Made by a program: the position numbers and the translations under genes. Below, piece by piece: positions 1 to 64,000 of a stretch of DNA of 64,000 nt (within the stretch, counting starts at the first letter, position 1; each line of letters starts with the position of its first letter). Below the pieces are notes generated by a model, which saw only the letters and a list, made by a program, of their open reading frames with translations, made no database searches and was not told the origin of the DNA. Source of the DNA: an uncultured bacterium (GTDB lineage Bacteria; Verrucomicrobiota; Kiritimatiellia; RFP12; UBA1067); NCBI GenBank assembly GCA_902761035.1, contig CACWIW010000002.1:1-64000 (forward strand), read 5' to 3'.

Positions 1-2499
1 GTGCGTGTACGGTTCTGCGCTCTCCCAGCCGAAGCCACCCACCCAGATGCAGTCCTCGCCCTCCGACTCGACGTCATCCTTGAGGTAGGTCCAGGTGAGC
101 GTATGCTCGCCGGTGCCCATGACCACCACGCTGACGTTCGTCCAGTCCATCTCGCCGCTGATGTACGCCTTGACGACGCCGTCCACCGCAAACTCGCCGT
201 GGTCCCACTCGTAGTCGGGCACGTCGTCCTCGCAGGACGCCCTCCACGAGAAGCTCGCAGTACCCGGCCCCGTCACCGTCGTGGAGAGGACCGTCCTCGC
301 GAACATGCCGTACGTGACGCTGTTGCCGATGTCGCCGGAATGCATCGCCTCGCCGCTCGGGGCGGACGCATCCACTACGCGGTAAAACGCCTTGTCGCCA
401 TCGCCACTCGTCGTGAACTCGTGATCCGGCTTGCCCATCGTATCCCCGATAACCCACACCTTTTCGATTGCGAACGTCGCCACCTCGGAATTGAGGTAGT
501 CCGGCATCGCCGCATACGCCTTCACCGTGCAGCTGTCCGTCACGTAGAACGGCCCCGTGTACTTCGTCGAATGGGAATTCGGATCGTTGCCGTTCAGCGT
601 GTATCGCACCACCGCGCCCTCTGTCGCACAGGAGATCGACACCTTCGTCTTCGACCCCGTGAACGACGACGACGCGTCTATGACCGGCGTCGCCACGTTC
701 ACCCACACGCGCGTCAGGCTCGCCGTCACGACGGACGAGTCGAAGAAATCGTCGCTGAACACCTTGGCCTTCACCACGACCGACTCGCTGAACGAGAACG
801 GCCCTTCGTAGATCGGGCTCTCCGCAGTCGGCTCGCTGCCGTCAAGCGTGTAACGCAGCACGCCGTCGTTGTTCCACGCAATCGACACCTCCTGGTTCGA
901 ATGTTCAAACTCCGATCCATCCGCAAGCGAGAACATGGGATCGGCACACTGCCCTAGTGCGTATGACGCCGTGACCACATCACTATGGCTACCATCATCG
1001 CAGAATACAATAGCCTTTACTGTGGTCTTCCCATATATCTTGAATTTCTTGTAGACCAAAGAGTCAATGGTAGGATCGCTGCCGTCTACTGTGTAGCGAA
1101 TCATTGCGCCTTCAATAGGGCACGACATCGTAACCGTCAATGAAGATTCAAATGTTGTTCCATTAATCGGCAGAATGGCCAAGGCATCTGGCGCAATTGT
1201 CCATTCGGCATGAAGAATGGTATTGCTCAAAACCGAATAAGACGACAGCTTCTTTGTTCCATCGCCGTCATAGTATTGCGTCCCGTTGTCATCTTTCCAT
1301 CCACAAAGCAAATACCCCTGCCGAATTGGCGTCGGTATGCAATCTGGCAAGGCACTGCCCAATGTTGCCGTCACACTGTTCGACTCGGTAGAAAGAATTC
1401 CCCCATTAACATCAAAAGTAATTTTATATTGCACAGCAACATGTGTTTCCGCTGGCAACACGACACGATTAACGTCAACAACAGCCGTTGCGGAAACACA
1501 AAGAACTCCAGCATCGCCCGCAATACCAGCTTGACCGCCCAAACCACCGTCACCACCCCCATACGCCTTATCATTGCCATTTTCTCCATCTACAACGATA
1601 GATATTCCTCCCCGACCACCTTCACCACGCCCACGGGTCTCTTCTACGTACCCTCCTTGACTTGCATTGTACGTACCTACATATCCTTTACCGCCGCTAC
1701 CACCGCCACCACCACTTTGACCACCAGCCCCAATAGGGCACGGCGGAGCAGCACCTGCACCGCCGCCGCCGCCACCACCACCGCCGCCAGAATAATAAGC
1801 GGAGCGGCCATCGCCGAGAAAATAGTTCGAGTGCCCGGCCACACCAGACAATCCAGCAATCCCATTGGTCCCAGATTCGCCACATTGGCCTTGAAACACA
1901 ACTCTTCCAATCACGTACACACTCCCCATCGACTCACTCGTCAAGCCATCACTTCCGCTTTCACCATTTTCCACACCGCCGCTACCTCCCTTACCGCCAA
2001 TTCCACCGATCGCAGCGCCTGCGCCACCGCCGCCAGCTCCTCCTTTTCCTCCTTTACCCGAATAACTCCCGCTCCCATCACTACCCTTCGTGCCGGGCGC
2101 ACCATTACCAGCATTCCCTCCCTTTACATCAATGCCCCCCTCTCCCGTGACAACAAGCGATGATGTTGCGGGAACACGTATTCCCGCACCACCACCAATT
2201 CTTCCTTCACCAGTCGCGCCTGTAGCCGTCAGTGTCACGTTTTTTGGAACATAGATGACAACGGTTGAGTTGCTCTCAACGCTTATGCCACTGCCACCTA
2301 CCGTTGTGTTCGAGAAAGAAACCGAATCCTGAATGACGTAGGTATTCCCATCCGTCATCGTGTAGCCCGATGTTGATCCCTGCGTGATGTTCACGACTGC
2401 GGCATTGAGTGTGCCTATTGTAGCACACATTGTAACGAATGCCACGATACCGATTCCCTTGCTAACGCCGGCATGAATTCTACTACGCATGTTAAACAT
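1..2499 (-). CDS. Large secreted glycine-rich surface protein with chitobiase-C-type repeats (partial)
   Basis: The frame is open from the start codons near 2499/2490 to the window edge (about 833 codons), so the C-terminus is missing. ATG 2490 has GAAAGG about 8 bases upstream; ATGs 2499 and 2511 are in frame. Seen in order: a signal peptide ending near LNAAVV; a short beta-helix-like lead (VVIYVPKNVTLTATG); roughly 250 residues dominated by GG/GA/GS runs; an InlB/Listeria-Bacteroides-type repeat (ITFDVNGG...GYLLCGWKDD...LHAEW); then three copies of a module with VRYTLDGSDP-like cores (MIRYTVDGSDPTI, LRYTLDGSEPTA, VRYTLNGNDPNS), the pattern of chitobiase/beta-hexosaminidase C-terminal domains. 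The N-terminal third matches the layout of the giant protein that starts at 46295, so the two are paralogs. A cell-surface adhesin or carbohydrate-binding role is inferred from architecture. It follows the cyclase-like gene with almost no gap, so co-transcription is likely. Confidence 0.85.
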   Translation of the reverse strand, partial: MFNMRSRIHAGVSKGIGIVAFVTMCATIGTLNAAVVNITQGSTSGYTMTDGNTYVIQDSVSFSNTTVGGSGISVESNSTVVIYVPKNVTLTATGATGEGRIGGGAGIRVPATSSLVVTGEGGIDVKGGNAGNGAPGTKGSDGSGSYSGKGGKGGAGGGGAGAAIGGIGGKGGSGGVENGESGSDGLTSESMGSVYVIGRVVFQGQCGESGTNGIAGLSGVAGHSNYFLGDGRSAYYSGGGGGGGGGGAGAAPPCPIGAGGQSGGGGGSGGKGYVGTYNASQGGYVEETRGRGEGGRGGISIVVDGENGNDKAYGGGDGGLGGQAGIAGDAGVLCVSATAVVDVNRVVLPAETHVAVQYKITFDVNGGILSTESNSVTATLGSALPDCIPTPIRQGYLLCGWKDDNGTQYYDGDGTKKLSSYSVLSNTILHAEWTIAPDALAILPINGTTFESSLTVTMSCPIEGAMIRYTVDGSDPTIDSLVYKKFKIYGKTTVKAIVFCDDGSHSDVVTASYALGQCADPMFSLADGSEFEHSNQEVSIAWNNDGVLRYTLDGSEPTAESPIYEGPFSFSESVVVKAKVFSDDFFDSSVVTASLTRVWVNVATPVIDASSSFTGSKTKVSISCATEGAVVRYTLNGNDPNSHSTKYTGPFYVTDSCTVKAYAAMPDYLNSEVATFAIEKVWVIGDTMGKPDHEFTTSGDGDKAFYRVVDASAPSGEAMHSGDIGNSVTYGMFARTVLSTTVTGPGTASFSWRASCEDDVPDYEWDHGEFAVDGVVKAYISGEMDWTNVSVVVMGTGEHTLTWTYLKDDVESEGEDCIWVGGFGWESAEPYTH

Positions 2500-2511
2500 C
2501 CTTTCGTGCAT

Positions 2512-3555
2512 TTAATTGTTTTGCAAATCCGTTGACTTATAGGTCAAATCCGGAACCGGCAATTTCTTCACTGATCCGGATTCACATAACTCTGCGGCCT
2601 GCTGGGTGTATTCATAAAACCGAACCGTCTCATTGGATTTCGTCTTGACGATATCATCCAAACCTTCGCACCGCCCCCCCGTAAACGCCTGATGTATCTT
2701 CCCTGCGGAGAATACATGACCACTTCGGTAATTCCAGTTAACTGCAATAGCCTTTCTTTTGCCACCTTTAAACGGAACGTCATACCAAACGAAGTAAGGA
2801 TAATGATTGAACAAATCTTCCGCGCATTTTACAGAACAAGATCGCATAGTTCTTCCAGCGCCTTTATATCTTTCAAACTCGCCGACAACCTTTTCCCAAG
2901 CCTTTGGCGTTAAAATCGCGCCGCTCCAGTCCATTTTCCCTTCCAACTCATACGCTTCAACCAGAGCCCGCCCATAAACAGCTGAGCTGTGAATAAAAGA
3001 GAAATCAAAAGGGATGTCGTCTGGCATTTTGACTTCACCCGAAAAAAGTTCCCCGTAAGTAACCACTCCTCTCAATGGTAACCCATGTTCAAAACCCCCA
3101 GCAATCATTGCATTCACAACATGAAGTAAATCATCAAACTGCTTGAGTCGGTCGTCGTTCTCGGTCCAAACATAAATCGAATCCGACACAATCCTGACTT
3201 TGACGCCTCCCCCCAATTTGATTCTTGAAGTAATCCTTCCCGTGTTGGTCTTAATACTCCGTGACTCGTCAACGGCTCTTGCGAATCCAATCGTAAAATC
3301 GTCAACAATACTCTTCAACTGTTCGAAGGAATTTCGTTTGACTATATCCTTAAAACCAAGGATGTCGAGGTACGCAACGAAACAGGAATGCTGCCATGTT
3401 GAACCAATCTTCTGATCCTCCTCACTAACTCCTATCGCCATTTTCAACTCTTTGTGTAGAGAGCCACGCCTCGGCGTTACCGCCAATACGACTTCCCCCT
3501 CGTCAAACCTTACGGGCGGATTTCCCGCATACGGCGTTCCTATTCCGTGTACCAT
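2512..3555 (-). CDS. Nucleotidyl-cyclase-fold-like protein, function unknown
   Basis: The 347-residue soluble protein has no signal peptide or membrane segment. Two motifs stand out: FVAYLDILGFKDIV near residue 59 and VRIVSDSIYVW near residue 120. The D-I-x-G-F core and the later S-D-S motif are placed like the two metal-binding aspartates of class III nucleotide cyclases (usual form FxDIxGFT ... GDxxxA). Many uncharacterised bacterial proteins carry this AYLDILGF signature, and cyclase activity is not established for them. Start: ATG 3555 has GGGAGAAGG upstream; an internal ATG at 3441 would remove a poorly conserved-looking 38-residue leader and could be the true start. The stop codon ends one base before a possible ATG (2511) of the surface-protein gene, suggesting one transcript. 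Confidence 0.6.
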   Translation of the reverse strand: MVHGIGTPYAGNPPVRFDEGEVVLAVTPRRGSLHKELKMAIGVSEEDQKIGSTWQHSCFVAYLDILGFKDIVKRNSFEQLKSIVDDFTIGFARAVDESRSIKTNTGRITSRIKLGGGVKVRIVSDSIYVWTENDDRLKQFDDLLHVVNAMIAGGFEHGLPLRGVVTYGELFSGEVKMPDDIPFDFSFIHSSAVYGRALVEAYELEGKMDWSGAILTPKAWEKVVGEFERYKGAGRTMRSCSVKCAEDLFNHYPYFVWYDVPFKGGKRKAIAVNWNYRSGHVFSAGKIHQAFTGGRCEGLDDIVKTKSNETVRFYEYTQQAAELCESGSVKKLPVPDLTYKSTDLQNN

Positions 3556-3787
3556 GTGTCATGCCTTCTCCCGCACCTATTGCTTGCACGTTGACACCCT
3601 CGGCGCGAGAACCAGGCGCAACGTGTCGTTCCCTTTTCAGACATCGGGGCGGTGGTGGAAACATAAGCACCTCCCTCGATGCATCAGGTGAGGTGCGTAG
3701 GATGAACCTTCGAACGAAACACCGAAGGAGGCGAAACTGCACGAAGGCAGTGCTTCTTCTGTGTGCTCATCGTCTGACCCGCGCGGG

Positions 3788-4090
3788 TAATCTGTTATCT
3801 TGCCTTTTTACGGGCAAGACAGAAATAGTATGCCACATTCTCTCGCCCAACGCAAGCGGGATTTTGGGAAATTGAAGTTTTGCGCGCGGGCGCGCAGAGT
3901 TTGACGAGAGACGTGAGACGCGAGACGCGAATGGAGACTTGAAGACGTGAGACCATGAGGCAACGCGGCTTTGCCAATGTCTCATCGTCTCACGTCTCGG
4001 CGCGTCTCTCGTCTATCGTCTCACGCCCACGCACGCACACCACCTCGTCGGCGGCGGGTGCGTGCGCGGCACGTTACTTATCGCATTCAA
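3788..4090. repeat. Dispersed ~300-bp non-coding repeat A, copy 1
   Basis: This fills most of the 540-base gap between two genes. It starts with the segment ATCTGTTATCTTGCC, followed by TATGCCACATTC and CCCAACGCAAGCGGGATTTT, then TTGAAGTTTTGCGC. The second half is rich in GAGACG/CGTCTC and forms a long imperfect hairpin with arms about 3943-3966 and 3974-3997 (AGACGTGAGACC... against ...GTCTCACGTCT). The same order of blocks recurs at 5528-5861 and, without the hairpin block, at 6648-6824. No coding frame in it looks real. Confidence 0.8.
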
Positions 4091-4096
4091 TGACGA

Positions 4097-4900
4097 CTAT
4101 TGCACTGACTCAAGAAAGCGCAGGATCGCAGATGTCGCCCGCCGTGGATCGACTTGAAGCCAATTGGTTTTGCGTGCAGAAAGCCTCCGCATGTAGGTCA
4201 CCGAATTGAAAATGCGGGATACTCTGGAGCATACGTCCCCGAAATTCCGTTCCCTCATGTCCGCGTCTTCGAAAACCAGCAAAGTCAAGAAACGCCGAAG
4301 CACCTTCCTGTCAACATAGTCAATAAGGTAGAACATGTCAAAGATGTCCTTCGGTCGATTTGACCTTGTGCCGAGTTTGAGCAGGCTCTTCAGCTTTTCG
4401 GCGAATATCTGTTCTTTCGTGTTCGCGTGAAGCAAAGCCGCACTTTCATCAAGCGAAATCTGAAATGGCATTTCACGCTGGGGCATTTCATCATGCACAT
4501 GGACGCCTATGTCGAGTTTTGTCATTACCGTAACGCCCGCCCGATCTGAAATTGAAAGGTAAACGCGCCGCCCTCGGTAATTCTGCTGGCGAAGTTCAAT
4601 GATCTCACCGCTTCGAAATATAGACACGCCTTCAAGGCAGTTGAGCCGCCCGATCCATTCGTCAATGTTTTCGTCCGTAAGACCGTAACGCATAAAGTCG
4701 ACGTCCATGTCCATTGTGGCCCTTCGGATATCACCTGTCATGTTGCTCATGACGACACCGCCCTTGATCGTGACGTTGTCACGGAGTCCGCAGGTCTCCA
4801 GCGCCTTCAAGACCACATCGTGCGCAAGCCTTGCCATCGCCGTGGCGTTGGCGTACCCTTCCGCCTCAAGCGCTGCGATTCGCTCCGCAAATGACGCCAT
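4097..4900 (-). CDS. AbiEii/AbiGii-type nucleotidyltransferase toxin
   Basis: The 267-residue protein shows the nucleotidyltransferase pattern of AbiEii-family toxins: VTIKGGVVMSN near residue 44, then RRATMDMDVDFM near residue 60 with the two acidic metal ligands, a mid-region KLDIGV, and the helix TKEQIFAEKLKSLLKLG followed by RPKDIFDMFYL, typical of the family. AbiEii enzymes act with an AbiEi partner as a type IV toxin-antitoxin and phage-abortive-infection system. Its ATG overlaps the TGA stop of the upstream antitoxin gene by one base, so translation is coupled. Length is normal for the shorter members of the family. Function is inferred from family pattern and pairing. Confidence 0.85.
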   Translation of the reverse strand: MASFAERIAALEAEGYANATAMARLAHDVVLKALETCGLRDNVTIKGGVVMSNMTGDIRRATMDMDVDFMRYGLTDENIDEWIGRLNCLEGVSIFRSGEIIELRQQNYRGRRVYLSISDRAGVTVMTKLDIGVHVHDEMPQREMPFQISLDESAALLHANTKEQIFAEKLKSLLKLGTRSNRPKDIFDMFYLIDYVDRKVLRRFLTLLVFEDADMRERNFGDVCSRVSRIFNSVTYMRRLSARKTNWLQVDPRRATSAILRFLESVQ

Positions 4901-5445
4901 CAGAACACCTCCTGGTCAAGATAGCGCGATAGTGCGTCGTGCTTCGGAAAGGCAGCGAGATAGTCGTCCAACTTGGCGGGATACAGTCTGTCCAGATTCG
5001 CCCTGTAGTTACCGAGCACTTCCTTGTAATAATCGTACGGCAGCTTGTTTCTGTATCGCATCAATTCAATGAGCATCCGCTCGAGATCGTACACCATGAT
5101 CTTGCCGCCAATGGTCTCCATCTCCATTTTCCCGATCTCTAGCGTTCCCGCAGGAACAAAGTACTGCTTCACACGTTTGTCGGCCAATGCCGTCGTTCTG
5201 GCAGGCGTTGCGAGAGAATAATTCTCAGGGACAAAATCCGAAAGACGATGATAAAGGAACGCGCTTTCCATCGTGAAAACGGCCGATGGAAACTTTTTTC
5301 GGATTATCTGCTCCGTAGGTACATATTCGTGATCATCGGAGTAAATGCCGATCTCAAGCTTGCGTAACCGGCCAGATGCAACCGCTCGGTTGATTGCATA
5401 ATATGAGCCGTATGCTTTCAAGCATTCTTGTGTGTTCAGCAACAT
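4900..5445 (-). CDS. AbiEi-type antitoxin / transcriptional regulator
   Basis: The 181-residue protein lies immediately upstream of the AbiEii-type toxin and overlaps it by one base. The N-terminus reads as a small winged-helix region (ECLKAYGSYYAINRAVASGRLRKL), then SAVFTMESAFLYHRLSDFVPE and VYDLERMLIELMRYRNKLPYDYY, the recognisable pattern of AbiEi antitoxins, which repress their own operon and neutralise AbiEii. No strong ribosome-binding site is visible before ATG 5445 (upstream AACGAATGCTAAA), so the start is less certain than the identity. Confidence 0.8.
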   Translation of the reverse strand: MLLNTQECLKAYGSYYAINRAVASGRLRKLEIGIYSDDHEYVPTEQIIRKKFPSAVFTMESAFLYHRLSDFVPENYSLATPARTTALADKRVKQYFVPAGTLEIGKMEMETIGGKIMVYDLERMLIELMRYRNKLPYDYYKEVLGNYRANLDRLYPAKLDDYLAAFPKHDALSRYLDQEVF

Positions 5446-5527
5446 TTTAGCATTCGTTGATTAAACTGTTGTTTTCTCAAGGTTCGCTGAAATTGTATCA
5501 CATAATTCTTCTATTCGCAAGTCTAAT

Positions 5528-5861
5528 TCCACCTCGCCCTTGAGAGGCAAAACGCAAACAGTATGCCACATTCCCCCGCCCAACGCAAGCGGGATTTTGG
5601 AAAATTGAAGTTTTGCGCACGGGGCGCAGAAGTTGATGAGAGACGCGAGACGATAGACGCGAACGGAGACTTGAAGACGTGAGACTATGAGGCAATGCGG
5701 CCTCGCCAATGTCTCATCGTCTCACGTCTCGGCTCGTCTCCCGTCTATCGTCTGACGTCCGCGTGCACACGCCCATTCCGCCAGCGGCGATCACGTGCGC
5801 GGCACGTCACCTATCGCGATAAGTGAAAAAGCGAGTATGAGGCGTGAGATTACGGTACGGA
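5528..5861. repeat. Dispersed ~300-bp non-coding repeat A, copy 2
   Basis: This fills most of the gap between the AbiE pair and the VapBC pair. Blocks match copy 1 in the same orientation: GAGAGGCAAAACGCAAAC, TATGCCACATTCCCCCGCC, CAACGCAAGCGGGATTTTGG, TTGAAGTTTTGCGCACGG, then the hairpin block with AGACGTGAGACTATGAGGC against GTCTCATCGTCTCACGTCT. It ends with a tail (GGCGTGAGATTACGGTACGG, 5841-5860) that is shared with copy 3. No gene is seen in the gap. Confidence 0.8.
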
Positions 5862-5893
5862 CTGCCTACTATGGAAGCAGCAAAGGGAAATCT

Positions 5894-6316
5894 CTATTGG
5901 TCAAACGGGTTTAGCAGTGGCACGTCCATCCCGACCATGTCATTGATATTGCGCGTTACCAACGTCATTTCATGAACACGTGCAGTCGCCGCAATCAATG
6001 CGTCTACCGCAGCGCGCGAATGTCCAATGCGCTCCCCTTCTCCGCAAATGCGTCCCCATTCAAGGGCCACAGACTTGTCGACAGGTAGGATTCTATCAGA
6101 AAATCGCAAAAGGATGTCATCGTTCAGCCAACGCTCAAGGTCCAGTGCTCTTTTGTCTCCGCCACGTTTAACAATCCCCTTATTCAACTCGCCAACTGTA
6201 ATGTATGACAAGTACAACGTCTCGGAATCCTGACGGCACAGCCAGTCGATCACCGCTGCATTTGGACGATTGCGCGTAAGCTCGCTTATGACGCAGGTAT
6301 CAAGAAGATACTTCAT
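5894..6316 (-). CDS. VapC-type PIN-domain toxin
   Basis: The protein is a PIN-domain ribonuclease of about 140 residues. It begins MKYLLDTCVISEL (first catalytic aspartate in LLDTC), has YLSYITVGELNKGI (catalytic glutamate), AAVDALIAATARVHEM (third acidic residue) and LVTRNINDMVGMDV at the end. Family knowledge: VapC toxins cleave tRNA or rRNA and are held inactive by the cognate antitoxin. The start at 6316 is preferred because it forms an ATGA overlap with the antitoxin stop; an upstream in-frame ATG at 6343 would add a nine-residue leader not typical of the family. Confidence 0.88.
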   Translation of the reverse strand: MKYLLDTCVISELTRNRPNAAVIDWLCRQDSETLYLSYITVGELNKGIVKRGGDKRALDLERWLNDDILLRFSDRILPVDKSVALEWGRICGEGERIGHSRAAVDALIAATARVHEMTLVTRNINDMVGMDVPLLNPFDQ

Positions 6317-6576
6317 AAATCCACCGTGCGACCGACATCGCAACCATCCCTGGCAATATCAAGTTCGTCCCCCTCATCAAGTCGCGGACAGGACAACAGA
6401 ACATCTACAAAAGACTGTTTCTTGCGCGCCCGAGACGATCTGCCAAAGTGGTTTTGCTCCGTCGACTCAAACAACGGCACAAGAAGCACCTGAAAGGAGT
6501 ATGATGCATACTCCTTCGGCACCTTGACGCTAATCCGATTCCGAACCGGTCTCGCTATTGTCTCTATCGGAGGCAC
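6313..6576 (-). CDS. Antitoxin of the VapC-type pair
   Basis: This small protein (about 87 residues) overlaps the toxin by four bases (ATGA). The N-terminus NRISVKVPKEYASYSFQVLLVPL resembles a DNA-binding strand region of antitoxins; the C-terminal half is charged (RSSRARKKQSFVDVLLSCP...) and would wrap the toxin. The GTG at 6576 is chosen as start because AGAGGA sits eight bases upstream; a TTG at 6582 is too close to that site. Assignment rests mainly on context. Confidence 0.65.
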   Translation of the reverse strand: MPPIETIARPVRNRISVKVPKEYASYSFQVLLVPLFESTEQNHFGRSSRARKKQSFVDVLLSCPRLDEGDELDIARDGCDVGRTVDL

Positions 6577-6647
6577 TTTCAATTCCTCTCACCGTACTCC
6601 CAAACGCGGCGGCGACTACTTTTCTTAGCCGACATCCACGCGGATGA

Positions 6648-6824
6648 TCTGTTATCTCGCCTTTGAGAGGCAAGACGGAAATATTATGCCACATTCCCCC
6701 GCCCAACGCAAGCAGGGATTTCGGGAAGTTGAAGTTTTGCGCACGGTTTGGGATGTGAATGCGCGGTACGTCAGGTATTGCGATAGGTGAAGTGGCGGAT
6801 ATGGTGCGTGAGATTATGGTGCGG
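6648..6824. repeat. Dispersed non-coding repeat A, copy 3 (hairpin block missing)
   Basis: Blocks ATCTGTTATCTCGCC, GAGAGGCAAGACGGAAAT, TATGCCACATTCCCCCGCC and TTGAAGTTTTGCGCAC match copies 1 and 2, and the tail GCGTGAGATTATGGTGCGG (6806-6824) matches the tail of copy 2. The central GAGACG-rich hairpin is absent, so this looks like an internally deleted copy. It lies upstream of the VapBC-type pair. The rest of the 6577-7137 gap holds GC-rich sequence (6840-6930) and the 22-bp tandem repeat. Confidence 0.75.
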
Positions 6825-6949
6825 AACGTGGTTTTGGGGAATTGCGGCTCGCCCGGAGGGCTCGCCCCACCCGGCTCGGCGGGACGCCTCGCCCCACCTT
6901 GCGGCCGCGACGGAGCGCGGCCCTCCCGCTGTTGGCCTGGCCGCCATAG

Positions 6950-7060
6950 GAGGGGGATTTTTGAGCCACGGCGAGGGGATTTTTGAGCCACGGCGAGGGG
7001 ATTTTTGAGCCACGGCGAGGGGATTTTTGAGCCACGGCGAGGGGATTTTTGAGCCACGTT
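6950..7060. repeat. Five tandem copies of a 22-bp unit
   Basis: The unit GAGGGGATTTTTGAGCCACG plus GC repeats five times (about 6950-6972, 6973-6994, 6995-7016, 7017-7038, 7039-7060). Copies two to four are identical; the first carries an extra G and the last ends TT instead of GC. It is non-coding, lies between the toxin-antitoxin cluster and the 3' end of the GH106 gene, and is followed by two copies of CCTACGATTAGGG at 7075-7107. A variable-number tandem repeat is the simplest reading. Confidence 0.9.
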
Positions 7061-7137
7061 GGGAGAGCGAACTCCCTACGATTAGGGAACGACCTGCCTA
7101 CGATTAGGGTTGGATGCCCCTACAGCGAGGGTATGAC

Positions 7138-10100
7138 CTACATACTGACTTGCCTTCGGGCGCCAGTTTGAAAACCGTCCGAGTATTCCGTCGTCATCAA
7201 TTTGATTTCCACAGGGCCGATGAGGCCGGAGTCGTACAGCGGCAGCCGTTCCGACGGTCTTCTGAACGTCCACGTGCGCCGCTTCGCCTCTGGCAGCCAG
7301 CCTTCATACACAAGCCGGTTGTACCACGTGTCCGTCACTTCGATCTTCAGGGCGTTCTTCCCTTTCCTCACCGCGTGCGTCACGTCAAGGCTGTACGGCG
7401 GCGCCCACAGGTCGTGGAACGTCTTCCCGTTCAGCTCCACGCGTGCAATCGACTCCACCCGCCCCAGATCCAGCACAACGCGTCCGTGCGCGTCCTCAAG
7501 ATCGAACTCCGTCGTGTACGTCGCCGTGCCCGAAAACGCCCGCGCAGAAGGCGATTCGCGGAACATTTCCCTCCACGGCACAAGTGTCTGCACGGTCGTG
7601 TTCGTGGGCACATCCCAGCCCTCGGGAAAGGAAATGCGCCACGGGGCGTTGAGGGGAAATGCCTGCGGGGCGGGACATTCGACAGACGACATCCGACTTT
7701 CGGTTGCACGACGTTCGACATCACGACTTTCGGATTTTTTGAACACCACGAAGCACGACTGCGCGGGGACGAGCGTAAGATGGATGTGCCCCGGTAGGGC
7801 GGTCGCCCCGCGACCGCCGTCAATCAACCCGCTTTCCGGATGCCAAATCTCGCAAACCTTTCCTTCCACTCCCCTGAACGCGACCTCTCCCTCGAACCCC
7901 TTGCCGTCTTTCGCCGGTGCGACGAAATACCAGTCGTCATCTCCACTGCGCCTGTGGTTCCAGACGATCCCCTCGCCGACAATGTCGGGCGCAATGCCCT
8001 CCGCCTTCAACACCTCGCCAATTGCCTTTCCGACGTAAAGTCTCCCAGCCTTGTTGTTGTACGCTTGTTGTCTCGACGGGCAATTACCATCCCTTCCTCC
8101 CATCTTCTCCAACCTCGCGCGCGCCGCCGCAAACCGTCGCGCCCCTTCAGCGCCGCCTTCGCGCGTGGCCGGTTCCACTGGCAAACCCGCCATCGCAGCG
8201 ACGCCACCCTTCTCAATTCCCTTGATCAGGTGTTCCATCGTCTCAGGGAGCATGCGCCGCGATTCGGGAATCCAGAGGATGCCATACTCAATTCCCTCGG
8301 GCGTACACCACTTGCCGTCCTTCACGGAAATGCGCGAAAGGAACGCATTGGGGTTGCAGTAGTCGTACTTGTGTCCGGCGGGGAACGGCGCGTAGTGGTC
8401 GGGACGCCCGTCGCACTCGTCGCCGAGATACCACAGGACGTCAATCACGGGAACGCCGGCCTCGAGCATCGTCTGGCAGCGCGCGAAGTAGTCCGTGAAC
8501 GCCGACATGTGCCGCCACCACGTCTGCCCGCGCACGAACGGCGCGCCGATACCGCGTCCGCCGAACGACGTCCCGGGCGGCAACCACGGTTCCTGCGGGT
8601 TATGCGTGAACGTGTGGAACACGAAATGCGTGATACCCTCCGCGAGGTTCATGTTTGCGTTGTGCTTGTAGTCGCGCAGGCGCTCGTGCCACGAGACGCC
8701 GAAGGACGTGAACGCCTCCGCGCCGACGCCGCGCTTGCCGTAGAGGTGCGCGGCGGAGATGATCGGTTTCACGGGCGTGAAGTTGAAGGACACGGCGGGC
8801 TGCCAAAACTCGCACATCGGGATGTCGGCGTACTTGTAGTACTTCATGATGTCGCCGGGAATGGAGTTGCCGAACGCGGCCTCGAACTCCACCTCCAGTC
8901 CACGTTCGTGCGCCCGCTTCGACATGTGCCCGAAGAAGTTGTCCGTGATGAGATCGCTCACGAGCGTACGCCAGTCGTTGAGGAAGCGCGCGGTGTCGTC
9001 CGGGGAATCGACGACGTAGCCGAACACCGCCGGAATCCACGTGAAGAGGTCGTAGCCGAGACGGGACGAGAAGATCGCGTCCATCCCCGGCGTCCATGTC
9101 TGGTGTCCGCACTCCCAGCTGTCCATCAGCATCGCGCGGAGCTTTCCGTGGAGGGGCGCGCCGGGTTTCATGAGACGGCCGATGTAGTTGTCGAACTGGA
9201 TGTCCGCAGCCTGCGTGGAAAACTTGTCGCACTCGAAGCCCGTCCCCTCCGGCGGTGCGGGACTGTTCTTGAAGCCCGTGTTGACGTGTCCGATGCGCAG
9301 CACGGTCCACCTGCCAGGCGGCGGGTCCCACGTGAGCGTGCCGTCCTTCGCCATCTGGGACGTGAGGTTCACGACGGACGCCGATTTGACGTACGCGCCC
9401 TTCGACTGCACGGGCGCGGCACGGCGCAGGAGACGCCGCAGCGTCCAGCACGCCTCCCCTTCCCAGTTGTCCTTCTTCGCGGCACTGAGGAGACGCACCG
9501 TGCGGAGCGTGATCGGATGCTTGTTCTTCACCGTCAGCGTGAAACGCCGCGCCGTCGTCTCGCGGCAGGCGAGCGACAGTGGACGCGCATCCTGCCAGCT
9601 GGACGGCGGCAGGGCGACCTCCTCCACGAGCGTCGCGCCATCCTCGGCCGTCAACGAAACCGTCGTGCCCGGATCGAACGACTTCGTCACGGAGGCGAGG
9701 CTTTTAACGGACGGCAGTTCAAGCGTCCGAACCGTGACCGGCTGTGCGAACTCGTAGGTAATCTCCGTTGTCGCATTCGCCGGAATCTTGGCGGCGGCGC
9801 GTCCACGCGCCCAGGCATTCCAGTCGGTAGGGCGAGCCGTCCTCGGCGAGCCGCCCAAGTCAGCGCCGGTGACGGACGATGGCGTAAGCGGCTTATCCCA
9901 GTCGCCCTCCGGCGCGGGGAACGCAATGACGACGATATCGCGCCAGTCGCGCCACGGTTCGGATTTTGCATACGGGTTCGGTAGGGTCACGCGCACCGTC
10001 TTGAATCCCAAGTTGAACGACGAGCAAGCGCCCTCCACGTCCGTGCGCGACACGGCGAGATGGCGCATCGCGTGTTCGGGCTTGATCCAGGGTCCGCCCG

Positions 10101-10476
10101 CCATCGCCCAGCCGGGGCAAACCTGCATCGCCATCCGGAGGTCGAGCCGCTTGCACTCGTCGCCGAAATGCCCTACGAGCGCGTCCCATTCGGGGCTGAG
10201 GCACTTGATCTGCTTCGGCACGCCCGGCCACGCGCCGCGTGCGCTGTTGCCGTTGAAGAGCTTGATGCCGGCGATGCCGGCGGACTTCACGGCCTCCAAA
10301 TCGGCCGTGATCCCCGGCGCGGCCACGTTCCCGCCGAAGAAGAAGAAATACGTTTCAGGCCGCTTCGCCCCCTCCGGCGCGCGAAACGCCGTTTCCGGCG
10401 CACCGGCGCAAACAGCCTGCGCCAACACGCACCATGCGGCAACCATGACCGCACCAACGATATTTCGGTCTTTCAT
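7138..10476 (-). CDS. GH106-like alpha-L-rhamnosidase, secreted
   Basis: The 1112-residue protein has a signal peptide (cleavage near AQAVCAG). The catalytic region matches GH106: FFFFGGNVAAPGITADLEAV near residue 45, QVCPGWAMAGGPWIKPEHA near 120, MDSWECGHQTWTPG near 450 and FEAAFGNSIPGD / MCEFWQP at about 527-555, where GH106 enzymes carry their catalytic glutamates. A C-terminal beta-sandwich (TEFDLEDAHGRVVLDLG...ARVELNGK) follows. The enzyme would remove terminal L-rhamnose from plant or algal polymers outside the cytoplasm. Between the two parts an in-frame GC palindrome (7793-7818, encoding GGRGATALPG) and a low-complexity ESR/ERR linker (7676-7735) have been inserted. A near-consensus promoter ends about nine bases before ATG 10476, so the transcript is probably leaderless. 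Other clan-related specificities cannot be excluded. Confidence 0.85.
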   Translation of the reverse strand: MKDRNIVGAVMVAAWCVLAQAVCAGAPETAFRAPEGAKRPETYFFFFGGNVAAPGITADLEAVKSAGIAGIKLFNGNSARGAWPGVPKQIKCLSPEWDALVGHFGDECKRLDLRMAMQVCPGWAMAGGPWIKPEHAMRHLAVSRTDVEGACSSFNLGFKTVRVTLPNPYAKSEPWRDWRDIVVIAFPAPEGDWDKPLTPSSVTGADLGGSPRTARPTDWNAWARGRAAAKIPANATTEITYEFAQPVTVRTLELPSVKSLASVTKSFDPGTTVSLTAEDGATLVEEVALPPSSWQDARPLSLACRETTARRFTLTVKNKHPITLRTVRLLSAAKKDNWEGEACWTLRRLLRRAAPVQSKGAYVKSASVVNLTSQMAKDGTLTWDPPPGRWTVLRIGHVNTGFKNSPAPPEGTGFECDKFSTQAADIQFDNYIGRLMKPGAPLHGKLRAMLMDSWECGHQTWTPGMDAIFSSRLGYDLFTWIPAVFGYVVDSPDDTARFLNDWRTLVSDLITDNFFGHMSKRAHERGLEVEFEAAFGNSIPGDIMKYYKYADIPMCEFWQPAVSFNFTPVKPIISAAHLYGKRGVGAEAFTSFGVSWHERLRDYKHNANMNLAEGITHFVFHTFTHNPQEPWLPPGTSFGGRGIGAPFVRGQTWWRHMSAFTDYFARCQTMLEAGVPVIDVLWYLGDECDGRPDHYAPFPAGHKYDYCNPNAFLSRISVKDGKWCTPEGIEYGILWIPESRRMLPETMEHLIKGIEKGGVAAMAGLPVEPATREGGAEGARRFAAARARLEKMGGRDGNCPSRQQAYNNKAGRLYVGKAIGEVLKAEGIAPDIVGEGIVWNHRRSGDDDWYFVAPAKDGKGFEGEVAFRGVEGKVCEIWHPESGLIDGGRGATALPGHIHLTLVPAQSCFVVFKKSESRDVERRATESRMSSVECPAPQAFPLNAPWRISFPEGWDVPTNTTVQTLVPWREMFRESPSARAFSGTATYTTEFDLEDAHGRVVLDLGRVESIARVELNGKTFHDLWAPPYSLDVTHAVRKGKNALKIEVTDTWYNRLVYEGWLPEAKRRTWTFRRPSERLPLYDSGLIGPVEIKLMTTEYSDGFQTGARRQVSM
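7793..7818. repeat. REP1 palindrome copy a, inside the GH106 gene
   Basis: GGTAGGGC followed by GGTCGCCCCGCGACCGCC: the GCGGTCGC/GCGACCGC arms form a hairpin. The same 26-base sequence occurs at 23100, 25088, 30610 and 55906. Here it is translated in frame as part of GGRGATALPG. Confidence 0.95.
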
Positions 10477-10484
10477 TGCGGCGT

Positions 10485-10513
10485 ATTATACACGATTCCC
10501 ATGACATGCGCAA
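10485..10513 (-). promoter_or_regulatory. Promoter of the GH106 gene
   Basis: On the minus strand TTGCGC (10513-10508), 17 bases, then TATAAT (10490-10485). The expected start of transcription is within two or three bases of ATG 10476, implying a leaderless or nearly leaderless message; no ribosome-binding site lies between. Confidence 0.65.
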
Positions 10514-10550
10514 TGCCATCTTGCGCAAAACTCATGCACAATTAACCATA

Positions 10551-10579
10551 TTGACCATGCAGAAGAATTGTCGTATAAT
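10551..10579 (+). promoter_or_regulatory. Sigma-70-type promoter of vapBC
   Basis: TTGACC (10551-10556), 17 bases, TATAAT (10574-10579), then about 42 bases to the vapB ATG, with GAAAGGA (10612-10618) just before it. Both hexamers and the spacer are close to consensus. Confidence 0.85.
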
Positions 10580-10621
10580 ATCTGCATCGTTTCAACAAAA
10601 AAGTATGTATGAAAGGATCAA

Positions 10622-10819
10622 ATGAAAACCACATTGGATTTGCCCGTCAATCTGCTCGAAGAGGCGATGAGAGTAGGTAAGTGCGGTACGAAGACGGCCA
10701 CGATCATTCGTGCGCTGGAACAGATGGTTCGTTCCGTGAAGTTGTCGCGCCTGAGGGCGATGCGCGGGACTATGCCCGACTTTTCCCTTGACCTCGACGC
10801 ATTGAGGGCGCGCACATGA
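10622..10819 (+). CDS. VapB-type antitoxin
   Basis: The 65-residue protein begins MKTTLDLPVNLLEEAM, a ribbon-helix-helix N-terminus, followed by CGTKTATIIRALEQMVRS, the second helix pair typical of VapB proteins, and a short C-terminal tail (MPDFSLDLDALRAR) for toxin binding. It has its own consensus promoter and AAGGA site, and overlaps the toxin by ATGA. VapB proteins normally repress this promoter together with VapC. Confidence 0.88.
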   Translation: MKTTLDLPVNLLEEAMRVGKCGTKTATIIRALEQMVRSVKLSRLRAMRGTMPDFSLDLDALRART

Positions 10820-11223
10820 CCGGCGTTCTAGTCGATACATCCGTGTGGATACCGTACTTTCGCGGCGGAAGCGACGGAAAGAAGGCTGCGGACGCCCTTG
10901 ATTACCTTCTCTCCGGCGACGAGGCAATCGTCAACGAAGTCATACTGTCGGAACTGCTGCCGTTCATGAACGTCAGGGGCGAGACACAGTGCGCAGAAGC
11001 CTTACTGGCGCTGCAGTGCCCCGCGCTTGAGATTGATTGGCCTGACATTCGCGCCCTTCAGGAGACGTGTCTCCGCTCGGGGATAAACAAGGTGGGGTTG
11101 CCCGACCTAATCATCGCGCAGCAAGCCATTCGCCTCGGCATTCCGCTCTTTTCGCTCGACAGGCATTTTACCTTGATGTCAAAACACGTGTCTCTTGCTC
11201 TTTGGCCAGGACCGCAGAAGTGA
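10816..11223 (+). CDS. VapC-type PIN-domain ribonuclease toxin
   Basis: The 135-residue PIN protein carries VLVDTSVWIPYF (first catalytic Asp), VNEVILSELLPF (Glu), VGLPDLIIAQQA (Asp) and FSLDRHFTLM (fourth acidic residue). It overlaps vapB by four bases, the usual type II arrangement. The toxin is expected to cleave structured RNA such as initiator tRNA; the target cannot be read from sequence. The set of acidic residues is complete, so it should be active. Confidence 0.9.
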   Translation: MTGVLVDTSVWIPYFRGGSDGKKAADALDYLLSGDEAIVNEVILSELLPFMNVRGETQCAEALLALQCPALEIDWPDIRALQETCLRSGINKVGLPDLIIAQQAIRLGIPLFSLDRHFTLMSKHVSLALWPGPQK

Positions 11224-11229
11224 ATATCT

Positions 11230-11319
11230 TCATACCTCGTACTCTTTTTCGGGGCCACCACCACAGCCTACAAAGCCGAACATTGCAAGCACAGTGAATA
11301 CCATTATGGCTTTCTTCAT
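11230..11319 (-). CDS. Tiny lipoprotein (29 residues)
   Basis: ATG 11319 follows AAAGGAACAAAA, a good ribosome-binding site. The peptide has two lysines, a hydrophobic stretch (AIMVFTVLAMFGFVG) and a lipobox FVGC, then only GGGPEKEYEV before the stop. After lipidation and cleavage the mature product would be about ten residues, like entericidin or lysis-lipoprotein-sized peptides, but no family can be assigned. It ends six bases from the convergent vapC stop. Confidence 0.65.
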   Translation of the reverse strand: MKKAIMVFTVLAMFGFVGCGGGPEKEYEV

Positions 11320-11395
11320 TTTTTGTTCCTTTCTTTACTCAGATACTCGTCTAGGGGGATGTGGGCCGTGTCCTCCTAGACAAGTCATGAAATTC

Positions 11396-13684
11396 TCAAT
11401 CAAACTTGCGTGCCGACTCCGGTTTGATGGTTGAAATGGATAAAAACTTTTGGGGGGCTTTGTTCGCCATTGAGAGATAATATGACACCTCTGCATTACT
11501 GTTAAACAGCTTCTTGTCCGAAGTATACCTGCGCCCGTTTCGATTCACGTAAGCACGTTCGAAAAGCTTGACTTGATATCCCTTAGGATCCTTGTAAATC
11601 CAAGATGTCGTCTCAATATGTCCATGTTGTTTCAGATTATCAATCGCACTCTCTGACTTAAAGTTTAAAATTGCAGAATAGTTATTCACAAGCGCCTGAG
11701 CAAACTCTTTGCCAGAAAGATCTCCAGCATTAAACAGCCTGTCTATGCCATCCTCGTTGAAATAGGCCTCTTTAACATTTCCTTGTCCGTCAATCCACAC
11801 AAAGCACAGACCCTTCAATTGATCCTCACGCACTCCTTCTTTCTTTAAGGAAATCTGGATCAAATTTTTCTTCGCAATCTTCAGTTTGTCACTCGGCGGA
11901 TAGTGCCCTCGATCGACGAGCCAATTCTTGACAACATCAGTCTTCGTGACCTCAACACCATTGGTAGTCTTCAAAACGAGCCTGAACCACAGTGGAGACA
12001 TCAAATCGGTCATGTCTTTTTCAAAGAGCAGTCTCTTCCGTGAACCATCACTTGCAGTGTTGCCATGACTCCATTGACCTAGATTTGTGTCCAATTTCCC
12101 AGCAAATTTTATGGCTTCTTCCGCCGTATTCCCCTGAATTGAAACGACCTCAATTATTTCTTCAATTTTATCGGTAGATTCAGTCACGACCCCCCATTCC
12201 ACCATGGCTTTACATTTACTTGCCATGCAATCCATAGCGTTTCTAAATTTTGAAGCGTCTCCTTTGAGTGCAGCCTTTAAGAGTGTCCCATCAGCGGCCT
12301 TCCCGTTTTCTTTTGTGTCATTGTCGATATTAATCATCTCGATCTTTTTCATTTTTAGTTCTTTCTTTTCCTTTTCTATTCTCTGCTCGATATCCTTAAT
12401 CTCGGCCACTTGACGGTTCTTTTTCTCTTTGACTGTGTTCAATTCCTCTTTAAGCGCCTTATATTTATCCCGCGCAGTAGCCCCCCTCGGATTCGTGTTA
12501 GCAATTCTATTAATCGCGGCCTTCAAGTCTGCAATTTTTCTGTTCAAGTCAGACGCCCTATTCTTCATCTTGTACATTTTAGCCTCCATTCCTTTAATTT
12601 CTTCTTCGTTCTTCTGCATATCTTTCCTCTCCTTTACAAATTCGGCATATCTGTCTTTCCGCTTGGCGGTTTCCGTCCTAGTATCTGAAGGGTCAAACTT
12701 TTTAACATTACCCAATTCAAGCCACTCTAAAAATAAATCGACCTCTTTCTTCGCAACATTCAACTTTTCCTGTTTTGAACCTAGACTTTTAAAAGACTCC
12801 GGACAATTAAGCACCAACTCCGTTGCCAGTTGCCCCTTCTCAATCGGATTTCCATTTGCATCCTGCAATACAAGACGAGCAAAGATTCTGTCTTTGTGTT
12901 CCTTCGGTATCCTTAATCCTTTACCATAGAGGTCCGTTATAACCGTCTTCTCAACAAGTTCTTTACAATAGTGGTAGATACTTTTTCCTTTAGGCAACTC
13001 AAATTTGCCTATAATAGTAAAATTCTGCTTGCGGTGACCATTTTCGTTTTGATTATTACGCTTTGCCGGGATCATCCATTCGACCTGATAGCCATGAATT
13101 CCAGCCAACGCGGCCATTGATAGTCCTATGCTAACGCCACCAATCGCGACTTTTCCATGGCCCTTATTTAAAGACGGCCAAGCTCCTTTACTGTGTGAAC
13201 GTCGACATTGCACCTGACTTGGGTCATATGTCGCTCCATGCAAATCATTCCACTCAAGGAAACGTTCCACATCAGCTTCGGCAAGTTTAACATTGTCTTC
13301 ATAAGCCTTATTCTCCTTAGATTTCGTGGCCGCATCCTTTTCACGTTCAATTCCGTTGCGGAAGTCAGCGACCACAAGATCTTTTGATGAGGCAACCATT
13401 TCCTGGCAGGCTTCAACCGCATCGTCACCAGGCATCCCGACATACAGACCTTTGACAACAAGCGTGTCTGCGGGCGCTGCTTTTTTACCCGTAACCGCTG
13501 AGCACGCCCCACCCAAAGATTTTCTACCAGAATCCACTTCTGATTCCTTGCCTGAGGCATCTATACTTGTTTCGTCAGATTTGCCACATCCGACCAAGGA
13601 CAGACTCAACAGCAGAAGAAGCCCTACATGGCATACTGCTATTGCACACTCACCTAACTTCACTTTTGTCCTTTGTCTTTTCAT
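11396..13684 (-). CDS. Coiled-coil lipoprotein, function unknown
   Basis: The roughly 762-residue protein starts at ATG 13684 with GAGGT five bases upstream (a TTG one codon earlier is less likely). A long basic leader and hydrophobic run (VGLLLLLSLSLVGC) give a lipobox with Cys near 33. The middle has two related segments around VERFLEWNDLHGATYDPSQ and VDLFLEWLELGNVKKFDPSD, then a charged coiled coil (about residues 365-455: KERKDMQKNEEEIKGMEAK..., repeated EKEKKELKMKK). The C-terminal part includes DLMSPLWFRLVLKTTNGVEV and matches no family I know. Base composition is AT-richer than the neighbouring operons, suggesting acquired DNA. Confidence 0.75.
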   Translation of the reverse strand: MKRQRTKVKLGECAIAVCHVGLLLLLSLSLVGCGKSDETSIDASGKESEVDSGRKSLGGACSAVTGKKAAPADTLVVKGLYVGMPGDDAVEACQEMVASSKDLVVADFRNGIEREKDAATKSKENKAYEDNVKLAEADVERFLEWNDLHGATYDPSQVQCRRSHSKGAWPSLNKGHGKVAIGGVSIGLSMAALAGIHGYQVEWMIPAKRNNQNENGHRKQNFTIIGKFELPKGKSIYHYCKELVEKTVITDLYGKGLRIPKEHKDRIFARLVLQDANGNPIEKGQLATELVLNCPESFKSLGSKQEKLNVAKKEVDLFLEWLELGNVKKFDPSDTRTETAKRKDRYAEFVKERKDMQKNEEEIKGMEAKMYKMKNRASDLNRKIADLKAAINRIANTNPRGATARDKYKALKEELNTVKEKKNRQVAEIKDIEQRIEKEKKELKMKKIEMINIDNDTKENGKAADGTLLKAALKGDASKFRNAMDCMASKCKAMVEWGVVTESTDKIEEIIEVVSIQGNTAEEAIKFAGKLDTNLGQWSHGNTASDGSRKRLLFEKDMTDLMSPLWFRLVLKTTNGVEVTKTDVVKNWLVDRGHYPPSDKLKIAKKNLIQISLKKEGVREDQLKGLCFVWIDGQGNVKEAYFNEDGIDRLFNAGDLSGKEFAQALVNNYSAILNFKSESAIDNLKQHGHIETTSWIYKDPKGYQVKLFERAYVNRNGRRYTSDKKLFNSNAEVSYYLSMANKAPQKFLSISTIKPESARKFD

Positions 13685-13854
13685 CAACTACCTCTTTTTT
13701 TTCTTGTTTGTTTGGGAAACGAATGTTTCACCTATTTCTTTGTTTTGCCTTCACTGACAGCGGCAACAGCCGCATGATCTCATTAATATTATTAGCAAAT
13801 GAGACGCGGCCGTTACGCTTGAAACAGAAAAACTTTGAGAAAATTGACCTGGGC

Positions 13855-13985
13855 GTTCGCGCTCTATCCGTTATTTCGCACCCCCTTGGACGGGGGCGAA
13901 CGGGAAAACCTTCGTATCGATAGCTGCCAAATATTCCATGTCCACTCTATCGGAAGTTTAGGCTGGCCGCGAAACTTGACTTAGT
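13855..13985 (-). pseudogene. Remnant of the 3' end of a Fibrobacter-paralogous-type gene
   Basis: On the minus strand the bases read KSSFAASLNF, then after a break GSYRYEGFPVRPRP, closely matching the C-terminus of the gene at 15580-16638 (KSEFAASLNF...GSYRYEGFSIRPVQ). The flank beyond the stop (GAGACGCGGCCGTTACGCTT, 13800-13819) also matches the flank of the intact gene (GAGACGAGGCCGTTACACTT, 15511-15530). A frame change and lost stop show it is dead. Confidence 0.8.
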
Positions 13986-14039
13986 ATCTTTCCAATCCGT
14001 TACATGTGCAAATTACCATACCGCTATACCTGATCAAAT

Positions 14040-14300
14040 CGCGGTACTATTGGCTCGCCAGAGGCAAGGCAAGCCGGAAACCTTCATCGTCGCGTTTTCC
14101 ATGCGGGCGACACGGGACCCTCTGGAGGAAATACATGATACAGAGCGAGATCGAGTACGCCTTCCGTGAGCTGAAGGGGGACCTCGGCCTCACGCTCCCG
14201 ACCCAGCCCCCATTGAAGATTTCTGGCGACATCGCATCATCAAAAACGGAAGCGTAGTGAAGACCTACGCCCCGTTTCCTAGGAAATCCGGTCTTTTTGT
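14040..14300 (+). pseudogene. Transposase fragment (IS4/IS1634-like)
   Basis: The peptide SEIEYAFRELKGDLGL (ATG at 14136) resembles the C-terminal signature of DDE transposases of the IS4/IS1634 group (usually IE.FFRELKSDLGL). No upstream DDE region is present and the frame decays afterwards. A different frame downstream (about 14213-14323) stays open for 37 codons without a recognisable match. This is a remnant, not an active element. Confidence 0.55.
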
Positions 14301-14351
14301 ACGCGAACGTGGAAAGTCGGGTTAAACTACACGATACCCAATACATTGACC

Positions 14352-14687
14352 TTAGTTAAAGAAACTAGCAACCAGATCCAATATCCCATCAAGGATGCCT
14401 TTCTTATCAACTTGCTTGAGCCTTGCGAGAATTCGCTCAGGGGAATTCGTAACATAAGCAAAAAGAACATTTGCTCTTCTCTGCCAAGAGAGAATAATGT
14501 GCTTACCAATCACATCAATTTCTGTTGACAATTTCTTATATTTAAACTCCAAAAAATCTCCTTCGGGAACATCGAGGGTCACCTGTTGCTTCCTCGGGAT
14601 TTCAATGATTTCTTTTCCTTCATGGAAAACCTTGATCGGAACCTTGGCGGCCACGACCTCTTGAATACCATAGATAGTCACTTGCAT
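14352..14687 (-). CDS. Hypothetical protein, 111 residues
   Basis: ATG 14687 follows AAAAGGAGATTGAATA, a strong ribosome-binding site, so expression is likely. The N-terminal half reads as short beta strands (VTIYGIQEVVAAKVPIKVFHEGKEIIEIP...VTLDVPEGDFLEFKYK) and the C-terminus as helices (ERILARLKQVDKKGILDGILDLVASFF). No signal peptide or known motif was found. It lies upstream of the ghost genes and downstream of a small membrane protein on the same strand. Confidence 0.6.
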   Translation of the reverse strand: MQVTIYGIQEVVAAKVPIKVFHEGKEIIEIPRKQQVTLDVPEGDFLEFKYKKLSTEIDVIGKHIILSWQRRANVLFAYVTNSPERILARLKQVDKKGILDGILDLVASFFN

Positions 14688-14761
14688 TATTCAATCTCCT
14701 TTTTTAGTTTTTTGTTAACAAGAAATAAAGCCTTTCGGCATCTTCAAAAGTCTATGTCCTT

Positions 14762-15205
14762 TTATACTAGCGAATTATACCATTTTCTAATAGACGGGAA
14801 GACCCAAATGGCAACGGGTGGCACAAAACCCATAACAGAAACAATCGACGGCACTGTAGTAATATACTCACAGGCAATCATCGCTCCCATGGTACAAAAA
14901 ATTGGAACAAAATATCTTGACCTCTTGAGACAAAAAAACATAGCGAGGAATGGCCCTAAAAACAAACCTAGCGCTATAAACAAAAAAACCGATTCAAATA
15001 ACAAAGCGCCTAAGTCCAATTTCTCATAGTCCCCGAACACGACCGCTAATGAACAGACGAGTATCCAAATCAGTCTCAAAAGTAGAGCTCCCACCCCAAA
15101 AAAACCAATCCACTGCACCACAACTAATGCACGCGGCTTTGGTAACTCATTTCCTGCTTTTATTTTAGCGCTTTCCACCGCACTTATAACGCGTACTTCT
15201 CCCAT
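14762..15205 (-). CDS. Small integral membrane protein, function unknown
   Basis: ATG 15205 follows AAAGGAGTCATT. The 147-residue protein has hydrophobic segments around residues 29-57 (VVVQWIGFFGVGALLLRLIWILVC region), 66-90 (LLFESVFLFIALGLFLGPFL) and 97-137 (YFVPIFCTMGAMIACEYI and VMGFVPPVAIWVF), so about four membrane spans. It has no recognisable family motif. It and the 111-residue protein downstream may share a transcript (75-base gap). Confidence 0.65.
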   Translation of the reverse strand: MGEVRVISAVESAKIKAGNELPKPRALVVVQWIGFFGVGALLLRLIWILVCSLAVVFGDYEKLDLGALLFESVFLFIALGLFLGPFLAMFFCLKRSRYFVPIFCTMGAMIACEYITTVPSIVSVMGFVPPVAIWVFPSIRKWYNSLV

Positions 15206-15292
15206 AATGACTCCTTTTATTATGACCTTTCTATCGTTTCCCGCGCCTAGAACCTCAGCTCACGAAAATTCTGAACGCAGTATTGCCTAATT

Positions 15293-15406
15293 TCACAAAC
15301 ACCTTTCAATCAAACCGACGTGATTATTCTGGCTTGAATGTGCCTTGATATCGTTCGTGGCGTCAGTCTCGACTTTCTCACTGCGCACATTTCTCTCTGC
15401 TGTCAT
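15293..15406 (-). CDS. Possible 37-residue peptide
   Basis: ATG 15406 follows AAAGGAAACGT, a good ribosome-binding site, and the frame runs 37 codons of hydrophilic sequence (starts MTAERNVRSEKVE). It has no family match. The remaining bases between 15206 and 15579 show nothing else apart from the flank shared with the ghost copy near 13800. Support is the start signal only. Confidence 0.3.
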   Translation of the reverse strand: MTAERNVRSEKVETDATNDIKAHSSQNNHVGLIERCL

Positions 15407-15579
15407 ACGTTTCCTTTGATTTCTTTTGCCCTTGTTTGATTTGCGGCAAAAGAAAGAGGGCGCAATCCCTGCCGTCGCTTCTTGAAACTCATTACATTAT
15501 TAGCAAAAGAGACGAGGCCGTTACACTTGAAACGGAAAAAGTTTGAGAAAAATTGACGAGGGCGTTTTCGCTCTATCCG

Positions 15580-16638
15580 TTATTTCGTAACCCCCTGGAC
15601 GGGGCGAATGGAAAAACCCTCGTATCGGTAGCTTCCAAATCTCCCGTGCCCCTTCGGCCAGAAGTTGAGGCTGGCCGCGAACTCCGATTTTGCATTATTC
15701 CTATCGGGGACCGAAAAGGACGACCAGTAGTTGCCGCCATATCCGTGCGAATCAAAAAGCGAAGTCCCTCTAATGCGAGCTGCCGCAGGGAGGAAGATGC
15801 TGGCGGAGGCGTAGACCCCTTTGCCCCGAACCAAATACCCCGTCACACCGTTCGTCGTCGTTCGGGTCCATTCGCACTTGCCGCTGAGATCAATAATCTC
15901 CTGATTTGTCGGCATACGCCAGCCACCTCCCCACTGCACATGCGCCGCATCATATTCCGGCGTGAGATTGCCATCCACTGTCGTCCACCCTTCATCCCGT
16001 AACGATTGTACGCCTTTCCCATAAGTAGGCGATTTCTTTCCTTCAAACGAGAAATTTGACGATGAACCGTCACTTGCCACCCAAGCATCGTTCTCGCACT
16101 TGTAGCCAACTGTATCACCCCACCAAAAATAGTAGCCGAACTCTTCGGGCTTCTTTGCGCCGATATTCATCTCAGCCCAGTATGGTCCCCCTTCCCATAG
16201 CTGAACCATTCCCACTTTCACCTTCCCGTGTTCGGCCGCACGGTAGAGGCCATAGAACTGGCTGCATACGTCTTCCGGCATCTTGCGCAGCGCGGATTCA
16301 ATCATGTTGGTCATAACCTGCGGCGGAATGTCTGGAATCGTTTCTTTGAGCGTCCTGAGCGTGCCAACCGCCTCGTCAATCGCGCCTTGCCTCACGTAGA
16401 GGGTGAACGCGCCCTTGAAAAGCAACATCTTCGCCGCATCGGATTCAGCCTTTTCCGCGCGCGCGATGGCCGCCTTGGCGACGGCCGCGCGGGTTTCATC
16501 CCCGGTCCTGAACGCATTCCGTTCCGTGCGCATGAGTTCCTGCACAAGTCCTTCCGCCTGCTTGAGCTCTTGCTTCGTAGGCATCGCCAGAAGCGGCAAT
16601 GCAACCGCCGCCAGCACAAATATGGACAGATTTCTCAT
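15580..16638 (-). CDS. Secreted Fibrobacter-succinogenes-paralogous / FGE-like domain protein
   Basis: Start ATG 16638 is preferred: AGGAG lies five bases upstream and the protein then opens with a clean signal peptide (MRNLSIFVLAAVALPLLAMP); the same frame is open further upstream but overlaps the sigma-factor gene. A helical region follows (LVQELMRTERNAFRTGDETR...), then a C-terminal domain with the YYFWWGDTVGY, WRMPTNQEIIDL, GNYWSSF and YEGFSIRPV motifs characteristic of the Fibrobacter major paralogous domain, related to the formylglycine-enzyme fold. Enzymatic activity is not established for this group. It is the last gene of a kinase / ECF sigma / effector operon, eight bases after the sigma gene. 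A dead copy of its 3' end lies at 13855-13985. Confidence 0.82.
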   Translation of the reverse strand: MRNLSIFVLAAVALPLLAMPTKQELKQAEGLVQELMRTERNAFRTGDETRAAVAKAAIARAEKAESDAAKMLLFKGAFTLYVRQGAIDEAVGTLRTLKETIPDIPPQVMTNMIESALRKMPEDVCSQFYGLYRAAEHGKVKVGMVQLWEGGPYWAEMNIGAKKPEEFGYYFWWGDTVGYKCENDAWVASDGSSSNFSFEGKKSPTYGKGVQSLRDEGWTTVDGNLTPEYDAAHVQWGGGWRMPTNQEIIDLSGKCEWTRTTTNGVTGYLVRGKGVYASASIFLPAAARIRGTSLFDSHGYGGNYWSSFSVPDRNNAKSEFAASLNFWPKGHGRFGSYRYEGFSIRPVQGVTK

Positions 16639-16645
16639 CTTTCTC

Positions 16646-17248
16646 CTATTCGTCCGAAAGCTCGGCTTCGACAATTGCGATCGCCTTCTCGACACGGAAC
16701 TTGATCTGGCGGAGGTAGTTGTTGTCGATGCCGAACTGCTTGCACACCTCTTCTGCGGAATTACCTTCAATGACGTGTGCGCGATAGATTGCCTTGGTCT
16801 TTGCCGAAAGCGCGGTCTTCGTGAGGACATGCTCCACCGCCGCATCGTGCCTTGCCTTGTCCCAGACAAGGTCGAGCGCAACGCCCTGATCAGGCTGCAC
16901 CGCGAGCGTATCCGGCAAATCGTCAAGTGAAACGGTTGCGTCCGCGCCATGGCTCTGCTCATGCCTGTACATCCCGATGAGCTGCCTCCGTATGAGCATC
17001 TTCAAGAAGCTGCGGAACTGCGACTTTTCCGCGTTGTATCTCCGTTCAGACAATATCTTCACAAGATGCATGTAAACTTGCTGTACCACGTCGTCGGGAT
17101 CATGGTTATGGTCGATCATCTGGACGAATCGCTTCATCGCAGGCGTGTAGAGCGCGAAGAAACGCGACCATGCCGCCCCGCCGCCACCCGTGGCCTCGGT
17201 TGCAAGTTTCTCAAGCAGCGTCTGCGATGTACTCGGAAAATCGCTCAT
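16646..17248 (-). CDS. ECF-type RNA polymerase sigma factor
   Basis: The 200-residue protein has a sigma-2 region (FFALYTPAMKRFVQMIDHNH, DDVVQQVYMHLVKIL, then SQFRSFLKMLIRRQLIGMYR) and a sigma-4 helix-turn-helix (AKTKAIYRAHVIEGNSAEEVCKQFGIDNNYLRQIKFRVEK, quoted in parts: EEVCKQFGIDNNYLRQIKFR). The start ATG overlaps the kinase stop by ATGA, so the two are translationally coupled. ECF factors of this kind direct polymerase to their own operon and targets. No anti-sigma gene is next to it; a protein kinase takes that place, as in some Planctomycetes-type ECF groups. Confidence 0.88.
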   Translation of the reverse strand: MSDFPSTSQTLLEKLATEATGGGGAAWSRFFALYTPAMKRFVQMIDHNHDPDDVVQQVYMHLVKILSERRYNAEKSQFRSFLKMLIRRQLIGMYRHEQSHGADATVSLDDLPDTLAVQPDQGVALDLVWDKARHDAAVEHVLTKTALSAKTKAIYRAHVIEGNSAEEVCKQFGIDNNYLRQIKFRVEKAIAIVEAELSDE

Positions 17249-18212
17249 TTCAGCACCTCATATATGCCCTCGGCACCGAAAGCCTCGTCGAACTCGTCTT
17301 CCGCCGCCGAGGGTGTTGGGGTGCGGAAAGCAAACCACGCCGCCGCAGAAATGGCGACCACAGCGGCAAGCCCTCCGCCAACCATTGCAACGGCCTTCCA
17401 TCCTCGTGCCGACCTTGCGCCGGGCTGTGTTCCTACCGAGAGCCTTTTCGCCAAAGTGCAAAGTTCGGTTGGCCGTTCCTTCGGGGCGTTGGCGAGCATC
17501 TGCGGAATGATCTGTGCCCACGGGAGTTCGAGCGTCTCCAGAAGTTCCAACGCCCTGGAACCCGGTTCATACCACACGCCGGTGAGCAGGTAGACTATCA
17601 TCAACGCGAACGAATAAACATCTGAGGCTGGAGTCGCCGCCTCGCCGCGTTCAACCTCCGGCGCCATGGAGCCATGCGTTCCCATGATAAGGCACGCGTC
17701 TTTCGCTTCCGTGACCATCGTGGTGGCGGCCTTGACTTCATGGCGCAGCGTGTCGGAGAAAAGACGCGACACGCCAAAGTCCGATAGGACGACATGGCCG
17801 TCCCCGGTGAGCAACACGTTTCCCGGCTTGATGTCGCGGTGGACAATTCCCTGCGCGTGAATGTAGTCGATGGCGGACGCAAGCTCCGTGAACCATTGGC
17901 ACACGGTTTCCTCTTCGAGGTCCTCGCCTGCGACATCCGCAAGCGTGATCGGTACGCCGTTCTTGCCGAGCACAAGGTCCATCACGAAATACGGAGTTCT
18001 TGTCGCCTCGTCGAAGTTGAGGTCGAACACGCGTACGACATTTGGATGGTGGAGCCGAGCAAGAACCCTGCCCTCGGCAAGGAACTTGTCCTTCAGGATG
18101 TCGATGTGCCCGTCTTCGAGCGTGAACGACTTCAGCGCATAGTGGACGCCGAGCTGCGGAGCCGGACGATGCGGTACACGCCGATCGTGTCATCTGGATT
18201 AAGCGCTGCCAC
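17245..18212 (-). pseudogene. Serine/threonine protein kinase with frameshift and lost ATP-binding loop
   Basis: From about 18165 down to 17245 one frame encodes HYALKSF (the VAIK-type lysine), HHPNVVRVFDLNF, the catalytic loop HRDIKPGNVLL, DFGVSRL, a MAPE motif, a membrane segment (VGGGLAAVVAISAAAWFAF) and a short C-tail. The N-terminus LNPDDTIGVYRIVR is in another frame, starting at GTG 18212 with GGCGGGAAC upstream. Between the two (about 18155-18170) the glycine-rich loop that should follow YRIVR is missing and the frame changes; a TGA blocks upstream extension of the main frame. The nearest start for the main frame, GTG 18030, lies after the lysine. The product should be inactive unless this is a sequencing or assembly error. 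Confidence 0.75.
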
Positions 18213-18233
18213 TAGTTCCCGCCCGTATCAGTA

Positions 18234-19646
18234 TCAGCAGACGCGCTCGTACGCGAGGTTGAGCAGCTTGGCGACCTTCGCCAGCGTGTCGGCGCAGTGT
18301 CCCACGCCGATCGCGCAGTGGTGTGCGGGGCCAGCGGCGCTCCACGCCTCCATGAACGCCTTCGCGCCGATGGAAAAGCGGTAGCGGCTGTTGGTGTTGC
18401 CGATCTGCAGGACCGGCCCGGGCACAGACTCGCCCTCGGCGGCGAGCAGCATCAGGCTGCCGTCCGCGCGCTGCACCACGGAGAGCAGCGTCACCGGCCC
18501 GTGCTTCACGGTCATCTGGATGGAGAGTCCCTTGCCGGGCTTGCCGTGGTACACCGGCACCGGCACCAGACCCACGCGTCCTTCGGCAATGGCGAAGTGA
18601 GCGGGACCGTCGTGTCCCAGCAGCACCACGTCGTCCACAAAGTCGGTGAGGTAGAATTCCGAGAACGACCCGCCCGCGCCCAGCAGGTCCATGAGCTTCA
18701 TCGCGTGCGCGTTCTTCACCTCGCACTCGCCCGCCACGGGCATATGCGAACCCGTCAGGAGCGTGTTCCCCGCGATGACCGAGGTGACGATGTTCTCGTA
18801 GGCGTTCCCCGGCTGTCCCTCGTAGTAGTAGGCCATCGAGGAGAGACGGTGCTTCGCCACAAGACGGTCGAGCGCGATCGCCGTGCGCGCGGCGCGGTCA
18901 AGCTCCTCCGGCTCGCAGCTCGCGGACACGTCGAACCGCTCGCGGAACTCGGCGATTTTCGCCGACACGTCCGCCTCCGTCACCCCCTCGCGCAGCGCCT
19001 GCAGTTCGCACATCTCCAGGAGGTCGATGTGCGTGCCGAACGCCGCACAGAGCGCCGTGAGGTCGGAATAGACGTCCAGCATCCCGCAGTAGTAGTGCCC
19101 GAGCACGCCCATCCTGTTGGCGCGCATCCCGCCGACGGCGCGGGCGGCGTCCAGCCACCCCGACACGTCGCGCCACATCTCGGGATCCTGCAGCCACCCG
19201 GTGACGAACGCATACCGCACGCCGGCGCGGTTGAACACGCAGGCGATCTCCGGCACGCTGCACGCCTGGCAGTGCTCAAGCCAGATGCCGGTCATCACGC
19301 CGCGGTCGCCGATGGCGTTGAACGCGGCGTAGTCCAGCTGCGCCACGGGCTGGACGTTCAGGACCACCACGAACGCGCCCTTGGGGATGGCGGGCAGGAC
19401 GGTCGAGGAGAGCGCGTACGTGGAGACGAAGAGGAACACCACGTCGATGTTGGCGTCCGCGAACAGCCCGGCCGCCGCACGCGCCTTGTCGGGCGTGTCG
19501 ACAAGCCCCGCGTCCACCACCTCGCACTTCTCTGCGAGGCGCTTCCCGATCTGTGCGTGGTAGCCCAGCAAGTGGTCACGCAGTCCCTCAAACTGCGCCC
19601 AATAGGTATCCAGCCCGATGCTGAAAAAACCGACTTTCGTTTCCAT
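18234..19646 (-). CDS. L-arabinose/L-fucose isomerase-like protein
   Basis: The 470-residue protein has the general layout of the L-arabinose isomerase family: N-terminal [40 protein letters not shown], a central [18 protein letters not shown], and C-terminal [20 protein letters not shown] with the acidic and His residues used for metal binding, then [13 protein letters not shown]. Members interconvert aldoses and ketoses in the cytoplasm. It ends the operon that begins with the GH36-like enzyme, which suggests isomerisation of the sugar released there. AAAGG lies before ATG 19646. Substrate is not readable from sequence. Confidence 0.82.
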
Positions 19647-19699
19647 TGTTCGATGCCTTTCTTGGTTGAGTTAAGATTTGAGAAATGCAGATGCCTCGT

Positions 19700-21646
19700 T
19701 TATTTCGCCGCCGTTTTCAGGTCCGTCCAGTCATAGATCTTGAGCGCGCCGTAGACCGTGTCCGCAAACGAGAAGTGGATTTCCGGCTTGTTCACCACGT
19801 CGTGCCACGACGGCGGCGCGTTCTTCGTCGTGAAGGACGCGAAAAGCCCGCGCTCCAGGAAATACGCATGCGCGGCCGGAATCGCCGCCGTGCCGCGCGC
19901 GAAGAGCGCCACTCTGTAGACGCCGGCCATCGACGCGAAATGCCGCGCCGCGAGCGCCGCGTCCTCGGCCCTCCGCGCGGCGAGGTTCTCGCCGACGGAA
20001 ATCGCCATCACGGCCATCTCCTCGTCCGGACGCTTCGAGCCGTAGAAAGAATGGTTGCCCTTCGCCGTCTCGCCGAATCCGCGCATTTCCGCCACGGCGA
20101 CCGCGCGTCCTTCCCCGAGCGCCGCACGAATCTCGTCGGCGAGCGTCGTGCGCTTGCCGTCCGTGAAGAGGAGCAGCGGCACGCCCTTCGCGTTCTTCGG
20201 CAAGAACGCCACCATCGGGATTGGCGTGAAGTCGTCGGTGCGCGAAAGGACCAGACGCACGGCGCATCCGTCCGTGGCGGGCTTCTCCACGACGGCGGCC
20301 GGCACCGCCGCAAGTTCGGAGATCGGACGTATCCCGGAGACGGCGCGGACACTCTCCGCCGTCGGCGGTACGCGCTTTTCGTCGAGCCGTGCCAACTCGT
20401 CCTTCATCACGTCGTACGCGCTGCGCGCGCCGGGGATGTCCATGACCTGTCCGGTCTTCGTGACGTGGCGCACCGCGGGCTTGTCGTTGGCGACGCCGGA
20501 GTTCTCCGGCGCGTACGCGAAGCCGATGTCGAGACGTCGGAGCGCGGCGCGGTCCTGCGGCCAGGCGGACGCATCGCCGGCTGCCCAGCGGCGGATCCAG
20601 AGCATCGCGGCGTTGCGCGTCGATTCGTACCAGTGGTGCGGACCTGCTGTTTCCATGAGATCGACCTTCTCCGGGGCGCCGAGCATGGAATAGATTTTGC
20701 GGGCGTTCTCGAACGTCTCCATGGAACCCATGAACGGGAAGTAGTCCCCGTGGGTCGTCACGATCATCGTGGGCGACGGTGCACGGAGCGTGACGATGCC
20801 GAGGTGGTTGAACCCGATCTTCATCTGGCCGAACAGGAACTGCTCCGCGTCCTGTCCGCCGATCTTCGCGTACACGTCGCGGATCGTGGAGAGAAATCCC
20901 GCCGGGGCGCCGGCGACGTAGCGGTCGTCGAGCGCATTGAGGTAAGACGAAAGCGTGCCGCCGCCGGAAAGCCCTGTGACGCCGAGCTGCGCGGCGTTCA
21001 CGTCGGGACGCGAGGCGAGGTAGTCGCACGCGCGAATGCCGTCCCAGATGCGGAACTGCGCGGTGTTCCAGCCGAGCAGGTTCGCCCGCCACCCGATACT
21101 GTTGTGTCCGCCGCAGGACATGTGGCATTTCGGATGCTGGCGGCGCTCGCCCTGGTCGATGGGGTCGTAGACGAGCGTGGCAAGCCCGTGCAGCGCGCCG
21201 GTCACGCCCACGCGCTGGTACCATGGGGCGTTCTTGCCCGTGAGGGAATGTCCGCACGGCGAGACGACGCCAGGATACGGTGCCTTGTACTTCGGACTGT
21301 CCGGCAGGAAGAGGTGCGCCGTCACGTAGTGGTGCGGACGGCTCTCGAAGAGCACCTTCTCGATCACGTAGCCGTCCTTCTTGACCCGACCCGTCACGCG
21401 CGCGTTGAGCGGCGTCTTCTCCGGCAGTCCGCCGATGGTGCTGAGAACGCCGGCGCGCACCCACGCCTGGTGCTCGGCGAGCTTCTCCTTCGTGTCGCAC
21501 GCGAGCCACGCGGCGTCCGCCGCGCGGTCCTGGCGAACAACCTCGTTGAAGAGGCTGTCGCGAACGGTCTTCCCGATGTCGGACCCGCCGCATTGCAGCT
21601 GTTGGGTCCCGAGCATGAGGGAAACAATCAATGCCAAGTTAGTCAT
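19700..21646 (-). CDS. Alpha/beta-hydrolase esterase (acetyl-xylan-esterase-like)
   Basis: The 648-residue protein has a hydrophobic N-terminus, then an alpha/beta-hydrolase core: YPGVVSPCGHSLTGK (oxyanion region), a nucleophile elbow LGVTGLSGGGTLSSY near residue 210, a SPTMIVTTHGDYFPF strand and a C-terminal HHWYES histidine. The C-terminal third (from about residue 400) is a second hydrolase-like sheet lacking an obvious GxSxG. Family members remove acetyl or other ester groups from plant polysaccharides. It lies between the two isomerases of the operon with a good site (GAAGGTGC) before ATG 21646. Confidence 0.75.
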   Translation of the reverse strand: MTNLALIVSLMLGTQQLQCGGSDIGKTVRDSLFNEVVRQDRAADAAWLACDTKEKLAEHQAWVRAGVLSTIGGLPEKTPLNARVTGRVKKDGYVIEKVLFESRPHHYVTAHLFLPDSPKYKAPYPGVVSPCGHSLTGKNAPWYQRVGVTGALHGLATLVYDPIDQGERRQHPKCHMSCGGHNSIGWRANLLGWNTAQFRIWDGIRACDYLASRPDVNAAQLGVTGLSGGGTLSSYLNALDDRYVAGAPAGFLSTIRDVYAKIGGQDAEQFLFGQMKIGFNHLGIVTLRAPSPTMIVTTHGDYFPFMGSMETFENARKIYSMLGAPEKVDLMETAGPHHWYESTRNAAMLWIRRWAAGDASAWPQDRAALRRLDIGFAYAPENSGVANDKPAVRHVTKTGQVMDIPGARSAYDVMKDELARLDEKRVPPTAESVRAVSGIRPISELAAVPAAVVEKPATDGCAVRLVLSRTDDFTPIPMVAFLPKNAKGVPLLLFTDGKRTTLADEIRAALGEGRAVAVAEMRGFGETAKGNHSFYGSKRPDEEMAVMAISVGENLAARRAEDAALAARHFASMAGVYRVALFARGTAAIPAAHAYFLERGLFASFTTKNAPPSWHDVVNKPEIHFSFADTVYGALKIYDWTDLKTAAK

Positions 21647-21665
21647 GCCGCACCTTCGCCTTTAA

Positions 21666-22562
21666 TCAGCACCCGGCGGCCTTGCGACAAAACGCGTTGC
21701 AGCGCGCAACCTCCTTCACGGCGTTGGAGCCTTTAGGAATGGAGTATTCAAGTTCAATGTCGCAGTAGAACGGCCAACCCTTCTTCTGAAGGAAGGGTAG
21801 CAACTTCGCGAGAGGCGTGTCGCCCTTGCCGAACGCGAGGTTCTTTGAGCCATGCGCCTTCGTGGTGCGGTCCTTGAGGTGGATTGAGAAAATCTTCTCG
21901 TGGTACTTCTCGATGAAGGCGAGGGGGTCGATGAAGCGCGTGGCGTCGTCCGTGGTGGCCGCCACGTAGTGGCCGATGTCGAAGTTGATGCGCAGGTTGG
22001 GCGAATAGCCGAGAAGCGGACCGTCGTAGGTGAGTGCGTCGATCTGCATGTGGTTGTGGAACGCGATGAATATGCCGTGCTTGTCGGCAATGGCCGCGCA
22101 GCGCCGCCCGATCGTCTCGTACTCCGTGACCTTCGGCACCTCGCGCGTGATGCACTTCGCGCCCAACGCCTTTGCGACGGCCACGCGGTACTCGTCCTCC
22201 TTCGCGTTCTTGCCGCCGATTCCGCCGTACTTCACGATGTGTATGGACACCCCCGCGTCGTCGAACATCTTGCGCAGCGCGGGCAGGCGGCCCATGTCGC
22301 GCGCGACCTCGCGCTTCAGGTACTCGTCAACCACCTCGCCCTTGAGCTCAAGCGTGCCAAGACCGTCCTCCACAGCGTACTGGACGATGTCCTCCGCGTT
22401 CTTCTTGCGCATGGAGCGGTAGCTGTAGGTTATGCAGCCCACCTCCACGCCGTTGTACCAGGAACGGCTCTTTGCCTTTGCAGGCGCAGCGCCGCCGCCA
22501 ATGCACATTCCGGCCGCCGAGGCAATCCCGAGGCCGATAAAATCTCTTCTTCCGAGGTTCAT
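21666..22562 (-). CDS. Exported sugar-phosphate isomerase/epimerase-like TIM-barrel protein
   Basis: ATG 22562 (AAAGGAAAAAAGAA upstream) gives a twin-arginine-type leader, GRRDFIGLGIASAAGMC, and about 298 residues. The body matches xylose-isomerase-like TIM barrels: VEVGCITYSYRSM, TLELKGEVVDEYL, VSIHIVKYGGI, IFIAFHNHMQID, RINFDIGHYVAAT and IFSIHLKDRT carry the metal-ligating Glu, His, Asp and His residues of the family. Such exported forms are common in polysaccharide clusters of PVC bacteria and Bacteroidetes, usually without known reaction. It starts 27 bases after the GH36-like gene. Confidence 0.82.
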   Translation of the reverse strand: MNLGRRDFIGLGIASAAGMCIGGGAAPAKAKSRSWYNGVEVGCITYSYRSMRKKNAEDIVQYAVEDGLGTLELKGEVVDEYLKREVARDMGRLPALRKMFDDAGVSIHIVKYGGIGGKNAKEDEYRVAVAKALGAKCITREVPKVTEYETIGRRCAAIADKHGIFIAFHNHMQIDALTYDGPLLGYSPNLRINFDIGHYVAATTDDATRFIDPLAFIEKYHEKIFSIHLKDRTTKAHGSKNLAFGKGDTPLAKLLPFLQKKGWPFYCDIELEYSIPKGSNAVKEVARCNAFCRKAAGC

Positions 22563-22588
22563 TTCTTTTTTCCTTTCTTCGTTTGGAA

Positions 22589-25500
22589 TTACAACAGAAA
22601 ACCGCATTCTGCCCAGTCGCCATGGTCGGACTTGTCGCCGTCGCCGCCGTCAGTGACGACGAACTTGACGAACGCAACGTCATCGGGCAGCGCCACGTTG
22701 AAGTGCCAGCGCTCCGTTCCGCCGAACATCATGTACGGCGACGTGACAAGCTCCTTCTCCTTCTTGCCGTCCTTCCCCACGCCCACGATCTTGAAGACAA
22801 CGCTCGACTGGTTCTGCACGCGCTGGCTCTCGTCGATGCCGACGACCGCCACCACGCGCTTCCATTCCGTCTTGCGCGCAAATGTGGCGTAGCCCGGCCC
22901 GTGGATCGCCATGCCGCCTTTATACGTGCTGTTCTGGATGCGAATTTCGCCGTCGTAGCCCTTGCCGAGGCGGATGCCGCCGCCCCAGCCCGTCTTCTGC
23001 CTTGCGGGCTTCAGCGTCTCGATGCGCACCTGCGGCACAGGCGGCACGGGACCGGGATCCTGCGGCAGGTATTCAACCGGGAGCGGGCGCGAAAGGCGCG
23101 GCGGTCGCGGGGCGACCGCCCTACCGTATGACTCCCCAAACGCAACCCTCCACTTCACCGCGCGCGCTTGCGGCACCGTAAGCGCTACGCGCACCGTGCC
23201 ATTCGTCTCGACCGCGCACACCTTCACGCCGGCCGCCGCGTCCTCCGGCGACACCTCCGCCCGCACGAGCGGAAACACTTTGCCGTCGGCGGTATCGGCT
23301 GCGATGACCACGCTCTCCGTGGTGCCGTTTGCGATGTGCTTCGCCGTGCCGGAGAGGATGCGCGATGACGCATCCCATTTCTCGTCCGCGATGTCCATCC
23401 ATCCCTGCAGCACGTGGCGCGTGGTGGAGACGACCTGCGGACGCGCCTCGGCCTTCGTGACGCGGAACATTTCGCACTCGAGCCCGTTCATCTCGATCTC
23501 CAGCGCGTCGCCCGCGCCGAGGATACCGAGGTAAATATCATCCCAGAACGAATGGACGCGCCACTTCGCCTGCGGGTCGAGTCCGAGCGCGCCGTCCGTT
23601 GCGCGGTCGCCGCAGAGCGCAGTCTTTATCGTGGCGCGCTTCTTTTCCGGATTGAAGAGCATCACCTGGTGCCACGTCGGCGCGAGCTCCAAGTCGTAGA
23701 CCGTGGGGTTCGCCACGCCCTTCTTGAAGGCGTCGATCGGACGCGCCGCGAACGGCTCGCGGTATTCGGGGTAGAGACGCGAGAGGTCGTGCGTCATCTC
23801 CGGCGTGAAGAGGCGGAAGCTCGTCGCGAGCTCGATGCGTCCGCTCGTGAGGTAGACCGTGGTGAGCATCGAGCGGCGGACACCCTCCAGAAGCCCGTGG
23901 ATCGCCTTGGAGTCAGGGTAGTAGTTGAACACCGTGCGCATCTTGAACCAGCGGAGACCGTCCGTGGTGATCATGTGGGGATCGAACTTGTTCGAATCAT
24001 TCCACGTGCGCTGCGTATCGACGATGCCGGCCGTCACGTCGAGGCAGGGGCGTCCGCACTCGCCGAGGTTGCGTTCGTCGAGGAACGCCTCCTTGCCGAG
24101 TCCCTCGCGGGCGAGCGCGAAGTAGCGGCGATAGACCTGTGTCGCGCTCGCGTGGATGTCGTCGAAGCCGCCCTGCGTGTTGTAGCCCGTCTCGGGGTAG
24201 TCGAACTTGATGCCCTGCATCCCGTCCTTGCGGAGGCGTTTCCACACCGCGAGCATGTGGTCGGCCATGCCCTTGTCCGACAGATCGTACGTCACGTAGG
24301 GACGGTGGTGCATGTGCTTGCGCTCGATGCGGTTCGTGGAGTTGAAGAGCATCCAGTCCCTGTGCGCGATCGCAAAGTCGTCGCTGGGCATTCCCACCTG
24401 GATATAGGTGTACGGGATGCCGTTCCGCGCCTTGATCGCGGCACACCACTTGGCGAACGTCTCGTAGGGCGGGCGGAGGTGTCTGTACTTCGCCCAGTGC
24501 GCATCGTCGTACCAGCCCTGCTCCGTGTTGCCGTGGTCATGGTAGCAGTAGAAGTCGGGTTCGAGGCGCACACCCACCTTGGAGTACTTCGTAAAGCCCT
24601 TCTCGTTCGCCATGTCGAGTTCCTTCACGAGCGCGGGGGCGTTGTTGATGTTGCCGAGCCTGCTGAGCGCGCCCACGGCCCAGCCGCAGAGGAGCGGGAA
24701 GTCGTAGACGTTCGGGTCCGCGCCGTTCGCCTTGCGCATGGCGCGTCCGTACGCCTCGGCGGAGGCGAAGGGATCGTCGGTCACGGCATCGATGTAGAAC
24801 GTGTCGGCGGAGAAGCGCTGGTTCGTGCCGGGCTCCACGAGCACGCCCACTTCGTCGGCGGCGTAGAGCGTGAGCGTACCGTCGTCCAGCTCGGCCATCT
24901 TGCCGAAGGCGTCGTACTGGAGACCGCCCGCGACGAGCGTGCGGCGCTTGCCGTCCACGAGGCCCGTCACGAGAATGCCGTTCGCGCTGTTGCGCGACAG
25001 ACCCGGAACGAGGTGCGCGGGTTCAGCGCCCGCCGCGCTGTTGATGGTCACGAAACTATCAACGGGCAAGATGCCCGTTGTCCCAGTGGTAGGGCGGTCG
25101 CCCCGCGACCGCCGCTCGCCGAGCCACTTGCCGCCGCGCACGACCGTTGCACCCATCAGGCGGCGGCGGTACCACACGGGCGTGTTGACGCCGAACGAGG
25201 CGATCAGCGCGGGCGAGTCGTCATACAGGGTGTAGGTGTAGACCGGCTCCCATGCGCCCTTGCTGTGCGGGTGCGCGTAGCCGGCGTCATGGAAGCCCCA
25301 GCGCGCGCCGGCCGTGTCGTCGCGCACGGTAAAGGTGATGCGCGCACCGTGTCCGAAGGCGTCGTTCACCTCGTCCGTCGCCGCCGTGAACGCCGCGCCG
25401 CGCTTCACGCTTGTCGCGCCCACGCCGGCGTCGGCGAGCCGAACGCGCCCTTCCGCGTCGCGGATCGTGAACGTGCCGTTCGCCACGTTGAACGACACTG

Positions 25501-25624
25501 CGGCGCGTCCGTTGGAAAGCACCACGCACCCGGCTTTATTCTCTATGGCGGACTTGGCCGCCCATGCCTGTACAGTCGTCATGGCCACGCACATCAGCGT
25601 AAGGAAATAACTTGTGGATCGCAT
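22589..25624 (-). CDS. GH36/clan-D-like glycoside hydrolase with NPCBM domain
   Basis: The 1011-residue secreted protein has signal peptide ...TVQAWAAKS. An N-terminal beta domain is followed by a barrel with RLEPDFYCYHDHGNTEQGW, MQGIKFDYPETGYN near residue 475 (clan-D nucleophile position) and AFLDERNLGE near 515 (acid/base region), as in alpha-galactosidase-like enzymes. Residues from about 895 form an NPCBM carbohydrate-binding module (GGMAIHGPGYATFARKTEW ... VVAVVGIDESQ). Two separate insertions of mobile palindromes lie in frame: 25060-25113 (encoding RRSRGDRPTTGTTGILPVDS) and 23100-23125 (encoding GRAVAPRPPR). Both sit between domains or in loops. Substrate could be alpha-galactose, alpha-fucose or another alpha-linked sugar. 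It is first in a four-gene operon. Confidence 0.8.
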   Translation of the reverse strand: MRSTSYFLTLMCVAMTTVQAWAAKSAIENKAGCVVLSNGRAAVSFNVANGTFTIRDAEGRVRLADAGVGATSVKRGAAFTAATDEVNDAFGHGARITFTVRDDTAGARWGFHDAGYAHPHSKGAWEPVYTYTLYDDSPALIASFGVNTPVWYRRRLMGATVVRGGKWLGERRSRGDRPTTGTTGILPVDSFVTINSAAGAEPAHLVPGLSRNSANGILVTGLVDGKRRTLVAGGLQYDAFGKMAELDDGTLTLYAADEVGVLVEPGTNQRFSADTFYIDAVTDDPFASAEAYGRAMRKANGADPNVYDFPLLCGWAVGALSRLGNINNAPALVKELDMANEKGFTKYSKVGVRLEPDFYCYHDHGNTEQGWYDDAHWAKYRHLRPPYETFAKWCAAIKARNGIPYTYIQVGMPSDDFAIAHRDWMLFNSTNRIERKHMHHRPYVTYDLSDKGMADHMLAVWKRLRKDGMQGIKFDYPETGYNTQGGFDDIHASATQVYRRYFALAREGLGKEAFLDERNLGECGRPCLDVTAGIVDTQRTWNDSNKFDPHMITTDGLRWFKMRTVFNYYPDSKAIHGLLEGVRRSMLTTVYLTSGRIELATSFRLFTPEMTHDLSRLYPEYREPFAARPIDAFKKGVANPTVYDLELAPTWHQVMLFNPEKKRATIKTALCGDRATDGALGLDPQAKWRVHSFWDDIYLGILGAGDALEIEMNGLECEMFRVTKAEARPQVVSTTRHVLQGWMDIADEKWDASSRILSGTAKHIANGTTESVVIAADTADGKVFPLVRAEVSPEDAAAGVKVCAVETNGTVRVALTVPQARAVKWRVAFGESYGRAVAPRPPRLSRPLPVEYLPQDPGPVPPVPQVRIETLKPARQKTGWGGGIRLGKGYDGEIRIQNSTYKGGMAIHGPGYATFARKTEWKRVVAVVGIDESQRVQNQSSVVFKIVGVGKDGKKEKELVTSPYMMFGGTERWHFNVALPDDVAFVKFVVTDGGDGDKSDHGDWAECGFLL
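23100..23125. repeat. REP1 palindrome copy b, inside the GH36-like gene
   Basis: GGCGGTCGCGGGGCGACC then GCCCTACC: opposite orientation to the copy at 7793. It is translated as GRAVAPRPPR at the junction before the NPCBM module. Confidence 0.95.
25060..25113. repeat. REP2 and REP1 palindromes side by side, inside the GH36-like gene
   Basis: CAACGGGCAAGATGCCCGTT with tail GTCCCAGT (REP2, 25060-25087) is directly followed by GGTAGGGC plus the GCGGTCGC/GCGACCGC arms (REP1 copy c, 25088-25113). REP2 recurs at 63702-63731. The pair is read through in frame. Confidence 0.92.
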
Positions 25625-25731
25625 CTTGATTTCTCTCTTCTCTACTTGAAACTTCTAGGGATTCCGTATTGGGACACGTCAAGTATACCAAAGAAGCCGC
25701 CCCCCGTCACCTCCAAAGACGCTTCACCGGG

Positions 25732-25759
25732 TTGACGCATCGGCGGGAAAGTGTATAAT
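25732..25759 (+). promoter_or_regulatory. Promoter of the phosphoribosyltransferase gene
   Basis: TTGACG (25732-25737), 16 bases, TATAAT (25754-25759). Transcription would begin at about 25766, one base from ATG 25767, giving a leaderless message. Confidence 0.75.
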
Positions 25760-25766
25760 GTCAGCC

Positions 25767-26306
25767 ATGGAAACGAAAGCGTATCTCGACCCGAAGGAAT
25801 ACCTTCACGATATCTGGCGTCTCGCGCGCCAAGTGTATGACAGCGACTGGCACCCGGACGTGCTGCTCGCCCTCTGGCGCGGTGGCGCAGCTCCCGGCGT
25901 GGCGGTCCACGAATTCCTAAATGTAAAGGGGCGTTCCCTCCGACACGCACCCGTCAAGTGCTCAAGTTACACCGGCATTGGCACGAGCGAAACCGAGGTG
26001 AAGTTCGACGAACACGCCGAACGCATGCTGGCGTCGCTCGCGCCAGGCACGAAGGTGCTAGTTGTGGACGACGTGTTCGACACCGGCCGCACCGCCGCGG
26101 CCGTCCATGATCGCATGGCCGCCGCCGGTTGCGAGATGCGCCTTGCATGCGTCTATTGGAAGCCGTCGAAGAACGTCACTTCCCTCGCCCCCGACTTCTT
26201 CGTGAAGAAACTGGAACAGTGGATCGTGTTTCCCCATGAGATCGAAGGCCTCACCCCAGAAGAGGTCGCGGTAAAGGATCCCGTGCTCGCAGAACTCATG
26301 AAATGA
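25767..26306 (+). CDS. Phosphoribosyltransferase (hypoxanthine/xanthine type)
   Basis: The 179-residue protein carries the PRPP-binding loop VLVVDDVFDTGRTAAAV near residue 100 and an N-terminal PDVLLALWRGGAAPGVAV, the usual type I PRTase layout. It resembles the small cytoplasmic xanthine/hypoxanthine PRTases that salvage purine bases with PRPP. The ATG at 25767 is chosen because the upstream ATG at 25758 lies inside the -10 hexamer. No ribosome-binding site is present, consistent with leaderless translation. The ending KDPVLAELMK is complete. Confidence 0.85.
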   Translation: METKAYLDPKEYLHDIWRLARQVYDSDWHPDVLLALWRGGAAPGVAVHEFLNVKGRSLRHAPVKCSSYTGIGTSETEVKFDEHAERMLASLAPGTKVLVVDDVFDTGRTAAAVHDRMAAAGCEMRLACVYWKPSKNVTSLAPDFFVKKLEQWIVFPHEIEGLTPEEVAVKDPVLAELMK

Positions 26307-26352
26307 GTTATGGTCGCGACAAGCCATTCATCCTAAAATCCTCGGTTGAAAG

Positions 26353-26531
26353 TCTCACGCAGAGGCGCAGAGAGGCGGAGAGCGCAGAGAAAGTTCAGAA
26401 ATCCGACGGAAAAGAAAACCATGAGAAGAAGATTCTCGGAAAGTTATTTCACCCAATTGGTGAAAACAAATACATATTCAAGCAATGGGATAACCTCTGC
26501 GAACTCTGCCTCTCCGCGCCTCTGCGTGAGA
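26353..26531. mobile_element. MITE-like element with ~39-bp inverted ends
   Basis: The left end (TCTCACGCAGAGGCGCAGAG...) and right end (...CTCCGCGCCTCTGCGTGAGA) are inverted copies over about 39 bases with few mismatches. The 179-base element has no credible gene; its middle holds a second palindrome TTTCACCCAATTGGTGAAA (26448-26465). It lies between the phosphoribosyltransferase and rpsU genes. The CACGCAGAGGCGCAGAG motif belongs to a type of repeat common in PVC genomes (from memory). Confidence 0.75.
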
Positions 26532-26618
26532 TATAACATGGAGTGGTAAAGCGCAATGAGGAATTTAGGTTTATATTGATATTTGTGTCAATTGTGAACA
26601 TTGAAGATTTGTGAACAT

Positions 26619-26654
26619 TGAAAAGGCCTCCGCACCGTTACGGGCGGAGGCCTT
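26619..26654 (-). terminator. Terminator of rpsU
   Basis: Arms AAGGCCTCCGC (26623-26633) and GCGGAGGCCTT (26644-26654) form a perfect 11-bp stem with a 10-base loop; on the minus strand it is followed by a short TTTT run. It lies 30 bases downstream of the rpsU stop. Confidence 0.8.
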
Positions 26655-26684
26655 CCAAAAAGGCAAAATGCCTGAAGTCGAGAA

Positions 26685-26885
26685 TTACATCTCAACCGAA
26701 CGACGACGCGAACGATTCCTGATGCGGGCGCGCGCAGACTTCTTGCGCGCCTTCACGCAGGGCTTCTCGAAATAGCGCTGGTCGCGAAGCGTCTTGATGA
26801 TCCCCTCCTTGTCGAGGATCTTCTTCAGCCGCTTGAGCGCACGTTCAACGGACTCGTTCTTCTTCAGCTTGAGCTGGATTGCCAT
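26685..26885 (-). CDS. rpsU: Ribosomal protein bS21
   Basis: The 66-residue protein has the bS21 pattern: LKLKKNESVERALKRLKKIL, then IIKTLRDQRYFEKPCVKA and a basic tail (KKSARARIRNRSRRRS). It binds the 30S subunit near the anti-Shine-Dalgarno region. A strong site (AAGGAGGTGAAAAAGGCAA) precedes the ATG, and a clear terminator follows. Confidence 0.95.
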   Translation of the reverse strand: MAIQLKLKKNESVERALKRLKKILDKEGIIKTLRDQRYFEKPCVKARKKSARARIRNRSRRRSVEM

Positions 26886-27026
26886 TTGCCTTTTTCACCT
26901 CCTTGGTCCTTCCGGCCCTTGGGGCGCCGAAAAGTGGGGAATAGTATATCAAAGCAGTCTGGGGCTTTCAACTCCAAACCTTACTGAATTTCATTTCGCG
27001 AAATTCGCAGAGTCACTTTGTGAAAA

Positions 27027-27560
27027 TTAGTAATTTTCTGGCTCAATCTGGAAGTAGGCCTTGGGGTGATCGCACACAGGGCATTTCTCGGGGGCCTGTT
27101 CGCCCTCGACGATTGCCCCGCAGTTGCGGCACTGCCAGCGGTTCTTTCCGATGCGCACCCACACCTCGCCCTTCTCGATGTTCGCGGCGAGCTTGCGGTA
27201 ACGCTCCTCGTGGTGCTTCTCGATCTCGGCGACCTGGGAGAAGAGGGACGCGAGCTTGTCGAAACCCTCGGCCTTCGCCTCCTCGGCGAAGCGCTTGTAC
27301 ATGTCGGTCCATTCCTCGTGCTCGCCTGCGGCGGCGGCAAGGAGGTTGGCCGGCGTGTCGCCGATGCCCTCAAGTGCCTTGAACCAGAGCTTCGCGTGCT
27401 CCTTCTCGTTCAGCGCCGTCTCCTGGAAGATGGCCGCGATCTGCTCGTAGCCGTCCTTCTTCGCACGGGAGGCGAAGTAGTCGTACTTGTTGCGCGCCTG
27501 AGACTCGCCGGCGAAAGCGGTCCAGAGGTTCTGCTCTGTCTTGGATCCTTTAAGTTCCAT
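27027..27560 (-). CDS. Rubrerythrin
   Basis: The protein has 177 residues from ATG 27560 (AGAAAGGAACACAACA upstream; a longer in-frame start at 27605 lacks a site). The ferritin-like diiron domain shows [30 protein letters not shown], and [15 protein letters not shown] (the two EXXH motifs), followed by a C-terminal rubredoxin module with [12 protein letters not shown] and [11 protein letters not shown] (CxxC pairs). Rubrerythrin reduces hydrogen peroxide in anaerobes, which fits an anaerobic host. Confidence 0.95.
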
Positions 27561-27641
27561 TGTTGTGTTCCTTTCTGCCCGAGACTTACGGGCTGTGGGG
27601 CGCAATTTAACAAAAAAGCCCCATGTTAGGCAACGGTAATT

Positions 27642-28433
27642 TCAAGCTCCCCGACGCGGCAGGGGAAATGTGCCGCCAGCCACTTCGTCCACGTACTGCG
27701 CGAATGCCTTCTTCGCGTCGGCGGCGAGGTTCGCGAAGCGCTTGACAAACGACGGCACATGCCCCTCGTTGAGTCCGAGGAGATCGTGCATCACGAGCCA
27801 CTGCGCATCGCACACGGGACCCGCGCCGATGCCGATCGTGGGGATCTTCAGCGCGGCCGTGATTTCGGCTGCGAGTTCATCTGGCACGCACTCGAGCGTG
27901 ACGGCGAACGCGCCGGCGGCCTCCACGGCCTTCGCGTCCTCGAGTACCTGCAGCGCGGCCTCGCGCGTCTTGCCCTGCGTCTTGAAACCGCCGTAGGCGT
28001 TCACGCTCTGCGGCGTCATGCCAACGTGCGCGAGCACGGGGATGCCGGCGTCCGTCATGCGGCGGATGAGGCCGCACACGCGCGCGCCGCCCTCAAGCTT
28101 CACGCCGTCTGCGCCGACCTTCAGACACGCAACGGCGTTCGCCATCGCCGCATCGTCGCCGCACTGGTAGCTGCCGAAGGGCATGTCTGCGATCACGAGC
28201 GCATCCTTCGCCGCGCGCGCCACTGCCGCCGTGGCGGAGAGCGTCTCCTGCATCGACACGGGGAGCGTGGTCGAATAGCCAAGCGAAACCATGCCCATCG
28301 AATCGCCCACGAGGATGCATGGCACGCCCGCTTCGTCGGCCAAATGCGCGAAGCAGGCGTCGTATGCGGTGCAGCATCCGAGTTTACGGACGCCCTTCGC
28401 CGCCTTGAAAGTTGAGACTGTCCACTTTTTCAT
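27642..28433 (-). CDS. panB: 3-methyl-2-oxobutanoate hydroxymethyltransferase
   Basis: The 263-residue protein has the ketopantoate hydroxymethyltransferase motifs: CCTAYDACFAHLADEAG, ILVGDSMGMVSLGY, LVIADMPFGSYQCGDD, GADGVKLEGG, PVLAHVGMTPQSVN and IPTIGIGAGPVCDAQWLVMHD. It makes ketopantoate in pantothenate/CoA synthesis. The Met at 28433 is preferred; a TATACT -10 lies nine bases upstream (28448-28443), so the message may be almost leaderless. The upstream stop of the repeat protein is only 22 bases away. Confidence 0.95.
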   Translation of the reverse strand: MKKWTVSTFKAAKGVRKLGCCTAYDACFAHLADEAGVPCILVGDSMGMVSLGYSTTLPVSMQETLSATAAVARAAKDALVIADMPFGSYQCGDDAAMANAVACLKVGADGVKLEGGARVCGLIRRMTDAGIPVLAHVGMTPQSVNAYGGFKTQGKTREAALQVLEDAKAVEAAGAFAVTLECVPDELAAEITAALKIPTIGIGAGPVCDAQWLVMHDLLGLNEGHVPSFVKRFANLAADAKKAFAQYVDEVAGGTFPLPRRGA

Positions 28434-28455
28434 AGCGGCAATAGTATAGCACAAT

Positions 28456-28881
28456 CTACTTCTTTGTGCCGACCACGCGGCCCATGGCGTCGCGGTAGGT
28501 CGTCTTGCCGTAACGGTCCGTCGTGGCGGTACCCGTCACGCGCCCCATCGAGTCGCGGTAGGTCGTCTTGCCGTAGCTATCCGTGGTGGCTGTGCCCGTG
28601 GTGCGGCCCATGGAGTCGCGGAACGTCGTCTTGCCGTAGTTATCCGTGGTGGCACTTCCCTGGGTACGGCCCATCGAATCGCGGAACGTCGTCTTGCCGT
28701 AGCGGTCCTTGGTGGCAGACCCCTGGGTACGTCCCATGGAATCGCGGTAGGTCGTCTTCCCGTAGCGGTCTGTGGTGGCCGAGCCCTGGGTACGCCCCAT
28801 GGAATCGCGGTATGTTGCTGCGAACGCGCCGGTCGTCATAATGGACAGTGCCATCAGACAGATGATTCGGATGTAGTTCAT
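28456..28881 (-). CDS. Secreted 20-residue tandem-repeat protein
   Basis: After a signal peptide (IICLMALSIMTTGAFAAT) the mature protein is only repeats: six units of about 20 residues built on YRDSMGRTQGSATTDRYGKT, with later units drifting to TTGTATTDS and VTGTATTD and the last ending AMGRVVGTKK. At DNA level these are ~60-base tandem repeats. GGAGACAAGCC precedes ATG 28881. Similar RDxxGRxxGTA repeats occur in uncharacterised secreted proteins and recall the glycine/tyrosine strands of YD/RHS repeats. Function is unknown; a small beta-solenoid or filament is a guess. Confidence 0.8.
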   Translation of the reverse strand: MNYIRIICLMALSIMTTGAFAATYRDSMGRTQGSATTDRYGKTTYRDSMGRTQGSATKDRYGKTTFRDSMGRTQGSATTDNYGKTTFRDSMGRTTGTATTDSYGKTTYRDSMGRVTGTATTDRYGKTTYRDAMGRVVGTKK

Positions 28882-28967
28882 GGCTTGTCTCCTTTTTTAC
28901 AGTTCAAGTGTGTTAGGATTTCCCACCTGACGCATCTGACACAAAAATCTCAACTTACGAAAAAAAA

Positions 28968-29504
28968 TCACAGCGCCTCCTCCTGAGACTGGAGGAACTC
29001 GCGTGCGAGGGATATGCCCTCGATGGATTCAAGGCCGCCAACGGCCTCTGCGAGTTCAAGACGCGAAATGGAATATTCCTCCGTGCCTTTCCGGTGGGTG
29101 AAAGTAAGGTCGAAGTCGCCTGGGTAGTTGAAGAGCATGAGAATTGTCTCGGCGAGGTCGCCCATCGGCGGCAAATCAATGTGCGTGGCGGAGAAGGAAT
29201 AGTGCAGCTCCGTACCCACGCCCTTCTGCGATGTGAGGCTCACCGCGCCGTCCGTCGACTCGCAGAGCTGCTTGAGAATCGGCAGTCCGAGGCCTACCTT
29301 GCGCTTGTCGTGCTTGCCCGCCTCGGTGTAGAACGGGTTGAACGCGCGCGCCTGCGTGGCCTCGTCCATTCCCTTCCCGTCGTCCTTGATCGTTACGGCG
29401 ATGGTCGTGCCATCCTCGACGAGCGTGAGCGTGACGTGCTTTGCTCCTGCCTCGATTGAGTTCTGCGCCGTATCGGCGATGACATCTGCCAGTGTCGCGT
29501 GCAT
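28968..29504 (-). CDS. Histidine-kinase-like ATPase (GHKL) protein
   Basis: ATG 29504 (GAAAGGAACTGGCATA upstream) gives 178 residues. It is a bare GHKL ATP-binding domain: IADTAQNSIEAGAKHV (N box), IKDDGKGMDEATQARAF (G1) and KRKVGLGLPILKQLCEST (G2), with no dimerisation or sensor part and a C-terminal extension of about 60 residues. Last gene of the DRTGG/CBS/PHP operon. Proteins of this kind occur with FeFe-hydrogenase clusters and may act as anti-sigma-type or signalling ATPases; the partner is not in the window. Confidence 0.82.
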   Translation of the reverse strand: MHATLADVIADTAQNSIEAGAKHVTLTLVEDGTTIAVTIKDDGKGMDEATQARAFNPFYTEAGKHDKRKVGLGLPILKQLCESTDGAVSLTSQKGVGTELHYSFSATHIDLPPMGDLAETILMLFNYPGDFDLTFTHRKGTEEYSISRLELAEAVGGLESIEGISLAREFLQSQEEAL

Positions 29505-29518
29505 TATGCCAGTTCCTT

Positions 29519-30250
29519 TCAAAAAGTCGTAAGACGTGGTGAGAGGCGCGTCGCACGTGCGGCAAAAGCCTCCTTGAGATCCGCCGTAGTGAACGCAGGG
29601 AGGTCGGCCTCGGTCCACACGCGCGCCACGTCGTCGAGGTTGTGCGCGTCGGAGCTGCGCGTCACGGCGTAGCCCTCCGCCTTCGGAATCCAGATGGTTT
29701 CATCCGCCGTGCGCGAAAGTTCCACGGCGTCGAACGCGCCATCCGAGGGGATATTGCCGAGCTGGGAGTAAACCGAGAACGCGCTGCGGTCGATGTGCGC
29801 GGCGAGGTATATGCCGCCGAGTTCGTGGCATTTCGCAGAAACCTCCGGGATCGTCTTGCGGCAGCCCATCGCGAGGATGCGCCACTCCATCTCCACGATG
29901 TCGTCGTCCCACGTGACGACTGGCTGGTCGCCAAACGTCTCCGGGTCGTTCACGCGCTTGGGCATCGCGGCATACACCCAGTCCGTCATCGTGAGCGCCT
30001 GTTCCGTGGTGTCGAATAGGGCGAGCGTATGGACTTCCTCGGCGGTGCAGACCTCAAGTCCAAAGAGACAGGCGATGCCCGCGCGGCGCGCGCACTCGGC
30101 GATCGCCGGCGTGTTGCGCGCGCTCTGGTGGTCCGTGAGCGCGATGCCGCCCATGCCGGCTTCTACGGCGCGCTTCACGATCTCGGACGGCGACATCTCC
30201 AGGTTCGCGCACGGCGAGAGGCAACTGTGGATATGGAGGTCGAACTTCAC
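29519..30250 (-). CDS. PHP-domain metal-dependent phosphoesterase
   Basis: The 243-residue PHP domain opens with FDLHIHSCLSPCANLEMSP, then GMGGIALTDHQSARNTPAI, LFGLEVCTAEEVHTLALF, IYLAAHIDRSAFSVYSQLG and YAVTRSSDAHNLDDV, the usual His/Asp metal ligands. The start is GTG 30250, directly after the previous stop, without a clear ribosome-binding site, so translation is coupled. Family members hydrolyse phosphoesters such as small nucleotides or sugar phosphates. Here it belongs to the signalling operon. Confidence 0.88.
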   Translation of the reverse strand: MKFDLHIHSCLSPCANLEMSPSEIVKRAVEAGMGGIALTDHQSARNTPAIAECARRAGIACLFGLEVCTAEEVHTLALFDTTEQALTMTDWVYAAMPKRVNDPETFGDQPVVTWDDDIVEMEWRILAMGCRKTIPEVSAKCHELGGIYLAAHIDRSAFSVYSQLGNIPSDGAFDAVELSRTADETIWIPKAEGYAVTRSSDAHNLDDVARVWTEADLPAFTTADLKEAFAARATRLSPRLTTF

Positions 30251-30252
30251 GG

Positions 30253-30588
30253 TCAGTGTTCGGAGGGAGGGAGTGCGGATAGGGCGAGCGCAACCGCATA
30301 CTGCGAGAGCGGCGTGATGATGATTGCCACGCCTTCGCGCGCGGCGGCCTCTGCCATGTCCGGCGGCACGGGCCTGTTATGGCACAGCACGATCACCGCG
30401 CAGCCCACAAGCGTGCAAACCGCTATGGCATTAAGGTGGTTCTGGATCGTCACGAGCACGCAGTCTTCGCCCGCGTGGCCCATGACATCCGAAAGCAGGT
30501 CGCCCACGTACACGCCGGTGGCGGACGCATCTTCCACGTTCACCGCAATGGTGCCCTTCACCGCAGAGCAGATTTCGGCAGCCGTCAT
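30253..30588 (-). CDS. DRTGG-domain protein (second copy)
   Basis: The 111-residue single DRTGG domain contains VYVGDLLSDVMGHAG, VLVTIQNHLNAIAVC, CAVIVLCHNRPVP and EGVAIIITPLSQYAVALAL. The related gene at 31667-32014 has the same plan (VVANDLMSDVLLNDA). GGAAGGAGGTGCACA before its ATG is encoded in the C-terminus of the CBS gene, and the two genes overlap by ATGA. DRTGG domains bind nucleotides or small ligands in some CBS-linked proteins; the role here is unproven. Confidence 0.82.
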   Translation of the reverse strand: MTAAEICSAVKGTIAVNVEDASATGVYVGDLLSDVMGHAGEDCVLVTIQNHLNAIAVCTLVGCAVIVLCHNRPVPPDMAEAAAREGVAIIITPLSQYAVALALSALPPSEH

Positions 30589-31643
30589 TGTGCACCTCCT
30601 TCCTGAGACGGCGGTCGCGGGGCGACCGCCCTACCGTCGGCCGCTTCCGGCGGGTTGAGGTTGAACGTACACGTGACCTTCGTGAACTTGCCCACCTCGC
30701 TCTCGATATTGAAGGAGTCGGCTACGCGCTTGGAGTTGGAAAGACCCATGCCCGCGCCGAAGCCAAGCGAGCGGATCCAGTCGTTCGCGGTGGACGTGCC
30801 GTCACGGCAGGCCCACTCGATATCGGGAATGCCGGGGCCGCGGTCCTTCGCGGTGATGGTGATTGTGTCGTCAGAGATAAGCAGCACTAGCACGCCGCCG
30901 TGCGAGTGGATGCAGATGTTGATTTCCAGTTCGTAGGAGGCCACGGCCACACGGCGAGCGATGGAACGCGCCACCTTGCGCTCGCGCAGGATGCCCTTGA
31001 TGTCATTCGCGGCGTGTCCGGCGCGGGAGAGGTCGTTGCGCACCACGGCCCACTCGCGGCGGAAGTAGTGTTCGCCGGTGGCGTGCGTGGGCGCGTTGTT
31101 CGAGGTCTTGCGCTCGAGCTTGCGGATCTCCACGGAGAGCTCGTAGAGGAGCGCGCGCATCACGTCGCGCTGCGAGAGGATGCCCACGAGCTTGCGGTTT
31201 GAATCGAGCACCGGGAACCGGCCGTAGGTGTAGTTGTTGAAGTAGCGCAGCGCGAAGGAGATCGGCATGCCAGCTTCCAGCACCACGAGGTTGCACGCCA
31301 TGTGCTTCTCGCAGGTGTCCTCGATCCAGCCGTTGTCGAGCGCGTTGATGATGTCGTTCACGGAAACGATTCCGTAGAGACGCCCTTCCTCGCATACGGG
31401 CAGGCCCGAGATGCGGTTCTCGCGCATGAGCCGCTGCGCTTCGCGCAGGGAGGTATCGCGCGAGACGGCAATGATCTTCCGCTTCATCACGTCGCGCACC
31501 TTGAAGCGCTGCAGGAGCTCCATGATGATCACGCTCGAGTCGCCGCCGAGCGCCTTCGGATCGAGAGGCGGCGTCTTGGCGAGGATCTCGTCGTCGTTCG
31601 TCTGCTGTCCCTGCAGGATCGTGGGGGAGTAGCCGTTGTCCAT
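30585..31643 (-). CDS. CBS-pair protein with anti-sigma-type ATPase domain
   Basis: ATG 31643 has GGAGGGTACG just upstream; a further ATG at 31670 overlaps the previous stop and is a possible alternative. Residues about 35-180 form a CBS pair (VRDVMKRKIIAVSRDTSLRE..., MRENRISGLPVCEEG, YGRFPVLDSNRKLVGILSQRDVM). Residues about 195-320 form a GHKL ATPase of the serine-kinase/anti-sigma type (ASYELEINICIHSHGG, DRGPGIPDIEWACRDG, GAGMGLSNSKRVAD). CBS pairs sense adenosine nucleotides. The last residues GRAVAPRPPSQEGGAQ come from an inserted REP1 palindrome (30610-30635). Confidence 0.85.
   Translation of the reverse strand: MDNGYSPTILQGQQTNDDEILAKTPPLDPKALGGDSSVIIMELLQRFKVRDVMKRKIIAVSRDTSLREAQRLMRENRISGLPVCEEGRLYGIVSVNDIINALDNGWIEDTCEKHMACNLVVLEAGMPISFALRYFNNYTYGRFPVLDSNRKLVGILSQRDVMRALLYELSVEIRKLERKTSNNAPTHATGEHYFRREWAVVRNDLSRAGHAANDIKGILRERKVARSIARRVAVASYELEINICIHSHGGVLVLLISDDTITITAKDRGPGIPDIEWACRDGTSTANDWIRSLGFGAGMGLSNSKRVADSFNIESEVGKFTKVTCTFNLNPPEAADGRAVAPRPPSQEGGAQ
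30610..30635. repeat. REP1 palindrome copy d, at the end of the CBS/ATPase gene
   Basis: GGCGGTCGCGGGGCGACC then GCCCTACC, same orientation as 23100. It encodes the C-terminal tail of one gene and ends about 20 bases before the start of the next. Confidence 0.95.
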
Positions 31644-31666
31644 GTCCGTACCCTCCGGCGCGCCGT

Positions 31667-32014
31667 TCAACCGCGCTCCTCGGCGAGGAAGGCGTCGTGC
31701 ATGCGCACGCAGGCGTCGTATTTCGAGAGCGGGCTCGATACGAGCGGCACGCCGAGGTCGGCCGCCACCTTGAGCATCGTCTCGGAGAGCGGCTTCGCGT
31801 TGTGCACCACAACGCCCATCGCGCCCACGATGTGGGCAGTGCGTATGGCCTGGTCGCTCGCGAGCGATGTGATCAGGAGGATGTCGTCCGCATCGTTCAG
31901 CAACACGTCGCTCATGAGGTCGTTCGCCACCACGGCGCCTACGGCGCGCGGGCTCGTGCCGTCACCGGCCATCAGCTTGCCGTTGAGAATCTTCACCACG
32001 TCGGCTATCGTCAT
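31667..32014 (-). CDS. DRTGG-domain protein (first copy)
   Basis: ATG 32014 (TGAAAGGAACCATACG upstream) gives 115 residues: MTIADVVKILNGKLMAG, AVGAVVANDLMSDVLLND, ILLITSLASDQAIRTAHIV, GVVVHNAKPLSE and LGVPLVSSPLSKYDACVRM. It is the first gene of the five-gene operon and is paralogous to the copy at 30253-30588. In Clostridia, Thermotogae and others such pairs accompany FeFe-hydrogenase and HymAB-type subunits (from memory); none is in this window. Confidence 0.82.
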   Translation of the reverse strand: MTIADVVKILNGKLMAGDGTSPRAVGAVVANDLMSDVLLNDADDILLITSLASDQAIRTAHIVGAMGVVVHNAKPLSETMLKVAADLGVPLVSSPLSKYDACVRMHDAFLAEERG

Positions 32015-32085
32015 CGTATGGTTCCTTTCAGTTCGGGGTACACGCACATTATCCCATAAATTCGGCATGTTAGGCAACCCTAATC

Positions 32086-33336
32086 TCACGGCATCTTACT
32101 TGCGGCGGCGATGGCTATTTTATCGATGTTGGCGGGAGCCAGGCCGCAGTAGTTGATCGTAGCCGCCCCCTCGCCCGCGATCCATTGGCAGAGGCGGTTC
32201 ATGGCCGTGGCCTCATGTCGTGCCATTGGCTTGTGCCCCGGCGTGTAGGGCCAGGCGACCGGCGCGAGCATGAGGAGCCGTCCCGCCGCGCAGGCATCGA
32301 AATAGCGGCCAGTCGGCTTCTCCAGCTTCGAGAAGCCCTTGTTCTGCATGGTTACGAGCGGCAGGCCCTCTGCGAGCGCCTCGCGAGCGATTTCGCGCTC
32401 ACCATCCGAAATGCAGGGCGAAATCAAAACCACGCCGTGCCGCGCGGCGGCGAGCAGCCGGCCGTGCAGCCTTTCGTATTCAGGCGAGGTGAAATCGGCA
32501 ATTGGATTCCAAGCCGAATCGCGTGCGATCTTCATTCCGCCGCCCGGCTTTGGAATCCGCTTGTAGCCGAAGTAGCGCCGCGAGCACTGCACTTGCACCA
32601 TCGGCCGCTCCAGCAGCGCCCGGTTGCCGATGGCGGAAAAGTGGAGGGTGGGGAGTCCTGTGATCGGGAGTCCTGTGATCGCCGATATTATCGGCGATAA
32701 CTGAACTCTCGCCGATAACTGAACTCGAGCTCCCCTCACCACCGTGAATAGCCCCGGCAGGGCGCGCTTTATCGCGAGGCGCAGGGGATTGGCCTTGAGG
32801 TAGGCGATCATCTTTGCCAGCTGCCCTTCGTGAAAAAGGATTGAATCCTGGAAACCCTCGGCGAAAAGCCCCGCACCCTCCGCGAGCAGATTTGGGCATA
32901 GCCGCCTTACCGCGCGGTTGCAGCCGATTTTAAAGCCCTTGATCACCTGCCCGAGGTGGCAGCCCAGCGGTTCCTTCACCCAGATAATGCCGTGGAAATG
33001 ATCGGGCATCACCTGTTTGCAGATGATCTGCACCTGCGGGTAGAACTGCGGTATCGCCTCCCAGCACTCCTCCACCGCCCTTCCCAGCTCGGTCAATTCG
33101 CACCGCGCAGATTTGGGGAGGGGAAGGGGAGTCCTGTTATCGCCGATATTATCGGCGATAACTGAACTCGAACACCCCACCACCTTCCCAAGCACCTTGC
33201 TTCGCCGGTTGGCCAGCACCAAGGTGATCATGTAGATGCACGGCAGGGAATAATCCCAGCCTTCGCACCGGCGAAGCATTCCGTGAATGGTTTCTTTCAG
33301 GTAGCCCTTTCCCTTCTGATCTTCAAGCTCCGTCAT
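32086..33336 (-). CDS. REP-associated tyrosine transposase (Y1/HUH, IS200-like) with C-terminal extension
   Basis: The 416-residue protein starts at ATG 33336 with AGGAG nine bases upstream. The N-terminal Y1 transposase domain shows CIYMITLVLANRRS, IICKQVMPDHFHGIIWVKE (the HUH motif as HFH) and HEGQLAKMIAYLKANPLRLA (the region with the catalytic tyrosine). After about residue 260 lies an extra domain (LHGRLLAAARHGVVLISPCI, EGLPLVTMQNKGFSKL, GRLLMLAPVAW) resembling a DprA/LOG-like Rossmann fold, seen in a subgroup of such proteins. Two copies of a palindrome (hairpin ATCGCCGATATTATCGGCGA) lie inside the gene, read in different frames. RAYT proteins spread REP sequences. Confidence 0.85.
   Translation of the reverse strand: MTELEDQKGKGYLKETIHGMLRRCEGWDYSLPCIYMITLVLANRRSKVLGKVVGCSSSVIADNIGDNRTPLPLPKSARCELTELGRAVEECWEAIPQFYPQVQIICKQVMPDHFHGIIWVKEPLGCHLGQVIKGFKIGCNRAVRRLCPNLLAEGAGLFAEGFQDSILFHEGQLAKMIAYLKANPLRLAIKRALPGLFTVVRGARVQLSARVQLSPIISAITGLPITGLPTLHFSAIGNRALLERPMVQVQCSRRYFGYKRIPKPGGGMKIARDSAWNPIADFTSPEYERLHGRLLAAARHGVVLISPCISDGEREIAREALAEGLPLVTMQNKGFSKLEKPTGRYFDACAAGRLLMLAPVAWPYTPGHKPMARHEATAMNRLCQWIAGEGAATINYCGLAPANIDKIAIAAASKMP
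32651..32735. repeat. REP3 palindrome with partial duplication, inside the transposase gene
   Basis: GGGAGTCCTGTGATC, then the hairpin ATCGCCGATATTATCGGCGA (from 32678), then AACTGAACTC and a second CGCCGATAACTGAACTCGAG. It encodes VQLSPIISAITGLP. Partial duplication of both flanks is visible. The same element occurs at 33126-33172. Confidence 0.9.
33126..33172. repeat. REP3 palindrome, second copy in the transposase gene
   Basis: GGGAGTCCTGTT, the same hairpin (33139-33159), AACTGAACTCGAAC. Here it is read in another frame as SSVIADNIGDNRTP. Both copies keep the transposase frame open. Confidence 0.9.
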
Positions 33337-33370
33337 TTCACAAAACTCCTAATGCATCACCCTGCTCCAT

Positions 33371-33829
33371 TCACGCGCGAAGCTCCGATAGCATGCCATC
33401 GTTGTAGGCATAGCCCACGCGCGGGACCGTGACGATCCGCGCGCCGTCGACGCCTAGCTTTTCTCGGATATGCCAGATGTGCTGGTCGAGCGTGCGCGTG
33501 TTGCCGTAGTAGTCGATACCCCACAGGCGGCTGAGCAGCATGTCGCGCGCGAGGACCTCGTTTGGATGCTCCGCAAATATCTCCAGCAGCAGCAGCTCGC
33601 GTGGCGAAAGGCGTATGAGCCGATTCCGCTTGCTGATGTAGGCGAATTTCCGCCGGCTCACCTTCCCCTCGCCGAATTGGAATACGTCATCTTGCAGTTC
33701 CTCGCGCCTCGCGTTTTCGCTGAGCGTCGACTCGATCCGCGATAGCCTGCGGCCCAGATCCTCCAACACGTGCAGGAGCGATGCGGGCACCTGTGCACAA
33801 TCCCTCATCTCCGCCGTAGCCTTATACAT
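33371..33829 (-). CDS. OmpR/PhoB-type winged-helix regulator without receiver domain
   Basis: ATG 33829 follows GAGAGGAGGTGGAGC, a very strong site, giving about 152 residues. The C-terminal 100 residues are a winged-helix trans-reg-C domain: IRLSPRELLLLEIFAEHPNE, VLARDMLLSRLWGIDYYGNT, RTLDQHIWHIREKLG, ARIVTVPRVGYAY. The N-terminal part (about 50 residues) is a short helix with no receiver Asp or Lys motifs. So it has DNA-binding but no phosphorylation domain. It is the last gene of the operon with the lipoprotein and sensor-like protein, and the 11-bp repeats upstream of that operon (34860-34903) are the kind of site such proteins bind. Confidence 0.85.
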   Translation of the reverse strand: MYKATAEMRDCAQVPASLLHVLEDLGRRLSRIESTLSENARREELQDDVFQFGEGKVSRRKFAYISKRNRLIRLSPRELLLLEIFAEHPNEVLARDMLLSRLWGIDYYGNTRTLDQHIWHIREKLGVDGARIVTVPRVGYAYNDGMLSELRA

Positions 33830-34472
33830 GCTCCACCTCCTCTCTTTCCACGTTCTGATGCAGCATCTCGACGAGCGCATCCGATTCCTCCCGTGCGTGC
33901 CATGCCGCGCGCCTCAGGTACCAGGCACCGGCTGCGGCCATTGCCATAAGCACGCACAGCAGGCTTGATCCCAACGTCAGCCGCACTACGGGACGTCGTC
34001 GCCCTTCCCCGCCCAAATCAAGCACGAAGCCGCACACATCCCGCTGCCCCATGCGCGACCAGGCGACAGTAGTGCCCGCATCCGTGAAGAACCCGTGTTT
34101 CGGATACTTTACGCGCCTTCCTTCAGTTGTCCATTTGAAACCGCCATCCAATCTGCCTGTAATCATTTGCTCTTCTCCTTTTTTCCAAATAACGCCTTTC
34201 CCCTTGCGCCATACGAAAGCCGACGCAAGACCAGCTTCCCGTTCAAGGTCGCTTGCGAGCGCGTCTACCTGTTCCGGAAGTTCGCGCCCCGCGTCGGCAC
34301 CGTACTGTTTCCACAACGTATCTGCGAGGGCGTTCGCACGTGCGCTGACGCCCTCACGCAAATCGGCCTGTTGACGCGCACATTCCCGGCGGAGGAGGGA
34401 AAATCCCCCCAGCGCCCCAACGAACGCCGGGAGAACCACCGCCAGGAAACCGATCCACAGGTCGCACTTCAT
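33822..34472 (-). CDS. Two-span membrane sensor-like protein without kinase domain
   Basis: The 216-residue protein has an N-terminal span (FLAVVLPAFVGALGGFSLL), a periplasmic region of about 120 residues (coiled part with QADLREGVSARANALADTLW, then strands around GRRVKYPKHGFF and CGFVLDLGG), a second span (LGSSLLCVLMAMAAAGAWYL) and a cytoplasmic tail of only about 30 residues (ESDALVEMLHQNVEREEVEHV). This is the layout of a histidine kinase sensor cut off before the dimerisation and ATP domains. GGAG precedes ATG 34472 and the end overlaps the regulator gene by eight bases. Confidence 0.75.
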   Translation of the reverse strand: MKCDLWIGFLAVVLPAFVGALGGFSLLRRECARQQADLREGVSARANALADTLWKQYGADAGRELPEQVDALASDLEREAGLASAFVWRKGKGVIWKKGEEQMITGRLDGGFKWTTEGRRVKYPKHGFFTDAGTTVAWSRMGQRDVCGFVLDLGGEGRRRPVVRLTLGSSLLCVLMAMAAAGAWYLRRAAWHAREESDALVEMLHQNVEREEVEHV

Positions 34473-34475
34473 GGC

Positions 34476-34778
34476 TTACTCCGCCGAGTCGAGCATGCCT
34501 GTGACGGGAAGCGCGGACATCTGCGTTTTGCGCGTGCGACGACGCCGTGGCTGCTTCTGCTTCTCGCCATCGGGCGCGGCGGCATTGTCTTTCTTCGTGC
34601 GGCGCGTGCGACGCGGCTTGGCCTCATTCTTCTCCAGTGTCGGCACGTCAGCGACGGCGATCTGAGTCGGTGCGGCGGACGCGACGGGGTTCGACTTACA
34701 GACGGCGTCTGACGTACATGCCGTGAAGGCGAAGCTGGCAATGACGGCCAGCGCGATGGTTTTCAGGTTTGCTTTCAT
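34476..34778 (-). CDS. Arg/Lys-rich lipoprotein
   Basis: ATG 34778 (AAGAAAGGAACAGAACC upstream) gives 100 residues with a lipoprotein signal (LAVIASFAFTAC). The mature part has a short Ala/Pro/Val region and two strongly basic stretches (KPRRTRRTKKDN and KQPRRRRTRKTQ), then LPVTGMLDSAE. No known family. As first gene of the sensor/regulator operon it could be the sensed or sensing factor at the envelope. The basic clusters suggest binding to nucleic acid, LPS or peptidoglycan. Confidence 0.7.
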   Translation of the reverse strand: MKANLKTIALAVIASFAFTACTSDAVCKSNPVASAAPTQIAVADVPTLEKNEAKPRRTRRTKKDNAAAPDGEKQKQPRRRRTRKTQMSALPVTGMLDSAE

Positions 34779-34852
34779 GGTTCTGTTCCTTTCTTTTTTT
34801 CCGGTCGGAAACACCTTGTCTCCGTCCGGCGAACAGTAAACCAAAAAACCGC

Positions 34853-34935
34853 GTGATAATCATCACATGGACATCACACAATCATCACATGATCTTCACG
34901 CGCACGTGATGATTATCACATGCATGTGATAATTG
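34853..34935 (-). promoter_or_regulatory. Four 11-bp direct repeats plus inverted half-sites: regulator binding region
   Basis: On the plus strand TCATCACATGG, ACATCACACAA, TCATCACATGA and TCTTCACGCGC follow one another with an exact 11-base period (34860-34903), preceded by GTGATAA and followed by inverted copies (ACGTGATGATT, ATGTGATAATT). Eleven-base direct repeats are the hallmark of OmpR/PhoB-type sites. On the minus strand the repeats end about 12 bases before a possible -10 (TTTACT, 34840-34835), an activator-like position for the lipoprotein operon. Confidence 0.75.
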
Positions 34936-34999
34936 CCTCGCCTACAACATGCGATTCACCGCAACGAGGAATGCGGCCTGTGGCCTGCTTCTTCCGAAT

Positions 35000-35017
35000 G
35001 GCGGCCGACCGCCCTAT
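35000..35017. repeat. Degenerate REP1 copy at the end of the giant gene
   Basis: GGCGGCCGACCGCCCTAT resembles REP1 with its loop shortened. The TAG stop codon of the giant protein (35016-35014) lies at its edge. Confidence 0.5.
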
Positions 35018-38000
35018 TCATTTACGACCCTGTAGAACATGTTTCCGCTGGAAGACGGAATAGGCACGGTGATCGTCACGGAGCCGTCTGGCTCAACGGT
35101 ACGGTTAGCATCCGTCAAGTCAATCCGAGTCCCTCCGTTTTCAGGAACCGGCAACGTCTCCGACGCCCGCACCGTGACCGTCTCGAGGAATCCCGCAAGC
35201 CACGTCTCCGGCTCGGCAGAGACGTTCATGCGGATCACGCCGTCCTCCACGGCGAAACTGTTGATGACAATCCCCGAGCATTCCTTCTTCTCGCTGCTCG
35301 CCACAAGGCCGCCGCCGTCCGCCACCGTGACCGTGCAGCGGTAGCCGTTGGCCATGAAGTCGTAGAGCGCGCTTTCGCCGCCGCTGCCGAGACGCGCGCT
35401 CATCAGCGTCGGCGTGAAATCATGGGTGCCGTCGGGCAGCCACAGGTAGACCATGCCGTGGACGTCCGACCAGATATCATTGGTGCCGTAGTTCTCAAGG
35501 CCGGCAAACTGCACCCTGCGGTTGGCACCACCGACGTTGACCGGCACGTAATTGACGGTTGCGCCCGCTCCGTTGACCGGGACATTTGCGTCGTTCACCT
35601 TGCTTTGCGTGAACTGCTGCTTCCCGGAATGACGCGGGAAAACGCTTCCCCCGGAAATGACGACCGCATAGCCGTTGTCCTGGGAAAACATCGAGAATTC
35701 ACCAAAACCGTCGCCTATGTCTGCGGCAAAATCTTCGCCGGATTGCCCGCCCATGGAGACGACCGTACCACCGGAGATGACGATACTACGGCCCTGCGAC
35801 CTGGAGGAGTCGCCGCCGCCGATGCCGGCGCCAAAGTAGCTTGAGTAAATGATCGATTCTGATGCGTGACTGCCGCCGTATGCGAAAACGCGACCGCCGG
35901 TAATGTAGATGTCGCCACACGTGCCGTTGAAGCCACTGCCGATGCCTGCACCGCTGGCGCCCGTACAGCACATATCGCCGGATGCTTCACCACTGCGCGC
36001 GACGATGGTACCACCCTCAATGCGAATCGTGCCGACAGTCTGGCCCTTGCTCCCGCCGATACCTGCGCTGTCGTTGCCGCCCATCGCCGTTAGTTTCCCG
36101 TTTTCCGCAGCATTGGTGATCGTAAGCGTAGCCCCCCCCGGCACCTGAAGCGCGGTATAGCTGGGCAATACCGCCTTCAGTACGCTCTCATGCTCGCCGA
36201 GGGCAATCGTGGCCGACACTCCGGGGGCCAACGCAAAAGGAGCTTCGTTTGCGCTAAGGTTCAGCCCGTCGAGCGTGACCGGCGCGTCGGTTGCGACTAC
36301 GACCTTGAACCCGGTGCTTGTGTTCGCGCCGGAAAGGGTCGAGCCGACTTGCCCGGAGATTGTGAGGACATTCGGATCTGGCCACCACTCCCAGCCCTCA
36401 CCGCAGCCACGCGCGGCGTCGATGCCATCGACCAACACGCCCGTCGTACGGTAGCTCTCGTATGTTACCGCCTCCGTGACGGCACTGCCCGCGACGTTGG
36501 CGCGCCAGAGCAGGCCGCCCAACCGGACGGCGTTGTCGCCTTCGGGGAGCCAGAGGTATATCTTGCCATCGGCGTCGGCGAAGATGCTTTCCGCGCCGTA
36601 GTTCCAGACGGCGCCGTTCAACTTCAATTCCCCAAGGTCCACGACCGCGTTCGGCGTGAATCCAGAGAACACCACGCACCAGACGCGCTCCGTGGCGTTG
36701 GATGCGGCGGGAGCCACGATACCCTTGTTCGTCGCGTGTACGGAACCGCCAGTGACGAGAACCGCACCCTTCGCACCGGCGTTATAACCCGCGCCGATAT
36801 CGGTGGGGGCATAGTTGCTGTTCTTGTTCGCCGTCGCCACGACGGTGCCGCCGGTGATGCGAACGATGCCGCAACCAGCCTCTAGTCCACCGCCGATCGC
36901 GGCGGCGTATGTTTGCGATGTTGCCGTCACGAAGCCGCCCGAAATGGTGATCTCCCCTACCTCACCGTATTGACCCCCGCCAATACCCGCGCTCCTCTGG
37001 TCGCCGATGGCCGAGACGACACCGCCGGAGATTGCAATCGTCACGGCGTTGCCACAATTGCCTCCGCCGATACCGGCCGACATATAGCCTGCCGTTGCCG
37101 TCACCGTGCCACCGGAAATGACGATCGTGCCGCCGGACGTGCGCGCTTGGTATTCGCCGGCGCCACTGCCGATGCCGGCGCCATTGGAACCGCCGGTGGC
37201 CCTCACTGTTCCGTTGGTAATGGTGGTGGTTCCCCCGTTGCCGTCCTGGCCACCGCCGATGCCCGCAGAGAAATCACCTCCAGTGGCTTTGACGGTACCG
37301 CCATTGATCGTGATGTCGCCCGCGTGTTTCCCGTCGGCACGGGCGCCACCGATGCCGGAGCCACATTTCCCGCCGACCGCTTCAACCGAGCCTTCGCCCA
37401 TGATGGTCACGGCCGCTCTGGCAGGAACCTGCAGCCCGGCGCAGTATTCGCCGCTCTTGAGGGTGTTGGTGCCTGCCAGCGTCAAATCGACCGACATGCC
37501 GGCCATGATGGCGAAGGCCGCGCGTCTTTCGACGCCCGAAGCGTCTAGCATCAGGTTCGTGACCGTCACGGCGCAGTTGGTCTCGGCCAGAATGCCCCTG
37601 CCGCTCGCGGAACCGGCGATCTCGAACGGACCGGCGTCCGTGAGACGGACAATCCCGCCGGAGAATCCCCAGCCTTCGCCATAGCCGTTGCCGATGTCCT
37701 TGCCGTTCACGGTGACTCCCTCCAGGACGGGGGTGAAGGGCGCGGCGTCCATGTCCGCGCCATTCACCGTAGCGACAAGATCCATGTCTTCCTGCCCCTC
37801 CTGCGAAACGAGGAGGCGGTAGTCGCCGTCGGGAAGCCAGACGTAGATTTTGCCCCAGTTATCGGCGATGAGGTCGTTCCCGCCGTAGGCTGCGACGGCG
37901 TATTCCGGTGACAGTCGCACTTCAAGGTTGTCCACCTTGGTGTTGCGTTTAAGTCCAGAAACAGTCACACACCAGACGCGCTCCGTGGCGTTGGATGCGG

Positions 38001-38684
38001 CAGGCGACACTTGATCCGAGGCGGAGTAGACGGATCCGCCGGAAATCGTGACCGAACCCGCACTGGACCGTGTTCCTGAACCGATGCGCACCGGACTGCC
38101 CGTCGGCAGAATGGTGCCGCCGCAAATCGTGACGTTGCTGCAGGAACCAAAACCGCTGGAGCCGACTTCCGCCGGACCTGCATACGGAGAATAAGGACAT
38201 GACACGCGGATGACGCCACCGGAAATCACGATGGTGTCGCCTGTCGCCGTCTGCTCAACCGTCTGGTCGCCAGAGCCGATCGCCGCGCTGTAATCCCCGC
38301 CTGTCGCCGTGACGGAACCCCCGGAAATCACGATGGTGCAGTCCTTTCCTAGGAAACCTCCGCCGATGCCGGCGCCACTGCTGCCGCCTGTTGCCGACAC
38401 CGAGCCGCCGACGATGGACACCGTGCCGACCGCTTCACTTCTGCCTCCGCCAATGCCCGCAGCTTCCTTCCCACCTGTTGCGGACAAGGAGCCATCGCCG
38501 CCGATGGTCACGCTCGTGCCGTTCGTCACGCTCAGTCCTGCGGCTTGTTTGCCGCCCTTCAGAACGTTTTCGCCGACAAGCGTCAATGCCACGGACGCAC
38601 TATCAACGATTGAGAAGCCCGGACGATTGTCGGCAGACGAGTTGTCGAGTGAAAGCGAATCGAGCGTCACTTCGCAGGCATTCG

Positions 38685-38700
<16 letters not shown>
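35014..38700 (-). pseudogene. Downstream fragment of the giant beta-helix surface protein
   Basis: This 1228-codon frame continues the protein that starts at 46295 but is thrown out of frame by a 65-bp tandem duplication (38646-38775). It holds the last modules: repeated ISGGTVTATGG / GAGIGGG units (right-handed beta-helix rungs), module headers VNGKDIGNGYGEGW and VDGIDAARGCGEGW, and a C-terminal domain ending SSSGNMFYRVVNE that probably serves surface attachment or export. Without the duplication both halves fuse into one frame. The opening ATG (38700) is just a codon inside the duplicated stretch and has no plausible start signal, so separate translation is unlikely. Confidence 0.85.
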
Positions 38701-46295
<7,595 letters not shown>

Positions 46296-46323
46296 ATTCA
46301 ATTCGCCTCTAAACCGTGTGGTA

Positions 46324-46332
46324 ATTATATCA
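46324..46332 (-). promoter_or_regulatory. Extended -10 element of the giant gene
   Basis: Minus strand TGATATAAT (46332-46324), a TGn-extended TATAAT, about 28 bases before ATG 46295. The -35 region is weak. Confidence 0.55.
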
Positions 46333-46379
46333 TATTTTTACTCGTTACCGCATATTCAACTGTTAAAAAACAAGGATTT

Positions 46380-47141
46380 TCAACACTTATCGCACAGCAA
46401 GCCGCCCACCTGGTAGGGCGCGATCACCGAGCGCGCCGCCTTGCCTTCGGGCAGTTCGCGGATCCACACGTTGCGGAAACGTACAGGACACAGATGCTGT
46501 TGAAGCTTGACCGGTCCTTTGTCGGAGGGCGGCTTCGTCTGGCGGGTGCGGCGGATGTGCCCCGTCGGCCCTTCCAGCGGCCAGCCGTCCTGTACCAGCA
46601 CGCCGTTCAGGAACACCGTCGCGGAACCAGGGCGGACGCACTTCGCGCCGTCGAACACGGGACGGTAGAACACGATGTCGTACGTCTGCCATTCGCCTCT
46701 GCGGCGGGTGGGGTTCACAAGCGGCGGGTTCTGTCCATAAATCGACGCCGCCTGTCCATCCGCGTAAAACGGGTGCTTCATGTCGGCGGGATCGGTTTCA
46801 TGGCTCTCGAATATCTGGACCTCGTAGAGCCCCATCATGAACACGCCCGAATTGCCGCTGTTCATGTCGTAGGGAGGGAGGTTGGCGGGGATCTGCCATT
46901 CGATGTGCAGCTGCACGTCGCCGAACTCGCGGCGCGTGCGGATGTCGCCGGCGCCGCGCGTGGCCTCGATCGCGCCGTCCACGAGCTTCCACTTCGCCTT
47001 GCGGCCCTTCATGTCCGTCCAGTTCGCGTCAAAGCTCTTCTGCGTTCCGTCGAACAGCACCACGGCATCGCTCGGCGGTTTCGCCGCCCCCGCCGTCAGC
47101 GCCACCACGGCCACGACCAAACCAACAACGGTTCTATTCAT
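46380..47141 (-). CDS. DUF1080 (3-keto-disaccharide hydrolase-like) secreted protein
   Basis: ATG 47141 has AAGGAG upstream and gives 253 residues with a signal peptide (VVGLVVAVVALTAGAA). The domain has the DUF1080 hallmarks: VVLFDGTQKSFDANW, KWKLVDGAIEATRGAGDIRT, FGDVQLHIEWQIP, NSGNSGVFMMGLYEVQIFES and EWQTYDIVFYRPVFD, a concanavalin-like jelly roll. Some members hydrolyse 3-keto-glycosides, many only bind sugars. It overlaps the transporter gene stop by eight bases and ends the mannose operon. Confidence 0.88.
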   Translation of the reverse strand: MNRTVVGLVVAVVALTAGAAKPPSDAVVLFDGTQKSFDANWTDMKGRKAKWKLVDGAIEATRGAGDIRTRREFGDVQLHIEWQIPANLPPYDMNSGNSGVFMMGLYEVQIFESHETDPADMKHPFYADGQAASIYGQNPPLVNPTRRRGEWQTYDIVFYRPVFDGAKCVRPGSATVFLNGVLVQDGWPLEGPTGHIRRTRQTKPPSDKGPVKLQQHLCPVRFRNVWIRELPEGKAARSVIAPYQVGGLLCDKC

Positions 47142-48330
47142 TTCCATTCTCCTTCGCATTTTTATACATGCAGACTGAAAGTACGGCCTGGTAGGCGAGG
47201 CAGGCGAGAAGCACCCACACGAGGCCCGTGCTGCCCGCGCACTTCTGCGCGAAGCCGAGGACGGGCGGCACCACCGCCCCGCCTGCGATCGCCATCACCA
47301 TCAGCGCGGTGATCTCGTTCGCCTTTTCGGGCAACCTGTCGAGAGCAATCCCCATGCACATCACGAAGGTGTTCGCCGAGGCGACCGACGCCACGAACAC
47401 GCAGCAGAGGAAGGCGATGGGCTCTGAACAGACGAAAAAGGCCGCGACGGCAAGAACGCACAGGCCGATGCACCAGGGGAAGCACTTGGCGGGAGGGAAG
47501 CGGACGAAAAGTGCCGCACCAACGGCCGTCGCGAGTGTCTTGCCCACGAAATAGACAGTCGGACCCGTCCCCGCCATGTTCACGTCAACTTTGTACACGG
47601 TCTTGAGGAACTCCGGAATCGCCACCGAGAAGCCCACGTCCAGCCCCACCGCGAAGAAGATACCGACGGTCAGCGCGAGGACCAGCGGATCGCGCAGGAG
47701 CGCAAAGCAACTGCCAAACGTCGTCCGTGGGACGGAAAGCCCACCCGACGTCTCCCGTTCGTCTGGAATCCGCGAAAGCATCAGCCACGCGGCGGTCGCC
47801 GCCGCGAGCACGCCGTAGATCGGAAACACGAGACGCCAGTTCCCCATGACGCTCGCCGCGACGTAGATGAACACGGGCGTGAGCGCCGCGCAGATCGCCT
47901 TGACGAACTGTCCGAAGGAGATGCGGCTTGCCAGGAGCGTCGGCGGCGTGACGTTGCCCAGCAGCGCCGGAAGCGCCGCCTGCAAAATGGTGTTGCCGAT
48001 TCCAATCAGCGCGAACGCCGCGAAATACGGCCACGGACGCCCCGCGCCGCCCGCAAGCGGAAGGAGCATCGCGGCCACCGTCACGGCAAGCGACACCAGC
48101 ACCGCGTTCTTCCGCCCGATTCTCCCCGAAAGCACGCCCGTCGGCAGCGAGATCAGGAAGAACCACACGAAGATCATCGACGGCAAAAAACCCGCTGTCA
48201 CGTCGTCAAGCGCGCATTCGCTCTTCACCTGATTCACCACCGGCCCCACGATGTCGGCGAACCCCATCACGAAGAACCCCGCCATCATCGGCAACAGCGC
48301 CGCGAGTCCGCACTTCCTTTCAGTCGTCAT
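47134..48330 (-). CDS. MFS sugar transporter (FucP-like)
   Basis: The 398-residue protein has about twelve membrane segments and MFS features: MMAGFFVMGFADIVGPVVNQ at the N-terminus (as in FucP), LPTGVLSGRIGRKNAVL as the loop 2-3 signature, and ANEITALMVMAIAGGAVVPP late. Such proteins import sugars by proton symport. The operon context points to mannose or a manno-oligosaccharide product as substrate. The gene starts 14 bases after the isomerase-like gene. Confidence 0.85.
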   Translation of the reverse strand: MTTERKCGLAALLPMMAGFFVMGFADIVGPVVNQVKSECALDDVTAGFLPSMIFVWFFLISLPTGVLSGRIGRKNAVLVSLAVTVAAMLLPLAGGAGRPWPYFAAFALIGIGNTILQAALPALLGNVTPPTLLASRISFGQFVKAICAALTPVFIYVAASVMGNWRLVFPIYGVLAAATAAWLMLSRIPDERETSGGLSVPRTTFGSCFALLRDPLVLALTVGIFFAVGLDVGFSVAIPEFLKTVYKVDVNMAGTGPTVYFVGKTLATAVGAALFVRFPPAKCFPWCIGLCVLAVAAFFVCSEPIAFLCCVFVASVASANTFVMCMGIALDRLPEKANEITALMVMAIAGGAVVPPVLGFAQKCAGSTGLVWVLLACLAYQAVLSVCMYKNAKENGNE

Positions 48331-48344
48331 GTCTTCTCATCCTC

Positions 48345-50090
48345 TCATGTCCGCACATAAGCCTTGATTGTCGCGTGAAGCTTCTCCGCGCCGGGACCCG
48401 ACGGACGCACGACGTATTTGCCCACGGCGGCGGGCACGATGAACGTCTCGGCATAGTGGACGGTGAACGGCGCGAACGCGCCCGTGGGACTCTCCACGGT
48501 CGCCTCCTCGCCTTCCACGAGGTTCAACACGTTCACGCCGCCGCACGTATCGTGCGCGACGGGTTCCGTGAACCAGTGGCGACGCGTCTCGATGAACTCA
48601 CGCTCGTGCAATCCCGTGCGCTCCTCCTTCACGCCCGGACGCTCCAAAATCGTCTCGACGCGTCCGACGAGGTTCTTCCGCACCCACTCCGTGTCGCGGT
48701 CGAACTGGATGTTGGCAAGGGCGTGTTCCACGTGGATCGGACGCGGACGCCCATCGAGTCCGAGACGCCCCCAGTCCCACATCTTGAACGTAAAGATGTA
48801 GGGCGTCGCGGAAATCTCCAGCACCATGCAGTTCGCGCCGGAGCAGTGGATCGTGCCGCCGGGGATGAGGAAATGGTCGTGCTTCTTCGCGGGGAAGGCG
48901 TTGACGTACCTGAGCGCGTCGAAGGACCCCGTCTTCTCGCTCGCACGGAGCGCGTCGGCGAACTCCTCGCGCGTGACGCCGGTCTTCTTGCCGAGATATA
49001 CGACCGGCGACGCGGACGCGTCGGCGTCGAGCAGGTAGTAGCTCTCGTCCTGCGTGTAGTGCATCCCGAATACGTCCTGGATGTATTCCGTGAGCGGATG
49101 GCATTGGAGCGACAAGTTGCCACCGCGCATCGTGTCGAGCATGTCAAAACGAATCGGGAACTCCGCGCCGAAGCGGGCGTGGACCTTCTCGCCGAGGAGT
49201 TCATGCGGATGGCGGAAGACGAGGTTGATCGCCGGCGTCTCAAGGACGATCCCGCCCACGTCCATGAGGAGCGAGTTCTCCTCCGGCACGCAGTCGAAGC
49301 TCCAGGCGTAGTTTTTCTTCGACGGGTCGAGGTCGAACTTCTCCTTCATCCACTGTCCACCCCACACGCCGGGGGCGAAGTAGGGCATCACGCGGAACGG
49401 ACGCGACGCGGCGATTTCGAGTCCGCGCCGGAACGCCGCCCCCGTCATCATCTTCGGCTCGGCGCTGTTCGTGTCGAGGATGTAGTCCATCCTGTCGTAG
49501 CGTGCGCGCTTGTGTCGGTCGAGCGCACGCCAGTCGGCGAAGAAGCCGCGCTTGTAGAGGCGCAGCGCGTCCTCGCCCGCGTTGTTGTCCAGCCAGTTCG
49601 CGAGCCGTCCCGAACGTAAGCGCTGCTGGATTTCCCAGCGTGCCATGTCGGCGTACACATAGATGTCGCATGCGGGACAGCACACCGCCGCCGCCACGCC
49701 GTAAACGAGCACGACTCCCCGCGCCACCGCGATCTTCGCCTTGACGGTCTCGACCTTCGCCGGGTCGAAATAGTCCTCCACCCGCCGGTGCGACATCACG
49801 GCGAACACGCGATCGTCGCCCTGATCCGCCGCCAGCATCGCACGCACCTCGTCACGCGTCTTGTTCGCCTCGCGCGTCTCTATCACCGCGTCTGGCCGAA
49901 GTGCCCCTTTTAGCGCATCCAGTACTTCCTGCTCCCACACGCCGTGGTAAAGATCTACGCAAATGACGCAGCGCGCCCCCCCGCACCTCACCCGCAACTC
50001 CGCTCCGATCGCCTCCCATCCGGCAACGGCACGGCATTCGCCATCCGCTGGAACAGTTATTGCAGGGAACTTATCGTAGTTGGATTTCAT
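48345..50090 (-). CDS. Mannose-6-phosphate isomerase-like (class I cupin) protein
   Basis: The 581-residue protein has an N-terminal part of about 200 residues (CVICVDLYHGVWEQEVL, VFAVMSHRRVEDYFDP, VLVYGVAAAVCCP) recalling a P-loop-less kinase/uridine-kinase-type fold, followed by a mannose-6-phosphate isomerase cupin: FRVMPYFAPGVWGGQWMKE, LSLQCHPLTEYI (His ligand), KKHDHFLIPGGTIHCSGANC and EISATPYIFTFK. The fused form is known in PVC and Bacteroidetes genomes. It would convert mannose-6-P to fructose-6-P, fitting GH92 and the ROK kinase nearby. The catalytic activity of the N-terminal part is unknown. Confidence 0.8.
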   Translation of the reverse strand: MKSNYDKFPAITVPADGECRAVAGWEAIGAELRVRCGGARCVICVDLYHGVWEQEVLDALKGALRPDAVIETREANKTRDEVRAMLAADQGDDRVFAVMSHRRVEDYFDPAKVETVKAKIAVARGVVLVYGVAAAVCCPACDIYVYADMARWEIQQRLRSGRLANWLDNNAGEDALRLYKRGFFADWRALDRHKRARYDRMDYILDTNSAEPKMMTGAAFRRGLEIAASRPFRVMPYFAPGVWGGQWMKEKFDLDPSKKNYAWSFDCVPEENSLLMDVGGIVLETPAINLVFRHPHELLGEKVHARFGAEFPIRFDMLDTMRGGNLSLQCHPLTEYIQDVFGMHYTQDESYYLLDADASASPVVYLGKKTGVTREEFADALRASEKTGSFDALRYVNAFPAKKHDHFLIPGGTIHCSGANCMVLEISATPYIFTFKMWDWGRLGLDGRPRPIHVEHALANIQFDRDTEWVRKNLVGRVETILERPGVKEERTGLHEREFIETRRHWFTEPVAHDTCGGVNVLNLVEGEEATVESPTGAFAPFTVHYAETFIVPAAVGKYVVRPSGPGAEKLHATIKAYVRT

Positions 50091-50106
50091 ACAATATTAC
50101 GCTCGT

Positions 50107-51534
50107 TCACGAATTACCATGGGCAAAAAGGTCATCAAAGGTAATCACATTCGAGAACCTTCCACTATACTTGTTTCTGAGCAGCCCGTATGGAGTTATA
50201 AGAACGGCATTGACCGATTTCCGCGTTCCAGTGACGGACGAGAACACAGACATTTTTCGTCGCATGTCGGCATCTGTTTTTTCATCCGGGGCGAAATCGT
50301 CCTTTGTGTACTTCATTTCGCATATGTCGATCACGCCGTCGGCACGATCTATTACAAGGTCTATCTGCGCGCCCTTGGGGCAACTTTCGTCAGGCGCATG
50401 TCTCCAAGAACATACGTGCGTCAGCACGCCACCAATCTGCAATGCATTCTTCAGCTGCCACAAATGCTGGAGGCACAACCTTTCAAACGCAAAACCCGCC
50501 CACGATGCCTGCATTGAAGATCCTGCCGTGTTCTGCCAGAAATTCTCGTCCGGGTTTGAGTCCTCGTTCAAATATCTCAGATGGAAAAGCGAAAAATTAT
50601 CTATAAGTTGAAACACCGCGTTTTTCTTTTTTTTCCCAAAAGCGACATACTTGCGCACAAAACCGCTTGTCTCAAGATCGGAAAGGCATTTTGAGACCTT
50701 TCCACCATCCGCAAGCTTCAACTTCCGCAAAAGCTCTTCGCGCATCATGCCAGACTTGACTGATGACAAGGCCGTCACTATGTTACGGTACATCGTCCCG
50801 TCTTTGAACAACGAAGCAAACAGTTCGGCGAATTCACCCCTCAGTTTTCCCGTCTCGGCAAAGACAAGTGCATCAACATTCTGTCGAAGGCTCAAACCAC
50901 GTTCCATCAAACTCCAGTAAAACGGCACTCCACCGAAAATCATGTATCCAAGCGCGATTTCCTCCCTCGAATAGGACAATCCAAGTTCGTTTGCGTACTC
51001 TTCGCATTCGGCAAGGCAGAACGGCTTAAGATAGATTCTGTCTGTAACCCGGTTGTGAAGCCCTCCGTGGTTCTTTATGAGCTTGTTCATCATCCATGAC
51101 GTGGCAGATCCACAAACGATCAACAGCATGTCCTTACGAGCCGAGGCATAGCCGTTCCAGAAATGCTCCAAGGCAGGAACGAATTTGGATCTCCGCGTAT
51201 CCATCCACGGTAGTTCGTCAATGAATACGACTTTCCGTTCCCTCTCGCACCGCTCAATCACCTTCTCCAATGCAAGAAATGCCTCTCGCCACGATTTGAG
51301 CGAAGGACAGTGCTCATATCCGTATTTCACGAGCGAATCCCTGAAATTGAGCAGCTGCTCTGCCGTTCCGACCCCAGAAACGCCTACATGACAAAAACAA
51401 AAATCATCATGGAAAGTCTCCCTAATCAGGTACGTCTTGCCTACGCGGCGGCGCCCATACACGGCAACGAACTGCGCCTCAGAGCGCTCTGCCGCGCACA
51501 AAAGAGATTTCCTCTCACTATATCTTCCTACCAT
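50107..51534 (-). CDS. Archaeal-type AAA ATPase with DUF234 nuclease-like domain
   Basis: ATG 51534 lies five bases after AGAGG. The 475-residue protein has a Walker A AVYGRRRVGKTYLI, Walker B KVVFIDELPWMDT, sensor ICGSATSWMM, then the winged-helix (LRKLKLADGGKVSKCLSDLE) and a DUF234 C-terminal domain (QIDLVIDRADGVIDICEMKY, with the PD-(D/E)xK-like D...E-x-K). Family members are frequently mobile or selfish genes. It has its own promoter (TTGTCG-17-TATAAT) and separates the ROK kinase from the isomerase, so it looks inserted in the mannose operon. Confidence 0.88.
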   Translation of the reverse strand: MVGRYSERKSLLCAAERSEAQFVAVYGRRRVGKTYLIRETFHDDFCFCHVGVSGVGTAEQLLNFRDSLVKYGYEHCPSLKSWREAFLALEKVIERCERERKVVFIDELPWMDTRRSKFVPALEHFWNGYASARKDMLLIVCGSATSWMMNKLIKNHGGLHNRVTDRIYLKPFCLAECEEYANELGLSYSREEIALGYMIFGGVPFYWSLMERGLSLRQNVDALVFAETGKLRGEFAELFASLFKDGTMYRNIVTALSSVKSGMMREELLRKLKLADGGKVSKCLSDLETSGFVRKYVAFGKKKKNAVFQLIDNFSLFHLRYLNEDSNPDENFWQNTAGSSMQASWAGFAFERLCLQHLWQLKNALQIGGVLTHVCSWRHAPDESCPKGAQIDLVIDRADGVIDICEMKYTKDDFAPDEKTDADMRRKMSVFSSVTGTRKSVNAVLITPYGLLRNKYSGRFSNVITFDDLFAHGNS

Positions 51535-51564
51535 ATACACCTCTTGCTAGTTTTGTGGGGCGGA

Positions 51565-51593
51565 ATTATATCAAAAATCTGACATTCCGACAA
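51565..51593 (-). promoter_or_regulatory. Promoter of the DUF234 ATPase gene
   Basis: Minus strand TTGTCG (51593-51588), 17 bases, TATAAT (51570-51565), about 31 bases to the ATG. Confidence 0.7.
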
Positions 51594-51607
51594 CTACGAA
51601 ATTATAT

Positions 51608-51648
51608 CGGTGCGGAATCTATGGTATTCGCCAACATTCCGCACCCGA
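51608..51648. other. Hairpin between the ROK kinase and ATPase genes
   Basis: GGTGCGGAAT and ATTCCGCACC form a 10-bp stem with a 17-base loop, just after the ROK stop. It lacks a T-run on either strand, so it is more likely an mRNA stabiliser or insertion scar than a terminator. Confidence 0.5.
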
Positions 51649-51658
51649 ATAAGCAATG

Positions 51659-52567
51659 TCATTTTACCTCTAGTTTTGTCCCAACCTTCGCAAACAGTGC
51701 GTGAAGCCCCAACACCACCGACGCCTCCGGGTTGTCGGCCACGACGAAACGAACCTTGCCCCACGGCGTCCAGGAGTGTGCCCACACATACTCCTGAGCC
51801 GCATCGAGAAGCGGCGCGAAATGCGAGGCGCCGCCAGACCAGATGACCGTCTCGGCGTCATAAAGATGCACAAGCGCAAGCGCACCTGCACCAAGCGCGG
51901 TAGAAACCGTGGCGAAGAGCCGCTTCGCCTTTTCATCGCCTTTCGCATAGTCTTCCGCGAATCGGCGGTAGTCGTAATCCGCGTCGCCGGCCATTTCCTT
52001 AAGTGCCCACGTGCCCACATACGCCTCAAGACATCCCGAGCCGCCGCAGTTGCACTTCCGTCCTCCTTCAAACTGAATCGGGAAGTGTCCGCCGAGAAGT
52101 CCCGCCGTTCCGTGTACGCCGCGCTCCACATGTCCGCGGCAGACCGCCGACGTGCCCACGCCCGTGCCAAGGATCATCATGACGGCGTTCTGCTCACCCT
52201 TGGCGCAACCGAAGTTGAGTTCGCCAAGAAGCGCCGCACGTGCGTCGTTAATCACGCGGCAGGGAAGCGACAGCTTCTCCCGCGCCCACGCAAAGATATC
52301 GACGTTCTCCACGCCGGCGTGCTTGTCGTTGCAACTTAGAACCCGCCCCCTCTCCTCGTCAATGATGCCAGGAAGCGCAATACCGATGCCGTCCCATTCT
52401 CCCGGATGTCGGGTGCGCATAGCCGAGACGCGTCGTTCAAGTTCCGCCAGCGTACCGGTGAAACCTTCCGACGACACCGTGAACATCTCGCTCTCGATCA
52501 CAGTTCCGTTTTCCACCGTGGCCAGCTTCACCCGGCTGCCACCCATATCAGCGCTCAACGTCTTCAT
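51659..52567 (-). CDS. ROK-family sugar kinase (glucokinase/mannokinase type)
   Basis: The 302-residue protein has the ROK pattern: N-terminal SADMGGSRVKLATVE (phosphate 1), GIGIALPGIIDEERGR, CRVINDARAALLGEL, MMILGTGVGTSAVC (phosphate 2), GLLGGHFPI, and the zinc motif KCNCGGSGCLEAYV near 168. It phosphorylates a hexose with ATP in the cytoplasm. In this operon, with GH92 and a mannose-6-P isomerase-like protein, mannose is the probable substrate. It follows the phosphoesterase gene by 15 bases. Confidence 0.88.
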   Translation of the reverse strand: MKTLSADMGGSRVKLATVENGTVIESEMFTVSSEGFTGTLAELERRVSAMRTRHPGEWDGIGIALPGIIDEERGRVLSCNDKHAGVENVDIFAWAREKLSLPCRVINDARAALLGELNFGCAKGEQNAVMMILGTGVGTSAVCRGHVERGVHGTAGLLGGHFPIQFEGGRKCNCGGSGCLEAYVGTWALKEMAGDADYDYRRFAEDYAKGDEKAKRLFATVSTALGAGALALVHLYDAETVIWSGGASHFAPLLDAAQEYVWAHSWTPWGKVRFVVADNPEASVVLGLHALFAKVGTKLEVK

Positions 52568-52582
52568 GTCTGCTCTTCCTTT

Positions 52583-53572
52583 TCAGCAGTTGACCCGCAC
52601 GTCGAAAAACGACCCGTCGACGTTGGCGGCAACGGCGCACTGTACATGCCCCCGGTCAAACGCGAAGAAGTGCTTGTGCACGTGCCCGACGAATACGCCC
52701 AATAGGTTCGGCGTGGAGAACACGGCCTCGCGGAACGCGAACGTCGTTGGCGTATGCCCGGCCTCTGGCCATTGCGGACGGCGCTCAATCTTCCAGTGGG
52801 GATCCACCTTCGCGCCCCACTCGGGATGGGCGCAGCCAGCCTCGCGCGGACCATATCCCGGCATGTAGAGCGGGATGTGCATCATGAGCGCCACCGGCTC
52901 GCCTTTCGCCGCCTCCTGCTTCCAGAAGGCGAGCTGTTCCGGCAGTATCTCGTAGAGCGAGTTGTCGATGAAGACGAAACGGATGCCGTTCACCACGCGC
53001 GAGGCCATCATCGGATCGGCCCCCTGGTAGAGCGGCGCAAGGCGTTTCTTCGTCCATTCCGCGCGCAAGGCCATCTCCGTGCCAGGCAAACCTTCGTAGT
53101 GCCAGTCGTGGTTACCCGAAATGTACATCCAGTTCAACCCGGACTCGTCGAGCCGCCGTTTCACGTACTCCACGCCTGCCTCGGACGGAAAGCTCACGAT
53201 ATCGCCCACGAGCGCGAGGAAGTCCACCTTCATCTTCTTCGCCTCGGCGAGCGCGTACTCGAAGCCGTCGGGGGAGGCGATAGGACACCTTGTGCGGAAA
53301 TGGAGCGCGGAGCGATAGGGTTTGGACATGCGGGCCGAATACTGTTTGAACGGCTCGCCCCGCTCGTCGTCGATGGTTAGGTGCGAATCGCCAACCACCA
53401 TGAATCGGCACTTCCCTCCGAGTGACGGCATGGTGAAGCGCAGCGACTCCTTCACAGACGCGAACGAGACGCCCAGCGCAGCCGACGTCTCTGCCGCCCG
53501 CCCGCGCGGCACGGCGGCCATCGCCGCCGCGGCGGCACCAAATTTGAGCATGTTCCTTCTTGTCATTTGCAT
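52583..53572 (-). CDS. Calcineurin-like metallophosphoesterase, Tat-exported
   Basis: The 329-residue protein has a twin-arginine-like leader (MTRRNMLKFGAAAAAMAAV). The phosphoesterase motifs are all present: FMVVGDSHLTIDDE, FLALVGDIVSFPSE, MYISGNHDWHYEG, ALMMHIPLYMPG and LLGVFVGHVHKHFF. It would hydrolyse a phosphoester in the periplasm, perhaps phosphorylated glycans. It lies between the GH92 and ROK genes with a 9-base gap to GH92. Mannan phosphate removal is a reasonable guess but not shown. Confidence 0.88.
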   Translation of the reverse strand: MQMTRRNMLKFGAAAAAMAAVPRGRAAETSAALGVSFASVKESLRFTMPSLGGKCRFMVVGDSHLTIDDERGEPFKQYSARMSKPYRSALHFRTRCPIASPDGFEYALAEAKKMKVDFLALVGDIVSFPSEAGVEYVKRRLDESGLNWMYISGNHDWHYEGLPGTEMALRAEWTKKRLAPLYQGADPMMASRVVNGIRFVFIDNSLYEILPEQLAFWKQEAAKGEPVALMMHIPLYMPGYGPREAGCAHPEWGAKVDPHWKIERRPQWPEAGHTPTTFAFREAVFSTPNLLGVFVGHVHKHFFAFDRGHVQCAVAANVDGSFFDVRVNC

Positions 53573-53581
53573 TATTTGGGT

Positions 53582-56500
53582 TTACCTTCCGCATCCCCAC
53601 TGCTTGTTGGGCTCAAGGCCCATCCAGAGCTCAAGCGTGCCGCCCTTCAGCACTTCGCGGGCGTCAATGAGGAAGGAGTTCTGCGGCTTGCCGTTCAACA
53701 CGGCACGCTGCACGTACTTGTTGGCGCGGGAGGCGTTGTGCGCCTTGATGGTGAATGTGTCGCCGCGGCCAAAGCGTCGTCCAAGGTCAATCGTCGCCTC
53801 CTCGAAGAGCGGGCTCGCGATTTCGTAAATCGGCTCCGCGCGGCAACCGCCGTCCGTCTGGAACAGCCCGAGCGACGCCATCACGAACCACGCGCTCATC
53901 TGCCCCTGGTCCTCGTCGCCCAGCCACGCCGTGGAATCGCCGAAACCGTAGAAGCGCTCCATGATCGACCGCGCCCACTTCTGCGTCTCCCACGGTTCAT
54001 TCGCCCAGTTGAAGAGGAACGCGAAATGCATCGACTGCTGGTTGCCCTGCACGACGGGGAACTTCGCGTAATGCTCGCCAGGCGCGTTGTAGCGGAACGG
54101 ACAGCTCTTCTCAAAACCCCACTTGAGCCGTTCGAGGAAACGCTCGCGTCCGACGATCTCCACGAGCGCCGGAACATCCTGCGGTACGAAGAACGTGAGC
54201 TGCCAGGCGTTGCCCTCCACATATCCCTTCACCGAGAATCCGTCCGCGATGGAAGTCAGGGTTTTGTCCCATTCGCCCTTCGAGTCCCTGCGGTGGCAGT
54301 AACCGCTTTCGGGATTGACGGCGTTCTTCCACCAGGTGCCGCGGTCGGAGAAGATCTTGTACGCGGCCTCGTCGCCGATCGCCTTTGCGAACTGTCCCAC
54401 GGTCCAGTCGTCAAACGAATACTCCATCGAGTTCGAGAAGGTGCCCTTGTCGCTCGGCACGTAATGGTGCTTCATGTACGCGGCGAGGTTGCGGTTGCCG
54501 GCGAAGCCGCGTCCCACCTTCTGTCCGGGTGTGGTCTGCATCTTCACGAACGCGGCCAGCAGCTTCTTCGGGTCGTACACGCGGATGCCCATCTGCCAGG
54601 CGCTGACCATCTGCGGAATCTCGTGCTCGGCCACCATCACCGGGATGTAGCGCATGCCCGCCGGACCCTTCCCGAGCCATCCGCCGGCCTCGAACAGCGC
54701 CATCTGCGACTTCACCCAGCGCGCGCTCCACTCCGGCCCCACGAGGTTCCACGCCTGGTTCAGGTTCCAGAACGTGTTCCAGAACGCGTCGCACCCCATC
54801 GCGCGCGCGTCAGGATCGTCCAGCTTCTGGATTTTGCCGAACGGGTCGCTCCAGCGTCCATCGACATCGTTGAACGTGTTGCGGCAGAACGAGCGGTAGA
54901 GATTCGTGTAGAAGCGCTTCTTCTCAAGACGGTCCGCCGTGGCGATCTTCACGCGCCCCAGCAGGTCGTTCCACGTCGCCTCGTTGGCCGCGCGCACCTT
55001 CTCGAAGCTCCAGCCGAACGGATCCTCGACCTCGCGCTTCAGGTTGTTCGCCGCGCCCGCGATGTCCACGAACGAAATGCCCGAGCGCATCTGCACGACG
55101 GTCTTGCCCTCCGCCGGCTTGAATTCCACATAGCAGCCGAAGAACTTCGGATTCTGCGCGGAATGTGCGCTACCTGTCCAGAGGGCGTCGTTTTCCCATC
55201 CACCGAACTTTGCGATGTCCCGGTCGAACTCGATCACGAAGTGGACGGTGTAGAACTGGTCGGCGTCGCGGCTCCACACGTGCGTCGTATCCTGCTTGGA
55301 AAATCCCTCGATTCGGCGCGGACCCGTCTGGCGCACGTCGCAGGCCTTGAGGACGTAATTGTATTCGCACGGCGTGAGCAGGTCGATCATCACGCGCGGC
55401 GTCTTGCCCGCCGGATACGTGTAGCGCTGGAATCCGCAGCGGTCGGTCGCCGTGAGTTCGGCGAAAATGTCGTGGTCCGTGAGCTTCACGGCATAGTACC
55501 CCGCCTTGCACACCTCGCTCGTCTTGTCGATGAACGAGCGGTAGCCGTTCGCATGGCCCTTGATTTCGGAATCCGCGCCCATGCGGGTCTTGAGCGGACC
55601 CGTGGTCGGCATCGTGCCGAGTCCCGCCATGGTCCACTCGTGAATGTGGCTAAAGCACCCAATGCTCTCGATTGAGGGATCGTATCCGCCATCCCACACC
55701 CGCTTGCCGGGCAGGCCCTCGTTGTCGGGCGAGAGCTTCACCATGCTGAACGGCGTCCACGGACCCGGCGCGAGCATCCAGCGCGAGTGCGCCGTGCCCA
55801 TGCGCGTATCGACGTACCCCGCCACGCCCGCGTCACGTTGCGGCGTGCACTTGACCGTTCCTTCCCGCACACACACATCATCAACAATCACCCGATATTC
55901 CGTACGGTAGGGCGGTCGCCCCGCGACCGCCGCATCCATCGGCGCTTCGAGCGAATACGCCCCGGCTTCCACACGCTGTTCCAACGCAACCTTGCCGTCG
56001 ATCTCCACACGCACGACGGGCGCGCCCTCCAGATGCTCCACGTCAACGAGCAGCGGCTGTTTCCCGGTGCCGGGGATCAAGTAGTCGCCCGCCTTTACGT
56101 CTCGCACATACGCGCCCTTGTGCGCACGGCGTACCACGGCGTCCTTCGGCCCCTCCAACCGCACGTCGTCGAAGATCGCCCAGCTGCCTTCGATGGACGT
56201 GATCTTGATTTCGTTCGCACCCTCCACGATCTCACCGTCCGCAAGGTCGAACTTCGCCGCGAACGGCTTGGCCTTCGAGAAGTCGCCCTTCATGATGGAC
56301 GCGTCTCCGCCACCGACGGGCAGCACCATCTTCCGCGCCTTGCCGTTCACCGACACCTTCAGGAGGGGCCTCTCCGCCTTATGGACATCTGCAAAGTCGA
56401 TGACGAGCGTCCACGCGCCGTCCGTACCTTTCTTCGCGATGTCGAAGAGGATGTTCACCTGTTGCGTGCGGCGTCCTGCTGGACTGCCGGATCCGGCCCA

Positions 56501-56734
56501 CTTGTCGTTGATGCCAGGAAGAACGTAGGGGAAAGACTTCTTTGCATCCGATCGTCCGATGAGGAAATAGTTGTTCTCCCAGCCGAAGTCGTGCTGTAGG
56601 AAATCGTTGTATCCTCGCGGCGCAAGTGCGAACTCGTTGCCCGTGCCGTCCTTTTGGCCGATCTGCCACACGACATGCGCATGTGCCGAAACTGCGGCCG
56701 CCGCCACGGCAGCCATCAACAAACTACGTTTCAT
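53582..56734 (-). CDS. GH92 alpha-mannosidase, secreted
   Basis: ATG 56734 follows GGAAAGGAAAATTGTAT, giving 1050 residues with signal peptide ...AAAVSAHAH. An N-terminal beta domain precedes the GH92 core: VAGYVDTRMGTAHSRWMLAP near residue 315, CFSHIHEWTMAGLGTMPTTG, and the C-terminal NWANEPWETQKWARSIMERF and LGDEDQGQMSAWFVMASLGL near 940, where GH92 enzymes place the catalytic Glu and Asp and Ca2+ ligands. Family members are exo-alpha-mannosidases (1,2/1,3/1,4/1,6). A REP1 palindrome (55906-55931) is inserted in frame (VAGRPPYRTE) near residue 270. It opens the mannose operon. Confidence 0.9.
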   Translation of the reverse strand: MKRSLLMAAVAAAAVSAHAHVVWQIGQKDGTGNEFALAPRGYNDFLQHDFGWENNYFLIGRSDAKKSFPYVLPGINDKWAGSGSPAGRRTQQVNILFDIAKKGTDGAWTLVIDFADVHKAERPLLKVSVNGKARKMVLPVGGGDASIMKGDFSKAKPFAAKFDLADGEIVEGANEIKITSIEGSWAIFDDVRLEGPKDAVVRRAHKGAYVRDVKAGDYLIPGTGKQPLLVDVEHLEGAPVVRVEIDGKVALEQRVEAGAYSLEAPMDAAVAGRPPYRTEYRVIVDDVCVREGTVKCTPQRDAGVAGYVDTRMGTAHSRWMLAPGPWTPFSMVKLSPDNEGLPGKRVWDGGYDPSIESIGCFSHIHEWTMAGLGTMPTTGPLKTRMGADSEIKGHANGYRSFIDKTSEVCKAGYYAVKLTDHDIFAELTATDRCGFQRYTYPAGKTPRVMIDLLTPCEYNYVLKACDVRQTGPRRIEGFSKQDTTHVWSRDADQFYTVHFVIEFDRDIAKFGGWENDALWTGSAHSAQNPKFFGCYVEFKPAEGKTVVQMRSGISFVDIAGAANNLKREVEDPFGWSFEKVRAANEATWNDLLGRVKIATADRLEKKRFYTNLYRSFCRNTFNDVDGRWSDPFGKIQKLDDPDARAMGCDAFWNTFWNLNQAWNLVGPEWSARWVKSQMALFEAGGWLGKGPAGMRYIPVMVAEHEIPQMVSAWQMGIRVYDPKKLLAAFVKMQTTPGQKVGRGFAGNRNLAAYMKHHYVPSDKGTFSNSMEYSFDDWTVGQFAKAIGDEAAYKIFSDRGTWWKNAVNPESGYCHRRDSKGEWDKTLTSIADGFSVKGYVEGNAWQLTFFVPQDVPALVEIVGRERFLERLKWGFEKSCPFRYNAPGEHYAKFPVVQGNQQSMHFAFLFNWANEPWETQKWARSIMERFYGFGDSTAWLGDEDQGQMSAWFVMASLGLFQTDGGCRAEPIYEIASPLFEEATIDLGRRFGRGDTFTIKAHNASRANKYVQRAVLNGKPQNSFLIDAREVLKGGTLELWMGLEPNKQWGCGR
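55906..55931. repeat. REP1 palindrome copy e, inside the GH92 gene
   Basis: GGTAGGGC and the GCGGTCGC/GCGACCGC arms, same orientation as 7793, translated as VAGRPPYR between the N-terminal sandwich and the catalytic part. Confidence 0.95.
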
Positions 56735-56902
56735 ATACAATTTTCCTTTCCTCTATTTACGCGAAAGCCAATCCGCGCTGTTTGTGATAAGTTTACCAGA
56801 GGCATGGCCGCCGTTCAACCGCATAATCAAAAAATCCAACTACACAAAATAACCGAACCTTTTCCGGTCACGAGCATTTATACTATTAAAGAATCGTTGT
56901 CC

Positions 56903-57448
56903 ATGGAAGTTTGGCAGGAGATAATCAAGGATCGCGAGCGCGGTGCGAGGATCCTCGTGGCGGTCTATAAGGATCGCCTGTTCGCGTCTGCCCTGATTCT
57001 ATGCCGTGACCAGCACGCCGCCGAGGAACTGGTGTTCCGCACCTTCGCCCGCGCGATCGACAGGATTTCGTCGTTCCGGCCAAACACAAACTTCTACAAC
57101 TGGCTCTACACGATTCTGATCAACTTCCGCAGAATGGATCTCCGCAAGGAAAAAATCTCCCCTGTGACGTTCACGGACGAAATCCCGGAGGTCATCACGG
57201 AAGAGACGCCGTTCACGGCCCTTGTCGCGAAGGCCGACCATGCAGCCATCCGCGCCGCCGTGGCCGACCTCTCTGACCCGCTTAAGGAGGTTGTGTTGTT
57301 GCGCTATTTCGAGGGACTGCCAATGGACGAGATTGCGCTTACTCTGGCATTGCCGCTTGGAACCGTCAAGAGCCGCCTCAACTATGCGCGCGCCGTCCTC
57401 GCCAGGCAGCTCGCCAAACCACTTGGAAAGGAGATAAATAATGGATGA
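56903..57448 (+). CDS. ECF-type sigma factor (second module)
   Basis: The 181-residue protein has a sigma-2 region (RGARILVAVYKDRLFASAL, AAEELVFRTFARAIDRI, TNFYNWLYTILINFRRMDLR) and a sigma-4 helix-turn-helix (LKEVVLLRYFEGLPMDEIAL, LPLGTVKSRLNYARAVLARQ). ATG 56903 is chosen because the homologous part starts there, though no strong ribosome-binding site precedes it; the frame is open further upstream. It is divergent from GH92 and overlaps the anti-sigma gene by eight bases. Classic ECF layout. Confidence 0.9.
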   Translation: MEVWQEIIKDRERGARILVAVYKDRLFASALILCRDQHAAEELVFRTFARAIDRISSFRPNTNFYNWLYTILINFRRMDLRKEKISPVTFTDEIPEVITEETPFTALVAKADHAAIRAAVADLSDPLKEVVLLRYFEGLPMDEIALTLALPLGTVKSRLNYARAVLARQLAKPLGKEINNG

Positions 57449-58073
57449 ATTTGACCGTGCAATCACGGAAGCCCTGAACGAATCCGTGCCGGTCGCCGAA
57501 TTCTCGACCGACCTTGTCGGTCGACTTGTGGCTCGAACGCGCCGCCGTTCCCGCTTCTGGAGACTGCTGTTGGCACTTGGTATCGTTTCGGCAGCGACCG
57601 CCGCTGTCATGACCGCCTCCACGATACTGATGGATGGCGAAACACCACCAGTGGGAACAGACAAGAGCCAAGAGACGGCAGACGAGACGCCGTACATCGC
57701 GGATAGCACATCGCATCACGACGATTCTACAACCGACATGGCTGAAGCCAATCTACCAGAAAACCATGAAACCCAAGGAGAATCAAAAGTGAACAATCCA
57801 GTGCTGAAGACGGCGGCGGTCCTGACAGGTACGCTCGCCCTCTCCGCCGCAACGCCTACACGCGCTGACGGCTACCAGTTCATCGTGTCCGGCTATCCGG
57901 CGTCGGATCCGTGCCATTCCGCCGTTTCTGGCGGAACGGCGTTCGCCGCAGGCGTGCTGGCCGACACAAGCGCCGCCGACGCCTTGGAAGCGCGTGCGCG
58001 CACAAGCGAAGATTCGGCGGGCATCGCGCTTCGCTCCGACAAATACCGAGGCATGATGCTCATCATCAGGTAA
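57441..58073 (+). CDS. Anti-sigma-like membrane protein fused to a small secreted protein
   Basis: Start ATG 57441 with AAAGGAGATAAATA. Residues 1-35 are cytoplasmic (DEFDRAITEALNESVPVAEF), about 38-58 a membrane span (FWRLLLALGIVSAATAAVM), then an acidic Thr/Asp-rich periplasmic stretch, the plan of a membrane anti-sigma factor. From residue 117 the sequence is a fresh signal peptide (NNPVLKTAAVLTGTLALSAATPTRADG) preceded by AAGGAG and GTG in the same frame (57775-57791). The product could be a fusion of two genes, or the GTG could start a second secreted protein of about 95 residues (YQFIVSGYPASDPCHSAVSG ...). The anti-sigma identity is by position. Confidence 0.7.
   Translation: MDEFDRAITEALNESVPVAEFSTDLVGRLVARTRRRSRFWRLLLALGIVSAATAAVMTASTILMDGETPPVGTDKSQETADETPYIADSTSHHDDSTTDMAEANLPENHETQGESKVNNPVLKTAAVLTGTLALSAATPTRADGYQFIVSGYPASDPCHSAVSGGTAFAAGVLADTSAADALEARARTSEDSAGIALRSDKYRGMMLIIR
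57775..57791 (+). promoter_or_regulatory. Internal ribosome-binding site and GTG start
   Basis: AAGGAG (57775-57780), eight bases, GTG (57789) in frame inside the anti-sigma-like gene, directly before a signal-peptide-like sequence. Confidence 0.6.
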
Positions 58074-58119
58074 GAATGATTTCAAAGCAAAAACCAATCA
58101 ATCCAAAAGGAAACAAAGC

Positions 58120-59478
58120 ATGAACAAGAATACAATCACCCGAGTTGCCGCAGTGGCGGCCGCAGTTGTGGCGACGGTACCCTCGTCGTCGCAAGCCATG
58201 ATCCCCGAAGTGTCGGACGTCACGATGACGCAGTCGGCAACCCGCCGCGTCACTGTCACCTACCGGCTCTCCGACGCGCCAGCCGTCGTGACGCTGGATA
58301 TCCAGACAAACGCAAACACGAGCGCGGCGGCGGACGATCCCGGCTGGACCTCGATCGGCGGCAGGAACATCTGCAACGCGCAGGGCGACGTATGGAAGAA
58401 AGTGTCCGGCAAGGATACGTACACGATCACGTGGCAACCAGACCAGGTCTGGACGGATGCGGAAGGCGAAGGCTTCAAGATTGATGCGAACGGCGCACGC
58501 GCTCGCGTGACCGCCTGGCCCGTTGACAACACGCCCAACTACATGGCGGTGGACATCACCGCGACGGGCGGTGCGGACACGCAGACCTACTACCCCGCCG
58601 CCGACTTCGTACCCGGCAGCGTGACGAACAGCCTCTACAAGACCACGACGCTCCTCATGCGCAAGATCATGGCGAAGGACGTGATATGGACGATAGGAAG
58701 CGTGGCGGAGAGCGGACGGAACGCATCTCGTGAAACGCCGCATCAAGTGAAGTTAAACAGTAACTACTACATCGGCGTATTCGAGGTGACGCAGACGCAG
58801 TGGCAGCAAGTGACCGGTTACAATCCGTCCAACTTTACAACCGACCAGACGATGCGCCCCGTGGAGAAGGTCAGCTACACGGACATCCGCCAAGGAAAAG
58901 GAACGGTATCGACCACCGCTTCCGCCACGGGCGGTGTCTATCCCGCCGATCCGTACGGCGACTCCTTCCTCGGACTGCTCCGCTCGAAAACTGGTATCGA
59001 CTTCGACCTCCCGTCTGAGGCTCAATGGGAGTTTGCGGCCCGCGCGGGGAACGGCGAGGGGTACTGGGGCGACGGCTCGGCGATGAGGATCAGTTCAAAT
59101 AAGGACGTAGGGCTTGACGTGCTGGGGCGCTACCAGTACAACGGCGGCAAGATCGGGACGAACAGCGGAACGGACCCAACGGCGAACTGCGAGGCGACGA
59201 GCGGTACGGCAATCGTGGGGGCCTATCTGCCAAACTCCTGGGGCCTCTACGATGTACACGGCAACGTGTGGGAATGGTGCCTTGACTGGTATGCGGACAA
59301 CATCACGACCTTGAATGGCGCTGTCAATACTGCGTCGGGCGCATACCGCGTGCTGCGGGGCGGGAGCTGGGGCAACACGGCGGGCAACTGCCGACCGGCG
59401 TTTCGCGCCCGCGACACGCCGACGTCCCGCAACAACAGCTTCGGCTTCCGCGTCGCCTGTACCGCAGGACTACAATAG
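58120..59478 (+). CDS. Secreted formylglycine-generating-enzyme (SUMF1/FGE)-type protein
   Basis: The 452-residue protein has a signal peptide (VAAVAAAVVATVPSSSQA). An N-terminal beta-sandwich of about 170 residues (VTVTYRLSDAPAVVTLDIQT) is followed by an FGE-sulfatase domain: YYIGVFEVTQTQWQQVTGYN, RPVEKVSYTDI, FDLPSEAQWEFAARAG, GLYDVHGNVWEWCLDWY, YRVLRGGSWGNTAGNCRPAF and NNSFGFRVACTAGLQ. These are the motifs of the SUMF1 fold; the catalytic Cys pair of true FGEs is not clearly present, so the function may be binding or another modification. It closes the ECF / anti-sigma operon. Confidence 0.88.
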   Translation: MNKNTITRVAAVAAAVVATVPSSSQAMIPEVSDVTMTQSATRRVTVTYRLSDAPAVVTLDIQTNANTSAAADDPGWTSIGGRNICNAQGDVWKKVSGKDTYTITWQPDQVWTDAEGEGFKIDANGARARVTAWPVDNTPNYMAVDITATGGADTQTYYPAADFVPGSVTNSLYKTTTLLMRKIMAKDVIWTIGSVAESGRNASRETPHQVKLNSNYYIGVFEVTQTQWQQVTGYNPSNFTTDQTMRPVEKVSYTDIRQGKGTVSTTASATGGVYPADPYGDSFLGLLRSKTGIDFDLPSEAQWEFAARAGNGEGYWGDGSAMRISSNKDVGLDVLGRYQYNGGKIGTNSGTDPTANCEATSGTAIVGAYLPNSWGLYDVHGNVWEWCLDWYADNITTLNGAVNTASGAYRVLRGGSWGNTAGNCRPAFRARDTPTSRNNSFGFRVACTAGLQ

Positions 59479-59556
59479 TCACTCCTCGCGACGCCAAACA
59501 AGCAACAATCTGAAGGGCTGTCATTTTATTCAACGACAAACTAGAACAGACAACGA

Positions 59557-59648
59557 AAATTATCCCCAATAATGCATTTTGGCATATTGGGGATAATTTT
59601 CTGCCTCTAGATTTATCCCCAATACGCCATTTTGACCCATTGGGGATA
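59557..59648. other. Two consecutive hairpins with TTATCCCCAATA cores
   Basis: First: AAAATTATCCCCAATA ... TATTGGGGATAATTTT, a stem of about 16 bp. Second: TTTATCCCCAATA ... CATTGGGGATAG, a shorter stem. Both share the core ATCCCCAATA with TGGGGAT and the centre GCATTTTG / GCCATTTTG. They lie between the FGE gene and the ATPase pseudogene. Nothing else was recognised in 59479-59753. Confidence 0.7.
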
Positions 59649-59753
59649 GTACACCCGCAAGGCCAAGGACGTGAAATGTTAGAATTCTCGCGTTCACGTC
59701 CAGTGCTAGTTTACGACGGAGAGCTTGATCCACGGCTCGCAGGGTGCGGATTG

Positions 59754-60078
59754 TCAGATCCGTGTGAGCCATTCCCGAAGAAATGGATTGAAAATCTTGT
59801 ATTCCTTTTCATGGTAGTAGAGCACTCCACGCTCGACAAGCGTTCCCAGAGCCCGCTTGACCGTGGGTGCGGACGACAACCCCGCACGTTCAATGAAATC
59901 CGCCGAGAAAACATGTTTTCCGCCAAACCTCGCAACCGCCAGCAAGGCCTTCATCTGATATTTCGACAGGTTCTCCGTCTGTATCTCGAACGCCGAAGAT
60001 TCCTGCTTCAAAACCAATTGCACGCCCTTGCTTATGTCATCGACCTTTTACAACGCACCCGTACTCAAATGGTTTCAT
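59754..60078 (-). pseudogene. Internally deleted AAA ATPase gene
   Basis: ATG 60078 with AAAGGAAAAATAGCT starts MKPFEYGCVVKGR, the conserved N-terminus of a family of archaeal-type ATPases, then a stop. Shortly after, in another frame, the family's C-terminal winged helix is complete (SKYQMKALLAVARFGGKHVF, AGLSSAPTVKRALGTLVERG, YKIFNPFLREWLTRI). All of the P-loop and catalytic region is missing, so a deletion of roughly 270 or more codons (typical family length) joined the two ends. The promoter is intact. Confidence 0.8.
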
Positions 60079-60101
60079 AGCTATTTTTCCTTTCGGCAGA
60101 C

Positions 60102-60169
60102 AGTATATCGCAGCATTCAGGTGTACGTCAATCTGAAATTAAACAAATCTGTTTAAAACAATTCTGTTT
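60102..60169 (-). promoter_or_regulatory. Promoter and tandem palindromes upstream of the ATPase pseudogene
   Basis: Minus strand TTGACG (60131-60126), 18 bases, TATACT (60107-60102). Upstream lie two near-identical palindromes, AAACAAATCTGTTT (60141-60154) and AAACAATTCTGTTT (60156-60169), 15 bases apart, like tandem operators. Confidence 0.6.
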
Positions 60170-60229
60170 AATTTTCTCATAACGACGTCCCCACACGCAC
60201 ACGATTTTCTCAAGGTTGCACCAAGGCTG

Positions 60230-60357
60230 TTTCGTCCGCCCGCCGTCGCAGAGCAATCTCCTGTCATCGTCAGCAACACTACCTCGCCGGGCTTGAAGTC
60301 GCGCTCGAGCGTTATCTCGCCGCTGTTGCGCGTCTCCCCGCCAGGATATGACACCAT
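60230..60357 (-). pseudogene. Fragment of a GH95-type C-terminal domain
   Basis: The minus strand reads YPGGETRNSGEITLERDF followed by KPGEVVLLTMTGDCSATAGG, closely matching the C-terminal domain of the decayed gene at 63580-64000 (TRNSGEATLERDF, KPGEVVSLTMTEDCAATAG). It is isolated, directly downstream of the CE15-like gene, with no start and no catalytic part. Confidence 0.75.
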
Positions 60358-60362
60358 ATTCA

Positions 60363-61694
60363 TCAACGCCTTATGCCGAACTCGCGGTCCGCGAAGTCGA
60401 TCATCCACATCCAGTCGTGCGCGGCGATGCCGTGCTGCTCGCTGCGACGCACGTAACCAAAGCTTTCGCCGATGCCTGCGGTCGAGTAGTTGTCGGGATA
60501 AGGAACGTCCGGCATGGTGCCGCGGCCAAGGAACGCCCACACCGGCGCTGCGGCGCGGCAGGCGAGATACTCGCCCTTGGTGTGCATCCACTTACTCGTG
60601 TCGAAGCCTTCGACCAGGAGGGCGCGCGGCGCGACGGCGGCGAGAAGGAGGTGCTGGTCGAAGTCAAGCGTCTCCCACGGCCTGTCTGCATACTTGCGGT
60701 ATGCCTTGCAGTACCAGTGCGTGAACATCGCATTCTCGGTAGCGGTGTTCTCGCCATAGTCGCGCTTGGCGAGGGGTGCGCCGCCGCCGCCGGTCTGGTT
60801 TGGCACGCACACGGCGAAACGCTCGTCGCGCGCGGCCGCCAGAAGCGCTGCCTTGCCGAGGCGCGAGCATCCCGTCACCACGCTGCGCTTCGCATCGAGA
60901 AGGGGATCCGCCTCGGCGTAGTCGAGACCGCGCGAAAGCGCCCAGGCCCATGCACCGAGCGCCGTGGGGTTGTCGTCCCTGGATTCATCGCGCTTCGGCC
61001 AGAGGTCGAATACGCCGGTGTACGCGAACGGATCCTGCCGGAACGCGGGATCCCGCTCCTTGAACGATGGATCGGGCGACACTTCGCAGTAGCAGGCGCT
61101 CATGACGGCGTAGCCGCGCGCGAGCAGCATTCCGATCGGCAGGATACTGTTGCTGTTCGGATCGCACATGACGCCGCGCGTACGGGCAGAGGATTTGTTG
61201 CCGTCCGTCTTCGGTCCAGACCGCGTCCACGCCTGCTGCACGGGGATGTCTGTGTTGGGCACAAGCTCGTGGTTGCCGCGATAGTTGAGAAAAAGGATGA
61301 CGGGCGACGGAGCCTTCGCGTGGCGCGGGATGAATACTATCCAGTTTATGCAGGGACCGGTCTTATCCTTCTTGAACCACATCTTCACCTGCTTGCGGAT
61401 GCAGTAGCCCGCGAGAGCCTTCTTCTTGACGTCCCAGACCTCTGTGACCACGGCCTCGGGCGCGGGCGGCGGCTGCCCGTACATTTCGCGCGCGAATATG
61501 TCAAGTATCTCGGCGCGGCGCCGAGGCCAGTCCGCAGGGGACTTCACCTTCGTTCCGTCGATGAAGGTCAGCGGGTCTTCGAGTGTGTATGGGTGTATCT
61601 TGGATTCGTCGTAGTTCGGCTGGCGGTACGTGGCGGCGGCGGTGGGAAGCGCCATGGCGACAGCGCAGAAAAAGAATAGGGTTGTCGTTTTCAT
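60363..61694 (-). CDS. CE15-like glucuronoyl esterase, secreted
   Basis: The protein has 443 residues from ATG 61694, with signal peptide (LFFFCAVAMALPTAAA). Family markers: PVILFLNYRGNHELVPNTDI (oxyanion region), SVVTGCSRLGKAALLAAARD near residue 272 with the nucleophile Ser in GCSRxGK, and GIAAHDWMWMIDFADREFG at the end with the catalytic His; NQTGGGGAPLAKRDYGE between them is typical. CE15 enzymes cut ester links between lignin and glucuronoxylan. The -10 TATAAT ends seven bases before the ATG, so the message is leaderless. Confidence 0.88.
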   Translation of the reverse strand: MKTTTLFFFCAVAMALPTAAATYRQPNYDESKIHPYTLEDPLTFIDGTKVKSPADWPRRRAEILDIFAREMYGQPPPAPEAVVTEVWDVKKKALAGYCIRKQVKMWFKKDKTGPCINWIVFIPRHAKAPSPVILFLNYRGNHELVPNTDIPVQQAWTRSGPKTDGNKSSARTRGVMCDPNSNSILPIGMLLARGYAVMSACYCEVSPDPSFKERDPAFRQDPFAYTGVFDLWPKRDESRDDNPTALGAWAWALSRGLDYAEADPLLDAKRSVVTGCSRLGKAALLAAARDERFAVCVPNQTGGGGAPLAKRDYGENTATENAMFTHWYCKAYRKYADRPWETLDFDQHLLLAAVAPRALLVEGFDTSKWMHTKGEYLACRAAAPVWAFLGRGTMPDVPYPDNYSTAGIGESFGYVRRSEQHGIAAHDWMWMIDFADREFGIRR

Positions 61695-61700
61695 GGTATA

Positions 61701-61730
61701 ATTATAACACGAGGTAGTTGCATTTGACAA
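61701..61730 (-). promoter_or_regulatory. Promoter of the CE15-like gene
   Basis: Minus strand TTGTCA (61730-61725), 18 bases, TATAAT (61706-61701). The expected transcription start coincides with ATG 61694. Confidence 0.75.
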
Positions 61731-61754
61731 TCCTATTCATTTCATTTCCCTAAA

Positions 61755-63059
61755 TCATTTGGACAGCAAGAAGCGACAGATGGGCACAATCCTGACAGTC
61801 AAGCCGTCGTGGGTCTCCTCCCCCTCCTCGTCGCGCGTGATGATGGTGAGGTCTCCACACCCGGTGGCCTTTGCCGCCTCTAAAAGTCCTGCAAGTTCGC
61901 GCGTACGCGTTTCCGCATCCGACATGTCCCAAGTGGCCTGAATTAGCCGCTTGACTTCATCCCCCTCCGACACGACAAAATCACACTCTCCCGATTCGCT
62001 GAAGTAAGACAATTCCTCGTTATGTCCCTTTCGGCGAATTAGCTCAAGGTAAACGGTGTTCTCCAGCCGCTTTCCGTCATCATCGGATTGAAGCGGAATG
62101 ACCGCCGAACGAAGTCCCACATCACTCACGTAATACTTGCCTGGAAGCGAAATCTCGCTTTTCACGGATCGCGAGTAGAGGTCAAGTTTTCGGACCAGGT
62201 AGATGGACTGCGCCCATACAAGCCAGTCATAGAGATCGTCCTTGGTCACTTTCCGCCCGGAGGCCTTGATCTCCCTGAAAATGGCGTTTACCGAGAGCCT
62301 GCTGGCAATCGTCGTCATCACGCGCTTGAGGAAATAGCGCACCATCTGCGGTTTGGATATCTGCCAATGTTCTACTAGGTCTCGCAGGAGCATGACGTCG
62401 AAATAGTCCTGCAACTTGCGGTATTTCTCGCTGAGGATGGGCATAAGTGTCGGTTCCGGCATCCCGCCAAGACGGTTGTATTCATCAAAGGCGATTTGAA
62501 CGCGGGCCTTGTCCTGCTCAAGATGAGAGTCTGCGTCAATGCCCTTGAACCGCAGAAATTCCCTGAAGCTCAGCGGCCAGACCTCAATCTCATGCGGCCA
62601 ACCCCTGAGTGCGCTCTTCATTTCCACGGACAACGTGCTGGCATTGCTTCCGGAAATGTAGAGATGCCTGCACGAACCCTTGAAGAGGCGCAACACGAAA
62701 TATTCCCAGCCCTTGACAAGCGGCAGTTCATCGAAAAACATCCAAACGTCCTTCAATTCCGTCGCTGGATACATTTCACGGTAGGCTTGAAGAATGAGAT
62801 CCAATTCTTCCACTGCCATGTACTTGATTCGTTCGTCGTCAAAACCAATCCAAAGGACATTTTCCTTCCTGACGCCATTCGCAAGAAGTCGGTTGATCGT
62901 GATCTCCATCAAGGTTGACTTCCCACAACGACGTACCCCCGGGATGGTGACGATTTCATTCCCGTCAATTGGCAAAGAAACATCTCTGTCGATAACCGAA
63001 AATGGCATTTCCGACTGCTTCTGCGCAATCAGGGTCTTGAAGATGTCCTTTTTATTCAT
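61755..63059 (-). CDS. AAA ATPase with DUF4143 domain
   Basis: The 434-residue protein has Walker A TIPGVRRCGKSTLMEITINR, Walker B VWMFFDELPLVKGWE, sensor LYISGSNASTLSVEM, the RGWPHEIEVWPLSFREFLRF segment usual in these ATPases, and a DUF4143 C-terminal domain (KYYVSDVGLRSAVIPLQ, LENTVYLELIRRKGHNEELS, SGECDFVVSEGDEVKRLIQA with the nuclease-like D..E..K residues). These genes are widespread in anaerobic gut bacteria, often as single mobile cargo; function unknown. A clear promoter and a leader inverted repeat lie upstream. Confidence 0.9.
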   Translation of the reverse strand: MNKKDIFKTLIAQKQSEMPFSVIDRDVSLPIDGNEIVTIPGVRRCGKSTLMEITINRLLANGVRKENVLWIGFDDERIKYMAVEELDLILQAYREMYPATELKDVWMFFDELPLVKGWEYFVLRLFKGSCRHLYISGSNASTLSVEMKSALRGWPHEIEVWPLSFREFLRFKGIDADSHLEQDKARVQIAFDEYNRLGGMPEPTLMPILSEKYRKLQDYFDVMLLRDLVEHWQISKPQMVRYFLKRVMTTIASRLSVNAIFREIKASGRKVTKDDLYDWLVWAQSIYLVRKLDLYSRSVKSEISLPGKYYVSDVGLRSAVIPLQSDDDGKRLENTVYLELIRRKGHNEELSYFSESGECDFVVSEGDEVKRLIQATWDMSDAETRTRELAGLLEAAKATGCGDLTIITRDEEGEETHDGLTVRIVPICRFLLSK

Positions 63060-63076
63060 GATGGTTTTCCTTTTTT

Positions 63077-63145
63077 AACGGACACAATATGCCTAATGTT
63101 TCCGTTTTTAAAGGAAGTATATCACGTTTCTGTACCCACCGTCAA
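63077..63145 (-). promoter_or_regulatory. Promoter and leader inverted repeat of the DUF4143 ATPase gene
   Basis: Minus strand TTGACG (63145-63140), 18 bases, TATACT (63121-63116). Just after the expected start, AACGGAAACA and TGTGTCCGTT (63106-63097 and 63086-63077) form an inverted repeat with a 10-base loop, placed for a hairpin at the mRNA 5' end or an operator. The same hexamers and spacer serve the ATPase pseudogene. Confidence 0.65.
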
Positions 63146-63179
63146 GAGGGGGAATCATACCTGACTATTCGTTAGGGCC

Positions 63180-64000
63180 GGCACCCCATACCATCCTTCA
63201 TCTCGAAGGAGACGAGGAAGCGCTCCTTGCGCGTAGGATCTTGACGCCGCGCACCCAGAACGTACATTTCATGCCCATCGGGTTCGCGCCCAGGCGGATG
63301 GAAACGACGTCGTCCAGCGTGTCGCAGTCGTCCAGCACGACGTAGCGCTTCTCCCATCCGTTCATCGGCGCGGAAAACTTGAGGTGCCGGTCCGAGCCGT
63401 TTGAAAAGACGAGCATCAGGTTCTGCGTCTTGAAGTCGTTCTCCACCTTGTCCTGACTGTCCCACGGGACGCCCACGCCAATCTACGAGCGAGAACGATT
63501 CGCCGGGCTTCCCGCCACGCGCGACGGGTGCCTCCGCATCGGTGTACACATCCCCGGCGCGTCAAAGGAGATCGGCGAGAGTACGCCCGCCGTCGCAGCA
63601 CAATCTTCTGTCATCGTCAGCGACACTACCTCGCCGGGCTTGAAGTCGCGCTCGAGCGTCGCCTCGCCGCTGTTGCGCGTCCTGCCGCGCGTCCAGCCTG
63701 ACACTGGGACAACGGGCGTCCCGCCCGTTGGGTCCACCAGCCGAAACCGCCCGCCCTTCTCGCTCTTCACCTCCACGCGCACGACCTTGCCGCCCTTCAT
63801 CTCGGCGGAGACGAGGAAGCACCCCTTCGCGCGCAGGTTCTCGAACTTCGCGTCCGCGCCCGTCCAGTTGGGAAACACCTTCACAATGCCGTGGTCGCAC
63901 TGGATGAACATCGACTGGATGAACTCCATCGTACCAAGCTTCTCCATGCCGTGTACGTTGTCGTGGAGGTGGAAGTTCTTCTGCATGAGGGGACGCAGCT
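63180..64000 (-). pseudogene. Decayed GH95-type glycoside hydrolase, C-terminal part (5' end beyond window)
   Basis: The minus-strand gene enters from beyond 64000. It first reads QKNFHLHDNVHGMEKLG, MEFIQSMFIQCDHGIVKVFP, FLVSAEMKGGKVVRVEVKSE and TRNSGEATLERDF, the C-terminal pattern of GH95-type alpha-L-fucosidases and relatives. Around 63549-63600 the frame changes to YTDAEAPVARGGKPGESFSL, and near 63476 again to VPWDSQDKVENDFKTQNLML followed by a sandwich domain ending MKCTFWVRGVKIL. At least two indels therefore break it. A REP2 palindrome lies at 63702-63731. Confidence 0.8.
63702..63731. repeat. REP2 palindrome, second copy
   Basis: CACTGGGAC then AACGGGCGTCCCGCCCGTT: the arms AACGGGC/GCCCGTT match REP2 at 25060, inverted relative to that copy. 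Read in frame as DPTGGTPVVPVSG in the decayed GH95 gene. Confidence 0.9.

Follow-up and report, generated by a model that had tools for sequence, protein, structure and literature searches.

A kinase-less sensor, a receiver-less winged helix and a recurring array of direct repeats: a candidate switch without phosphotransfer in a genus of ruminant-gut bacteria

What can a signalling pair still do once both of its phosphorelay modules are missing? The question is raised by a three-gene operon on the minus strand (33371-34778) of the window, by which we mean the whole 64,000-nucleotide stretch of DNA analysed here. Downstream of a repeat array, the operon encodes a basic lipoprotein-like protein of 100 residues (34476-34778), then a sensor of 216 residues without a kinase (33822-34472), and finally an OmpR/PhoB-type winged-helix protein of 152 residues without a receiver (WH; 33371-33829), all on the minus strand. 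The initial annotation had given these coordinates and lengths together with an eight-base overlap of the last two genes, and all were confirmed on the sequence: the ATG of WH lies at 33829 while the stop codon of the sensor ends at 33822, and the same overlap is found in six of six operons. Our reading is that the locus is a reduced relative of the histidine kinase/response regulator (HK/RR) pairs which works free of phosphotransfer, with WH as a self-regulated activator tuned by the tail of the sensor. We give this reading as a whole a probability of about one in two.

The only Pfam domain found in WH is Trans_reg_C (residues 71-141; 75.9 bits against a curated cut-off of 26.2), and neither a receiver domain nor a phospho-accepting Asp was detected by Pfam in its 152 residues, the orthologs being alike in this; the earlier description of a receiver-less OmpR/PhoB-type regulator stands. 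The AF2 model (pLDDT 81) consists of a helix at residues 16-44 and a winged helix at 46-146 and nothing else, and the sequence contains no hydrophobic stretch of membrane-span length. The best structural match of this model is PhoB on pho-box DNA (1gxp, Z 14.7); CadC (5ju7) reaches a Z of 13.8. The N-terminal helix aligns with the ELLARIxAALRR helix of receivers, and the rest matches the DNA-binding part of regulators. Since the aligned region is that of helix 5 and the linker, WH looks like a regulator minus its receiver up to the last helix, and we infer that it was derived from a response regulator by such a removal. In the tree, the WH proteins, including that of genome G002 (genomes are given by our working labels), form one clade on a long stem with a support of 100/99. 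Among 162 genomes of the order that were searched, no further WH of such length matched across the N-terminal helix.

The sensor has undergone a comparable truncation. It ends about 30 residues after its second membrane span, in the H-box region, with no Pfam match to HisKA or HATPase and no SHEL motif, and the same is true of five orthologs; where the kinases read ..ESERKTTFIDNLSHELKVPL.., the sensor reads ..ESDALVEMLHQNVEREEVEHV followed by the stop. Both of the membrane spans ascribed to it earlier, as well as the lack of a kinase, are borne out by the Pfam result and by the two membrane helices of the AF2 model (mean pLDDT 78), in which a helix at residues 2-57 with the first span is followed by a periplasmic alpha/beta domain at about 65-151 and by a helix at 155-215 with the second span and the cytoplasmic tail. 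The periplasmic domain has no match at the sequence level. By VIA-align its model is most like the PAS/Cache sensors KinD (Z 9.4), Tlp3 (8.7) and WalK (8.2), while the best Foldseek hit (E 1.4e-3) is to another fold; we describe the domain as PAS/Cache-like. Homology with the input half of the genus's full histidine kinases (26-30% identity, E down to 8e-18; families A, B and C) extends from end to end of the sensor. The tail is among the best conserved parts, with 17 of the last 24 residues invariant, which suggests a partner, and WH, encoded by the overlapping gene, is the obvious candidate. The sensors too form one clade on a long stem (support 100/100). Neither the sensor tree nor the WH tree gives a supported deeper attachment to HK/RR family A, B or D, both stems being long. 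Within the sensor/WH pair phosphotransfer, which the initial annotation had rejected as the mode of action, is impossible, as neither a phospho-acceptor His or ATPase nor a receiver is present.

It is worth pointing out that the genus also contains a family of kinases, HK-D, of 285-286 residues, which keep the H-box and end before the ATPase domain. These are found in G003, G004 and, in two copies, G005 (L231:1549-2214, L232:3853-4518, L233:1381-2238 and L234:2427-3092). A full response regulator adjoins each, with an 8-bp overlap in three of the four, and RR-D also occurs in G006. HK-D is a possible intermediate stage of the reduction.

The first gene of the operon encodes a protein whose C-terminus, PVTGMLDSAE, is invariant. 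Its earlier label of basic lipoprotein holds for most species, in which the lipobox is good, and fails for G007, where it reads ITVC, so that the name is likely and not uniform. Given its first place in an autoregulated operon, the protein may be an output or an accessory of the sensor. A RAYT-like (transposase-like) gene (32086-33336, minus strand) begins 34 bp past WH and is a possible fourth gene of the transcript in the window for this reason; it is kept in G013 and absent from G011. Inside it lies a palindromic repeat, TTATCGCCGATAATATCGGCGATAA, at 33135-33165, with related copies nearby. At 35014-38700 and 38685-46301 there are two giant, adjacent, repeat-rich open frames, which overlap by 16 bases in different frames and are possibly one frameshift-split gene.

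Is such a locus maintained? With the sensor as query, 144 related genomes yielded full-length copies of the truncated form, 69-88% identical, from five further species of the genus. In all five (G005, G007, G010, G011 and G013) the lipoprotein gene stands ahead of it and WH behind in the identical arrangement, with no stops. By the Nei-Gojobori method, dN/dS ranges over 0.20-0.27 in the sensor gene, 0.10-0.38 in WH and 0.32-0.48 in the lipoprotein gene. With such low ratios and a shared trio, the truncated forms are evidently maintained. A full kinase and receiver at this locus in relatives, which the initial annotation had named as the mark of mere decay, was found in none of the five, whose orthologous operons are all equally truncated; the full homologs lie elsewhere. 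The genomes with the operon are metagenome-assembled genomes (MAGs) from the rumen and other ruminant guts, assembled in several projects and labelled Kiritimatiellae or Lentisphaerae. One further genome, G002, has WH directly behind a diverged array of its own, in which GTGA occurs four times at 11-bp intervals, and the leader is similar. Neither lipoprotein nor sensor precedes WH there, and no truncated sensor was found in that genome; WH may thus not strictly need the sensor, and the link between the two is not obligatory.

The proposed operator of WH consists of four direct repeats (CGTGAAG, TGTGATG, TGTGATG and TGTGATG; 34861-34900, minus strand), 7-mers with 4-bp spacers. The period is exactly 11 bp, with GTGA starting at 34899, 34888, 34877 and 34866 on the minus strand, and is kept in six of six operons. 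An inverted half-site, ATTATCACGCGG (34849-34860, minus strand), follows directly after the last repeat and is present at all sites of the TGTGATG word, and a perfect 22-bp palindrome, ATTATCACATG/CATGTGATAAT (34912-34933), marks the upstream end. The repeats and inverted half-sites reported earlier are all there. A -10-like hexamer, TTTACT (34835-34840, minus strand), begins 26 bp after the start of the last repeat, and the leader contains a stem-loop, CCGG-A-CGGAGACA... (34801-34829, minus strand; z -2.8), which is kept in G007 and G002 despite changed bases. The inverted sites TGTGA-N6-TCACG could also be read as CRP-like, and this was considered; OmpR-type binding is the better fit to the four-fold direct period, to the fixed distance from the -10 and to the PhoB-type gene that follows. 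A three-repeat pattern allowing <=2 mismatches matches the window at the operon array alone, with 0.05 matches expected by chance.

The same pattern search, carried out genome-wide, detected arrays in nine of 115 genomes of the family, all of them of this genus, with 0 matches to a reversed control pattern. This control and the count in the window rule out chance repeats. Besides that of the operon, the genome of the window has four further arrays, which precede two four-helix-bundle genes (C114 and C180), a RAYT-like gene (C170), and a gene for a 196-residue protein followed by a YraN/UPF0102 gene (C37). A Whirly-like identity was suspected for the 196-residue protein, for which Pfam and PDB searches gave no support; the leader of its gene has a strong hairpin as well. 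Arrays stand before orthologous and analogous genes in G005, G007, G011 and G013. In G005 there are five array sites, with an ORF6N protein and an ArsR-like regulator as extra targets; the single site of G010 is that of its own operon, and in G002 a second diverged array precedes the 196-residue gene. The -10-like hexamer starts 26 bp past the start of the last GTGA at 26 of 26 aligned sites and also at both G002 sites. Hexamers at this offset have on average 4.7 of 6 matches to TATAAT, and no other offset tested exceeds 2.7. The idea that the arrays are REP-like mobile elements of the RAYT genes was dropped: RAYTs are a minority among the array genes, and the distance to the -10 is fixed. The array appears to define a small regulon, which is the new element here. 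The 'PhoB-like sites' of the initial annotation recur before a defined gene set across the genus.

Arrays and WH go together. Arrays are found in seven of seven genomes with WH and in two of nine without (Fisher p 0.003, a guide only, since the species are related), and in each of the seven an array immediately precedes WH or its operon. The two in which arrays were found without WH are G006, a MAG 74% complete, and G012, which is 89% complete and in which the contig ends just behind the array gene.

In genomes without WH, orthologs of the 196-residue gene have a different repeat, TTGAGACA, at the same place and with an 11-bp period. Arrays of this word are confined to a sister clade, G003, G004, G008 and G014 (L214-L229), where they precede RAYT, ORF6N or RhuM-like, four-helix, 196-residue and DUF2851-like genes (family names partly by eye), and their -10 lies at 26 bp as well (mean 4.1 of 6 matches). 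The two words differ, but the 11-bp and 26-bp spacing is common to both and the genes behind them are comparable, so that geometry and classes of target persist. Directly behind a TTGAGACA array no regulator was seen among the loci examined. At the 196-residue promoter position in G012 and G015 (L178 and L177), a third word, CTTGACAT, occurs twice, about 11 bp apart. Full kinase/regulator pairs of this family adjoin RuvC (G002, G003, G004, G014), the 196-residue/YraN genes (G002, G014) and mfd (G000, G013); the loci are L166:2754-4313, L041, L042 and L043, and this neighbourhood ties them to genes for recombination or repair of DNA.

The conserved trio and the recurring control site point to a working switch without phosphate transfer, and a mechanism can be proposed from the sequences. 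WH, with its N-terminal helix and PhoB-type DNA-binding domain, would probably bind the four 11-bp repeats head to tail. The arrays would be bound by this protein and no other regulator; with the last repeat 26 bp from the start of the -10, it would activate its own operon and about four other promoters per genome. With four repeats beside a -10, cooperativity alone may suffice for binding by a protein that has no receiver. In the sensor, the PAS/Cache-like domain would detect an envelope signal, and the conserved cytoplasmic tail may tune WH, either by keeping it at the membrane or, as the initial annotation had envisaged, by direct contact, probably from helix to helix.

The arrays could instead be bound mainly by RR-B, a full-length regulator encoded beside its own kinase, with the receiver-less WH competing for these sites or sharing them as a partner. 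This is the strongest of the alternatives, though we think it improbable. RR-B (>70% identical) is found in G000, G002, G006, G007, G011 and G013, all of which have arrays, and is nearly confined to such genomes; RR-A and HK-A are full-length relatives of RR-B and HK-B, and RR-A, the sister of RR-B in the tree (97/96), occurs in exactly the four genomes with TTGAGACA arrays, which hold HK-A as well. Furthermore, an array and the 196-residue gene lie directly downstream of RR-B in G002, and the incomplete G006 combines arrays and RR-B. However, WH and arrays occur without RR-B in G010 and in G005 (90% complete; none above 50% identity), every WH genome has an array at the WH promoter, and none was seen directly before the HK-B/RR-B operon; a four-helix gene and mfd separate the two in G000 and G013. 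The recognition helices are also unlike, RTLDQHIGHIREKL in WH and HSIDQAICRLRAKL in RR-B.

Somewhat less probable still is that the sensor acts on the full-length kinases of its own family, for instance as mixed dimers through the tail, and WH acts alone. The input domain and the start of the tail are indeed common to the sensor and HK families A to D, and the lone WH of G002 would fit; however, the sensor and WH genes overlap and always co-occur in six species, and the last residues of the sensor are specific and conserved. Regulated proteolysis, the other link that the initial annotation had put forward, is known from membrane regulators, and cleavage of the sensor or WH would suit a pair from which all phosphorelay parts are gone, but with no protease gene in the operon and no cleavage motif recognised we regard it as quite unlikely. 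That the locus is a decaying two-component system, as the loss of kinase and receiver might suggest, is contradicted by the five orthologous truncated operons with the same gene ends in six species, intact frames under purifying selection, and conserved regulon promoters, and can be set aside as very improbable.

If the phosphotransfer-free reading is true, a system can shed both phosphorelay modules and still keep its input domain, DNA-binding domain and regulon, which would make it a natural minimal version of the two-component kind. Possible intermediates exist within the genus, namely full pairs, a kinase lacking its ATPase domain, and the stripped pair, and these, with two operator words of the same geometry and comparable targets, open the order of loss and the rewiring of the regulon to testing. 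We would suggest, tentatively, that a two-component system became a phosphorylation-free two-protein switch of membrane sensor tail and receiver-less PhoB-type activator, and that in a gene set similar to that of the sister clade the word changed from TTGAGACA to TGTGATG at identical spacing.

How does this operon compare with known systems? Judged by their defining features, it falls outside the two-component systems: HK/RR families A, B and C of the genus keep the H-box, the ATPase domain and the receiver, whereas the stripped pair is without all three, although the HK and RR genes of the full family A pairs overlap too. The sites of OmpR/PhoB regulators are direct repeats of 7 bp separated by 4 bp, to which the proteins bind head to tail; binding can extend to trimers and tetramers, three or four repeats being bound more tightly (PMC4832192). 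E. coli PhoB and M. tuberculosis PhoP are like WH in the DNA-binding fold and, if the arrays are its operator, in such 7 + 4 bp sites; PhoP reads TCACAGC (PMC4832192), and the reverse strand of the array in the window reads CATCACA. Unlike them, WH has about 45 N-terminal residues with one helix in place of a receiver, and so no phosphorylation-driven dimerisation. No direct precedent for receiver-less OmpR proteins paired with truncated kinases was found in the literature searched. The co-component systems VtrA/VtrC and ToxR/ToxS likewise have overlapping genes, a receiver-less OmpR-like winged helix and kinase-free envelope sensing, with the DNA-binding domain fused to a membrane protein and a periplasmic partner (PMC9214523). 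Here, by contrast, the DNA-binding domain belongs to a soluble protein, and a truncated histidine kinase with two spans serves as the membrane sensor; a winged helix and membrane part on one chain with a lipocalin-like partner, by which co-components are defined, are not what this operon has, its sensor being PAS/Cache-like. One-component regulators of the CadC type also combine an OmpR-type winged helix with a periplasmic sensor, in one protein instead of two, and the sensor here is derived from a kinase. By analogy, it is the co-component and CadC/ToxR-type regulators (PMC9214523) that the operon would appear to work most like.
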